From Pseudomonadota bacterium (lineage in GTDB: Bacteria; Pseudomonadota; Alphaproteobacteria; Acetobacterales; Acetobacteraceae), in NCBI GenBank assembly GCA_021809435.1, contig JAKBAD010000009.1, positions 1 to 64,000 on the forward strand: a stretch of 64,000 nt of DNA. The letters run 5' to 3'. The translations under genes and the position numbers were made by a program. The notes under the pieces were generated by a model. It did not search any database and had not been told where the DNA came from. It worked only from the letters and a program-made list of their open reading frames with translations. Positions 1 to 64,000 of the stretch are shown here, piece by piece. The stretch's first letter is position 1, and every line of letters begins with the position of its first letter.

Positions 1-1
1 C

Positions 2-3000
2 ACCACCCAGCTGGCTTCGGATGGCAATGGCCAGGTGCAGACGCAGGGCGATTTTGCCAGCGGCATCGCGGCGCAATCGATCGCGGGCGATGGCGGCAAT
101 GGCGGCTTCTCGGTCGGCGCCTCGGCGACGGCGGGTACGGTTGAGGCGACCGTTGGCGGTGGCGCGGGTGGCGCGGGCGGCGCGGCTGGTGGTGTGACCG
201 TGCAGAATGCTGATGTGGTTGTGACCCGCGGTGCGTCGGCCAACGCCATTCTGGCGCAATCGATCGGTGGTTCGGGCGGTGCCGGCGGGTTCGCGGTTGG
301 GGCGGGGCTTACCATGTCCGGCTTGTCGGGTAAGGCGGTTATTGCGAATGCCATCGGTGGTCCGGGTGGCGCCGGCGGAACGGGGGGCGCCGTGAAGGTG
401 ACCACCGACTCCCTGGGGCTTTCGACCTCTGGTGCCAACGCCTCCGACATCGTCGCGCAATCGATCGGCGGTTCGGGTGGCGCGGGCGGTTTTGCGGTCG
501 GTGGCGCGCTGGGAGGTGTTCTCAATTCCACCTTCGCGTCGCTCTCCAACACGCTTGGCGGTGATGCCGGTGTCGCGGCGGGAGCAGGCGGCGCGGGCGC
601 CAATGGCGGCGCTGTCGCGGTGACCATCAGCCCGGCGGCGGGTGGCGGCGTGATTGTCGCCAAGGGTGATTTCTCCTCCGCGGTGATCGCGCAATCCATC
701 GGCGGTGGCGGTGGTGAGGGTGGCTTTGCCGTGGGCGGCGGCGCCAATGTGACGACCGGCGTGACCGGCGGCGTGGGCGGCGGCGGCGGCAATGGCGGAC
801 AGGTGACGGTGAGCAACGCCGATACCCTCTCGACCCTGGGTACGGGCACTTATGGCGTCCTCGCGCAATCCATTGGCGGCGGCGGCGGCAATGGCGGGTT
901 CGCGTTCGATGGCGGGCTTTCGGCGATCGGGGCTTCGGTGACCTCGGGCGTTGGCGGTGATGGCGGCAATGGCGGCAATGCCAACAGCGTGAATGTCGCC
1001 AATGCGGGTGAGATCGTCATGCAGGGCGACAACGCCGCGGGTGTGCTCGCGCAATCCATTGGCGGTGGCGGCGGTAATGGCGGCTTCGCCATTGGCGCCG
1101 GGGCCTCAACGACGGAAGCGGTTACCACCACCATTGGCGGCACGGGCGGCGGCGGCGGTGCCGGTCTGGATGTAACTGTGCTCAACAGCGCCACCGGGAT
1201 CATTTCGACCCAGGGCACCATGGCCTATGGCGTTGAGGCGCAGTCCATCGGTGGTGGCGGCGGCAATGGCGGTTTCGCGGTGGATGGCGCGCTGGCCGCG
1301 CTCGGCGGTGCCAGTGCTACCATTGGCGGCGGTGCTGGCGGTGCTGGCGGTGCGTCCGGCCTTGTTTCGGTCACGAATAATGGACAGGTGATAACCACGG
1401 GCGCATCGTCCATCGCGGTTCTGGCGCAGTCGGTCGGCGGTGGCGGCGGTGCTGGCGGTTTTGCCGGCGCGCTCAGCGTGGGCGCTGGTGGCGCGGCGCT
1501 GGAGACCATTGGCGGCTCGGCCCTGGGCGCCAGCAATGGCGGTGCGGTATCGGTGACCAATGGCGGCCTGATCGAGACCGCGGGCGCGGACTCGACCGGT
1601 ATCCAGGCGCAGTCTATTGGCGGCGGCGGCGGTAATGGCGGGTTTGTGTTCACCGGCTCGGGCTCGGTGGGCAGCGGTGCCGGTCTCGCCATCGGCGGGG
1701 CGGGTGGTGCTGGCGGGGCGGGTGGCATTGTCACTGTGGCCAACACCAACACCATCGTCACCAAGGGCGTGCAGTCTTACGGCGTCATCGCGCAATCCAT
1801 CGGCGGTGGTGGCGGCAATGGTGGTATCGCGGCCTCGGGCACCATCACCGCGGGCGCGGGCGGGCTTAGCACCGCGCTGGGCGGCACGGGCGGCAAGGGT
1901 GGCGCGGGCGGCAATGTCACGGTCACCAATTCCGGCACCATTCAGGTGCAGGGGGTGGGGTCGGTGGGTGTCATCGCGCAATCCATCGGCGGTGGCGGCG
2001 GCACGGGCGGATTTGCCGGGGCGGTTGACTTCATCGCCGGTGGCACGCTCAACAACGCGGTGGGTGGCACGGGTGGCAATGGCGGCTCGGGCGGTACTGT
2101 CACGGTGACCAGCACCGGCACCATCCAAACTCTGGCCGATGATTCGGTCGCCGTGCTGGCGCAGTCCATCGCGGGTGGCGGCGGCGCCTCGGCCATTGGC
2201 ATCTCGGCGCAAACCGGCACGCTCGATGCCGCGGGTGTCACGGTGGGTGGCGCCTCGGCGGGCGCTAACGGCTCCACGGGCACGGTCACTGTCAATATCA
2301 GCGGCGGCACGCTCTCGACGCTGGGCGCCATGTCTTATGGCTTGCTGGCGCAAAATATCGGCGGCGGCGGTGGTATGGCCTTCCTTAGCGTGCCCGATCC
2401 GCTGACCACCGCGGGGGGGGGCGTCACCGTCTCGGTGGGCGGCAGCAATGGCGCGGTGGATAACGGCGCCGCGCTCGCCACCACCAACGGCAACCAGGTG
2501 CTGACCAGCGGCCTGGGCGCCGCGGGCCTCATCGCGCAGTCGATTGGCGGCGGCGGCGGCACCGATGGTTTCACCGGCGACATGACGGTTGGCAATAATG
2601 TCGGTGTGCTCACCGCGCGGGCGGGCGGCAGCGGCACGGGCGGTGGCACGGCGGGCGCGGTCTCGTTTGGCAACACCGCCTATGTGCAGACCACGGGGGC
2701 CAACGCCTCGGGCATCATTGCGCAGGCGATTGGCGGCGGCGGCGGCATGGCCACCCTGGCGGCCGGCGTGGTCACCGGCACGCCGCTCGGCGTGGTGCTC
2801 GAGAATGGCGGCTCGGCCGGCACCGTGAGCGATGGCGCGGCGCTGACCTTCCCCCTCTTCACCGGCGCGGTGCTGACCACGGGCGATCTCTCGCAAGGCA
2901 TCGTCGCCCAGTCGATTGGCGGCGGCGGCGGCATGACCACCGTTTCGGCCACCAGCGGGTTCACGGTCGGCACCAACGGCATCAGCTTCGCGGTTGGCGG

Positions 3001-5701
3001 CACGGGGGCTGGCGGCGCGGGCAAGGATATCACCTTGACCACCCCCAGCACGGTCACCACCCAGGGCAATGGCGCGGCCGCTCTGGTGCTGCAATCCATT
3101 GGCGGCGGCGGCGGATTTGCCAGCCTCGCCAGTGCTGGTGGTCAAAATCCGGCGGTGTCGTCGTCCACGGTTGGCGGCACGGGCCCCACGGCGGGCAATG
3201 GCGGCACCATCACCTACACCAGCCAGGCCCAGATCAGCACAAGCGGTATCGGCTCGGCGGGCGTCATCGCGCAGTCGATCGGCGGCGGCGGTGGCGTGGC
3301 GTCGGCGGTGGGTGTCGGTTCGGCGGGCGCGGTCACGCTGGGTGGCAGCAACGGCGCGTCGGGCAATGGCGGCGCTGTCACGGTGACGCTGGGCGCGCTG
3401 GTCAACACCACGGGCGCTGGTTCGGCGGGTGTCGTCGCGCAATCCATTGGCGGCGGCGGTGGCGCGGCGTCGTTCTTCTCCTCCACCGGCACGGCCGAAA
3501 CCGGCCCCGTCACCCTGGCTTCGGGCGGCAGCGGCAATGGCGGCGCGGTGGCGGTTACTGTCAACGCGGCGGTCACCACCTCGGGCGCCGGGGCGGATGG
3601 CGTCGTGGCCCAGTCGGTTGGCGGCGGCGGCGGCATCGCGGGGTCGGGCACGCTGGGCGCCGATCCGGCATCGGGCCTGTTCATCGGCTCGGCTGGCGGC
3701 AGCGGCACGGGCGGCGCGGTGAATCTGGCGGTGAACGCCACGATCGACACCACGGGCGCGGGCTCCACTGCCCTGCTCGCCGACAGTTCGGGCGGGTCTG
3801 GCAACGGCGTCATTTCCGTCGCCATCGGCAATGTCTCTGTCACCGGCGGTCCGGGCGGCGGCCATGCGCTCAGCCTGATTGGCGGGAGCAACAATGTCGT
3901 CACCAATAATGGCGTGCTGTCCACGGCCGATGGGCTGACCGGCACGGTCATTTACGGCGCGGGCGGCAACAGCGCCATCACCAACAATAACCTCGTGGTC
4001 GGCAGCATCGATCTGGGCTCGGGCGTCAACAGCTTCACCAACGCCCAGGGTGCCACCTTCATCGCCGGGCCGGTGGTGAATGTCGGCCAGAACGGGCTTT
4101 ATACATCGGCCGGCTTCAGCTCCCCCGCCAATTGGAACACGGTGGGCACCGTCAACGTCACCGGCAACCTCGCCTTGACCTCGACGTCGATCTATGGCGC
4201 CGATCTCAACTTCACGGGCGCCACCTCGGCCGACAGTTATAATGTCAGCAACACGGCAAGCGTGAACGGCGCGGTCGAGCTCAATGTGCTCAATCCGGGC
4301 CTCGCGCAAACCGGCACGCACCAGCAGGTGCTGGTTGGCACCGTCAATGGCATCACCAATAACGGTCTGACCCTGGTGGCCGATCCGAGCGCGGTATCGA
4401 CCAACAGCCTGGTGTTCACGGGCACGGATGCGCTGTTGCGGGAGGTGGTCAATTACGCCCCCGCGGGGCTGACCGCCAACGAGGCGGCGGTGGGCAACGC
4501 GATCAACGCGATCCAGACCACCCGCGCCTCGGCCGGCTTCGTGCCGGTCGCCGCCGACCTCTATTACGTGCCCACCGTGGCGGAGCTGGGCCAGATTTAC
4601 GACTCGCTCGGCAATCCCGGCGCCACCGCGACCGTGCAAACCGCCTTCGCGGCCACCGACTCCTTCATCACCACCGTCAATTCCCGCATTGGCGACTGGC
4701 TCGATGCCAATGCCTGCGGGGCCGCCTGTGGCGGGGCCGGTCCGGTTGCGGCCGCCCGCGCCGCGCTCGGCGGCGGCGATAACCCGGCCCCGCATGACGG
4801 GCGCGACTGGAGCAGCTGGGTGACCGCCACCGGCGAGCGCTTCCATGTCAATAATGACAGCCGCACCAGCGCGCCGGGCATGACCTCGACCGGCGTCACG
4901 GTCGCGGGCGGTGTCGAATATCGCGGTCTGCCCGGCTATGTGGCGGGCGTGGCGGCGGGGGCCGGACAAATGAGCTTCGCCGATAATGACCACGCCACCT
5001 CGGGCGATGTGAATTTCGGCCATGTGGCGCTCTATGGCGGCTTTGAGCGCGGCAACACCTATCTCAGCGCCATCTCCTCGCTCGATGGGTTCTGGAACAC
5101 CGAGAACCGCTCCGTCTTCGTGCCCGGCGCCACGCCGAGCGCGCTGGTGGGCGGGGTGCAGCCGGCAGCGCTGCCGGGTCTCTCGGGCCGCCTCCACGGC
5201 GCCTTCTTCAGTGGTTCCTGGACCGGACGGGTCGAGCTTGGTCAGCGTTATGAGTTCAATTTCGGCACGCTCCAGCCCTTCGCCTCGTTCCAGATCAGCC
5301 TGCTCAACACCAACGCCTTCACCGAAACCGGCGGTGGCGCGCTGGGTGCGGTGGCGCTGAGCTATCATCCGGTCACCAACAAGAGCATGCCCATCGATCT
5401 GGGCCTGCGCTATGGCGATGCGGTGATGCTGGGCGACAAGGGCGCGCTCGCCTTCAGCGCCCGCCTGGCCTGGCAGCACGAGCTCTCGAGCGACCGTAAC
5501 CTCGTCGCCTCGTTCGGCTCGGCCAACAACTTCGCCTTCACGCTGCTGGGCGCCCGCCCGCCGCGTGACTCGGCGCTGGTGCAGGCCCAGGCATGCTGGA
5601 TCTTCGACAAAAATTACGAGCTTTACGGTGCCATGAATGGCGATTTCGCCAGCGGCGGCACGGTTTATTCGGCCTCGGGCGGCATGCGCGTTGTCTGGTA
5701 A
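2..5701 (+). CDS. Large autotransporter (outer-membrane beta-barrel domain), Gly-rich repetitive passenger; 5' truncated by window edge
   Basis: Frame is open to the window start (TTQLASDGNGQ precedes the listed start). Repeated AQSIGGGGGNGGFA motifs; C-terminal barrel-like region ends in GGMRVVW with a terminal aromatic residue. Confidence 0.85.
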   Translation, partial: TTQLASDGNGQVQTQGDFASGIAAQSIAGDGGNGGFSVGASATAGTVEATVGGGAGGAGGAAGGVTVQNADVVVTRGASANAILAQSIGGSGGAGGFAVGAGLTMSGLSGKAVIANAIGGPGGAGGTGGAVKVTTDSLGLSTSGANASDIVAQSIGGSGGAGGFAVGGALGGVLNSTFASLSNTLGGDAGVAAGAGGAGANGGAVAVTISPAAGGGVIVAKGDFSSAVIAQSIGGGGGEGGFAVGGGANVTTGVTGGVGGGGGNGGQVTVSNADTLSTLGTGTYGVLAQSIGGGGGNGGFAFDGGLSAIGASVTSGVGGDGGNGGNANSVNVANAGEIVMQGDNAAGVLAQSIGGGGGNGGFAIGAGASTTEAVTTTIGGTGGGGGAGLDVTVLNSATGIISTQGTMAYGVEAQSIGGGGGNGGFAVDGALAALGGASATIGGGAGGAGGASGLVSVTNNGQVITTGASSIAVLAQSVGGGGGAGGFAGALSVGAGGAALETIGGSALGASNGGAVSVTNGGLIETAGADSTGIQAQSIGGGGGNGGFVFTGSGSVGSGAGLAIGGAGGAGGAGGIVTVANTNTIVTKGVQSYGVIAQSIGGGGGNGGIAASGTITAGAGGLSTALGGTGGKGGAGGNVTVTNSGTIQVQGVGSVGVIAQSIGGGGGTGGFAGAVDFIAGGTLNNAVGGTGGNGGSGGTVTVTSTGTIQTLADDSVAVLAQSIAGGGGASAIGISAQTGTLDAAGVTVGGASAGANGSTGTVTVNISGGTLSTLGAMSYGLLAQNIGGGGGMAFLSVPDPLTTAGGGVTVSVGGSNGAVDNGAALATTNGNQVLTSGLGAAGLIAQSIGGGGGTDGFTGDMTVGNNVGVLTARAGGSGTGGGTAGAVSFGNTAYVQTTGANASGIIAQAIGGGGGMATLAAGVVTGTPLGVVLENGGSAGTVSDGAALTFPLFTGAVLTTGDLSQGIVAQSIGGGGGMTTVSATSGFTVGTNGISFAVGGTGAGGAGKDITLTTPSTVTTQGNGAAALVLQSIGGGGGFASLASAGGQNPAVSSSTVGGTGPTAGNGGTITYTSQAQISTSGIGSAGVIAQSIGGGGGVASAVGVGSAGAVTLGGSNGASGNGGAVTVTLGALVNTTGAGSAGVVAQSIGGGGGAASFFSSTGTAETGPVTLASGGSGNGGAVAVTVNAAVTTSGAGADGVVAQSVGGGGGIAGSGTLGADPASGLFIGSAGGSGTGGAVNLAVNATIDTTGAGSTALLADSSGGSGNGVISVAIGNVSVTGGPGGGHALSLIGGSNNVVTNNGVLSTADGLTGTVIYGAGGNSAITNNNLVVGSIDLGSGVNSFTNAQGATFIAGPVVNVGQNGLYTSAGFSSPANWNTVGTVNVTGNLALTSTSIYGADLNFTGATSADSYNVSNTASVNGAVELNVLNPGLAQTGTHQQVLVGTVNGITNNGLTLVADPSAVSTNSLVFTGTDALLREVVNYAPAGLTANEAAVGNAINAIQTTRASAGFVPVAADLYYVPTVAELGQIYDSLGNPGATATVQTAFAATDSFITTVNSRIGDWLDANACGAACGGAGPVAAARAALGGGDNPAPHDGRDWSSWVTATGERFHVNNDSRTSAPGMTSTGVTVAGGVEYRGLPGYVAGVAAGAGQMSFADNDHATSGDVNFGHVALYGGFERGNTYLSAISSLDGFWNTENRSVFVPGATPSALVGGVQPAALPGLSGRLHGAFFSGSWTGRVELGQRYEFNFGTLQPFASFQISLLNTNAFTETGGGALGAVALSYHPVTNKSMPIDLGLRYGDAVMLGDKGALAFSARLAWQHELSSDRNLVASFGSANNFAFTLLGARPPRDSALVQAQACWIFDKNYELYGAMNGDFASGGTVYSASGGMRVVW
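240..3660 (+). repeat. Degenerate intragenic repeats encoding [VI]xAQSIGGGGGxGGFA-type units
   Basis: Recurrent gcgcaatccattggcggcggcggc-like DNA and the AQSIGGGGG peptide throughout the passenger. Confidence 0.85.
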
Positions 5702-5747
5702 CGCGTATGCCGGCCAGATTTTTACCATCAACCAGGGTGCGTCACAC

Positions 5748-8700
5748 ATGAAACAGAAATCCTCCCGCCGGCGTTCAGAGTTGCTTTCGAGCGTTGCGAT
5801 CTGTGTGCTCGCTCTGGGCATGGTGCCGGCCGCGCCGGCGTTGGCGCAGGCCATAAGCTATGGCGGCGCGGGCGGCGCCTCGGGGCTGGGTGTCAATAAC
5901 GGCCCTGGAGGCGCGGCCTCGGCCATGTTCAATGGCGGCTCGGGTGGCACGGGCGGCGGTGGCGGCGCGGGCGTTATCGGCGGCAATGGCGGCAGCAGCG
6001 GCGCGGCCAACTCCCCGGCTCTGGGCCTGGGCGGCGGCGTTTCGGTCAATAATCTCGGCCAGTCGGGCGGCAATGGCGGCGGCACCACCTCGCCCACCAT
6101 CGGCTCGGGCACCGGCGGTGGCGGCGGCTCCAACGGCTATGTCGGCACGGGCCTGCCCACCTCGGTGGCGGTCGGCGGCACGGGCGGCAATGGCGGGGCC
6201 GGCAATGGCACCGCCGATTATGGCGGCGGTGGCGGCGGCGGCGGCTATGGCGCGGTGTTGGAGAGCACGGGCAATCTCGGCACGCTCAACACCAACGCCA
6301 CGGGCGGCATTGGCGGCAATGGCGGCGGCAGCCTCAATCTGGTCGCGGGCAATGGTGGCCAGGGCGGCGTCGGCCTGTTCGACAACCCCTCTGAATCCGC
6401 CACCCCTGGCACCCTCACCATTGGCACGGGCTTTTCGGTCTCGGGCGGCAATGGCGGCACGGCTGGCCTGCCCACGGGCACCGGCGCCACGGCGGGCGTG
6501 GCGGGGGCGGGCGGTGTCGGCCTGGTGGCCGATAACCTCACCCTGGTCAATAATGGCGTGATCAGCGGCGGCTTGGGCGGCAATGGCGCCACCCGCGCCG
6601 ACGCGCTCGATTTCATCGGCGGCGCGAATGAGCTGACCATGGGCACGGGCGCCCGGCTCACCGGCAATGTCATGATCGAATCCGGCACGCTGGCGCTGAA
6701 CCAGGCCGGCAACCCGGCCTGGACCTACGCCGACAGCTTCAGTGGCGCCGGCGCGCTCGATGTATCGGGCGGCACGGTCACGCTCTCGGTGGCCAACACC
6801 CAAACCGGCGGCACGTCGATCACCGGCGGCACGCTGGTGGTTGGCGCGGCCGGCGCCGTTGGCGCCGAGACCGGCGCCACCGACATCACGGCCGGCGCGC
6901 TCAATTTGAGCGGCACCCAGCTCATCCAGAGCGGGCTCAGCATTTCGGGCGGTGAGCTGGCCAACGGCACCATCACCCTGCTCGGCGGGGCCAACACCGC
7001 CATCCAGGCCAGCGGCGGCACGCTCAATAACATCGTCGGCGCCCCCGATCTGGTGACCAATGGCGGCACCACCACCCTGGCCGGCACCAACCTGCTGGGC
7101 AATGTCACCAACAACGCCACGCTCATCAACACCGGCACCACCACCGATGCCCTGACCAACACCGGCGTGGTCGAGAATTCAGGCACCTATATCGCCGATA
7201 TCGCCTCGAACACCGGCACCATCACCAACGACAGCGGCGCCCTGTGGCAAGGCACCATCGGCGTGGGCGCCAACGGCACCGGCACCATCGTCAATAATGG
7301 CGGCTGGGTCGGCAACGCCGTCAATTCCGGCGGCGTGATCGACAATAACGGCACCTGGACCGGCACGATGGCCAACACCCAGGGCTCCTTCGCCAATACC
7401 GGCACGCTCACCGGCCTGTTCACCAACAGCGCCAATGCCAGCAATGCGCCCACGGGTGTCATCGAGGGTGGGGTCTCCAACACCGGCTTGTTCACCACCA
7501 CCGGCACCATCGGTGGCGGCCTGACCAATACCGGGCTGGTCAACGCGGCGGGCGTCATCAATGGCGGCGTCGATAACCAAAATGGCGGCACGTTCAATGT
7601 CACCGGCAACCTGACCAGCGACACCGCCTTCACCAACCAGGGCGGCGCCACGCTCACCGTGCAGGCGGGCGTGTATAATGTCACCGGCAGCATCTCCAAC
7701 GCGGCCGCGGGCATTGTCACCATCGAGAGTGGGGCGACCCTGGCCTCGACCCTCGGGCTCGATAATTCCGGTACCATCACAAATAACGGCGCGGTCACGG
7801 GTGGCCTGAGCAATTCCGCTGGCACCTTCACCAATAATGTGGGCGCCACGCTCGACACCGCCAGCCTCACCGGCGGCACGATCATCAATTATGGTAACGT
7901 TACCGGCACGGTTGACCAAACTGGCGGTACGTTCACCAACCAGGTTAGCGGCAGCACCGGGGCATTCACCGAAAATGGCGGCGTGGCCAGCAATGCAGGC
8001 TTTGTCGTCTCGCTCGACAACCAGTCCGGCAGCTTTACCAATACCGGCTTGATGGGCAACGTGACGCAGGAAGGCGGCTCGGTCACCAATAGCGGCGTGG
8101 TGTCAGGCACGGTTGGCCAAACTGGCGGTACGTTCACCAACCAAAACGGCGGCATCACCAGGGCATTCACCGAAAATGGCGGCGTGGCCAGCAATGCGGG
8201 CGCAGTCGCCTCGCTCGATAACCAGTCCGGATCCTTCACCAACACTGGTGTCATCACGGGCAACGTGACGCAGGAAGGCGGCTCGGTCACCAATAGCGGC
8301 GTGGTGTTTGGCACGGTCGGCCAGACCGGCGGCACGTTTACCAATCAGGCCGGCGGCATCACCGGGGCGTTCACCGAAAATGGCGGCGTGGCCAGCAATG
8401 CGGGCGCAGTCGCCTCGCTCGATAACCAGTCCGGATCCTTCACCAACACTGGTGCCATCACGGGCAACGTGACGCAGGAAGGCGGCTCGGTCACCAGCAG
8501 CGGCGTGGTGTCAGGCACGGTCGGCCAGACCGGCGGCACGTTTACCAACCAAGCCGGCGGCAGCACCGGGGCGTTCACCGAAAATGGCGGCACGGGCAGC
8601 AATGCGGGCAAGGTCGCCTCGCTCGACAACCAGTCGGGCTCCTTCACCAACACCGGCACCATCTCGGGTAACGTGACGCAGGAAGGCGGCTCGGTCACCA

Positions 8701-11657
8701 GCAGCGGCACGGTGTCAGGTACGGTCGGCCAGACGGGCGGCACGTTCACCAACCAAGCCGGCGGCAGCACCGGGGCGTTCACCGAAAATGGCGGCACGGG
8801 CAGCAATGCCGGCACCATCGCCTCGCTCGACAACCAGTCGGGCTCCTTCACCAACACCGGCACCATCTCGGGTAACGTGACGCAGGAAGGTGGCTCGGTC
8901 ACCAGCAGCGGCACGGTGTCAGGTACGGTCGGCCAGACGGGCGGCACGTTCACCAACCAAACCGGCGGCAGCACTGGGGCGGTCACCGAAAATGGCGGCA
9001 CGGGCAGCAATGCGGGCACCATCGCCTCGCTCACCAACAATGCCGGCAGCTTCACCAACACCGGGGTCATTTCGGGCAATGTCACGGTCACGTTCGGCAC
9101 CGTCACGTCCAGCGGCACGGTCAATGGCCTGCTCGACACCGTCTCCGGCGGCACGCTCGACATCACCGGCGGCACCATGGCGGCGACCAATGGCGCGCTC
9201 GCGCTCTCGGGCGGGGGGCTGGTCGATCTCGGCGGCACCACCCAAACGCTGAATGGCGGCCTCACCCTCACCGGCGGCACGCTGCAAAACGGCGTGCTCT
9301 CCTCAACCGGCACCTTCGCCGTGCAGCAGGGCGTGATCAGCGCCAGCCTCACCGGCACGGGGGGGCTCGATAAAACCACCACCGGCACGGTCACCGTATC
9401 GGGCGCCAATTCCTACACCGGCACCACCACGGTCGAGGCCGGCACCCTGCTGGCGGGCGCGGCCAATGCCTTCGCCCCCAACAGCGCCACCACCGTCGAT
9501 GCCGGGGCGACGCTCGATCTCGGCGGGTATAACCAGACTGTCTCCGCCCTCTCGGGTGCCGGGCTGGTGACCGATGGCGGCACGCTCACCAACCAGGGCG
9601 CGTCCTCCACGTTCGGCGGCACCATCACCGACGGCACCGGCCCAACCAGCCTGGTCCAGAACAGCGCCGCCCTCACCCTCACGGGCGCCAACAGCTACAC
9701 CGGCACCACCGGCATCGGCGCGGGCGCCACGCTGGCGCTCTCGGGCGCGGGCGCCATCGCCGCCTCGTCCGATGTCACCGATAATGGCACGTTCGACATT
9801 TCCAACACCAATGCCGGCGCCAGCATCACCAGCCTGGACGGTAGCGGCCTCGTCACGCTCGGCGCCCAAACGCTGAGCCTGACCAACGCCGCGGGTAATT
9901 TCAGCGGTGGCATACAGGGCACGGGCGGCCTCTCGCTGGTTGGCGGCACCGAAACGCTGAGCGGTGCCAACAGCTATACCGGCGCCACCAGCATCGCCAC
10001 CGGCAGTGTTTTGGCTCTGTCGGGGGCGGGCGCCATCGCCTCCTCCTCGGGTGTGGCCGATGCCGGCACGTTCGACATCTCAAACACCACGAACGGCGCC
10101 TCCATCACCACCCTCTCGGGCAACGGCACCGCCCAGCTCGGCGGCCAGACGCTGAGCCTGACCGCCGCCAACACGGTGTTCGCGGGCACTCTCGCGGGCA
10201 GCGGTGGCTTTAACCTCACCAGCGGCACCGAGATTCTGGACGGCAACTCCTCCGCCTTCACCGGCACCACCGACATCACCGGCGGCATGCTCGAAGTGGG
10301 CGACGCCGCCACCCCCGGCGCCATGCTGGGGGGCAATGTGGTGGTGGGCGCTGGCGGCATGCTGCGCGGCCATGGCACGGTGGGCGGCAATGTCAGCAAT
10401 GGCGGTGTTGTCGAGCCCGGCGGCTCCATCGGCATCCTCACCATCAATGGCAACTACACCCAAACCAGCGCCGGCCTGCTCAATATCGAGGTGACGCCAA
10501 GCGCCGTGGCGGGCATCGGCTATGACCAGCTGGTGGTGCATGGCGCCGCCAGCTTGGCCGGCACGCTCGGGGTGCAGGTTGACACCGGCACCTACACCAT
10601 CGGCACCACCTACAACATCATCACCGCCGCCGGTGGCGTGAGCGGCCAGTTCAGCACCATCACCTACAACCCGCTCTTCGCCAACTACATCACGCCCATC
10701 GTCAATTACGGCGCCAATGGCGTTACCCTCGAGTTGCTGGCGACCGACACCGCCTTCGCCGGTGGCCGGTTCTATGTGGCCAGCAGCTTCGCCCAGGATA
10801 GCGGGCTGCTCTCCGCCCTCGCGGCGCCGCTCACCACCGGCCCCGCGAGTGGCGATGCCACCGACAATGGATATTGGCTGCACGGCATCGGCGCGTTCGG
10901 CAGCGCTAATGGCTATGACATCAACGAGAAGGGCTTTGTCGTCGGCAAGGGCTTCGATGTCTCGCCCAACCTGGTGCTGGGCGCGGCGGTCTCCAACCTC
11001 TACACCAGCACCTCGGGCGGCGGTTCATCGGTCGATGGCACGTCGGCCGGCGGGTTGGTTTATGGCATCTACAACGTCAACCGTCTCACCCTGTCGGGCG
11101 ATGTGGGTGCTGGCTACCTGCACGACAAGCTGACCCGCGGCCTGACGCCGCTTGGCGAAACCGCGCATGCCACCAGCTCGGGCTCCTATGTCGGCGCGGC
11201 GCTGCGCCTGCAGGAGCGGCTGATGAGCGGCTCGGGCTATTTCCTCACGCCCTATGCCACCGTCAGCTACCTGCACACCCATCTCGGCAGCACGCAGGAG
11301 AGCGGGGTCGGTATGCTGGACCTGCAATATGGCGCGCTCTCGGGCAGCATGGCGCAGTTCGGCGCGGGCCTCACGGGCGGCTACAGCGTGCCCGAGAGCC
11401 ACGGCACCCTCACCACCTGGGCCAGCCTGGGCGGCCTTGGCACGCTGGGCGACCGGCATAACCATGTGCTCGAGACGCTGGGCACCGCCAGCATGACCGA
11501 AACCGCCCAGGCGGCCCCTGGCGGCGCGCTTACCCCGGCGGTGGGGATCGAGCTCTCGAACGCCGGCCGCTGGGCGCTCGGCGCCGGTTGGGCGGGCCAG
11601 TATAGCGGCTCCACCAGCAACAACACCTTCAGCCTGCAGGCCAAATATGTCTGGTAA
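5748..11657 (+). CDS. Autotransporter with outer-membrane beta-barrel domain
   Basis: Signal peptide MKQKSSRRRSELLSSVAICVLALGMVPAAPALAQ from ATG 5748; TGTTTVEAGTL-like passenger repeats; C-terminal barrel ending AKYVW. Confidence 0.87.
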   Translation: MKQKSSRRRSELLSSVAICVLALGMVPAAPALAQAISYGGAGGASGLGVNNGPGGAASAMFNGGSGGTGGGGGAGVIGGNGGSSGAANSPALGLGGGVSVNNLGQSGGNGGGTTSPTIGSGTGGGGGSNGYVGTGLPTSVAVGGTGGNGGAGNGTADYGGGGGGGGYGAVLESTGNLGTLNTNATGGIGGNGGGSLNLVAGNGGQGGVGLFDNPSESATPGTLTIGTGFSVSGGNGGTAGLPTGTGATAGVAGAGGVGLVADNLTLVNNGVISGGLGGNGATRADALDFIGGANELTMGTGARLTGNVMIESGTLALNQAGNPAWTYADSFSGAGALDVSGGTVTLSVANTQTGGTSITGGTLVVGAAGAVGAETGATDITAGALNLSGTQLIQSGLSISGGELANGTITLLGGANTAIQASGGTLNNIVGAPDLVTNGGTTTLAGTNLLGNVTNNATLINTGTTTDALTNTGVVENSGTYIADIASNTGTITNDSGALWQGTIGVGANGTGTIVNNGGWVGNAVNSGGVIDNNGTWTGTMANTQGSFANTGTLTGLFTNSANASNAPTGVIEGGVSNTGLFTTTGTIGGGLTNTGLVNAAGVINGGVDNQNGGTFNVTGNLTSDTAFTNQGGATLTVQAGVYNVTGSISNAAAGIVTIESGATLASTLGLDNSGTITNNGAVTGGLSNSAGTFTNNVGATLDTASLTGGTIINYGNVTGTVDQTGGTFTNQVSGSTGAFTENGGVASNAGFVVSLDNQSGSFTNTGLMGNVTQEGGSVTNSGVVSGTVGQTGGTFTNQNGGITRAFTENGGVASNAGAVASLDNQSGSFTNTGVITGNVTQEGGSVTNSGVVFGTVGQTGGTFTNQAGGITGAFTENGGVASNAGAVASLDNQSGSFTNTGAITGNVTQEGGSVTSSGVVSGTVGQTGGTFTNQAGGSTGAFTENGGTGSNAGKVASLDNQSGSFTNTGTISGNVTQEGGSVTSSGTVSGTVGQTGGTFTNQAGGSTGAFTENGGTGSNAGTIASLDNQSGSFTNTGTISGNVTQEGGSVTSSGTVSGTVGQTGGTFTNQTGGSTGAVTENGGTGSNAGTIASLTNNAGSFTNTGVISGNVTVTFGTVTSSGTVNGLLDTVSGGTLDITGGTMAATNGALALSGGGLVDLGGTTQTLNGGLTLTGGTLQNGVLSSTGTFAVQQGVISASLTGTGGLDKTTTGTVTVSGANSYTGTTTVEAGTLLAGAANAFAPNSATTVDAGATLDLGGYNQTVSALSGAGLVTDGGTLTNQGASSTFGGTITDGTGPTSLVQNSAALTLTGANSYTGTTGIGAGATLALSGAGAIAASSDVTDNGTFDISNTNAGASITSLDGSGLVTLGAQTLSLTNAAGNFSGGIQGTGGLSLVGGTETLSGANSYTGATSIATGSVLALSGAGAIASSSGVADAGTFDISNTTNGASITTLSGNGTAQLGGQTLSLTAANTVFAGTLAGSGGFNLTSGTEILDGNSSAFTGTTDITGGMLEVGDAATPGAMLGGNVVVGAGGMLRGHGTVGGNVSNGGVVEPGGSIGILTINGNYTQTSAGLLNIEVTPSAVAGIGYDQLVVHGAASLAGTLGVQVDTGTYTIGTTYNIITAAGGVSGQFSTITYNPLFANYITPIVNYGANGVTLELLATDTAFAGGRFYVASSFAQDSGLLSALAAPLTTGPASGDATDNGYWLHGIGAFGSANGYDINEKGFVVGKGFDVSPNLVLGAAVSNLYTSTSGGGSSVDGTSAGGLVYGIYNVNRLTLSGDVGAGYLHDKLTRGLTPLGETAHATSSGSYVGAALRLQERLMSGSGYFLTPYATVSYLHTHLGSTQESGVGMLDLQYGALSGSMAQFGAGLTGGYSVPESHGTLTTWASLGGLGTLGDRHNHVLETLGTASMTETAQAAPGGALTPAVGIELSNAGRWALGAGWAGQYSGSTSNNTFSLQAKYVW
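7897..9085 (+). repeat. Tandem 204-bp (68-aa) repeats in autotransporter passenger, about 5-6 copies
   Basis: gtgacgcaggaaggcggctcggtcacc recurs at 8061, 8265, 8469, 8673 and 8877, spaced exactly 204 bp; a diverged copy starts at 9081. Confidence 0.92.
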
Positions 11658-11675
11658 GGCCTGAGGCCCCAAAGG

Positions 11676-11716
11676 CCGGCCTGTTCAGCCGCAGCGCTGG
11701 GCAGGCCGGTTTTTTT
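11676..11716 (+). terminator. Rho-independent terminator
   Basis: ccggcctg ... caggccgg stem followed by ttttttt, downstream of the autotransporter. Confidence 0.75.
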
Positions 11717-11757
11717 ATGGGGTTTTTTGTGAGGGGCCACGAGGCTTGGCCTGGCTC

Positions 11758-11844
11758 TGGTGCGGGTGGGGGGACTCGAACCCCCACAGGGCAAAGCCCC
11801 AACGGATTTTAAGTCCGGTGCGTCTACCATTCCGCCACACCCGC
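11758..11844 (-). tRNA. tRNA-Leu(TAA), CCA encoded
   Basis: Reverse complement GCGGGTGTGGCGGAATGGTAGACGCACCGGACTTAAAATCCGTTGGGGCTTTGCCCTGTGGGGGTTCGAGTCCCCCCACCCGCACCA; anticodon loop CTTAAAA; class II variable arm. Confidence 0.95.
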
Positions 11845-11913
11845 GCCGCGCTCACCTAACCCGGAGTTGCGGTGTTTCGCAATAAGCGTTGACCGCATCG
11901 CGGCGGGCTTGGC

Positions 11914-13806
11914 ATGTCTCGGGTCATGGCTCGTCGTCCCTCTGCCCCCAAACCACCCACCGCCAAAGCGCCCAAAGCCGCCAAAACCGCCACGCCCCGC
12001 CGCGCCCCGCCGCGTGGGGGTGTTTCGGCGGGCCATGGCTTTGCGTGGCCGGCGCTCTCGCCTCGCGCGCGGTATTTGGCGCGGCTCGGCTGGTCGGGGA
12101 TGCGGCTGCTCATCATCGGCTCCATCTGGGGGGCGGTGATTCTGGGGCTGGTGGTGCTCTGGTTCACCTGGAACCTGCCCAACCCCAACAGCGCCCTCAC
12201 CCAGGCGCGCCGCCCGGCCATTTTGCTGCTCGACCCCGCGGGCGCCCAGGTCGCGCGCTTTGGCGATGCCTCGGGCCAGGTGGTCACGGCCGCCAGCCTG
12301 CCGCCCTATGTCGCCCAATCCTTCATCGACATCGAAGACAAACGCTTCTACGCCCACGGCGCCTTCGACACCGAAGGCCTGGCCCGCGCCTTGTTCACCG
12401 ATCTGGCGCACAAGCGCGTGGTGCAAGGCGGCTCCACCCTCACCCAGCAGGTCGCCAAAACGCTGTTTCTGGGCAATGAGCGCACGCTGCGCCGCAAGGT
12501 GCAGGAGGCGGTTCTCGCCCTCTGGCTCACCCGCCACTACACGCCTGATGAAATTTTAAGCATCTACCTCAACCGTGTCTATCTGGGCGAGGGCGCTTAT
12601 GGCGTCGATGCCGCCGCGCGCCTTTATTTCAACGAGCCCGCCAGCCGCCTCACCCTGGCCCAGGCGGCGATTTTGGCCGGCCTGCCCAAGGCGCCATCAT
12701 CGCTCAACCCCATCGCCGCCCCCGATGCCGCCGCCCAGCGTGGCCAAGAGGTGCTGAGCGCCATGGTGGCCGCGGGCGATATTTCCCCCGCCCAGGAAGC
12801 CGCCGCCCTGCCGCAGCTCGCCAACGCGCTCAGCCCCACCACCCGCACCTCGTGGTATGCGCTGTGGGTGATGCAAAGCCAAAGCGCCACCCTGCCCGAA
12901 GGCGAGGACATCACCTTCACCACCACCTTCAGCCCCCATGACCAAAAGCTGGCCGAAACCGCGCTCAACCTCGCCATCGAGGGCCAAGGCCCGGCGCTCA
13001 ACGTCTCGCAAGGGGCGGTGGTGGTGCTCGATGCCAAAACCGGCGCCGTGCGCGCGCTGGTGGGCGGGGTGGGCGACCGGCTGGGCTATAACCGCGCAAC
13101 GCTGGCCCGGCGCCAGACCGGCTCGGCCATCAAGCCCATTGTTTGGCTGGCGGGTCTGCGCGCCGGCCTCACGCCCACCAGCATCCTGTTCGACGGCCCG
13201 CTCGACCTTCGTGGCTACCGCCCGCACGATTACGAAGCCGGCTATCGCGGCGATGTCACCATGAGCGAGGCGCTGGCCGATTCAATGAATACGGTCGCCA
13301 TCCGCATTCTGCTGCGCGCGGGCGGGGCCAGGCGGGTCATCGCGGTGGCCAACCAGCTCGGGCTCGATGATCATTTCCCCGACGATGCCACCATGGCCCT
13401 GGGCTCGGGCGGGGTGGGCGTTTTGCAACTGGCCGGCGCCTATGCCACGTTTTTCAATGGCGGCAAGCGCGTCACGCCTTATGCGGTCACCGCCATCAAC
13501 GGCGCCCCCGCCGCCATCCCGCCGCCCGTGCCGGTAGCCGACCCCACCCAGGCGCAAGAGGTGGCCGACATGATGCGCGCGGTCGTCACCGGCGGCACGG
13601 GCAAAAATGCCTATTTACCCGGCATCTACACGGCGGGCAAAACCGGCACCACGCAAGATTACCGCGACGCCTGGTTCGTCGGCTATGCCCAAGGCGATAT
13701 CATCGCCGTCTGGGTCGGCAACGACGATAATTCCCCCACCAAAGGCGTCCTCGGCGGCCTGCTGCCCGCGCAGATTTTTAAAAACATCGCGGCGAATTTG
13801 CAGTGA
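11914..13806 (+). CDS. Penicillin-binding protein 1A/1C-like bifunctional transglycosylase/transpeptidase
   Basis: GT51 motifs EDKRFYAHGAFD and GGSTLTQQVAKTLFL; transpeptidase motifs TGSAIKP, SMN, KTGTT. Confidence 0.92.
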   Translation: MSRVMARRPSAPKPPTAKAPKAAKTATPRRAPPRGGVSAGHGFAWPALSPRARYLARLGWSGMRLLIIGSIWGAVILGLVVLWFTWNLPNPNSALTQARRPAILLLDPAGAQVARFGDASGQVVTAASLPPYVAQSFIDIEDKRFYAHGAFDTEGLARALFTDLAHKRVVQGGSTLTQQVAKTLFLGNERTLRRKVQEAVLALWLTRHYTPDEILSIYLNRVYLGEGAYGVDAAARLYFNEPASRLTLAQAAILAGLPKAPSSLNPIAAPDAAAQRGQEVLSAMVAAGDISPAQEAAALPQLANALSPTTRTSWYALWVMQSQSATLPEGEDITFTTTFSPHDQKLAETALNLAIEGQGPALNVSQGAVVVLDAKTGAVRALVGGVGDRLGYNRATLARRQTGSAIKPIVWLAGLRAGLTPTSILFDGPLDLRGYRPHDYEAGYRGDVTMSEALADSMNTVAIRILLRAGGARRVIAVANQLGLDDHFPDDATMALGSGGVGVLQLAGAYATFFNGGKRVTPYAVTAINGAPAAIPPPVPVADPTQAQEVADMMRAVVTGGTGKNAYLPGIYTAGKTGTTQDYRDAWFVGYAQGDIIAVWVGNDDNSPTKGVLGGLLPAQIFKNIAANLQ

Positions 13807-13881
13807 GGCGGCAAAGGCCCGTCGCGGCCCGTCACCGGCGGCGGTGCTGTTCTCCAAAACAGCCGCTCATTCAGGGCCGTT

Positions 13882-13956
13882 GAGTGGATACTCACGCCAG
13901 GACAAGGAGTGGATACTCACGCCAGGACAAGGAGTGGACACTCACGCCCGGACAAG
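13882..13956. repeat. Three tandem copies of a 25-bp repeat GAGTGGATACTCACGCCAGGACAAG
   Basis: Copies start at 13882, 13907 and 13932; the third has two substitutions. Confidence 0.95.
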
Positions 13957-14038
13957 GATATGATCGCACACGCCATCTCTCCGATGACGAGGGAACCTGA
14001 GCGGCGTCTTCAGCCTGCACGGTGACTATGGATCTTCC

Positions 14039-14515
14039 ATGAAGCCTCTCGCCCTGACACTCCTCATGGCCTGCGCAACCCTGGCGGCGGGCGGTCCATC
14101 GCCAGCTTTCGCCAAGCCTGTCACGATATTTGAGTGCCATCTTCCCGCGGGCAAATGGGTCACGGTCACGCAGGATGGGGATCAATTCACCTACCGCCAT
14201 GGAACAGCCCACGGCACGGATCTGACGATAACAGGCAACGCTCATACGGCTAACCTGTTCTACTGGTCCGGGCGATACACAAACATCGAACAACAGCTTC
14301 GGTTCACCAAGGGCGATTACAGCTATATTGTCTACAGCCTTGGCCCTAATCCAAATCTGGGTGCCGACGGCGATTCAGGTGTCGAAGTTCTCAAGGGCAC
14401 AAACATCATCAGCGACACCAATGGCGACCAAGATACTTGCTCACCGTGGGCGGATTTAAATATCTCGATGGAGAATGATCTGCCCGAAGACGATGATTCA
14501 TGGTCCGCCATGTAA
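14039..14515 (+). CDS. Hypothetical secreted protein
   Basis: Signal peptide MKPLALTLLMACATLAAGGPSPAFA; no family recognised. Confidence 0.6.
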   Translation: MKPLALTLLMACATLAAGGPSPAFAKPVTIFECHLPAGKWVTVTQDGDQFTYRHGTAHGTDLTITGNAHTANLFYWSGRYTNIEQQLRFTKGDYSYIVYSLGPNPNLGADGDSGVEVLKGTNIISDTNGDQDTCSPWADLNISMENDLPEDDDSWSAM

Positions 14516-14534
14516 CCCCCGCCGAGCGCTCAGC

Positions 14535-15743
14535 TCAGTGCCCCATCGCCTGCATCATGAATTTCTTCTTGAGCCGGGGCATGCGGTTGACCGCCGCCAG
14601 CCCAATATCGCGCGCCAGCCGGATGACGGCGTTATTGGTCGAGAACAGCCGGTCGAGCGTGTCCATGCCCATCAGCATGGCCAAATTCACGCCGCGCCGC
14701 GCGGCCTGGTAGCGCTTGAGCACCTCGGGGGCGCCGGGGTCGGCCACGCCTTCCAAAATCTCCACCAGCGCCGTGGCGTCGAGATAGCCCAAATTCAGCC
14801 CCTGACCGGCAATGGGGTGCACGCCGTGCGCGGCATCGCCCACCAGCAGCAGGCGCTTGTCGTAATAGCGCGCGGCAAATTGCGCCGAGAGCGGATAGAG
14901 CCAGCGCAGCCCCACCAGCTCAATGCCACCCAGCCGGTTATTCATGCGCTTTTCAAGCTCGGGCTTCAGCTCCGAGGCGGTGTATTCATAAAGCCGCTTG
15001 GCCACCTCGTCCTTCTCGGTAAACACCACGGCCGAGAGGTTGGGGTGCTCGGGCGTGCCGGTCATGGGCAGCACGGCAAACGGCCCACCGGGCAGAAAAT
15101 GTTCCAGTGCCACATTATTGTGCGGCTTCTCATGCGCGATTGAAACAATCAGCGCGGTCTGGTGATATAATAGCCGCGTGAGCGGAATCCCCGCCTCCTC
15201 GCGCAGGGCTGAGCGGCGGCCCTCGGCGGCCACCACCAGCTTCACCCGAAACACCTCATCGCCCACCGTCACCGTGGCGCCGTCATCATCGCGCGTCACC
15301 CGCGCGCTGGCCGGGGCGCGCAGCACCAGGTTGGGTTCATCGCGGAAGCGCCGGTTCATCGCCACCCGGATCGAGCGCGCCTCGATGATCCAGCCAAACG
15401 CGTCATCGCCCACATCCTTGCTGGAGAAATTGAGCTTGAGCGGCGAGGGCGGGCGGCCGAGCTTGCCGTCGGTCACGTCGATATCGCGGATGGGGCAGGG
15501 GGCGTAAGGCAGCTCATCGAAAATACCGGCCAGGTCCATCACCGGCTTGCAGCCCGCGGCGATGGCATAGGTGCGCCCGTCAAAGGCCGGGTCTTCCATC
15601 GGCGCGAGATCGGCCTTGTCCACCAGCAGAATTTTACGTCCCGTCGCCGCCAGCGCCAAAGCCAGCGTGCCGCCCACGGGGCCAGCGCCAACAATGGCGA
15701 TCTCGCAGTCATGGTTAACGGGCTGTTGGTCCAGTTGCTCCAT
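14535..15743 (-). CDS. UbiH/UbiF/COQ6-family FAD-dependent hydroxylase
   Basis: IAIVGAGPVGGTLALALA dinucleotide-binding motif and LLVGDAAHGVHPIAGQGLNLGYLDA; start at MEQLDQ or an upstream MWQTGV. Confidence 0.88.
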   Translation of the reverse strand: MEQLDQQPVNHDCEIAIVGAGPVGGTLALALAATGRKILLVDKADLAPMEDPAFDGRTYAIAAGCKPVMDLAGIFDELPYAPCPIRDIDVTDGKLGRPPSPLKLNFSSKDVGDDAFGWIIEARSIRVAMNRRFRDEPNLVLRAPASARVTRDDDGATVTVGDEVFRVKLVVAAEGRRSALREEAGIPLTRLLYHQTALIVSIAHEKPHNNVALEHFLPGGPFAVLPMTGTPEHPNLSAVVFTEKDEVAKRLYEYTASELKPELEKRMNNRLGGIELVGLRWLYPLSAQFAARYYDKRLLLVGDAAHGVHPIAGQGLNLGYLDATALVEILEGVADPGAPEVLKRYQAARRGVNLAMLMGMDTLDRLFSTNNAVIRLARDIGLAAVNRMPRLKKKFMMQAMGH

Positions 15744-16028
15744 CTCACGCGCCTTGTCTTCGAGTGTGACGCCAGTTTGCCACATTCGCGCCCCCAGGAC
15801 AAATGCCCCACCCGGCCATGGTTGAACGGATTGCGTCCAGAGGCGCCTATTTTTTAAGCAAGTGTTTGCGCGCCGCGCCGCTGTCCCCGGGCTCCGCCTC
15901 GCTGGCGGTTTTGGCACGGCGTTTGCGAAGCCGGGTAGCGTAACGCCTACCGAGCTTTTCAGAACACGCTTTGCCGACCTGCCCGGGCTCCAGGTCGTTC
16001 AATGGCAAAGTAAAAAGGGACCTAGTTG

Positions 16029-17345
16029 ATGAGTAAGAGATCGCTTCTGGCTGTCACGGCAGCGTTGGGGATGACGATGGCGGGCGCCGCCCCGGCCTTT
16101 GCGCAGAGCGCCACGCCGACCTTGAATTCGGGCGACACATCTTGGATGCTGGCGTCATCGGCGCTGGTTCTGATGATGACCGTCCCCGGTCTGGCTCTCT
16201 ATTACGGCGGTCTGCTGCGCCGTAAAAACATCCTGGCGATGCTGATGCAGTCCTTCTTCGCCACGGCGCTCATCACGGTGCTGTGGTGCATTGTCGGCTA
16301 CAGCCTGGCCTTCACCCAAGGGTCGGGTCCGCTGGCGCCCTTCATCGGCGGTTTTTCGCGTGTTCTGCTCAATGGCGCCGGCCTCAACGGCCTTTCGGGC
16401 ACCATCCCCGAGACCGTGTTCGCCTTTTTCCAGTGCACCTTCGCCATCATCACCCCGGTGCTGGCGCTGGGCGGCCCGGCCGACCGTCTGAAATTCTCCT
16501 CCTCCATGGTGTTCGTGGGCGTGTGGCTGCTGGCGGTCTATTGCCCCATCGCCCACATGGTCTGGGGGCCGGGCGGCTTCCTGGGCGCGGCGGGGGTGCT
16601 CGACTTCGCGGGCGGCACGGTCGTGCACATCAACTCCGCCGTGGCCGGCCTCATCGCCGCCATCATGGTGGGCAAGCGCACCGGCTATGGGCGTGAGAAC
16701 ATGGCACCCGGCGATCTGGGCTACACCCTCATCGGCGGCTCCATGCTGTGGGTTGGCTGGTTCGGCTTCAACGCCGGCTCCGCTCTCACCGCTGGTGGTC
16801 TGGCTGGCATGGCCGCCATCAACACCCAGCTCGCCACCGCCGCCGCCGTCGTGTCGTGGACGCTGGTTGAGTGGGCCGTCAAAGGCAAGCCCAGCATGCT
16901 GGGCGCGGTTTCGGGCGCGGTGGCCGGTCTGGTCGCCATCACCCCGGCCTGCGGCTTTGTCGGGGTCTCGGGCGCGCTCATCATCGGCCTTGCCGCTGGC
17001 GCGGTGTGCTACTGGGGCGTCACCGGCTTCAAGAGCCTGTTCTCCTACGATGACGCGCTCGATGTCTGGGGCGTGCATGGTCTGGGCGGCATTCTCGGCG
17101 CGCTGCTCACCGGCGTGTTCGCCCTCAACGAGGTCGGCGGCCATCCCGGCCTGATCGAAGGCGCCCCCCACCAGGTGCTGGTGCAGCTCGAGGGCATCGT
17201 CACCACCATCGTCTATGACGGCGTCGTCACCTTCATCATCCTCAAGCTCATCGACCTGACCATGGGCCTGCGCGTGGCCAAGGAAGACGAGATCGAGGGT
17301 CTCGACATCACCCAGCATGGCGAGATGCTCCAGCATCACGGCTAA
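16029..17345 (+). CDS. amtB: Ammonium transporter
   Basis: AmtB hallmarks including YYGGLLRRKN, FFQCTFAIITP, VVHINSAVAGL and signal peptide. Confidence 0.95.
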   Translation: MSKRSLLAVTAALGMTMAGAAPAFAQSATPTLNSGDTSWMLASSALVLMMTVPGLALYYGGLLRRKNILAMLMQSFFATALITVLWCIVGYSLAFTQGSGPLAPFIGGFSRVLLNGAGLNGLSGTIPETVFAFFQCTFAIITPVLALGGPADRLKFSSSMVFVGVWLLAVYCPIAHMVWGPGGFLGAAGVLDFAGGTVVHINSAVAGLIAAIMVGKRTGYGRENMAPGDLGYTLIGGSMLWVGWFGFNAGSALTAGGLAGMAAINTQLATAAAVVSWTLVEWAVKGKPSMLGAVSGAVAGLVAITPACGFVGVSGALIIGLAAGAVCYWGVTGFKSLFSYDDALDVWGVHGLGGILGALLTGVFALNEVGGHPGLIEGAPHQVLVQLEGIVTTIVYDGVVTFIILKLIDLTMGLRVAKEDEIEGLDITQHGEMLQHHG

Positions 17346-17396
17346 ACCCCCCGTTTAAGGGTTTGGTGCCTCTGCCGCACTTTTAGGCATAAACAG

Positions 17397-17426
17397 CCTC
17401 CCGCCTGCCCAGGCGGGAGGTTTTTT
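17397..17426 (+). terminator. Rho-independent terminator after amtB
   Basis: cctcccgcctgcccaggcgggaggtttttt. Confidence 0.9.
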
Positions 17427-17551
17427 GTCTCCCCTGAGAGGCGATCCGATGTCTGAATCGCCCTCTCATTTATTGATTTTCCTGGTATCCGGGCCGGGCG
17501 TTTCGCGGGCACCAGCGCTCTGGCCGCCGCGCCGGTCTAACCGGTCAGTCC

Positions 17552-17565
17552 ATGATCTGAATCAA
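17552..17565 (+). promoter_or_regulatory. Putative FNR/Anr-type box ATGAT-CTGA-ATCAA
   Basis: One mismatch to TTGAT-N4-ATCAA, centred about 62 bp upstream of the truncated hemoglobin start; CATATA -10-like hexamer at 17589. Confidence 0.5.
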
Positions 17566-17620
17566 AGTTTTGTGCAAAAAATCCTGCGCATATACCGGCC
17601 GGAAACGTAGGGGCAGGGCG

Positions 17621-18049
17621 ATGAGCGACGTGGCGGATAATGTGGTGGCGGATGCGGGGGCGGTGCGGCGTTCGCCTTATGAGCTGATCGGCGGCGCCGA
17701 AGGCGTGCGGCGCCTGGCCGATAAATTCTACGACCTCATGGACCAAGACCCGCGCTACCAGGAGCTGCGCGACATGCACGAGCCCGACCTCGCGCCCATG
17801 CGCGACTCCCTGGCCGGGTTTTTCTCGGTCTGGCTGGGCGGTCCGCGCCACTGGATCGAAAAACGCGGCGGGTTTTGCATCATGTCGCGCCATGCCAAAA
17901 TGAACGTCACCCAGAAGACCGCCGACCAGTGGATGGACGCCATCCGCCGCGCGATTGCCGAGATCGGCATGCCCCCGGAGCTGGCCGAGAAGATGGACAA
18001 GGCCCTCGCCCCCCTGGCCGAGGCCATGGCCAGGCTGGCCAAGGGGTAG
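17621..18049 (+). CDS. Group II truncated hemoglobin-like protein
   Basis: YELIGGAEGVRRLADKFYDLMDQDP, FFSVWLGGPRHW, SRHAKMNVTQKTADQWMDAI. Confidence 0.87.
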   Translation: MSDVADNVVADAGAVRRSPYELIGGAEGVRRLADKFYDLMDQDPRYQELRDMHEPDLAPMRDSLAGFFSVWLGGPRHWIEKRGGFCIMSRHAKMNVTQKTADQWMDAIRRAIAEIGMPPELAEKMDKALAPLAEAMARLAKG

Positions 18050-18165
18050 GGGGGCGAAAAAACCCGCTTTTGCGGCCCTCCACAGGGCCGTCATGTGGTC
18101 TCTCCGGGTTGAAGCAGGCGCGCGCACGCTTTATGCACGCCCCCATCACGACGGATCAGAGACAC

Positions 18166-20211
18166 ATGGCAAGCATTGGCGAGATTTCAGGCAACGAGGC
18201 GGCGCTCGCGCGCCAGGCGGAGATTCTGGCGCGCCCCCTGACCGAGGACCGGGTGATGGCCAACGCCATCCGCGCCCTGGCGATCGACGCCGTCGAAGCC
18301 GCCAAATCCGGTCATCCGGGTATGCCCATGGGCATGGCCGATGCCGCCACGGCGCTGTGGGCCAAGGTGCTGAAATTCGATGCCGCCGCCCCCGACTGGT
18401 ATGACCGCGACCGCTTCATCCTCTCGGCCGGCCATGGCTCCATGCTGCTCTACGCCCTGCTCCACCTCACCGGCCATGAGGGCATGGGCATCGAGGAAAT
18501 CAAGAAATTCCGCCAGCTCCACTCCCCCGCCGCCGGCCACCCCGAATATGGCGAGCACCCGGCCATCGAAATGACCACCGGCCCGCTCGGCCAGGGCTTT
18601 GCCACCGCCGTCGGCTTCGCGCTGGCCGAGCGCGCCTTGGCCGCCAAGTTCGGTAAGAGCCTGGTCGATCACCGTACCTGGGTCGTCGCTGGTGATGGCT
18701 GCCTGATGGAAGGTGTCAGCCACGAAGCCGCCGCGCTGGCCGGCCACCTCAAGCTCAACAAGCTCACCGTGCTGTGGGACGATAATGCCATCACCATCGA
18801 TGGCTCAACCGCCGCCTCCAGCTCCGAAGACACCCTCAAGCGCTTTAGCGCCTATGGCTGGGCCGTGAAGCGGGTCGATGGGCATGATTTCGCCCAGCTC
18901 GCCAGCGCGCTGGCCTTTGCCCAGAAATCCTCGCGCCCCACTATCATCGCCTGCCAAACCGTCATCGGCCTGGGCGCGCCCACCAAGGCGGGCACGGCGG
19001 GCGTGCATGGCGCGCCGCTCGGCGGTGCCGAGGCCGAAGCCGCCAAGAGCGCGCTGGGCTGGGAGCATCTGCCCTTCCAGGTGCCCGACTCCGTCTATTC
19101 CGCCTGGAAGCTGGCCGGCTCGCGCGGTGCCGCCGCCCGCCGCGCCTGGCTCAAGCGCCTGGCCAAACACCCGCTGCGCGCCGAGTTCGAGCGCGTGATG
19201 GCGGCCAAGCTGCCCGAAGGCTGGGCCGAGGCCATGAGCGCCTACAAGGCGTCCCTCGCCGAGACCAAGCCCAAGCTCGCCACCCGCCAGGCCAGCCAGA
19301 AGGCGCTCGAGGTGCTGGTTCCCGCCATCCCCGAGCTGCTCGGCGGCTCGGCCGACCTCACCGGCTCCAACCTCACCCAGGTCAAGGGCATGAGCGCCAT
19401 CGAGCCCGGCAATTTCGCGGGCCGCTATGTTTATTATGGCGTGCGCGAGTTCGGCATGGCGGCGGCCATGAACGGCATCGCCCTGCATGGTGGTCTCATC
19501 CCCTATGGCGGCACGTTCTTCGTGTTCTCCGACTATATGCGCCCGGCCATCCGCCTCGCCGCGCTCATGCGCATCCGCGCCATTCATGTGCTTACCCACG
19601 ACTCCATCGGCCTGGGTGAAGACGGCCCAACCCACCAGCCGGTCGAGCATCTGGCCTCGTTCCGCGCCATGCCCAACGTGCTGGTGCTGCGCCCGGCCGA
19701 TGCCATCGAGACCGCCGAGGCCTGGGAGCTGGCCATCAAGAACACCACCGGCCCCTCGCTGCTGGTGCTTTCGCGCCAGGGCGTGCCGGCGCTGCGCGAT
19801 CAGGCCGGCCCCAACCGCTCGGCACGCGGTGCCTATGTGCTGTTTGAAGCCGAGGGCGGCAAACGCCACGCCACCCTCATCGCCACCGGTACCGAGGTTG
19901 CCATCGCCGTGGCCGCGCGTCAGGCGCTGGCGGCCGAGGGCATCCACGTCGCCATCGTCTCGGCGCCCAGTTTCGAGCTGTTCGCGCGCCAGGATGAGAG
20001 CTACCGTGCCGAGGTGCTGGGCACCGCGCCCCGCGTCGGTGTCGAGGCCGCGAGCAGCTTTGGCTGGGCGCGTTGGCTGGGGGCCGATGGCGCGTTCATC
20101 GGGCTCGACAGTTTCGGCGCTTCCGCCCCGGCCGAGATGCTCTACGAGCATTTCAACATCACGCCCGCCGCGGTGGCGCGCGCGGTCAAAACCCTCGTCA
20201 CCACCAAATAA
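18166..20211 (+). CDS. tkt: Transketolase
   Basis: ANAIRALAIDAVEAAKSGHPGMPMGMAD; thiamine-binding and GLGEDGPTHQPVEHLASFRAMPN motifs. Confidence 0.95.
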   Translation: MASIGEISGNEAALARQAEILARPLTEDRVMANAIRALAIDAVEAAKSGHPGMPMGMADAATALWAKVLKFDAAAPDWYDRDRFILSAGHGSMLLYALLHLTGHEGMGIEEIKKFRQLHSPAAGHPEYGEHPAIEMTTGPLGQGFATAVGFALAERALAAKFGKSLVDHRTWVVAGDGCLMEGVSHEAAALAGHLKLNKLTVLWDDNAITIDGSTAASSSEDTLKRFSAYGWAVKRVDGHDFAQLASALAFAQKSSRPTIIACQTVIGLGAPTKAGTAGVHGAPLGGAEAEAAKSALGWEHLPFQVPDSVYSAWKLAGSRGAAARRAWLKRLAKHPLRAEFERVMAAKLPEGWAEAMSAYKASLAETKPKLATRQASQKALEVLVPAIPELLGGSADLTGSNLTQVKGMSAIEPGNFAGRYVYYGVREFGMAAAMNGIALHGGLIPYGGTFFVFSDYMRPAIRLAALMRIRAIHVLTHDSIGLGEDGPTHQPVEHLASFRAMPNVLVLRPADAIETAEAWELAIKNTTGPSLLVLSRQGVPALRDQAGPNRSARGAYVLFEAEGGKRHATLIATGTEVAIAVAARQALAAEGIHVAIVSAPSFELFARQDESYRAEVLGTAPRVGVEAASSFGWARWLGADGAFIGLDSFGASAPAEMLYEHFNITPAAVARAVKTLVTTK

Positions 20212-20234
20212 CCATATCAAACGGAGCAAACAAA

Positions 20235-21248
20235 ATGGCTGTGAAAATTGCAATCAACGGGTTTGGCCGCATCGGCCGCCTGGTCCTGCGCGCCCTCATC
20301 GAGTCCGGCCGCACCGATGTCGAGCCCGTGCTGATCAACGATCTGGGCTCGGTGGCCGACAATGCCCATATGTTCCGTTATGATTCGGTCCATGGCCGTT
20401 TCCCCGGCGAGGTGAAGGTCGAGGGTGACAGCCTGATCATCACCCATGCGGGCCGCACTTATGCCCCCATCAAGGTCACCGCCGAGCGCGACCCGTCCAA
20501 GGTGCCCCTCCAGGGCGTCGATGTGGCCATGGAGTGCACCGGCCTGTTCACCAAGCGCGAGGCCGCCGCCCAGCTGCTGGCCGCGGGCGCGCGCAAGGTC
20601 GTCGTCTCGGCTCCGGCCGATGGCGTGGACGCCACCATCGTCTATGGCGTCAACCACAAGACCCTGACCAAGGACATGGAAGTCATCTCGAACGCTTCCT
20701 GCACCACCAACTGCCTGGCGCCCGTGGCCAAGGTGCTGCACGAGACTTTCGGCATCGAGCGCGGCTACATGGTCACCATCCACTCCTACACCGGCGATCA
20801 GAAGACCGTGGACACGCTCCATAAGGATCTCCACCGCGCCCGCGCCGCCGCGCTGAGCATGATCCCCACCTCAACCGGCGCCGCCAAGGCCGTCGGCCTG
20901 GTGCTGCCCGCGCTGAAGGGCAAGCTCGATGGCACCGCGATCCGCGTGCCGACCCCCAACGTCTCGCTCATCTCGCTCGATGTGGTGCTCAAGACGCAGG
21001 GCACGGTGGAAGAGATCAACGCCGCCATGAAAGCCGCGTCCGAGGGCGAGCTCAAGGGCATTCTCGGCTACTCGACCGACAAGCTGGTCTCGGCCGATTT
21101 CAACCACGTCCCGGCCTCGTCCACCTTCGACGCCCCCCAGACCACCATCGTCGATGGCGGCCTGACCCGCGTGCTTTCCTGGTACGACAATGAGTGGGGC
21201 TTCTCGAACCGCATGTCCGACACGGCCGCCTATTTCGGTGCGCTGTGA
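20235..21248 (+). CDS. gap: Glyceraldehyde-3-phosphate dehydrogenase, type I
   Basis: [44 protein letters not shown]. Confidence 0.97.
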
Positions 21249-22471
21249 GCGAGGAGAACAATCTCTCGAGCCGCACGCTCGATGACGTGAAGGTCGCGGG
21301 CCAGCGTGTGCTGGTCCGTGCCGACCTGAACGTGCCCGTGCAGGGCGGCCAGGTCTCCGACACCACGCGCCTCGAGCGGCTGGTCCCCACCATCAAGGAG
21401 CTGGCCGACAAGGGCGCCCGCGTGGTGGTGATCTCGCATTTCGACCGCCCGAAAGGCAAGGTCGTGCCCGAGATGTCGCTCAAACCCATCGCCGAGGCCC
21501 TGGCCTCGGTGCTGGGCCACAAGGTGGCGTTCGCCGAGGATTGCGTCGGCCCGGTGGCCGAGGCGGCTGTCGCCAAGCTCAAGGACGGCGACGTGCTGGT
21601 GCTCGAAAATACCCGCTTCCATAAAGGCGAGGAGCAGAACGACCCGGTCTTCGCCGCCGAGCTGGCCAAGCTGGGCGATCTCTACGTCAACGACGCCTTC
21701 TCCGCCGCCCACCGCGCCCATGCCTCGACCGAGGGCGTGGCCAAGCATCTGCCGTCCTTCGCCGGGCGCCTGATGCAGGCCGAGCTGCATGCGCTCCAGA
21801 AGGCGCTGGGCCATCCCGCGCGCCCGGTGGCGGCCATCGTCGCCGGCTCCAAGGTGTCGACCAAGCTCGACCTGCTCAACAACCTCGTCGCCAAGGTGGA
21901 TATTCTGGTCATTGGCGGCGCCATGGCCAACACCTTCCTGGCGGCGCAGGGCCATCATGTCGGCAAGTCGCTGCAAGAGGCTGACCTGCACGACACCGCC
22001 CGTGAGATCCTGAAAAAGGCGGCGGCCAAGGGCTGCGAAATCTTCCTGCCGCAAGACGTGGTGGTGGCCGAGAAATTCGAGGCCAACCCCGCGACCCAGG
22101 TGGTGAAGGTTGATGAGATCCCGGCCAACGCCATGGCGCTCGATGTCGGCCCCGCCACGGTGGCCGCCTTCATCAAGCGCCTGCCCGAAATCCGCACCAT
22201 CATCTGGAACGGCCCGTTGGGCGCGTTCGAGACCAAGCCGTTCGACGCCTCGACCAACGCGCTGGCCGATGCCATCGCGGCCGCGACGCAGGACGGCAGG
22301 GTGATCTCGGTGGGCGGCGGCGGCGACACGGTCTCGGCGCTTAAAATGGCCGGTGTGCAGGATAAGCTGACCTACCTCTCCTCGGCTGGCGGCGCGTTCC
22401 TGGAATGGATGGAAGGCAAGATCCTGCCCGGCGTCGAGGCGCTGAGCCGCAACCTTTCCAACCTTGGCTAG
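21245..22471 (+). CDS. pgk: Phosphoglycerate kinase (GTG start overlapping gap stop)
   Basis: [43 protein letters not shown]. Confidence 0.96.
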
Positions 22472-22477
22472 AGTGAC

Positions 22478-22575
22478 ATCCAATCAAATGGAATCATTTG
22501 ATTGGATAAAGTTGCTCGCCCGAACAAAGAGTTAGAGCAGTTTCCATGAACCTATGTGAATGGAAAATGCTCTAA
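22478..22575. repeat. Two adjacent extragenic palindromes
   Basis: Perfect 13-bp arms ATCCAATCAAATG-gaat-CATTTGATTGGAT (22478..22507), then imperfect TTAGAGCA...TGCTCTAA palindrome (22532..22575). Confidence 0.8.
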
Positions 22576-22633
22576 GTTTTAAAAGTTTTTGGGGCGCGGC
22601 CCTTTTTACAAAAAGGGCCGCCTCTTTTTCCAT

Positions 22634-22662
22634 AAAAAGCCCCCGATTTCGGGGGCTTTTTT
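22634..22662. terminator. Hairpin terminator, possibly bidirectional
   Basis: aaaaagcccccgatttcgggggctttttt. Confidence 0.8.
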
Positions 22663-22673
22663 ATAGCTGACGT

Positions 22674-22697
22674 GGGGCCTTTTTGTAAAAAGGCCCC
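22674..22697. terminator. Hairpin between pgk and pepA
   Basis: ggggcctttttgtaaaaaggcccc near-perfect palindrome. Confidence 0.6.
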
Positions 22698-22713
22698 ACA
22701 CCCCCAAAAACTT

Positions 22714-24204
22714 TTATCCCTCAAACCCCTTCACAAATTCATCCAGCAGCCGCACGCCAAAGCCGGTCGCGCCCTTGGGGGCCGTGGCGCTGTCCTTGCC
22801 CGCCCAGGCCACGCCGGCAATGTCGAGATGCGCCCATTTCGTCTCCCCCACGAAGCGCTGCAAAAACTGCGCCGCCGTGATCGAGCCGCCGGCCCGCCCG
22901 CCGCCGATATTCTTCACATCCGCGATCGGCGAGTTCAGCTCCTTGTCGTAAGACTGCCCCTTCTTCACCAGCGGCATACGCCAGAGCTTCTCGCCCACCG
23001 CCTCGCCGGCCAGGGCCAGCTTGGCGGCCAGCTCGTCATCATTGGCGAACAGCCCGGCATATTCATGCCCCAACCCGACGATGATGGCGCCCGTCAGCGT
23101 GGCCAGATCCACCATCAGCCTGGGCGCGAAGCGGGTGTTGGCGTAGTGCAGCACATCGGCCAGCACCAGCCGGCCCTCGGCGTCGGTGTTCAAAATCTCC
23201 ACCGTCTGGCCGGAATAGGACTTCACCACATCGCCCGGCCGCGTGGCGGTGCCCGAGGGCATGTTCTCCACCAACCCAATCAGCCCGACCACATCCACAC
23301 GAGCCTTGCGCCCGGCCAGGGCGGCCATGGCCCCGGTCACCGCGCCGGCGCCCGCCATATCCCACTTCATATCCTCCATGCCCGCCGCCGGCTTGATCGA
23401 AATACCGCCCGAATCGAAGCACACGCCCTTGCCGATTAGCGCAATCGGCGCCACGGGCTTCTTGGCTTTTTTGTCCTCATGCGCCGGGTCGCCCAGCCAT
23501 TGCATCACCACCATTTTGGGCTCGTGCGCCGAGCCCTGGCTCACCGCCAGCAGCGTGCCAAAGCCCAGCTCGTCAAGCTCCGTCTGGCCCATCACCTCCA
23601 CCTTCACGCCGAGCTTCTTCAGCTTCTCGCAGCGTTCGGCGAATTCCGCCGGAAACAGCACATTGGCGGGTTCAGTCACCAGATCGCGGGTCAACTCCAC
23701 GCCCTTGGCCACGGCGCTCAGGCGCTCATAAGCCGCCGCGGCTTCCTTTGGCGCGCTGGTCAGCACCGCCACCTTGGCCAGCTTGGGCTTTTCATCGTCT
23801 TTCAGCGTGGTGCGGTATTTATCAAACCGGTAGGCGCGCAGCCGCAGCCCCAGCGCCAGCGCGGCGGCCTCCTCGGCGTTCACGCCGTCGGCCAGCACGC
23901 TCACCGCCTCTTCCTTGCCCAGCGCCGCGCTCACCGCGCCGCCCAGCGTCTCGGCGCCGCGCGCCTCACCCGGCTTGCCCGCCCCCAGCGCCAGCACGCG
24001 CTTATAAGACCCCGGCGCCAGCAAGGTGGCGCTGCTGCCCGCCTTGCCCTTAAAGCCCGCCGCCTCCAGCGCCCGCTTCAGCCCGCCGCCCAGCGCCTCA
24101 TCCAGCGCCATGGCCAAGCCCGAGAGCTCCAGCCCTTCGCCAACCGGCACCACCAGCACCCCGCCTTCGGGCAGAACAGGCTTGGCAAACGTGATTTCAA
24201 GCAT
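22714..24204 (-). CDS. pepA: Leucyl aminopeptidase (M17 family)
   Basis: M17 signatures GKGVCFDSGGISIKP and NTDAEGRLVLAD; start may be slightly upstream. Confidence 0.95.
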   Translation of the reverse strand: MLEITFAKPVLPEGGVLVVPVGEGLELSGLAMALDEALGGGLKRALEAAGFKGKAGSSATLLAPGSYKRVLALGAGKPGEARGAETLGGAVSAALGKEEAVSVLADGVNAEEAAALALGLRLRAYRFDKYRTTLKDDEKPKLAKVAVLTSAPKEAAAAYERLSAVAKGVELTRDLVTEPANVLFPAEFAERCEKLKKLGVKVEVMGQTELDELGFGTLLAVSQGSAHEPKMVVMQWLGDPAHEDKKAKKPVAPIALIGKGVCFDSGGISIKPAAGMEDMKWDMAGAGAVTGAMAALAGRKARVDVVGLIGLVENMPSGTATRPGDVVKSYSGQTVEILNTDAEGRLVLADVLHYANTRFAPRLMVDLATLTGAIIVGLGHEYAGLFANDDELAAKLALAGEAVGEKLWRMPLVKKGQSYDKELNSPIADVKNIGGGRAGGSITAAQFLQRFVGETKWAHLDIAGVAWAGKDSATAPKGATGFGVRLLDEFVKGFEG

Positions 24205-24308
24205 CGCAACACCCTTCATTGTCATCACTCCGCCCCAACCATAACAAACCCGCGCGCCTTGGCCAGAGCGCAATGGCCAGCCCGGCGCCCATCGGCTACA
24301 CGGGCGTC

Positions 24309-25064
24309 ATGCAGGAATTGCTGACAAAAGCCGTTGAATTATGCGAAGCCGCCACCATCCTCATCAACGAGGTGCGGGCCAGGGGCTTCGCGGTCGAGAC
24401 CAAACAAGACGCCACCCCCGTCACCATCGCCGACCAGCGGGCCGAGGCGCTGATCACGGCGGGGCTGCGCGCCGCCTTTCCGGCGCTTCCCGTCATCGCC
24501 GAGGAAGAGGTGGCGGGGGGGCGCATCACCGCCCCCACCGCCCGCTATTGGCTGGTCGACCCGCTCGACGGCACGCGCGAATTCACCGCCGGGCGCGATG
24601 AATTCACCGTCAATATCGGGCTCATTGAAAACGGCGTGCCGGTGCTGGGCGCGGTCGCCACCCCGGCCAAGCATGAGCTGCATTTCGGCGCCACGGGCCT
24701 TGGCGCCTGGAAGCGGGCAGGGGGGCAGACCCAGCCCATTCATGCCCGCAAACCCCCGCCCGAAGGGCTTTATGTCTGCGCCTCCCGCCATTATGCCAGC
24801 GACCCGGCGCTCGCCGCCTGCCTGGCCCAGTATCCCATCGCCTCAAAGCTCAATATCGGTTCGGGCGTGAAGTTTCTGCGCATCGCCGAAGGGGCGGCCG
24901 ATTTCTACCCCCGCCTCGGCCGCACCATGGAATGGGACACCGCCGCCCCCCAGGCCGTGCTTGAAGCCGCCGGCGGGCGCGTGGTGCTGCCTGACGGCGC
25001 CCCCCTGCGCTATGGCAAGCCCAAATGGGAGAACCCTGATTTTTTTGCCTGGGGTTTGCGATAA
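24309..25064 (+). CDS. cysQ: 3'(2'),5'-bisphosphate nucleotidase (inositol monophosphatase family)
   Basis: VIAEEE, WLVDPLDGTREFTAGRDEFTVNIGLIENG, EWDTAAPQAVLEAAGG. Confidence 0.92.
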   Translation: MQELLTKAVELCEAATILINEVRARGFAVETKQDATPVTIADQRAEALITAGLRAAFPALPVIAEEEVAGGRITAPTARYWLVDPLDGTREFTAGRDEFTVNIGLIENGVPVLGAVATPAKHELHFGATGLGAWKRAGGQTQPIHARKPPPEGLYVCASRHYASDPALAACLAQYPIASKLNIGSGVKFLRIAEGAADFYPRLGRTMEWDTAAPQAVLEAAGGRVVLPDGAPLRYGKPKWENPDFFAWGLR

Positions 25065-25106
25065 TTTCGTCCTAAAATCGCCATAAGCGAAGGGTGAAAT
25101 GCCGCC

Positions 25107-25583
25107 ATGAAACATCTCGTTCTCCCCATTACGGCCATGTTGCTGCTCACGGGTTGTGTCTATGCCGGCGATGAAGGCTATGGCGGCGGCCCGAGCTATC
25201 GCCCGGCCTATACCGAGCCTAGCCCCGTCTATGCCCCGCCGCTCGTCATCGAGGGCGGCGGCTATTATGGCGGTGACCATGATGAACAGTGGCACGATCA
25301 TGACGGCGGCCGCCCACCCCCGCCCGGCGATTGGAACCGTGACGGTGGCCGCCCACCCCCGCCCGGCGATTGGAACCGTGACGGCGGCCGCCCACCCCCG
25401 CCCGGCGGCTGGAACCGCGATGGGGATCATCCGCCCCCGCCCGGCGACGGGAACCGCGATGGCGGCCACCCGCCCCCGCCAAATGGCGGTGGCTGGCATC
25501 CCCCGCAAGGCGGCTACCGTCCGCCCCCGCCCGATCAGGGCGGCGATCATCAAAACACCAGCCCCTGGCAACATGATAACTGA
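25107..25583 (+). CDS. Pro/Gly-rich small lipoprotein
   Basis: Lipobox-like MKHLVLPITAMLLLTGC; repeats DGGRPPPPGDWNR. Confidence 0.65.
   Translation: MKHLVLPITAMLLLTGCVYAGDEGYGGGPSYRPAYTEPSPVYAPPLVIEGGGYYGGDHDEQWHDHDGGRPPPPGDWNRDGGRPPPPGDWNRDGGRPPPPGGWNRDGDHPPPPGDGNRDGGHPPPPNGGGWHPPQGGYRPPPPDQGGDHQNTSPWQHDN
25301..25480 (+). repeat. 39-bp tandem repeats encoding DGGRPPPPGDWNR
   Basis: About 4.5 copies, the first three nearly identical. Confidence 0.9.
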
Positions 25584-25591
25584 ACAAAAAA

Positions 25592-25613
25592 CCCCGGCAC
25601 CAACGCGCCGGGG
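25592..25613. repeat. Left copy of 22-bp direct repeat (putative target-site duplication), itself a hairpin
   Basis: CCCCGGCACCAACGCGCCGGGG, identical to 39529..39550. Confidence 0.93.
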
Positions 25614-25646
25614 TATAGAGATATCTGAAGTGAGAGCCACCCCCGC
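25614..25646 (+). repeat. Left terminal inverted repeat of putative casposon
   Basis: TATAGAGATATCTGAAGTGAGAGCCACCCCCG matches the reverse complement of 39495..39527 (TATAGAGATATCTAGAATGAGAGCCACCGCCG) with about 4 mismatches. Confidence 0.92.
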
Positions 25647-25668
25647 ATCACGGGGTGGCTCTTTTTTA
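25633..25668 (+). terminator. Terminator hairpin inside left element end
   Basis: Perfect 11-bp stem agagccacccc/ggggtggctct, 8-nt loop, then T-tract. Confidence 0.85.
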
Positions 25669-25739
25669 TATGCTTCAAGATATGGCTTCTTGACGTGAGC
25701 CGGGTAGCTTATCGGCGAAGACACTGAGAGGACGTCACC

Positions 25740-26939
25740 ATGACACGTGATGAGCTATATCAACTGGTATGGTCAAAGCCGGTTACACACGTCGCGAAAG
25801 ATTATGGCGTTTCGGACGTTGCAATTCGCAAGGTCTGCAAAAAGTACGGCATTCCGCTTCCCCCGTTAGGTTACTGGGCCAAATTGCAGCATGGGAAGAA
25901 AGTCCGGGAAACACCATTACCGCCACCACAGCCGGGTCAATCGGGTGAAATAAATTTAAAGGTCCATAATAGGCCAGAACTCGCGGATGACGTGATTGAA
26001 GCCGAGGAAGTCGCCCGGGGAGATGAAGCTAAACCAGAGCGGCGTATTACAGTTCCGACTACCCGCCCGGATAGGCTTCACCCTATCGCAGCGGCCACCG
26101 AAAAAGCCTTGCGGAAGGCAAAACCAGATCATGAAGGATTTGTAGCGAGCGGTGCTGAAGATAAAATCGGCGTCGTTGTCGGACAAAGCTCAATTGACCG
26201 GGCCATTCTTCTTATAAATACGTTTTTAGAGGCCGTTATTGAACGGGGGCACCAACTGACAACCACCCCAACATTCAACGTGATGGTTGATAACCAGCCC
26301 CTAAAACTGAGCGTTCATGAAACAAAGGTAAAGATACAGCATGTTCCTACGACAGCTGAGCTAAAGGAACAGGCCAAACACGACCAGTACGTTGCCCAGT
26401 ATCCGACGTTCTACAGCCAAAATCGCAAAGTTTACCGGACCTGGGATTATATTCCGTCTGGGCGGCTTGTCGTTGAAATTTGTGATCCGCTGCAAGCTGC
26501 TTGGCGCTCGGCCCCGGTCTTTGGGCGCTGGTATGACCGAAAAACATCAGGGGTTGAAACCTACATAAACGAGATGATGGTAACCCTTGTGACCGGGGCC
26601 GCCATTGCGAAAAATCAGCGGGCCAAAGAGGCTGAGCAAGCCCGATTAGCAAAGGAGGCCGAAGAACGAAGGCAAGAAAATGAGCGGCAGGCGCGCCTTC
26701 TTGCAAGGGCCACAGAATTTCTAACCGAGAAGGCTAAAAAGCACGAATTGTTAGAAAGGATTGTGCGATTGGGACGGTTTTTGGACTTGGACACCGATGC
26801 TACAGACGCAGGTCAGTTTTCTGAATTAAGGTCCACGTTCGATTTCGTTGTGGCCCATTTGCGCCAGCAGATTTCAGCAAATAATCTGAACCAAGAGGTT
26901 ATTAATACTCGGCTCCTCGACAGGAAGCGGTGGTATTAG
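25740..26939 (+). CDS. Hypothetical protein with N-terminal HTH-like segment, element cargo
   Basis: MTRDELYQLVWSKPVTHVAKDYGVSDVAIRKVCKKYGIPLPPLGYWAKLQHGK. Confidence 0.7.
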   Translation: MTRDELYQLVWSKPVTHVAKDYGVSDVAIRKVCKKYGIPLPPLGYWAKLQHGKKVRETPLPPPQPGQSGEINLKVHNRPELADDVIEAEEVARGDEAKPERRITVPTTRPDRLHPIAAATEKALRKAKPDHEGFVASGAEDKIGVVVGQSSIDRAILLINTFLEAVIERGHQLTTTPTFNVMVDNQPLKLSVHETKVKIQHVPTTAELKEQAKHDQYVAQYPTFYSQNRKVYRTWDYIPSGRLVVEICDPLQAAWRSAPVFGRWYDRKTSGVETYINEMMVTLVTGAAIAKNQRAKEAEQARLAKEAEERRQENERQARLLARATEFLTEKAKKHELLERIVRLGRFLDLDTDATDAGQFSELRSTFDFVVAHLRQQISANNLNQEVINTRLLDRKRWY

Positions 26940-35117: not shown

Positions 35118-36840
35118 GTTATGCTTCAAGGGCAAAGAGTTCGTTTACAACCATCATCTGGCCGTGCCCTTCCGCCCGCTCGTGCCGCATCCCAAGAAGG
35201 GGATCGGGCCGGTTGCCCTTGACGGCAACCTTGTGATTCATGGTGACAACCTGCACGCCCTCAAGGCCCTGCTGCCGCTCTACGCGGGCAAGGTGGACTG
35301 CGTTTATATTGATCCTCCTTACAACACGGGCAAAAGCGATTGGTCGTATAACGACAAGGTCAACTCTCCGATGATCCGGGAGTGGTTGGACAGCAATCCG
35401 ATTACGGTTGATGATAATCTCCGTCACGACAAATGGGCATGTATGATGTGGCCGCGCCTTCAGCTCCTGCGGGAGCTGATGAAGCCAGGCGCGGTAATAT
35501 TTGCAAGCATTGATGACAATGAAGTTGCGTTATTTAAGCACCTTCTGCACGCTACATTCGGTGATAACAACACCCCCCAAAACAACCCACACCTCGGGAC
35601 TATTGTCTGGAAAAACGCAACGGACAACAACCCCACAAATATTGCTATAGAACATGAGTATATTCATGTATTTTGCGTGAATCGTGGGGATGTTGCGCCC
35701 ATCTGGAACTCGCCTTGGTCGGATTTGAAAGAGCTTCTTCTGTCAAAAGAAGCTGATTTTATTAAAGACGAAATGTCCGATGATGAAATATCATCTTTAT
35801 ATGGCGAGTGGTTTCGTCTGCATAAGCCGCAGCTAGGTCCCCTTCAAGAATACAACCAGATTGATCGTGGGGGAATTTTCACTGCCTCGCGAAGCGTTCA
35901 CAACCCCGGTAGGGAGGGCTACCGATGGGACTTGATGAATCCGAAGACTAAAACATTAGTTCCTCAACCGTTAATGGGATACCGCTTTCCGGAAGAAACG
36001 CGCGATGAGCTTCTAGCTCAAGATCGAATCATTTTCAGCGATGACCCGGATCAGCTTATCCGCCTCAAGACGTATCTAAGAGACTATAAGGAAAAAATGC
36101 CCGGAATCATCGAAATTGATGGCCGCCGTGGCGCTAATGAACTGAAGAAAATTTTTCCAGAATCAAAGCAGGCATTCAAAAATCCAAAAACATACACATT
36201 AATTGAATGGCTACTTTCGTTCACTGCCGATCAGAATGCGGTCGTTCTGGATTCATTCGCCGGGTCTGGCACAACCGCGCACGCTGTCATGAAAATGAAC
36301 CAGCGTGATGGGGGAAACCGTAGATTTATTCTCGTAGAATGCGAGAGCTACGCAGATGAGCTTACGGCCGAGCGTGTGCGCCGACTTATTCGTGGAATAC
36401 CAAAATCGAAGGACGATGAATATAAGACCGGCCTTGGCGGTTCGTTCACCTATTGCACGCTTGGCGAGCCGGTCGAGCTGGACCGTATGCTGAGCGGTGA
36501 AACCCTGCCCTCCTATGAAGGGCTGGGGGCTGCCCTGTTCCACATGGCGACAAGCCAAGCGCTCGATCCTGCCCGCGTGCGGGAGGCTGATTTCTACCTC
36601 GGTGGGGTTCAAGGTCAGCATGTGTGGCTGATCTACAAGCCCGATCTCGATTGGCTCAAATCGCCAGAAGCAGCACTCACACTCGCTCGCGCCAAGCAAC
36701 TCGTGGGTGTGGACCCGGAGGCGCGTCATCTGGTGATCGCCCCGGCCCGCTTTGTGAGCCAGAAGATGCTGGCCGAACAGAATATCCCGGTCGATTTCGT
36801 GCCGCTGCCGTTCGCCCTCTACCGGATTGAGCGGAGCTGA
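35110..36840 (+). CDS. mod: Type III restriction-modification DNA methyltransferase (Mod)
   Basis: VDCVYIDPPYNTGKSDWSYND (DPPY motif); VVLDSFAGSGTTAHAV (FxGxG motif). Confidence 0.93.
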   Translation: MTELCFKGKEFVYNHHLAVPFRPLVPHPKKGIGPVALDGNLVIHGDNLHALKALLPLYAGKVDCVYIDPPYNTGKSDWSYNDKVNSPMIREWLDSNPITVDDNLRHDKWACMMWPRLQLLRELMKPGAVIFASIDDNEVALFKHLLHATFGDNNTPQNNPHLGTIVWKNATDNNPTNIAIEHEYIHVFCVNRGDVAPIWNSPWSDLKELLLSKEADFIKDEMSDDEISSLYGEWFRLHKPQLGPLQEYNQIDRGGIFTASRSVHNPGREGYRWDLMNPKTKTLVPQPLMGYRFPEETRDELLAQDRIIFSDDPDQLIRLKTYLRDYKEKMPGIIEIDGRRGANELKKIFPESKQAFKNPKTYTLIEWLLSFTADQNAVVLDSFAGSGTTAHAVMKMNQRDGGNRRFILVECESYADELTAERVRRLIRGIPKSKDDEYKTGLGGSFTYCTLGEPVELDRMLSGETLPSYEGLGAALFHMATSQALDPARVREADFYLGGVQGQHVWLIYKPDLDWLKSPEAALTLARAKQLVGVDPEARHLVIAPARFVSQKMLAEQNIPVDFVPLPFALYRIERS

Positions 36841-39435
36841 CGCCATGTTTCGCCAGCTCGACTATCAGGACCGGGTGACCGCTGCACTCGACGCCTATCT
36901 TGATCTGCTCAAGGCCAAGAAGGCGCGGGCTGACAAGGTGGCTGCGCTCGCCGCTCAAGACCCCGACCTCGGCCTTGCCGTGCCGGACTTTTCAAAAGAG
37001 GCATGGGAGGCCATGAAGGCGGCTGGGAAACTGCCTGCGTCCCGCGCCGCAATCCCGTTTTCGCCGCGCTTTGACGGCTGCAATCGCCCCGTGCCCAACA
37101 CGGTGCTGAAAGTACCGACGGGCGGCGGCAAGACGTGGCTCGCAGTCTCGGCCGTATCGCGGATCATGGGCCGCTATCTGGACCGCAACACCGGCTTTGT
37201 CCTGTGGATCGTGCCTAATGAAGCGATCTACACGCAAACCCTCAAGCGCCTGAAAGACCGCCAGCACCCCTACCGGCAAGCCCTCGACCGGGCCGCAGCC
37301 GGGCGGGTGCGGATCATGGAAAGACTGACCGGCTTGATGCACGGGATGTGGAAACGAACCTGTGCGTCATGCTGCTGATGCTGCAATCCGCAAACCGGGA
37401 AACCCAAGACTCCCTGAAAATGTTTCAGGACCGGGGGGACGTTCACGGTTTTTTCCCGCCGGAAGGGGAGCAGCAGGCACATAAGGCGGCACTCGATCTT
37501 ACCCCCAACCTATCCGCGTATACCGGCATGTTCCCGATGGTCAAGGACTCCTTGGGCAACGCACTGCGTATCATACGGCCTGTGGTGGTCATGGATGAGG
37601 GGCATCGCGCCATCTCAGACCTCGCCTTCGGCACGCTCTACGGTTTCAACCCGTGTTTCGTGCTTGAGCTGACAGCCACGCCGCAAGACGTGCAACCTCG
37701 CGGCGGCCGTAAGCCCCGCGAAGGGCGCTATGCAAATGTCCTCGTGGAAGTCACCGGCCGGGAACTGGACAGGGAGGGCATGATAAAAATGCCCCTTAAC
37801 CTCGATCCGCGCCAAGGCAACGATTGGAAGGCCACACTCAACGCGGCGCTCGCCAAACTCAACGCCCTCGATGCGGAAGCTCGTCGCCTCCAAGCGGATA
37901 CCGGACGCTATATCCGGCCGATCATGCTGATTCAGGTCGAACGCACCGGGGCCGATCAGCGGGAAAGCGGGCATATCCACGCTGATGACGTGAAGGATTG
38001 GCTCCTGACGGCCGGGTTCGACGCAGCCGAGGTCGCCATCAAGACAGCGCAACAAAACGATCTGAACGCTCCGGAAAATCAAGACCTGCTCGCGCCCACC
38101 AACCGCGTGCGGGCGATCATTACCAAGCAGGCTCTGCAAGAAGGCTGGGACTGCCCCTTTGCCTATGTGCTGTGCAGCCTTGCCGCCAGCTCGCACCTCA
38201 GGGCGATGACACAGCTCGTCGGCCGTATCCTCCGACAACCCGGCGCTTTGAAAACCGGGATTGAGGCGCTTGATGAGTGCCATGTGATTACCCATCACGC
38301 CGATACCGCATCTGTGGTCAAGGCGATCAAGGATGGCCTCGAACAAGACGGCCTTGGCGATTTGGTGCTGCGGGTGACACAGGACGACAAGGCAGGAAGC
38401 GGCAAAACAGCCCGGACGATCAAGCGCCGCCCAGCCTTCAAATCGACGGAAATCTATCTGCCCAAGGTCATGCTGGTGGCCGAGGCAGAGGTCCGCGATC
38501 TCGATTATGAAACCGATGTCCTGTCCACCATCGACTGGAGGGGCTTCGACCCGACCGACTTGGCGAACCGCGTCCCGGAAAACGCCCAAGCGGCCGAAAG
38601 CCAGCTCCAACGGATCAGGCTATCTGATGACGGCACAGAGCTGTTGGTCGGGGAAACCGTCGCAGCGAATTCGGAAACCCTCCGATTTGATCCCGCGCAC
38701 GCGGTGCGGATGATCTCGGATATTGTCCTCAACCCGTTCGTCGGCCGGGAAATCGTGGCCGCCATGGTTCGCCAGCTCCACGCCCGTGGCTTCGATGATG
38801 CGAGGCTCGGCCAGCTCGCCAGCCTGATTATTGAAGAACTGCGCAAGGGGCTGGACGAGGCCCGGAATGCGCGTGCGGAAGCATTATTCAAGGCTGAGGT
38901 CGATGCTGGGCGCATCCAATTCAGGTTGCGGCTCGATGGACGTAACTGGCGGATGCCTTTTACTGTCGAAACCTCTGAGCCGGAGAACGGTCGGCAGTTG
39001 GTCAATCGGGCAGGCGGACCGCTGGAAAAGAGCCTATTCTCTCCGATCTACGAAAATGAGCTGAATGGTGACGAACGCGACGTTGCGGTGTATCTCGATG
39101 GCGAAAAAGCGCTGACGTGGTGGCACCGGAACGTGGCGCGGACACAATATGGTATCCAGGGGTGGAAGAAGGCCAAAATATATCCTGACTTCATCTTCGC
39201 CGTTCACAGGGAGGGTGAAAATACACGAATCACGATCCTGGAAACCAAGGGAGATCAGCTCGACAACCTCGATGCCGCGTACAAGCGGGATGCGCTAAGT
39301 TTCCTCTCTGGTCACTTCCAATGGGACGATGCGACGCCGGTTGGTGAGTTGGAGCTCGTGAACAGTGGTGAGACAGTTGACGGCACTTTAATTCTCATGA
39401 GCAACTGGAGATCGGAACTCCCGGCTCACCTTTAA
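36827..39435 (+). pseudogene. res: Type III restriction enzyme Res subunit, interrupted by a -1 frameshift near 37320
   Basis: ORF 36827..37378 (VPTGGGKTWLAVSAVSRI) and ORF 37348..39435 (VVVMDEGHRA, LTATPQ, TKQALQEGWDCPFAYVLC) are two parts of one Res protein in different frames. Confidence 0.85.
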
Positions 39436-39494
39436 CCTTAGTCCAAGATCGCGATTTCTTGTTCAAATAAGAAAGCCACCGTTAGTCGGAGTGA

Positions 39495-39527
39495 CCGGCG
39501 GTGGCTCTCATTCTAGATATCTCTATA
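39495..39527 (-). repeat. Right terminal inverted repeat of putative casposon
   Basis: Reverse complement TATAGAGATATCTAGAATGAGAGCCACCGCCG. Confidence 0.92.
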
Positions 39528-39528
39528 C

Positions 39529-39550
39529 CCCCGGCACCAACGCGCCGGGG
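39529..39550. repeat. Right copy of 22-bp direct repeat/hairpin, followed by ttttt
   Basis: Identical to 25592..25613; lies just downstream of trpA. Confidence 0.93.
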
Positions 39551-39577
39551 TTTTTCACATCCAGCCGGGCAGGGGGC

Positions 39578-40375
39578 TTATGCCGCCCGCGCGCCCTTCA
39601 CGCCCGCGCTCAGCGCCTTCACGTCGCGCAGCACGGCCTCGGCATTTTCGCGGCGCAGCGTTTCAATCAGCGCCGAGGCCACAATCGCCCCATCGGCGAA
39701 TTTGGCCACCGTGGCCGCCTGCTCGGGCGTGCGCACGCCAAACCCCACGGCAATCGGCAAAGTGGTGGCGGCGCGGATGCGCGGAATATCACGCGCCAAA
39801 TCCTCGGCCGAGGCCGTGCGCGTGCCGGTGATGCCGGTGATCGACACATAATAAACAAACCCCGAGGAGCCTTCGAGCACCTTGGGCAGCCGCTCATCGG
39901 TGGTGGTGGGCGCGATCAGCCGGATCACATCGAGCCCGTTCTTCCCGGCATCGGGCAGCACGAGATCGGCCTCCTCGGTCGGCAGATCAACAATAATCAG
40001 CCCATCCACCCCGGCCTTGGCGGCATCCTGGCAAAACGCCGCCACGCCATAAGAGCAGATCGGGTTCAAATACCCCATCAGCACAATCGGCGTGTGGGCG
40101 TTGTCGGCGCGGAATTCCGCCACCAGCGCCAGCGTGCCTTTGAGCGTGGCGCCGGCCAGCAACCCGCGCCGCCCGGCGGCCTGAATGGTCGGGCCATCGG
40201 CCATCGGGTCGGTGAAGGGCATGCCAACCTCGATGATGTCGGCGCCGTTCTCCGCCATGCCCTTGAGCAAGGTGAGCGAGGTCGCGCGGTCGGGGTCGAA
40301 GGCCTCCACAAACGGAATCAGCGCGGCCCGGCCCTCGGCCTTCAGCCCCGCGAATACACCAGCGATACGGCTCAC
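39578..40375 (-). CDS. trpA: Tryptophan synthase alpha subunit
   Basis: [47 protein letters not shown]. Confidence 0.96.
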
Positions 40376-41589
40376 AGCTCCACCCCCAAATGCTGGGCGA
40401 CCGCGAAAATATCCTTATCCCCCCGCCCCGAGAGATTGAGCAAGATGATCTGGTCCTTATCCATATGCCCAGCGATCTTGGCCACATGCGCGATGGCGTG
40501 GCTCGATTCGAGCGCCGGGATAATGCCCTCGGTGCGCGTGCACAGCCTAAAGGCCGCCAGCGCCTCGGCATCGGTCACGCCCACATACTCCACGCGCTTG
40601 ATGTCATGCAGCCAGGAATGTTCCGGCCCGATGCCCGGATAATCCAACCCCGCCGAAATCGAATGGGCTTCGATGATCTGCCCATCCTCATCTTGCAGCA
40701 AATAGGTCCGGTTGCCATGCAGCACGCCCGGCCGGCCCTTATTGAGCGAGGCGGCGTGCTCATGCGTCTCCAGCCCCTTGCCGGCCGCTTCCACGCCAAT
40801 CAGCTTGACCGTCTCCTCATCGAGGAACGGGTGGAACAGCCCGATGGCGTTCGACCCCCCGCCGACACAGGCAATGGCGATGTCAGGCAGCCGCCCTTCG
40901 GCTTCCATCAGCTGCTCGCGCGCCTCATTGCCAATCACGCACTGAAAATCGCGGACCATGGCGGGGTAGGGGTGCGGCCCGGCCGAGGTGCCAATGATGT
41001 AGAACGTGTCGCGCACATTGGCGACCCAGTCGCGCAGCGCGTCGTTCATGGCGTCTTTCAGCGTGGCCGAACCGCTGGACACCGGCACCACCTCGGCGCC
41101 GAGCAGCTTCATGCGGAACACGTTGGGCTTTTGCCGCTCCACATCCACCGCGCCCATGTAAATGGTGCAGGGCAGGCCAAACAGCGCGCACACGGTGGCG
41201 GTGGCCACGCCATGCTGCCCGGCGCCGGTTTCGGCGATGATGCGGGTCTTGCCCATGCGCTTGGCCAGCAAAATCTGGCCCAGACAATTATTGATCTTGT
41301 GCGCGCCGGTATGGTTCAGCTCCTCGCGCTTGAAATAGATCTTCGCGCCGCCCAGCTCCTTCGAGAGCCGCTCGGCCCGCCAAAGCGGGCTCGGCCGCCC
41401 GACATAATGCTTGAGATAATACTCAAGCTCGGTCTGAAAGGCCGGATCGGCCTTGGCGGCCTCGTAGGCGGCTTCGAGTTCGAGAATGAGCGGCATCAGC
41501 GTTTCCGCCACATACCGCCCGCCGAATTCGCCAAACCGCCCGCGTGCATCGGGGGCGTTGCGCAATGAGTTGGGGAGAACGCTGTCCAT
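40372..41589 (-). CDS. trpB: Tryptophan synthase beta subunit
   Basis: [47 protein letters not shown]. Confidence 0.97.
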
Positions 41590-41724
41590 CAGCGGAATTT
41601 AGCTTAACCACCCGCGCGGATAAAGGCCCGTATCCCCCTGTCTTGGCGCTTTGTGCCCTGCAATCATATCAGGGGCCGGGGTGATCCACCGCCCCGGCCC
41701 CCGCGTAAATCCTCTCTGTCTTCG

Positions 41725-41958
41725 CTAAACCAGCGGCACCAGCTGCATGCGCTGCCCGCGCCCGGCAATGCTCACAATCCGCCCGCCTTGCGCGCCGGTC
41801 AGCATCACCATATCGCCCTCGGCCAGCAAATCGGCGGCGTCGGCGAAATAACCCGGCCGCTCCGCCTGCTCAAAATTATCGTTCCCCGCCTTATAGTGCC
41901 AGAGCGTGAAGCCATTGGCATAAGCGAGAACGGCCAGGTTACGCAGCGAGAAGCTCAT
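41725..41958 (-). CDS. Hypothetical small protein
   Basis: 77-aa ORF MSFSLRNLAVLAYANGFTLWHYKAGNDN with normal codon character. Confidence 0.55.
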   Translation of the reverse strand: MSFSLRNLAVLAYANGFTLWHYKAGNDNFEQAERPGYFADAADLLAEGDMVMLTGAQGGRIVSIAGRGQRMQLVPLV

Positions 41959-42142
41959 GGGATATGTCCTTGCGAATTTACTTAAGGTTGTGTCCTGGCA
42001 AGGCTTATATTCCTACAAATCGAACAAAACAAGAACAAATTAACGATTGGCCGGATGTTTACGGATAAAATTCCTAAATTCCGCTTGGTTTTGTCGCCAT
42101 CCGGCGTTAATATTCTGAAGTTGCAAGATTGCGGAGCCCCCG

Positions 42143-42787
42143 ATGCGGCATGAGGACATCTGGCGCGCGATAGACACGTTGGCCGCCGAGCACGGGCTGT
42201 CCGTCTCGGCGCTGGCGCGCAAGGCGGGGCTCGATCCCACCAGCTTCAACCTCTCCAAGCGCCGCGGCGCGGATGGTAAATTGCGCTGGCCCTCGACCGA
42301 GAGCATCGCCAAGATCCTCGCCGCCACCGCCACCCGCATGGAGGATTTCTCGGCCCTCATCACCGGCGCCCGCGTCATCGCCGACACGCGCCCCCGCGCG
42401 CGCACGCGCATTCCCCTCATCGGCCTCGCCCAGGCCGGCGCCGAGGGGTTTTTCGACGATGGCGGCTACCCCGCCGGCGCCGGCTGGGACGAGGTCGAGC
42501 TTCCCGCCACCATGGATGCCAACGCCTACGCGCTCAGCATCTCGGGCTCATCCATGGAGCCACTCTACCGCGAGGGCGACATCATCGTCGTCTCCCCCGC
42601 CGCGCCCGTGCGGGTGGGCGACCGGGTGGTGGCCCGCACGGCTAATGGCGCGGTCATGGCCAAGCAGCTCGTCCGCCGCACCGCCTCGCGCATCGAGCTG
42701 CTCAGCCTCAACCCGGCCTTCCCCGAATTGCGCTTCTCCACCGCCGAACTGCTCTGGATGCACCGCATCATCTGGGCCAGCCAATAG
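42143..42787 (+). CDS. HTH and S24/LexA-like peptidase-domain regulator
   Basis: N-terminal HTH LSVSALARKAGLDPTSFNLSKR; SGSSMEPLYREGDIIVV and GDRVVARTANGAVMAKQL. Confidence 0.88.
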   Translation: MRHEDIWRAIDTLAAEHGLSVSALARKAGLDPTSFNLSKRRGADGKLRWPSTESIAKILAATATRMEDFSALITGARVIADTRPRARTRIPLIGLAQAGAEGFFDDGGYPAGAGWDEVELPATMDANAYALSISGSSMEPLYREGDIIVVSPAAPVRVGDRVVARTANGAVMAKQLVRRTASRIELLSLNPAFPELRFSTAELLWMHRIIWASQ

Positions 42788-42884
42788 CGCCCCGCGCGGC
42801 CCCATTGCCAAAGCCAAAAAACCGCCGCATCTTACAGGTTGAGTAAGATAATTCGACGCCAAAACAAAGAAAAGCCGCATCCAG

Positions 42885-44015
42885 GTGAAACACGAGGAAG
42901 AGTTCAAAACAGCGCTGCACGCGCTGGTCGAGGATAATCGCCAGATTCTGGCCGTGGCGCTGCTGGACGCCGATGGCGCGTGCCTGGCCGACCTCGGCAC
43001 GCCGAACATGGACCGCGCTGAAATCGCCGGCTACCTTGCCGCCCTGCTACAGCCGGGGCCGGGCGCGCTGTCGCAGCTGCGCATCAACCGTCAGGGCTTC
43101 ATGCTCTCCAACCTGCCGGGCGGTCATGTTCTGGTGCGCCAGGTGGAGCAAATGGCGGTGCTGTGCATTCTCAGCCGCGCCGGCGGCAAATTGCCTCTGC
43201 CCTTGCCCGACACCACCGCCCTCGCCGCCTGGCTCGAGCAACGCCAATCCCCCCCCGCCGCGCCGGCCCCGCCAGCAGCCCCAGCGCCAGAGGCCGCGCC
43301 GGCCCCAGTGTCCGCGCCGCCATCCACGCCCCTCATCCTGCCCGATTTCGCATCTCGCCCGCCCATCGCGGCGCCCGCGCTCGCCTCTGCCCCCGTGCTC
43401 CCCGAGGCGCCGCCCCAGCCCCCCCTTGTTCCAGCACCCGATGCCTCCGCCCTCTGGCCGCCCCCCGTGCCAGAGTTGCCCGCCTCCGAGGCCGAAAATC
43501 CCGCGCCCGCAACCTCCCCCGCCGATTCTGCGCCCATGGCCGATGACCCGCCGCCCCCCGGCCCCGTCTTCCCCCCCGAGGACACCGCCCGCATCCGCGC
43601 CCTCGCGCCGCGCATCGCCGCTCATCTGCCGGCCATCACCACGCGCTTCTACGCCGTCATCAAGGCCCAGCCGCAAATGGCCCGCTTCATCGGCGATGCT
43701 GAAATGCGCCTGCACCAGACCCACAAGGTCTGGGTCGAGAGTCTGTTCACCGGCGATTACGGCCCCGCCTTCTGTGCCCGCCAGCGTGCCATCGGCCTCG
43801 CCCACGACCATGCCGGCGTGCCCCCCTTGCTGGCCGCCGCCAGCATGGTGTTCCTGAGCAAATCCTTCGCCAATACCATCCGCGACTGTACAGATGACGC
43901 GCCCGAAGCCGCCGCCGCCCTGGCCGCGCTCAACCGCCTGCTGCTTTTCTGCCAATCCCTGATGGATGACCGCTACACCCACCTGATCGCCCGCCTCGAA
44001 GGGGCCGCCGAGTAG
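42885..44015 (+). CDS. Roadblock/LC7 - Pro-rich linker - protoglobin-like fusion protein (GTG start)
   Basis: N-terminal Roadblock-like ALVEDNRQILAVALLDADGACLADLG; C-terminal globin-sensor-like RIRALAPRIAAHLPAITTRFYAVIKAQPQMARF ... LFTGDYGPAFCARQRAIGLAHDHAGV. Confidence 0.78.
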   Translation: MKHEEEFKTALHALVEDNRQILAVALLDADGACLADLGTPNMDRAEIAGYLAALLQPGPGALSQLRINRQGFMLSNLPGGHVLVRQVEQMAVLCILSRAGGKLPLPLPDTTALAAWLEQRQSPPAAPAPPAAPAPEAAPAPVSAPPSTPLILPDFASRPPIAAPALASAPVLPEAPPQPPLVPAPDASALWPPPVPELPASEAENPAPATSPADSAPMADDPPPPGPVFPPEDTARIRALAPRIAAHLPAITTRFYAVIKAQPQMARFIGDAEMRLHQTHKVWVESLFTGDYGPAFCARQRAIGLAHDHAGVPPLLAAASMVFLSKSFANTIRDCTDDAPEAAAALAALNRLLLFCQSLMDDRYTHLIARLEGAAE

Positions 44016-44175
44016 CGCCCAAACGCCAAAAGCCCGCGCTTTGGGGGGCTTTGCCTAATTAAGCGCCAAGCGCCGAGCAAGCTCGCGCCATGTTGGGCTG
44101 GAAGGCCAAAAAAACCATTAACTTACTGTAAAGCGCGCCTTCCCACCATGCCGGAATCGGCGAATAACTACGCTC

Positions 44176-45111
44176 ATGTCAGGGTTTCACAATAAATCGG
44201 GCGCCACCGCCAAAATCATCGCGGCATTGCAGAATTTGGTGGCCGAGGCCCGCGTCATCGAGGCAGCCGCCCTGGTCGGCCGCGATGGCCAGATCATCGC
44301 CCATGTCACGCGCGCCGCCGCCGGTCCCGAGGCACTGTTCGCCGCCGTCGATGAGCTGCTCGCCCCCGAGTCGGCGCATCTGCGCCATCTTGGCCAGGGC
44401 ACTCTGGGCCAGGTGGTCGAAAGCGCCGCCTCCCGGCGTGTGATGATCCGCCAGGCCGGCGCGGCCGCGCTGGTCTGCACGGTCAGCGGCGGTTATGGCC
44501 GTGGTGGGTCGCAATTGCCCTCCATCGCGGGTGCCGCCACGCGCCTGGCCGAGCTGAGCCAGCAACTGCCCCCCGTTTTGCCCAAGCCCCCCGCACAAAC
44601 CGCCCCGTCCAGCATCGCGTCTCCCGATCCATTCCCCGGTCTGCGCGTCCCCGATGTTCCAGCCTGCCCGCTCACCGCCGAGGATTGCGCCCGCATCGGG
44701 GCGCTGCGCCCCTTCGTCATGGGTGTATTGCCGGGTGTGACGCGCAAAATTTACGACGCCATGGAAGCCGAGCCGCAAATGGCCCGCCATATGCCCAACG
44801 GCACCGCGCGCCTGCGCGACATGCACATGGCCTGGCTGGAAACCCTGTTCACCGGCGATTACGGCCCCGACTTCACGCGCCGGCAGCTTCAAATCGGTCA
44901 GGCCCACCAGCTCGCCGGCATCCCTCCGGTGCTGCTGGCGGCCAACATGGCCTATCTGCGCGCCATTTTGCCGCCCGCCCTGCGCGGCGCGCTGGGGGAG
45001 GGCGTGCTGTCCGAAATCGCCATCGGCACGGTCATGCGTCTGGTCGATTACGCCTTCACCCTCATGGACACCACCTCCAGCGGTTTAATCAACCGGATCG
45101 GCGGGGCGTAA
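44176..45111 (+). CDS. Second Roadblock/LC7 - protoglobin-like fusion protein
   Basis: N-terminal LQNLVAEARVIEAAALVGRDGQIIAHV; C-terminal RIGALRPFVMGVLPGVTRKIYDAMEAEPQMARH ... LFTGDYGPDFTRRQLQIGQAHQLAGI. Confidence 0.78.
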   Translation: MSGFHNKSGATAKIIAALQNLVAEARVIEAAALVGRDGQIIAHVTRAAAGPEALFAAVDELLAPESAHLRHLGQGTLGQVVESAASRRVMIRQAGAAALVCTVSGGYGRGGSQLPSIAGAATRLAELSQQLPPVLPKPPAQTAPSSIASPDPFPGLRVPDVPACPLTAEDCARIGALRPFVMGVLPGVTRKIYDAMEAEPQMARHMPNGTARLRDMHMAWLETLFTGDYGPDFTRRQLQIGQAHQLAGIPPVLLAANMAYLRAILPPALRGALGEGVLSEIAIGTVMRLVDYAFTLMDTTSSGLINRIGGA

Positions 45112-45222
45112 CCGTCCCGAGGGGATGTTGTTTAGTTATAACAATTCCGCTCCCCGAGGGCTCTTGCCAGAGTTGTGAAATCGGTTACGTTCAGCACACG
45201 CCAGATCGCGGGAGGAGCCAAG

Positions 45223-45588
45223 ATGCGTGAAGCTCAAATCCAGGCCATTTTGCAAAACCTCACAGCGAGTTCAGGCGAGATCGAGGCCTCGGCCCTGGTC
45301 TCGAAAGACGGTCTGATCATCGCCTCCGCCTTGGCGCCGGGCATGGATGAAGCCCGCGTCGCCGCCATCGTTGCCGCCATGCTCTCGCTGGGCGACCGCA
45401 TCGCCGGCGAGCTCTCGCGCGGCACGCTCGAGCAAATCCTGGTCTCGGCCAGCGGCGGCCATGTGCTCATCCAGCATGTGGGGCAGTCGGCGGTGTTGTG
45501 CACCATCACCAGCAAATCCATCACGCTGGGGTTGATGTTCATGAACGCCAATCATTACGCCAAGGCCATGGCCACGCTGCTGGCCTGA
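45223..45588 (+). CDS. Stand-alone Roadblock/LC7-domain protein
   Basis: LQNLTASSGEIEASALVSKDGLIIASALAPGMDEARVAAIVAAMLSLGDRIAGELSRGTLEQILVSASGGHVLIQHVG. Confidence 0.87.
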   Translation: MREAQIQAILQNLTASSGEIEASALVSKDGLIIASALAPGMDEARVAAIVAAMLSLGDRIAGELSRGTLEQILVSASGGHVLIQHVGQSAVLCTITSKSITLGLMFMNANHYAKAMATLLA

Positions 45589-45636
45589 GCCGGCCGCGCG
45601 CAATTCATGCCGCGCGGGCGGGGCGTGCCTTGCGCG

Positions 45637-46008
45637 TCAGGCCACGCCCGCGCGCGTCACCAGCGTATCGAGGTCCAGCAGCCTGTTCACCAGCAGGGTG
45701 GAGCGTTGCATCATCGCGGTTTCCAGCGCCACGGCCTTGGCCTGGTCGGTGGCCAGCGCCTCCACGGCAGCCATCGATTCGGCATGAAACGCCTCATGCT
45801 GGCGCCCAATCTCGCGCCACAGCGCGGTAATGTCATCGGTGGCCAGGCGGTTCACCATGCCGGTGCCGTCGCTGTCGTACCATGTGCCGAATTTGCAGCT
45901 ATGGTGGTCGCAACAGCGCGAATGCTCAACCCCATCGGCAATCGTTCGCCGCACCATGGCCAGATAATTCACATGCTGGGTAATCGCCTGCAGAATTTGA
46001 ATGGCCAT
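45637..46008 (-). CDS. Stand-alone CZB-like (chemoreceptor zinc-binding) domain protein
   Basis: ITQHVNYLAMVRRTI ... CCDHHSCKFGTWYDSDG ... IGRQHEAFHAESMAAVEAL: the His / CxFGxWY / HxxxH pattern of CZB domains. Confidence 0.8.
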   Translation of the reverse strand: MAIQILQAITQHVNYLAMVRRTIADGVEHSRCCDHHSCKFGTWYDSDGTGMVNRLATDDITALWREIGRQHEAFHAESMAAVEALATDQAKAVALETAMMQRSTLLVNRLLDLDTLVTRAGVA

Positions 46009-46108
46009 GCCTGCACCTTCTGTTTGTCCGACAGGCGCGATCATACCGGCGGTGGCTTTGGCTGTCCACCGCGTATCAATTCCACAAATGTTTGATTTAA
46101 AACGGATA

Positions 46109-46183
46109 TGGTGGGCACAACAGGGATTGAACCTGTGACCCCCACCATGTCAAGGTGGTGCTCTACCGCTGAGCTATGTGCCC
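46109..46183 (-). tRNA. tRNA-Val(GAC), CCA encoded
   Basis: Reverse complement GGGCACATAGCTCAGCGGTAGAGCACCACCTTGACATGGTGGGGGTCACAGGTTCAATCCCTGTTGTGCCCACCA; anticodon loop TTGACAT. Confidence 0.96.
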
Positions 46184-46237
46184 ATATCCGTGTGGGGGCG
46201 CTTAATAGCGGTACATGAACAGGGTGGCAAGAGCCGG

Positions 46238-47578
46238 ATGAAAAAAGCAGTGAGACGGTTGCGGGTGCTGCGGCGCCTGTGGGGCAACCGGGTGGCGTTC
46301 TGGGTTGGGGCGCTGGTGGTGGGCATGGTGAGCGTGGGGTTCGCCGCCGCCGCCGACTGGGCGCAAAGCCGTTTTTTCGCGATTCAGGGCCGGTTCTGGC
46401 TGGCGCCCGTGCTGCTCACGCCGCTGGGCTTCGTGGTTTGCGCTCATCTGGCGCGCGTTTATTTTCCGGGCTCGCAGGGCAGCGGCATCCCCCAGGCCAT
46501 CGCCGCCCGCCATCTCGGCCCCGGCCCCGAGCGCCAGCGCCTGCTATCGCTGCGCATTTGCGTCGGCAAAATCGGCCTCACCCTCATCGCGCTGCTGTGC
46601 GGCGCCTCGGTCGGGCGCGAGGGCCCGACCGTGCAGGTGGGCGCCGCGCTCATGCTGCAAATCTCGCGCCTGTTCGGCACCGCTCAGCAGCGCGGCCTCA
46701 TTCTGGCCGGCTCCGCGGCGGGCATCGCCGCGGCCTTCAACGCGCCGCTGGCCGGGGTGGTGTTCGCCATCGAGGAAATGAGCCGCGCGTTCGAGGCCCG
46801 CACCAACAGCCGGGTCATCACCACCGTCATTCTCTCGGGCCTCATCTCGCTGGGGCTCGAGGGCAATTACATCTATTTCGGCGTCAGCACCGCCAGCTTC
46901 GACCAGCCCCACACCTGGATGCTGGTGGCGTTCTGCGGCCTTGGCGGCGGTTTGGCCGGTGGCCTGTTCGCCCGGCTGATGTTCGAGGGCACGCTCTGGC
47001 TGCGTGGCTTCATGGCCGTCGATCCCTTGCGCCGCCAATGGCTGGTGCCGCTGGCGTGCGGCGTCATCGTCATGCTGTGCGGGCTGGTCTCGCACGGCGC
47101 CACCTTCGGCACCGGCTATGATCAGGCCAAAAGCGCCATCGAGGGCGCCAGCCTGCCAAATGATTTCTGGGCGCTCAAGCTCATCGCCACGCTGGTCACC
47201 GCCATTTCGGGCCTGCCCGGCGGCATTTTCGCGCCGTCTCTGGCGGTGGGCGCGGGGCTGGGCGCGGCGCTGGCCGGGGCGGGGCTGGTGGGGGCGGGGG
47301 CGGTGCTGGGCATGACCGCCTATTTCGCCGGCGTCGTCGGCGCCCCCATGACCGCCTTCGTCATCGTGCTGGAAATGACCGGCAATGCCGGCAACGCCAT
47401 TCCGGTCATGCTCTCGGCCATGCTGGGGGTAAGCGCGTCCAAGCTGGTCAACCGCACGCCGCTTTATCACGCCTTGTCAGAGCTGTTTCTACCGCCCCGC
47501 CCTTCTGCCCGCGTCAAACATCCTCAACCAGCTCAACCCCCTGAATCAGCTTCACCGCCTGGGCCAGCCGTGGGCTGA
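46238..47578 (+). CDS. CLC-family chloride channel/antiporter
   Basis: GSQGSGIPQAIAA, GASVGREGPTVQVGA, GLPGGIFAPSLAVGAGLG. Confidence 0.93.
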   Translation: MKKAVRRLRVLRRLWGNRVAFWVGALVVGMVSVGFAAAADWAQSRFFAIQGRFWLAPVLLTPLGFVVCAHLARVYFPGSQGSGIPQAIAARHLGPGPERQRLLSLRICVGKIGLTLIALLCGASVGREGPTVQVGAALMLQISRLFGTAQQRGLILAGSAAGIAAAFNAPLAGVVFAIEEMSRAFEARTNSRVITTVILSGLISLGLEGNYIYFGVSTASFDQPHTWMLVAFCGLGGGLAGGLFARLMFEGTLWLRGFMAVDPLRRQWLVPLACGVIVMLCGLVSHGATFGTGYDQAKSAIEGASLPNDFWALKLIATLVTAISGLPGGIFAPSLAVGAGLGAALAGAGLVGAGAVLGMTAYFAGVVGAPMTAFVIVLEMTGNAGNAIPVMLSAMLGVSASKLVNRTPLYHALSELFLPPRPSARVKHPQPAQPPESASPPGPAVG

Positions 47579-50500
47579 CATTATACCCCCCCGGCAGTGT
47601 GATCTCGAGCGTGCGCTCAAGGCCGGTCTTGGGCGCCAGCACCACGCGCCCCTTGCCACGCCCTTCCTGCTCCAGCAGCAGCCTTATGGGGGCCAGCGCC
47701 TCGGTGCGGTCGAGCCATATTTTTATCCCCGCCCCCGCCTGCGCCGCCGCCTGGTCCAGCGGCGTGATGTCGGAAGCGGTGATGCGCAGCGCCTCGCCAT
47801 CCATGCGCACATCGGCCGTCACCAGCAGCGCCGCCCCATCGCTCAGCAGCTCGCGCGAGCGGTTGAGCACTTCCGAGAACAACGTCACCTCGAAACTGCC
47901 CTGCGTGTCCGAGAGCGTCGCCCACATCATACGCGAGCCCGTGCGGGTAATCCGTTCTTTCCGCGCGCCCAGCATGCCGGCCAGCTTAAGCCGCGTCGGC
48001 CCCGCCTCGGCCTTGCGGGCAATGGCGCCGGCCGGCGTCACATCCAGCCGCTTGAGCGATTGCGCATAAGCATCCAGCGGATGCGCCGAGACATGAAACC
48101 CAATCGCCTCGGCCTCAAAGCTCAGCTTGTCGCCATCGGGCCAGGGCGCGGCGTCGGGCACGCGCAAAATCTCCGGCTCGCCGCCGCCAAACAGCCCAAT
48201 CTGCCCCGATGATTTCTCCTCCGCCCCCGCCTGCGCGGTGCGGATGATGACATCAGCCGCCGCGAACGCCCGCGCGCGCGAGGGCTCGATCGAATCAAAC
48301 GCCCCCGCCTTGGCCAGAATTTCAATCTGCGCCCGCGTCAGCGCCTTGGGCGGAATGCGCGCGGCGAAATCGCTCAAATCCTTGAACGGCGCGCCAGCGC
48401 GGGCTTTCACCAGCTCCTCCATGGCGCTCAGCCCCACCCGCTTAATCGCCCCCAGCGCGTAGCGGATGGCATAAGCCCCATCCTCAAGCCGTTCGAGGCA
48501 AAAATCCGCCTGCGATTTGTTCACATCGGGCGGCAGCACCCTGATGCGGTTGCGCAGCGCATCGGCGCGCAGCATGGCGATCTTGTCGGTGTTGGTGATC
48601 GAGAGCGACATGCACGCGGCCAGAAACGCCACCGGATGGTTGGCGCGCAAATAAGCCGTTTGGTAGGAGACCAGCGCATAAGCCGCGGCGTGCGATTTGT
48701 TGAAGCCATAGTCAGCGAACTTCGCCATGAGGTCGAAGATCTCGTTGGCTTTTTCTTCTGTATAGCCCTTCGCGAGCGCGCCATCGCAAAAAATCTTGCG
48801 TTGCGCGTCCATCTCCGCCCTGATCTTCTTGCCCATCGCGCGGCGCAGCAAATCCGCGCCCGCCAGCGTGTAGCCCGCCATCACCTGGGCAATCTGCATC
48901 ACCTGTTCCTGGTACACGATGATGCCATAGGTTTCTTCAAGAATATGATGGATCGACGGGTCCGGCGCCGCCCACTCCTGCTCGCCCTTCTTGCGCGCGC
49001 AATAATCGGGAATATTGGCCATCGGCCCCGGCCGGTTGAGCGCCTGAATGGCCACGAGATCCTCAAACCGGTCCGGGCGCATCTGCGCCAGCGCCGCCCG
49101 GTAGCCCGCGGTTTCAAAGGTGAACACGCCCGCCGTATCCCCGCGCGCGATCATCTCGTAAGTCTTGGGGTCATCGAGCGGAATTTTGGAAATATCGAGG
49201 CTCACGCCCTGGGTGCGCATGAAGTTCAGCGCCCGGTCGATGACGGTGAGCGTGGTCAGGCCCAGAAAGTCGAACTTCACCAGCCCCGCCTGCTCGACAT
49301 ATTTCATCGAATATTGCGTCACCAGCAAATCCGAGCGCGGGTCTTTATAAAGCGGCACCAGCTCGACCAGCTTGCGGTCGCCAATCACCACCCCCGCCGC
49401 ATGGGTCGAGGCATGACGATACAACCCCTCGATCTGCTGGGCGATTTCCATCAACCGCCCCAGCGCCTCGTCGGTGTCGCGCATCTCGCGCAGCTTCACC
49501 TCCCCCTCAATCGCCTCTTTCAGCGTCACCGGCTTGGCCGGGTTATTGGGAATGAGTTCCGCCACCTTGTTGACCTGCCCATAAGGCAGGCCGAGCACAC
49601 GCCCCACGTCGCGCACCGCCGCGCGGGCCTGGAGCTTTCCAAACGTGATGATCTGCGCCACCCGGTCGGCGCCATATTCGCCAACCACGTAGTTAATCAC
49701 CTCATCGCGCCGCTCCTGGCAGAAATCGATATCGAAATCAGGCATCGACACGCGCTCGGGATTCAAGAACCGCTCGAACAGCAGCGCATATTTCAGCGGG
49801 TTGAGATCCGTGATCCGCAGCGCCCAGGCCACCAGCGAGCCCGCGCCCGAGCCCCGCCCCGGCCCCACCGGAATGGCATGATCCTTCGCCCACTGAATAA
49901 AATCCGCGACGATCAGGAAGTAGCCCGGAAACCCCATCTGAATGATGATGCCCAGCTCAAATTCCAGCCGCTCCCAATATTGCCCATGCTCGGCCTCGGG
50001 TATGGCATTGGCGCTCAGGCGCGCGCGCAACCCCTCCTCGGCCATGGCGCGCAGCGTCTCGGTTTCGGTGGCGCCCTCGCGCACTTTCGGGCAGCGCGGC
50101 AGCAGCGGCTTGCGGGTTTGCGCCATCACCGCGCAGCTACGCGCGATCGCCAGCGTGTTGTCGGCGGCATCGGGCAAATCGGCGAACAGCGCGCGCATCA
50201 TTTTGGCGGGCTTGAACCAATGCTCTTGCGTCACCCGCCGGCGCTCTTTCTCGGCCAGCACGCGGCCCTCGGCAATGCAGAGCAGCGCGTCATGGGGCTC
50301 ATACATTTTGGGCGTGGCGAAGAAACATTCATTGGTCGCCACCAGCGGCAGATCCAACCGCTCCGAGAGCTGCAAAAACCCCGGCTCCACCGCCTCCTCC
50401 AGCGCCAACCCGTGGCGTTGCAGCTCCACCGCCATGCGCCCGGCAAAAGCCTCGCCCAAGGCGCGCAGGCAGGCCTCGGCCTCGTCCATCTGCCCCTCGG

Positions 50501-50927
50501 CCAGCAGCCGCCCGGCCGGCCCCTCGGCGCCGCCGGTGAGCAAAAACAGCCCCTCCGCATGGTCGAGCAGCTGTGCCAGAGCCACCTGCGGCTTCACCCC
50601 CTCGCCATCTGCAAAACTCAGCGAGGTCAGGCGCTGCAAATTGGCATAGCCGGCATCGTTTTGCGCCAGCAGCACCACATTATCGGGCAGCAGGTTCACC
50701 CCCGCGCGCTTCAGCCCAATCTGGCAGCCAATAACCGGCTGCACCCCCGCCTTGGTGGCATATTGCGAGAATTCCAGCGCGCCGAACATATTCGACGTAT
50801 CGGTGATCGCCACCGCCGGCATGCCATCCTCGGCGGCCAGCCCGATGATCTTGTCAGGCTTGATCGCCCCTTCCGAGAGCGAAAAAGCGGAATGGACGCG
50901 CAAATGCACGAAATCGGCGTGAGGCAT
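47514..50927 (-). CDS. dnaE: DNA polymerase III alpha subunit
   Basis: PHP N-terminus FVHLRVHSAFSLSEGAIKPD; GRGSGAGSLVAW; PDFDIDFCQERRDEVI. Confidence 0.97.
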   Translation of the reverse strand: MPHADFVHLRVHSAFSLSEGAIKPDKIIGLAAEDGMPAVAITDTSNMFGALEFSQYATKAGVQPVIGCQIGLKRAGVNLLPDNVVLLAQNDAGYANLQRLTSLSFADGEGVKPQVALAQLLDHAEGLFLLTGGAEGPAGRLLAEGQMDEAEACLRALGEAFAGRMAVELQRHGLALEEAVEPGFLQLSERLDLPLVATNECFFATPKMYEPHDALLCIAEGRVLAEKERRRVTQEHWFKPAKMMRALFADLPDAADNTLAIARSCAVMAQTRKPLLPRCPKVREGATETETLRAMAEEGLRARLSANAIPEAEHGQYWERLEFELGIIIQMGFPGYFLIVADFIQWAKDHAIPVGPGRGSGAGSLVAWALRITDLNPLKYALLFERFLNPERVSMPDFDIDFCQERRDEVINYVVGEYGADRVAQIITFGKLQARAAVRDVGRVLGLPYGQVNKVAELIPNNPAKPVTLKEAIEGEVKLREMRDTDEALGRLMEIAQQIEGLYRHASTHAAGVVIGDRKLVELVPLYKDPRSDLLVTQYSMKYVEQAGLVKFDFLGLTTLTVIDRALNFMRTQGVSLDISKIPLDDPKTYEMIARGDTAGVFTFETAGYRAALAQMRPDRFEDLVAIQALNRPGPMANIPDYCARKKGEQEWAAPDPSIHHILEETYGIIVYQEQVMQIAQVMAGYTLAGADLLRRAMGKKIRAEMDAQRKIFCDGALAKGYTEEKANEIFDLMAKFADYGFNKSHAAAYALVSYQTAYLRANHPVAFLAACMSLSITNTDKIAMLRADALRNRIRVLPPDVNKSQADFCLERLEDGAYAIRYALGAIKRVGLSAMEELVKARAGAPFKDLSDFAARIPPKALTRAQIEILAKAGAFDSIEPSRARAFAAADVIIRTAQAGAEEKSSGQIGLFGGGEPEILRVPDAAPWPDGDKLSFEAEAIGFHVSAHPLDAYAQSLKRLDVTPAGAIARKAEAGPTRLKLAGMLGARKERITRTGSRMMWATLSDTQGSFEVTLFSEVLNRSRELLSDGAALLVTADVRMDGEALRITASDITPLDQAAAQAGAGIKIWLDRTEALAPIRLLLEQEGRGKGRVVLAPKTGLERTLEITLPGGYNVSPRLAQAVKLIQGVELVEDV

Positions 50928-50966
50928 CGCAAGACTCCCAGGTCAGCGTCGAGAGTGGCGCGGGCG

Positions 50967-51728
50967 TTATTCCAGCGCAAGCGGCGGGTCATAGGCCACG
51001 CCGGTAAAATAAAGCCCCTCGGGCGGCGCGGTCTGGGCGGCCACCGCGCGGTTGCGCGCGCCCAGCACCTCGGCCAGTTTCTGGGCCGTCCACGCGCCTT
51101 CGCCCACTTTCACCAGGCTGCCCACCATGTTGCGCACCTGATGGTGCAAAAACGAGCGCGCGGCGGCCTCGATGATGATCTTCTCCCCCCGCCGCGCCAC
51201 ATCCAGCCGGTCGAGCGTGCGTAGCGGGCTTTTCGCCTGGCAGGCCGAGGCCCGGAAGGAGGAGAAATCATGGTGCCCCAGCAGCCTTTGCGCGGCCTGG
51301 TGCATGGCCTGTTCATCCAGCCTCTGGCGCAAATGCCACACGCGCTTGGCCTCCAGCGCGGGCGGCACGGCGCGGTTCGAGATGACATAGCGATAAGTCC
51401 GCCCGATCGAGGAAAACCGCGCATTCCACCCCTCCGGCGCCGGGCAGGCGCGCAGCACCACGATCGGGTGCGGCTTGAGATGAAAATTCATCGCCTCGCG
51501 CACCCGAAAGGGCGTGAAGTCGGGCAGCTCGATCTGCACGATCTGCGCCGCCGCATGCACGCCCGCATCGGTGCGGCCCGAGGCCACGGCCTCGCTCACC
51601 TCACCCCCGCCTTTCACCCGCGCGGCGGCTTCCTCCACCACCTGCTGAACCGCCAGCCCATGTTTCTGGCGCTGCCAGCCCATGAAGGGTGTGCCGTCAT
51701 ACTCAATTTCCAGCGCCCACAGTGTCAC
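50967..51728 (-). CDS. truA: tRNA pseudouridine synthase A
   Basis: [38 protein letters not shown]. Confidence 0.95.
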
Positions 51729-52630
51729 GAGAGCCGCGCCCCCTTGGAAATGGCAAGGCCGCGCAAAAACTCAGCCGCCGCCATCGGCCCCTTGCCGGGG
51801 CGCTGCAAACGGGTCACGCGCAAAGCCCCCTCGCCGCAGGCAATGCTCAGCCGGTCATCGAGCACCGTACCCGGCGCGCCGTGCCCCTCGGCCATCTCGG
51901 CGGCCAGAATTTTGAGCACCACCTCGCCATAACAGGCCGTGGCACCCGGCCAGGGCGTATAGGCCCGTATCCGCCGCTCCAGCACCCGCGCGGGCAAGGT
52001 GAAGTCAAGCCGCGCATCCTCGCGCGTCAGCTTGCCCACATGGGTGGCCAGCGCGTCATCCTGGCGCTCGGGCGCCGAAGGGTGAGCCAATTCTTCAATC
52101 ATCAGCGCCGCCCCCATGGCGCTCAGCGCGTCATGCAGCGTGCTGGCGGTGTCTCGCGGGCCAATCGTCATCTGGCCCTTGCGCAGCATCGGCCCGGTAT
52201 CCAGCCCGGCCTCCATCTGCATAATGGTCACGCCGGTCTCTGCGTCTCCGGCCGCTATGGCGGCCTGAATCGGCGCCGCGCCCCGCCAGCGCGGCAACAG
52301 CGAGGCATGAATATTGAGGCACCCGCGTTTGGGCGCGTCCAAAAACCCTTGGGGCAAAATCAGCCCATAAGCCGCCACCACCGCGCCATCGAGCGCCAGG
52401 CTTTTAAAAAACGCCAGCTCCTCTTCGTTGCCGCGCAGCCGCCGGGGCGTGCGCACAGCCAGCCCCAGCGCCTCGGCGGCCTGGTGCACCGGGCATTTCT
52501 GTTCCTTCTGGCCGCGCCCCGCGGGCTTTGGCGGCTGGGCATACACCACCGCCACCTCATGCCCGGCGGCCACCAAGGCGTTCAGCGCCGGCACCGAGAA
52601 GTCCGGCGAGCCCATGAAGGCCAGTCTCAT
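51725..52630 (-). CDS. fmt: Methionyl-tRNA formyltransferase
   Basis: [37 protein letters not shown]. Confidence 0.95.
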
Positions 52631-53169
52631 TTGCGCCCCGCCAGCTCCTTTTGGGCCTTGGCCAGCTTGCGCAGCAAAATATTGCGCTTGAGCGAAGAGA
52701 GGTGATCGACAAACAAAACCCCGTCGAGATGGTCGATCTCATGCTGTACACAGGCCGCCATCAGCCCCTCGGCCTCCAGCTCCCGCTTCTGCCAGTGCTC
52801 ATCCAAATAGCGCACCTTCACCCGCGCCGGGCGCACCACCTCGGCATATTGCTCCGGCACCGAGAGGCAGCCCTCCTCCTGCACCGCCGTCTCCTCCGAG
52901 GCACCAATGATCTCGGGATTGATCAGCACGATCGGCTGGGGCGTTTTCTCGGGCGCCAGATCAATGGTCACCACCCGCAGCAGCTTGCCCACCTGCGGCG
53001 CGGCCAGACCAATGCCCGGCGCCTTATACATGGTCTCGAACATCGAGGGGATCAGCGCCGCCACCTCCTCGCGGTCGGCCTCCGTCACCGCGCGCGCATG
53101 GCGGCGCAGCTTCGGGTCGGGGCAAACCAGGATGGGCAGCAAGGGCGCGTGAATTTCAGTATCAGACAT
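52627..53169 (-). CDS. def: Peptide deformylase
   Basis: [35 protein letters not shown]. Confidence 0.96.
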
Positions 53170-53306
53170 GAGCCGCATGTAGTCCGCGCGCGGCCCCGCT
53201 GCAACGTAACACTTGCATCATCGGCGGTTTATCCCCAACATAGCATCATCCGGATGCCGCAAGGGTCCACCCACCCGCTTCGCTCAACTCATGGGGGAGC
53301 TTTCAT

Positions 53307-53771
53307 ATGACGACACGAGTGTTCACCTCGCCACTATTCCTGGGCTTCGACCATCTCGAACAAATGATCGAACGCGCCGCCAAAACCTCTTCCGACGGCT
53401 ACCCGCCCTACAACATCGAGCAGCTCAGCCCGGTGTCGCTCCGCATCACCCTGGCGGTGGCGGGCTTCACTATGGATGACCTGCAAATCACCCTCGAAGA
53501 CAACCAGCTCGTCATCCGTGGCCGCCAGCAAGATGATGGTCAGGGCCGCGTCTTCCTCCATCGCGGCATCGCGGCCCGCCAGTTCCAGCGCGCCTTCGTC
53601 ATCGCCGAGGGCATCGAGGTCAAGGGCGCCTGGCTCGATAACGGGCTCTTACACGTCGATCTGGTGCGCCCCGTGCCCCAGCCGGTGGTGCGCTCCATCC
53701 CCATCACGCGCGGCGGCACCGCCAAGGCTATGGCGCCCCGCACCGTCGAGGCTCCCGATTCCGCCACATAA
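53307..53771 (+). CDS. Small heat-shock protein, Hsp20/IbpA-like
   Basis: FLGFDHLEQMIE; PPYNIEQLSPVSLRITLAVAGFTMDDLQITLEDNQLVIRGRQ. Confidence 0.9.
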   Translation: MTTRVFTSPLFLGFDHLEQMIERAAKTSSDGYPPYNIEQLSPVSLRITLAVAGFTMDDLQITLEDNQLVIRGRQQDDGQGRVFLHRGIAARQFQRAFVIAEGIEVKGAWLDNGLLHVDLVRPVPQPVVRSIPITRGGTAKAMAPRTVEAPDSAT

Positions 53772-53858
53772 CGCCGCATTTCCTCCATCATTTAGACATT
53801 TCCGCCTGCCAGATTGGGGCCTCGAAAGGACCATCCCGGCGGCCTGAAAGGATCTCCG

Positions 53859-54113
53859 ATGAACACCAAGCATCATGATGGCACGGCCCGTTTCATCCCC
53901 GGCGCCACGCCCGACATGCACCACATCTCCCCGTCCGAGCTGGCGGCTCTGGGCCTTGAGCAAATCGCCTTCGTCAAACCGGTGATGACCGAGCAGGGCA
54001 GGGCGTTCTCCATCCACGCCGCCGACGGCACGCCCATCGCCATCGCCTCCAATGCCAGCCTCGCCGCCGCCGCCATCATCCAAAACGAGATGACCCCCAA
54101 CCTCGTGCATTAA
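53859..54113 (+). CDS. DUF1150-like small protein downstream of hsp20
   Basis: LAALGLEQIAFVKPVMTEQGRAFSIHAADGTPIAIASN. Confidence 0.75.
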   Translation: MNTKHHDGTARFIPGATPDMHHISPSELAALGLEQIAFVKPVMTEQGRAFSIHAADGTPIAIASNASLAAAAIIQNEMTPNLVH

Positions 54114-54227
54114 CCTGCTAACCTATTGATCCAGGTGTGGAGTTAGCCTGCAAACCGCCGCTCCCGGGCGTTGATCAAAGGCCACCCAACTCTAGCCACC
54201 AAAACGCGGCAATGGTAAGCGCCCCTC

Positions 54228-54875
54228 ATGTCGATCGTTCTCGCCCTGCCCAAAGGCCGCATTCTCAAGGAAGCCGGTCCTCTGCTCGCCCGCGCCGGCA
54301 TCACCCCTGAGGCCGATTACGCCGATGAATCCTCGCGCAAGCTGCGCTTTGCCACCAGCACTCCGGGCGTCGATGTCATCCGCGTCCGCTCCTTCGATGT
54401 CGCCACCTTCGTGGCCTTCGGCGGCGCCGAAATCGGCATTTGCGGCGGCGATGTGCTGATGGAATTCGACTATCCCGAAGTCTACACCCCGCTCGATCTG
54501 GGCATCGGCCAATGCCGCATCTCGGTGGCCGAGCCCAAGGACGATGCCGGCCAGACCGATTTCGCCACCCAGTCGCGCATCCGGGTGGCCAGCAAATACC
54601 CCAACGTCGCCAAAAAACATTTCGCGGCCAAGGGCATCCAGGCCGAAATCGTGGCCCTCAACGGCGCCATGGAGCTGGCGCCCGGCCTTGGCCTGTCGCG
54701 CATGATCGTCGATCTCGTGCAAACCGGCAGCACGCTGCGCGCCAACGGCCTGGTCGAAACCGACGTGATCGCGCATGTCTCATCGCGCCTGGTGGTGAAT
54801 CGTGTTGCATTAAAGACCCGGCCTGACGAAATAGGGGCCTGGATCGATGCGTTCAGAAAGGCTCTGACACCATGA
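54228..54875 (+). CDS. hisG: ATP phosphoribosyltransferase, short form
   Basis: IVLALPKGRILKEAGPLLARAGI; 215 aa, so a HisZ partner is expected elsewhere. Confidence 0.94.
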   Translation: MSIVLALPKGRILKEAGPLLARAGITPEADYADESSRKLRFATSTPGVDVIRVRSFDVATFVAFGGAEIGICGGDVLMEFDYPEVYTPLDLGIGQCRISVAEPKDDAGQTDFATQSRIRVASKYPNVAKKHFAAKGIQAEIVALNGAMELAPGLGLSRMIVDLVQTGSTLRANGLVETDVIAHVSSRLVVNRVALKTRPDEIGAWIDAFRKALTP

Positions 54876-56155
54876 AGCTGCTGACGACCAGACAGGCTAA
54901 TTTCGAAGCCGAGTTCGCGGTGCTCATGGCCCGCGCCCAACCCGCCCCCGCGCTGGCCGAGAATGTGCGCCAGATCATCGAACAGGTCCGCCAGCACGGC
55001 GATGCCGCCTTGTTCAATTTCAGCTACCAGTTCGACCGCGTGGAGCTGACGCAGGATAATATCCGCGTCACCAACGACGAGCTGCGCCTGGGCGTTTCGC
55101 AAGTGCCCAAAGCCCTGCGCGAGGCGCTGAGCGTCGCCGCCCGCCGGATCGAAACCTTCCACCGCGCCCAGCTCCCGCGCGATTTCGAATTCAGCGACGA
55201 TACCGGCGCCACCCTCGGTATGCGCTGGACCCCGCTCGACGCCGTGGGGCTCTATGTGCCGGGCGGCAAGGCCTCATACCCCTCCTCGGTGCTCATGAAC
55301 GCCGTGCCGGCCCGCGTGGCGGGGGTACGCCGTGTGGCCATGTGCGTGCCCACGCCCGATGGCACGCTCAACCCGCTCATTCTCGCCGCCGCCTCGGCGG
55401 CGGGCGTGTCCGAGATTTACCGCGTCGGCGGCGCCCAGGCGGTGGCGGCCATGGCCTATGGCACGCACTCCATCCGCGCGGTTGACCGCATCGTCGGCCC
55501 TGGCAACGCCTATGTGGCCGAGGCCAAGCGCCAGGTGTTTGGCCGGGTGGGCATCGATTCCATCGCCGGCCCGTCGGAAGTGCTGATCATCGCCGATGAC
55601 GGCAACAACCCCCACCACATCGCGCTCGACCTGCTCGCCCAGTGCGAACATGACGAGGAAGCCCAGGCGATCCTGATCACCGACTCAGGCGCGCTGGCCT
55701 CGGCGGTCGCCGGCGCGGTCGATGAGCTGCTGCAAACCCTGCCCCGGCGCGATATCGCGGCTGAAAGCTGGCACCGCCACGGCGCCATCCTCCTGGTGCA
55801 GAACTGGGAAGAAGCCGAGATTCTGGCCAATCGCATCGCGCCCGAGCATCTCCAGCTCATGCAGGCCGAGCCCGACCGGCTGTTTCGCAGAATCCGCCAT
55901 GCCGGCGCCATTTTCCTGGGCCGCCACACCCCCGAGGCAATCGGCGATTATGTCGCCGGCCCCAACCATGTGCTGCCCACCTCCGGCACGGCCCGCTTTG
56001 CGTCGGGCCTCTCGGTCTATGATTTCATGAAGCGCACCACCTACCTCGCCACGCCCCCCCGCGCGCTCGAGGTTCTGGGCCCCACGGCGGTGGCTTTGGC
56101 CGAAGCCGAAGGGCTCAGCGCCCACGCCGCCTCCGTCAAGGCGCGTCTTCAGTAA
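54872..56155 (+). CDS. hisD: Histidinol dehydrogenase
   Basis: VGLYVPGGKASYPSSVLMNA; GPNHVLPTSGTARFASGLSVYDF; overlaps hisG stop. Confidence 0.96.
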   Translation: MKLLTTRQANFEAEFAVLMARAQPAPALAENVRQIIEQVRQHGDAALFNFSYQFDRVELTQDNIRVTNDELRLGVSQVPKALREALSVAARRIETFHRAQLPRDFEFSDDTGATLGMRWTPLDAVGLYVPGGKASYPSSVLMNAVPARVAGVRRVAMCVPTPDGTLNPLILAAASAAGVSEIYRVGGAQAVAAMAYGTHSIRAVDRIVGPGNAYVAEAKRQVFGRVGIDSIAGPSEVLIIADDGNNPHHIALDLLAQCEHDEEAQAILITDSGALASAVAGAVDELLQTLPRRDIAAESWHRHGAILLVQNWEEAEILANRIAPEHLQLMQAEPDRLFRRIRHAGAIFLGRHTPEAIGDYVAGPNHVLPTSGTARFASGLSVYDFMKRTTYLATPPRALEVLGPTAVALAEAEGLSAHAASVKARLQ

Positions 56156-56187
56156 GCGGTAAAATTTACCAAAGTTTTTCCGTCCAT

Positions 56188-56211
56188 GGGGGCTTTTGTC
56201 AAAAAGCCCCC
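56188..56211. terminator. Hairpin after hisD
   Basis: gggggcttttgtcaaaaagccccc. Confidence 0.6.
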
Positions 56212-56368
56212 ATATTTTATGGGGTTCTGGCCGTCATCAGAGCCAAAACCTCGCCATCACCCGGCCAAAACATACCGGCCAAGCTACGAAAATAGCCAGA
56301 AAATCTTGACCGCAAGACAATCCCGGCTCATGTGAGCGGCGAGTTTCCCCTTTTTTCCGGAGTTTTGT

Positions 56369-56587
56369 TTGTCCAAGGAAGATATGATCGAGTTCAGCGG
56401 CCAGGTGACCGAGCTGCTGCCCAACGCCATGTTCCGCGTGAAGCTGGATAATGACCACGTCATCCTCGCCCACACCAGCGGCAAAATGCGCAAAAACCGC
56501 ATCCGCGTTCTGGCCGGCGACCGTGTGAATGTTGAAATGACCCCTTACGACCTCACCAAGGGCCGTATCACATTCCGCTTCAAGTAA
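56369..56587 (+). CDS. infA: Translation initiation factor IF-1 (TTG start)
   Basis: [71 protein letters not shown]. Confidence 0.96.
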
Positions 56588-57132
56588 CGCTCGCCTCAGG
56601 CTCGCCGCGCCGCCTCGAGCTGTTGCGCCAAATCGGCATAGAGCCCGCGACCATCACCGCGCCCGACATCGACGAGACGCCCCTCCCCGGTGAGCGTCCG
56701 CGCGCTTATGCGCTGCGCCTGGCCCTTGCCAAGCTCATGCCCGCCACGGGCTACACCATCGCCGCTGATACCGTGGTCGCGCTTGGCCGCCGCCTGCTGC
56801 ACAAAACCGAAACCGAAGCCGAGGCCCGTGCCTATCTGCGCCTGCTCTCGGGCCGCCGCCATCATGTCTATTCCGCCGTGGCCGTTCGCGCGCCCGATGG
56901 CCGTACAAGCGCCAGGCTATCCGCCTCCGTGGTCGGCTTCGCCCGGCTCGATGCCGTACAGATCGAAAATTACCTGAGCACGGGCGAATGGCGTGGCAAG
57001 GCCGGTGCCTATGCCATCCAAGGCCGCGCGGCGCAGTTCATCGAGTTTCTCTCCGGCTCCTATTCCGGCGTTGTCGGCCTGCCTCTGCATGAAACCGCCA
57101 ATCTCCTGCGCGGCCTGGGCGGGCAATGGTAA
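56584..57132 (+). CDS. maf: Maf-like nucleotide pyrophosphatase; start codon unclear
   Basis: In-frame [24 protein letters not shown] extends upstream of the TTG at 56623; [27 protein letters not shown]. Confidence 0.85.
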
Positions 57133-57977
57133 TCATCGGCGCCCGCCGGGGCGGGTGCGTGCGCGTGGCCCTCGCCGCGCAAGGCGAACTGGCTGAATAT
57201 TATCTCTGGCGCCCCGCCGCCCCCGATGGCGTGAACGATCTCTATACCGGCCGTGTCGATGCCGTACTGCCCGCCCTGGCCGGCTGTTTCGTCGCCCTAG
57301 GCCCCGATTTGTCCGGCTTCTTGCCGGACAGTGCCGGGGGCAGAGGGCAAAGCGTCGGCACCTACCTCACCGTTCGCGTCACCCGCAGCCCGCAGGGCGG
57401 CAAGGGCCCGCGCCTCGCGGTCCAGCCGGGCGTGGCGCCGGGCGAGAGCCCCGGCCTCATCAAGCGCGGTCCCGGCCCGCTCATCGAGCTGGCCCAGGCC
57501 CATGGCCGCGCCGAAATCCTGGTCGATGATTACGAGCTGATGGCCAGCCTCCGCCCCGCGCTCGAAGGCCGCCTGCGCCACCAGGCCGACGCCTTCGCCC
57601 CCTTCGAGGACGAAGCCGCCGCCCTCGCCGAGCCCACGGCCGCGCTGCCCCATGGCGCGCGCCTGCACATCACCCCCGCCCCCGCCGCCACCTTGCTCGA
57701 TATCGACGCCGCCGCCGCCAGCGCCATGGCGCCGCTGGCGCTCAACCAGTCCCTCATCCCCGCGCTCTGTCGCCAGATCGTGCTGCGTAACCTCTCGGGC
57801 GCCCTGCTCATCGATTTCGCCGGCCTCAAATCCGCCCAGCGCGCCAAGCTCGCCGAGCCCCTCAAAGCCGCCCTGGCGCTTGACCCGCTCAAGCCCCGCC
57901 TGCTTGGCTTCTCCCACCATGGTTTCGCCGAACTCACCCGCCCCCGCATCCGCCCCGCCTTGCACGAGCTGACATGA
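57126..57977 (+). CDS. Ribonuclease G/E-like protein
   Basis: [55 protein letters not shown]. Confidence 0.8.
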
Positions 57978-58123
57978 CCTGCCCCATCTGCGCCAAACCC
58001 GCCTCACCCGCGCGCAAGCCCTTCTGCTCCGAACGCTGCGCCCAAATCGATCTCGGCCGCTGGCTGCGCGATGATTACAAAATCCCCGTGCCCCCCACCC
58101 CGGACGACGAAGACCCCGAATAA
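57974..58123 (+). CDS. yacG: YacG-like zinc-binding protein, DNA gyrase inhibitor family (absent from ORF track)
   Basis: Translation [53 protein letters not shown] overlap with upstream gene. Confidence 0.9.
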
Positions 58124-58124
58124 G

Positions 58125-58994
58125 CTATGCGGGCTTTTGCGCCCACACATAAGCCACCCGGCGCGTGCGCCAGTTGGTGCCGGCCTCCACATGGGGGCGC
58201 AGCGCCGCCTCCAGCGCCGCCCGCTCCTCGGCGCTCAGCGCAATCTCCTTCAGGCTGGGCGCCAGCGGGTGGGGCATGAGCGCGCAAAACGCCGCCCAGC
58301 TCATGGCGGGGCTGGCCTCCACGTCAATTTCCAGCCGCACATGCACCTCGCCAAACCCGGCCGCGCGCGCCAGCATCAGCAGGTCGCGCTCGCTATAGCC
58401 GGTCAGCGCCGCCATGGCCTCGCCGCTAAATTGCGCTTGCTTCCATTTATGCCGCGCGCGCGCCAGCGCATCACCCCGGCTTATCGCCACCGCCGCCATG
58501 GCCGGCACCGCCAGCGCCTCGTCGCGCCACACCGGCTCGGCCAGCGTCATCCACCCGCCGGGCCGCAGCACCCGCAGCATCTCATCAAAAGCCCGCCCCT
58601 TATCCGCCACATAAGCCAGCACCGCGCGCGCCGCCGCCACATCCTGGCTGGCATCGGCCACGCCCGCCAGCGCCGTGGCGGGCACTTCCAAAAACCGGCC
58701 GCCCGGCGCCCGTGCCCGCGCCTGTGCCAGCAACGGGCCCGAAACATCGCAAAACGTCACCTTCAGGTCTGGCTGAAGGGCCAGGGCGGTCAGCCCCACC
58801 AGCCCGGCGCCGCACCCCACATCCACCAGCGCGCCGCCGGCAGGCAGGGGCACATGGTCCAGCAGCCGCCCGGCCAGCCGCGCGGTTTCGGCTTCCACCC
58901 GCGCGCGCAGCCGTTCATCACGGCCAAAGCGCCCATGGTTCAGCCATTCAAACCATATATCGCGCGGCGCCATGGCGGTATCATCAAAAAACAC
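58125..58994 (-). CDS. Class I SAM-dependent methyltransferase
   Basis: ALVDVGCGAGLVGLTAL motif I; EMLRVLRPGGWMTLAEP. Confidence 0.85.
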   Translation of the reverse strand: MFFDDTAMAPRDIWFEWLNHGRFGRDERLRARVEAETARLAGRLLDHVPLPAGGALVDVGCGAGLVGLTALALQPDLKVTFCDVSGPLLAQARARAPGGRFLEVPATALAGVADASQDVAAARAVLAYVADKGRAFDEMLRVLRPGGWMTLAEPVWRDEALAVPAMAAVAISRGDALARARHKWKQAQFSGEAMAALTGYSERDLLMLARAAGFGEVHVRLEIDVEASPAMSWAAFCALMPHPLAPSLKEIALSAEERAALEAALRPHVEAGTNWRTRRVAYVWAQKPA

Positions 58995-59079
58995 GCAAAA
59001 ATTGTAAAGCTAAAAAACCAATTCAATCAAAAATTACCAGCGCCTATGCCCGCGCATCCCGGCCCAAGCCACCCCCACC

Positions 59080-59949
59080 TTAAACACGCTGGGCCAAAAA
59101 CACCGAGGCCAAAATCAACCCGCCCCCCGCCAGTTCCGGCCAGCTCAGCGGCTCGCCCAGCTGCACGGCCCCGCCCAGAACCCCGATCACCGGCAGCAAA
59201 TACAAAAACCACCCCGCCGCCTCCGGCCCCAACCGTGCCGCGCCCTTGTTCCAGGCCACAATCGAAATCACGGTCGGCCCCAGCGTCAGCGCCAGGGTCA
59301 CCTCCCATTGCGCGCGGCTCATCTCATGGAGCATGGGCAGCATGGTCGGGCTGCCCACCGCCAGCAGCGGCAGCGCGCCGCTCACCATGGTCACGCTGGC
59401 CACGCCCAGCGCGCCCCGCCGGGCCAGCAGCGGCGGCACCAGCACGCAATAAGCCGACCAGCACAAAGCCGCGAACAAACACAGCGCCATCCCCGCCAGC
59501 GTGCCCTCGGCCGGCCCCGCCGCATGGGTCAGCAGCCCAATGCCCGCCATCCCCACCGCCGCCGCCCCCATCGTCGCGGCGCGTGGCATGCGCAGCTCCT
59601 TCAGGCTCACCAGCAGCACGATCAAAAGCGGCTCCGCGGCGTTGATCAGCCCGCTCATCCCGGCCGAGACCGTGCGCATGCCCATTGAATTGGCGAGGTT
59701 ATACCCGGTCACCCCTACCATCCCCAGCCCCACCCCAATGGCCAAATCGCGCCCGCTCCAGCCCGGCAGCCGCGTCAGCGCCACCGGCAGAAAGCACAAG
59801 GCGGTCAGCCCATAGCGCAGCCCCGCGAACGAGGCCGCCGGCAGCCCGCCAAACGCCATGCCCAGCAGATAGCGCGTGCCCACCGGCGCCATTCCCCACA
59901 TCGTCACCGCGATCAACGTCAATAAAACAGCCTGCAAGCGTGGCGACAT
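59080..59949 (-). CDS. EamA/DMT-family transporter
   Basis: Multiple hydrophobic helices; FAGLRYGLTALCFLPVAL; WFLYLLPVIGVLGGAVQLGEPLSWPELAGGGLILA. Confidence 0.88.
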   Translation of the reverse strand: MSPRLQAVLLTLIAVTMWGMAPVGTRYLLGMAFGGLPAASFAGLRYGLTALCFLPVALTRLPGWSGRDLAIGVGLGMVGVTGYNLANSMGMRTVSAGMSGLINAAEPLLIVLLVSLKELRMPRAATMGAAAVGMAGIGLLTHAAGPAEGTLAGMALCLFAALCWSAYCVLVPPLLARRGALGVASVTMVSGALPLLAVGSPTMLPMLHEMSRAQWEVTLALTLGPTVISIVAWNKGAARLGPEAAGWFLYLLPVIGVLGGAVQLGEPLSWPELAGGGLILASVFLAQRV

Positions 59950-60094
59950 AAAATCCTCAAATCCCCATGGGCCCGTAACGGGGCGCGTTTCCTCATCCGC
60001 GTCGGGGGCGCGGTCCCGTCATTCTCCCCGCGCCGCTCCATAAGCGAGAGTCACCAAGCGTCAAAATGCCCGCCGCGCGCATCAGCCCCCAACA

Positions 60095-60120
60095 AAAAAC
60101 CCGGCCTCGCGGCCGGGTTT
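60095..60120 (-). terminator. Terminator downstream of icd
   Basis: aaaaacccggcctcgcggccgggttt. Confidence 0.85.
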
Positions 60121-60143
60121 CGTAGAAGTTGCAAATAAGCCGT

Positions 60144-61622
60144 TCAGCCTTCGCCCTGCGGGCGTTCAAAGCCATCCTTGCCGTCAAAGCGCTGCAGCTT
60201 CTCAATATGCATCCAGGTGAATTTCGAGCCGATGCGCTGCACCAGATACGAAATCTCCGGCTGCCCGGTGGTGGTGGTGTTGTTGAGCGAAAACGGCGTG
60301 TCGAGCATGAAGCGCGCGGCGAAATGATCGACCAGGAAGGTCTCGCCCCCCGTCGGCGGATAGACCGAGACGCCACGGTTCGAGATACCGGTGAGCTTGA
60401 ACGGGCTGTATTTCGAGAGCTCTTCGAGCGTCTTGCCCAGCTGCTCGGCGCCCATATCGGTCTCGAGGAAAATATCAATCCCCACCAGCTCGCGGTCGGT
60501 CGGCTCGGCGTGGGCGGTGAGCTTGGGCCACGCCGCCAGCTCCAGCTTCTTGTAAGTGCGCGAGCGCATGGCCGATTGGCGGCCCAGATTGGCGATCACC
60601 TGGTCGGTGAAGGCCTTGGTGCCCACGCCATGGCCGCGCGGGGCGAGGTCGCCGGTCAGGTTGCGCCCCTCGGCGAGCGTCACAAACAGCGCCTGCTCGA
60701 CTTTTTCCGCCACCTCGAACGCCCCGATATGGCGCAGCAGCATCACCGACGCCGAGAGCAGCGCGGTCGGGTTGGCCATGTCCTTGCCGGCGATATCGGG
60801 CGCCGAGCCGTGCACCGCCTCGAAAATGGCGGCGTTATCGCCGAGATTCGAAGAGGGCGCGATGCCAAGCCCGCCGACCAGCCCGGCCGCGAGGTCGGAA
60901 ATGATATCGCCATTCATGTTCGAGGTGACGATGACATCAAAGGCTTCCGGCTTGATCACCAGCTGGTGCGCGCAATTATCAATAATAATCTGGTTGGCGC
61001 GGATACCGGGGAATTCGCGCGCGACCTTCTCGCCCATGCGCTTCATCATGCCCTCGGTGAGCTTCATGATATTGGCCTTGTGCGCCACCGTCACGGTCTT
61101 GCGCTCCTCGGCCAAAGCCAGCCCATAAGCCGCGCGGATGATCCGCTCGCAGCCCGGCGCGGTCATCAGCTTCAGGCACTGCGCCACGCCCGTGGTCTCC
61201 ATATGCTCAATACCGGCATACACGTCTTCCACGTTCTCGCGCACAATCACCATATCAATGCCGCGGCCCGAAAACGGCGTGGCAATGCCCGGCAATTCGC
61301 GCACCGGGCGGATATTGGCGTAAAGCTCGAAGAATTTGCGCATCGTCACATTGGCCGACTTGCCGCCATAGCCGATGGGGGTTTCGAGCGGGCTTTTCAG
61401 CGCCAGCTTGTTGGTGGCAATGCTGTCGAGCGTCTCGCGGGGCACGCCGGTGACCACGCCGCGCTCAAACGCCTTGGCGCCGGCCTCGGCGAATTCCCAC
61501 TCAATCGGGGCCTCGGCGGCGGAGAGGATCTTGATGGTGGCGTCCATCACCTCAGGGCCGATACCATCACCCGGCAGGGCGGTAACCTTGGTCTTGGTCT
61601 GGGTCTCGGCGCTCGCGCTCAT
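60144..61622 (-). CDS. icd: NADP-type isocitrate dehydrogenase, long form with C-terminal extension
   Basis: VTALPGDGIGPEVMDATIKIL; GRGIDMVIVRENVEDVYAGIEHM; EAVHGSAPDIAGKDMANPTALL. Confidence 0.9.
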   Translation of the reverse strand: MSASAETQTKTKVTALPGDGIGPEVMDATIKILSAAEAPIEWEFAEAGAKAFERGVVTGVPRETLDSIATNKLALKSPLETPIGYGGKSANVTMRKFFELYANIRPVRELPGIATPFSGRGIDMVIVRENVEDVYAGIEHMETTGVAQCLKLMTAPGCERIIRAAYGLALAEERKTVTVAHKANIMKLTEGMMKRMGEKVAREFPGIRANQIIIDNCAHQLVIKPEAFDVIVTSNMNGDIISDLAAGLVGGLGIAPSSNLGDNAAIFEAVHGSAPDIAGKDMANPTALLSASVMLLRHIGAFEVAEKVEQALFVTLAEGRNLTGDLAPRGHGVGTKAFTDQVIANLGRQSAMRSRTYKKLELAAWPKLTAHAEPTDRELVGIDIFLETDMGAEQLGKTLEELSKYSPFKLTGISNRGVSVYPPTGGETFLVDHFAARFMLDTPFSLNNTTTTGQPEISYLVQRIGSKFTWMHIEKLQRFDGKDGFERPQGEG

Positions 61623-61758
61623 ACTCGGCTCCTGTTCTCTCTGTTGATCGCGCGCGGTTTATAGCCCCAGGCTTAACACAAGCCTATATGTGTCCCCCCA
61701 TGGCGCTACTTGATTTCAGTAAGTCTGCCGCGCGCGGGCGGGGGGCATTTATGTTGCG

Positions 61759-64000
61759 TCAATGCGCGTCCCCCCAGTTCCTTCCCACGCCCGTTTCCAC
61801 CACCAGCGGCACGCTCAAACTGGCGGCGCCCTGCATCACGTCGCGCGCCAGCGCCGCCGTGGCCTCGGCCTCATCTTGCGGCGCCTCGATCAGCAATTCG
61901 TCATGCACCTGCAATAGCAACCGCGCGCTCAGCCCGGCCGCGCGCAGGGCGCCGGGCAGCTTCACCATCGCGCGCTTGATGATATCGGCCGCGCCCCCTT
62001 GCAGCGGCGCGTTAATGGCGGCGCGCTCGGCATAGGCGCGCAGGGCCGGAATTTTGTCACCAATCTTGGGCACCCACACGCGCCGGCCAAAGGGGGTGAG
62101 CACAAAGCCCTTCTCGCGCGCCTCGGCCTTAACGGCCTCCATATAGGTCTTAATTTCGGGATAGCGGGCGAAATAAGCGTCGATATAGCCCTTCGCCTCG
62201 CCCGGCGCCACGCCCAGCTGGCGCCCCAGCCCAAAGGCCGAAATGCCGTAGATGATCCCGAAATTAATCGCCTTGGCGCGGCGGCGGGTCATGGCATCCA
62301 TGCCCGCCATCGGCACGCCAAACACTTCCGAGGCCGTGCGCGCATGAATATCCTCGGCTCTGGCAAAGCTCTCCTTCAACCCGGCGATATTGGCCACATG
62401 CGCCAGCAGCCGCAGCTCAATCTGCGAATAATCCGCCGAGATCAGCGCCAACCCCGGCGGCGCGATGAAGGTCTTGCGTATCCGCGCGCCCTCCTCGGTG
62501 CGGATCGGAATATTCTGCAAATTCGGCTCGATCGAGGATAACCGCCCCGTGGTCGTCGCCGCCATCTGAAACACCGTATGCACCCGGCTCTGGCCATCGG
62601 TCAGGTTCACCAGCGCATCGGCATAGGTGCTTTTCAGCTTGGCCAGCTGGCGCCAATCCATAATCTTCTGGGCAATCTCCACGCCCTGCTCCGCCAGCCC
62701 CTCCAGCACCGCGCTGTCGGTGCCCCAGGCGCCGGCCTTGCCCTTCTTGCCGCCGGGCAGGCCCATTTCCTCAAACAGCACCTCGCCCAGCTGCTTGGGG
62801 CTGCCCACATTAAACTCATGCCCGGCCAGCCTGTGCGCCTCGGCCTCAAACGCCGCCATGCGCCCCTCAAACTCCGCCGACATGGCGGCCAAATCGCCCC
62901 GGTCCACCATCACCCCGGCGGTTTCCATGGCCATCAGCACCGGCACCAGCGGCTTTTCCACCAGCTCATAGAGCGCCAAAGCCTTGTGGGCGCGCAAGGC
63001 GGGTTTGAGCGCGCCATGCAGCCGCAGCACCATATCGGCCCGCTCGGCCGCATAATCGGCGGCGCGCTGGGGCGGCGCATCGGCTGGCGTCTGGCGCGCG
63101 CGCCCGGTGCCGGTCACATGTTCCAGCGTCTTCGCCTCATGGCCCAAATGCTGGCGGGCGAGCGTCTCCACATCATGCGCCCAGCGCCCGCCATCCTGCG
63201 CCACCGAGATCAGCATCACATCGTCAAACGCCTCAACCGGCAGGCCCAGCGTTTTTTGCTCGGCCTTGGCGTCGTGAAAAATCTTCAGCACACCGGGGTC
63301 GGCCAGCACCGGCGCCAGCGCCGCGCGCACCACCTCGCGGGGCAGTTGCGGCGCGTCCTCCAGGCTCAAATTATGCCCAACCGGCACATAGGAAGCCACG
63401 CCCGGCCGGGCGCACAGCCCATATCCAGCGTGGTCACCCAGCGTGACCATGGCTAAATACCCGCTCACCTCCGCCTCCGCCAGCAGCGCCGCCAGCGCCT
63501 CGGGCGTGGTGATGACAGGGTAGGGGCCAAACGGCCCGGCGGGTTCGGCCGGCGCTTGCGCCGCCTCGGCTTCCAGCGCGCCGGGGGCGCCGGCGCCTTC
63601 GAGCCGCAATTTCCCAATCAGCGACTTAAACCCGTTCTCGGCCAAAAACGCCCGCAGCACGGCGGGCTCCCAGGGCGTCGCGGCCAAATCGGCCACCGGC
63701 ACGGGCAGGGGGGCGTCATCGCGCAGCGTCACCAGCTCTTTCGAGAGCCGGGCCTTGTCCGCGTGCTCAATCAGCGCGTCGCGCCGTTTCGAGGGCTTCA
63801 TCGCGGGCGCGGCCGCCAGCACGGCGTCCAGCGTGCCAAATTCCCCAATCAGCGCCGCCGCGCCCTTGGGGCCAATGCCCGGCACACCCGGCACATTATC
63901 CACCGAGTCGCCAATCAGTGCCTGCACCTCAACCACCTTGTCGGGTGTCACGCCAAACTTGGCCGCCACTTCGTCCAGCCCAATCGGCTGGTTCTTCATG
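61759..64000 (-). CDS. polA: DNA polymerase I; N-terminus beyond window edge
   Basis: LIGDSVDNVPGVPGIGPKGAAALI (5' nuclease H3TH); SADYSQIELRLLAHVA; RRRAKAINFGIIYGISAFGLG; LLLQVHDELLIE. Confidence 0.96.
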   Translation of the reverse strand, partial: MKNQPIGLDEVAAKFGVTPDKVVEVQALIGDSVDNVPGVPGIGPKGAAALIGEFGTLDAVLAAAPAMKPSKRRDALIEHADKARLSKELVTLRDDAPLPVPVADLAATPWEPAVLRAFLAENGFKSLIGKLRLEGAGAPGALEAEAAQAPAEPAGPFGPYPVITTPEALAALLAEAEVSGYLAMVTLGDHAGYGLCARPGVASYVPVGHNLSLEDAPQLPREVVRAALAPVLADPGVLKIFHDAKAEQKTLGLPVEAFDDVMLISVAQDGGRWAHDVETLARQHLGHEAKTLEHVTGTGRARQTPADAPPQRAADYAAERADMVLRLHGALKPALRAHKALALYELVEKPLVPVLMAMETAGVMVDRGDLAAMSAEFEGRMAAFEAEAHRLAGHEFNVGSPKQLGEVLFEEMGLPGGKKGKAGAWGTDSAVLEGLAEQGVEIAQKIMDWRQLAKLKSTYADALVNLTDGQSRVHTVFQMAATTTGRLSSIEPNLQNIPIRTEEGARIRKTFIAPPGLALISADYSQIELRLLAHVANIAGLKESFARAEDIHARTASEVFGVPMAGMDAMTRRRAKAINFGIIYGISAFGLGRQLGVAPGEAKGYIDAYFARYPEIKTYMEAVKAEAREKGFVLTPFGRRVWVPKIGDKIPALRAYAERAAINAPLQGGAADIIKRAMVKLPGALRAAGLSARLLLQVHDELLIEAPQDEAEATAALARDVMQGAASLSVPLVVETGVGRNWGDAH

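Follow-up and report, generated by a model that had tools for sequence, protein, structure and literature searches.

Globin and Roadblock/LC7 domains have been described within one protein in Methylacidiphilum infernorum, whose globin-Roadblock protein HGbRL has had structures of its globin domain solved, was suggested to relay ligand binding to its Roadblock and was called unique to Methylacidiphilum in 2015 (PMC4476040). Protoglobin-type domains with a B10 Tyr and an F8 His are found in the globin-coupled sensors (GsGCS, HemAT, AfGcHK, DosC/BpeGReg), where the globin is N-terminal and the output is an MCP, a kinase or a GGDEF domain. The Roadblock fold is shared with MglB and CvnB, which are partners of MglA-family GTPases and carry no globin.

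The window analysed here, a stretch of 64,000 nucleotides from the genus Acidocella (acidophilic Acetobacteraceae), contains two tandem open reading frames, A and B, at the positions where Roadblock/LC7-globin proteins had been predicted. The features of the locus are as follows, with heme-site residues taken from alignment:

42143 to 42787, forward strand: HTH/S24 (LexA-like) gene, just upstream of the gene for protein A.
42885 to 44015, forward strand: protein A, 376 aa, GTG start (ORF list, Pfam, AlphaFold2, Foldseek); Roadblock/LC7 at about residues 1-119, Pro/Ala linker 120-226, protoglobin 227-376; heme-site residues Tyr256 (B10), His280 (E11) and His307 (F8).
43557 to 44012, forward strand: globin domain of protein A, which as a PDB query on its own has a Geobacter globin-coupled sensor as top match.
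44176 to 45111, forward strand: protein B, 311 aa (ORF list, Pfam, AlphaFold2, Foldseek); Roadblock/LC7 at about residues 8-128, linker 129-164, protoglobin 165-311; heme-site residues Tyr193 (B10), His217 (E11) and His244 (F8).
45223 to 45588, forward strand: standalone Roadblock/LC7 protein, 121 aa (Pfam 2.8e-13, 49.8 bits), absent from the original prediction.
45637 to 46044, reverse strand: CZB (chemoreceptor zinc-binding) domain as a protein by itself, 135 aa; its gene and that of the standalone Roadblock are convergent.

The linker, expected to be Pro/Ala-rich and very long in the first protein, indeed comprises 107 residues in A (37 Pro and 27 Ala), against about 36 in B. For the standalone Roadblock we place the start at the ATG at 45223, which has a GGAGG site and agrees with the starts of the orthologs; the listed reading frame opens at 45175. 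The 160 bp between the genes for A and B hold a hairpin-like sequence, so that the two are only possibly co-transcribed. Elsewhere in the window, between positions 26001 and 38000, the G+C content drops to 0.49-0.62 compared to about 0.66 in the surroundings, and this segment could be an acquired island.

In both proteins the chain begins with a Roadblock/LC7 domain, continues in a Pro/Ala-rich linker and ends in a protoglobin, which confirms the domain order originally proposed. For the globin, the Pfam Protoglobin scores of 78.8 bits for A (5.7e-22) and 60.9 bits for B (1.9e-16) lie far above the cut-off of 25 bits, phmmer matched the Geobacter globin-coupled sensor 2w31 with the globin domain of A (3.5e-7) and with protein B (0.0024), and the same sensor, GsGCS, is the top PDB match of Foldseek for both models, with TM-scores by target length of 0.84 (A) and 0.76 (B). 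The fused N-termini, at 15.4 (A) and 17.9 (B) bits, remain below the Pfam Robl_LC7 cut-off of 23 bits. Despite this shortfall, we regard their Roadblock identity as settled at the level of sequence and model, since a profile built from standalone Roadblocks only matched them in a whole-genome search at 5.9e-11 (A) and 9.1e-10 (B), and since AlphaFold2 predicts for both proteins the Roadblock topology of a helix, two strands, helices, three strands and a helix, followed by a helical globin at the C-terminus, just as the original prediction, which had named structure prediction as a check, would have it. The models were built from alignments of 13 sequences and have a mean pLDDT of 76 (B) and 65 (A), low mainly in the linker; the Foldseek PDB matches of their N-termini comprise Asgard Roadblocks, MglB and Ragulator subunits, with Roadblock3 among the hits.

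One could argue that such genes are spurious reading frames or that the resemblance arose by chance, given that the high G+C content creates many shadow ORFs in the window and that the fused Roadblocks score below the Pfam cut-off. This reading, to which we give practically no credence, is already refuted by the profile E-values, by dN/dS values of about 0.30 (A) and 0.13 (B) against the nearest relative, which denote purifying selection on both genes, by conservation across the genus and by the two structure predictions. The globin-Roadblock fusion is hence a real, conserved and selected architecture.

Its distribution was followed in 147 genomes, namely 38 members of the genus Acidocella and 109 others. 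A profile search found Roadblocks akin to those of the window in 18 of the 38 Acidocella genomes and in 0 of the 109 others. Seventeen of these 18 genomes also encode a Roadblock-linked globin, and the exceptional one is a 73% complete genome in which the Roadblock is a fragment; among the 20 Roadblock-negative Acidocella genomes, no globin of the Roadblock-linked type was detected (Fisher 6e-10 for co-occurrence across the 38 genomes, with relatedness ignored). All 20 distinct fusion sequences examined in the genus retain the Roadblock, and among cultured strains A. aromatica DSM 27026 and A. aquatica NBRC 112502 carry fusions. There are two main layouts. In one, found in the window genome, G020, G034 and G011, A and B stand in tandem next to the S24 gene; in the other, a standalone Roadblock lies beside a single fusion, in many cases accompanied by a protoglobin gene of its own (product about 185 aa). 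The flanks of the fusion loci are housekeeping genes that depend on the clade and mark several insertion sites, across which no dedicated partner gene besides Roadblock and globin is conserved in Acidocella. As a candidate for such a partner, the S24 repressor was rejected, as it is a core gene present in 36 of the 38 genus members, and the CZB gene is not conserved beside other Acidocella fusions. Outside Acidocella, no fusion was found among 387 genomes of the class or at 29 loci inspected from a 399-genome sample of the phylum, and a search for a plasmid origin gave no relevant match. A diverged Acidocella copy of the Roadblock (L116, 7510-7875) adjoins a 1741-aa CheB-CheR-PAS-kinase-receiver-LuxR protein (locus 2113-7875, reverse strand).

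The original prediction had further assumed that this combination was undescribed, which does not hold in view of HGbRL, a published protein with the reverse domain order and a globin of another family. Like A and B, HGbRL combines Roadblock/LC7 and heme globin within a single chain (about 270-400 residues), occurs in an acidophilic host and has a hexacoordinate heme with a ligand from helix E (predicted for A and B), and gas-to-Roadblock signalling has been proposed for it. However, its globin is N-terminal, of the flavohemoglobin/HGbI type and has a Lys(E10)-His pattern, whereas A and B place the Roadblock first, use a protoglobin with a His(E11)-His(F8) pattern and have counterparts split into neighbouring genes, and the two fusions probably originated independently. 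The difference to the globin-coupled sensors lies in the C-terminal position of the globin, in the Roadblock that takes the place of their outputs and in a phylogenetic position outside the MCP-type clade. What is new here is therefore the protoglobin-type, Roadblock-first fusion together with the split pairs, while the joining of globin and Roadblock as such is already known. In the open-access papers searched, protoglobin and Roadblock are nowhere mentioned together, and a survey of Ras-like GTPases in bacteria from 2014 (PMC4316618) makes no mention of globins.

A tree built from 84 globin domains, which was obtained by a quick search and has moderate supports and some long-branched rows, unites the Roadblock-associated globins, both fused and adjacent ones, in a single clade (SH-aLRT 94) that is distinct from the MCP-type sensors, of which Acidocella also encodes representatives. 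Within this clade, all 20 globins of the fusions cluster together (SH-aLRT 90). The fusion therefore probably arose once, from a standalone protoglobin that was already encoded beside a Roadblock; this inference draws on the globin tree, as the Roadblock tree, with 121 columns, is poorly resolved. Two globins of the Acidithiobacillus group nest among those of Acidocella, a placement that speaks for gene transfer from one acidophile to another, and the globin of family f195 lies just outside the Roadblock-associated group on a long branch.

Neighbouring but separate Roadblock and protoglobin genes occur in Acidocella, Acidithiobacillus and the families f187 and f195, at an expected chance of about 0.1-0.3% for a protoglobin to lie next to a given Roadblock (2-4 protoglobins per about 2700 genes). 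A Roadblock ortholog is present in almost all relatives of an Acidithiobacillus MAG, and most genomes of that group have an operon of GTPase, p212 (itself weakly matching Roadblock) and Roadblock ahead of genes read as glycyl-tRNA synthetase; in G475, G501 and G502 a standalone protoglobin directly follows the Roadblock. In f187, three genomes (G592, G633, G662) combine Roadblock, protoglobin and GTPase in one cluster, and in f195 (G827) the gene order is GTPase-Roadblock-protoglobin. One Acidithiobacillus-group locus (L129 of G501; 2368-5025 and 5025-5336, forward strand) carries a Roadblock, a protoglobin, a protoglobin-GGDEF-EAL-CZB protein, a P-II protein, a Roadblock and a protoglobin in a row, which suggests a link to c-di-GMP; the CZB-like domain at the C-terminus of its protoglobin-GGDEF-EAL protein can be compared with the CZB gene of the window. 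In another f187 genome (G757; L148 703-1473, forward strand), an ODP-family protein with a metallo-beta-lactamase fold of the diiron oxygen-binding type lies within the Roadblock-GTPase cluster. A conserved neighbour of window-type Roadblocks, next or close to them in different lineages, is a substrate-binding protein of the PhnD-like type (PF12974), which recurs at these loci:

L142, 701 to 1450, reverse strand: PhnD-like protein.
L144, 2418 to 3164, forward strand: PhnD-like protein.
L113, 8546 to 9400, forward strand: PhnD-like protein, in Acidocella, with an SCP2 protein between it and the Roadblock.
L114, 6696 to 7550, reverse strand: PhnD-like protein.

With respect to the heme site, the motifs noted originally are borne out by alignment: FY/IY contains the B10 Tyr, and IGLAH/IGQAH carries the likely proximal ligand, His307 of A and His244 of B, which aligns with His93 of 2w31, while His280 (A) and His217 (B) align with its His66. 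In the Geobacter sensor, His66(E11) is a heme ligand that makes the protein bis-His (PMC4476040), and A and B are accordingly predicted from their sequences to be bis-His hexacoordinate in the same pattern. In the alignment, 19 of 20 fusions and 16 of 18 Roadblock-adjacent globins but 0 of 46 other protoglobins have a His at E11, while the proximal His F8 occurs in 14 of 20, 18 of 18 and 46 of 46, respectively. The six fusions without it have Lys (one clade of four), Tyr (L048) or Phe (L054).

These exceptions bear on the question whether the globin still senses gas at all or has become a fold for protein contacts in which heme is dispensable, as in RsbR of Bacillus subtilis, a known heme-free globin sensor domain (PMC4476040). 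The likeness to RsbR is that of a globin sensor domain whose heme ligand can disappear, which has happened in 6 of the 20 fusions, although RsbR has a STAS/stressosome output and an N-terminal globin. The fusions have parted with the proximal His three separate times, and the sole such globin of G016 and of G035 is one without this residue, both of which fit with a heme-free function. Against it, A, B and all standalone partner globins retain both the F8 His and the B10 Tyr and nearly all of them the E11 His, and the altered fusions of the Lys clade are encoded next to a heme-competent standalone globin, so that we consider a heme-free role quite unlikely. It is also imaginable that the globin acts on the gas itself, by storage, NO detoxification or redox chemistry, and that the Roadblock only tethers or dimerises it. 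Protoglobins do bind O2, CO and NO in vitro, and the role of some is described as unknown (PMC3680402). However, no conserved reductase domain or partner lies nearby, the Roadblock is under selection and kept in all fusions, and related loci encode signalling proteins (GGDEF-EAL, ODP, GTPase), which leaves such a role very improbable from our point of view.

A and B are, judged by sequence and models, most likely heme gas sensors with a Roadblock output, and oxygen or a similar gas would probably control the Roadblock switch. Our reading of the whole, which we hold tentatively and at slightly below an even chance, is that of protoglobin-class heme gas sensors whose Roadblock targets a small GTPase similar to MglA; heme binding, the gas response, the pairing of the Roadblocks and the GTPase target are all inferred. 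MglB-type Roadblocks pair with each other, and the Roadblocks of A and B, which in this scheme serve as the output of sensors of the protoglobin/globin-coupled-sensor class, may likewise pair mutually and with the standalone Roadblock next door. Binding of O2 (or NO/CO) would displace the distal His E11 from the bis-His heme, the movement would pass via the flexible linker to the Roadblock dimer, and the dimer would change its grip on the small GTPase.

In the window genome, the sole candidate for this target would be an MglA-like GTPase encoded on contig C4 (506234-506806, at 506.2-506.8 kb; L136 8232-8807, reverse strand), away from the fusions, which already has two Roadblock-like neighbours, namely a Roadblock-sized protein without Pfam match and a long-linker protein with a C-terminal Roadblock (weak Pfam match, 0.0053). 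Its P-loop and LPGQERF are present. Its G4 motif (N/TKxD) is degenerate (AVAVSRLGE), and its guanine specificity is doubtful. No GTPase was found within the window or beside other Acidocella fusions, and an MglA-like GTPase occurs in only 3 of the 38 Acidocella genomes, including that of the window, with PF03029 as a second search singling out the same three. As the GTPase-family profile is sensitive enough to match MglA proteins of the PDB (Myxococcus xanthus, 5.9e-5; Thermus, 4.1e-4), its failure to match in the other 35 genomes is informative. Fusions are present in all three GTPase-bearing genomes, a number too small for an association.

Since, of the 18 Acidocella genomes with a Roadblock, 15 yielded no MglA-like GTPase (profile search; PF03029), Acidocella as a genus has not conserved a GTPase dedicated to this role. 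One could therefore imagine a heme-gas sensor that works without a GTPase, in which fusions and standalone Roadblock assemble into a hetero-oligomer and in this way sequester or scaffold another partner. Such a module would also fit with the missing dedicated partner at the insertion sites, the S24 neighbour being a core gene, and with the frequency of orphan MglB homologs (328 of 749), none of which had been characterised by 2014 (PMC4316618). We nevertheless regard it as rather unlikely, because the same Roadblock family, many members of which resemble MglB and CvnB in this respect, adjoins a GTPase in most lineages outside Acidocella and because a GTPase operon exists in the window genome too. 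For the sensor acting on a GTPase, the genomic case is, as far as gene neighbourhoods can tell, good outside Acidocella and weak inside; the neighbours in other lineages make an action of the Roadblock on a GTPase plausible, and the shared clusters in f187 and f195 support a link between gas sensor, Roadblock and GTPase. The GTPase control originally proposed gains support from this clustering in two lineages and is weakened by the lack of a conserved GTPase in Acidocella; for the motility or polarity control proposed with it, no support was found. It is possible, if less than probable, that the locus represents a heme-gated MglA/MglB branch in which O2 or NO, through protoglobins that lie beside Roadblocks in several proteobacterial lineages and were fused to them once in Acidocella, determines the state of a bacterial Ras-like GTPase, and that most Acidocella then lost the GTPase and rewired the complex of sensor and Roadblock.

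Overall, the inputs of bacterial Ras-like GTPases are poorly known, and a globin that is joined to or paired with a Roadblock would offer a concrete input that can be read spectroscopically. For orphan Roadblocks, of which no characterised example existed in 2014 (PMC4316618), A and B provide two-domain proteins to purify. Together with HGbRL, the Acidocella fusions suggest that globin and Roadblock have been united at least twice, in opposite orders and from different globin families.
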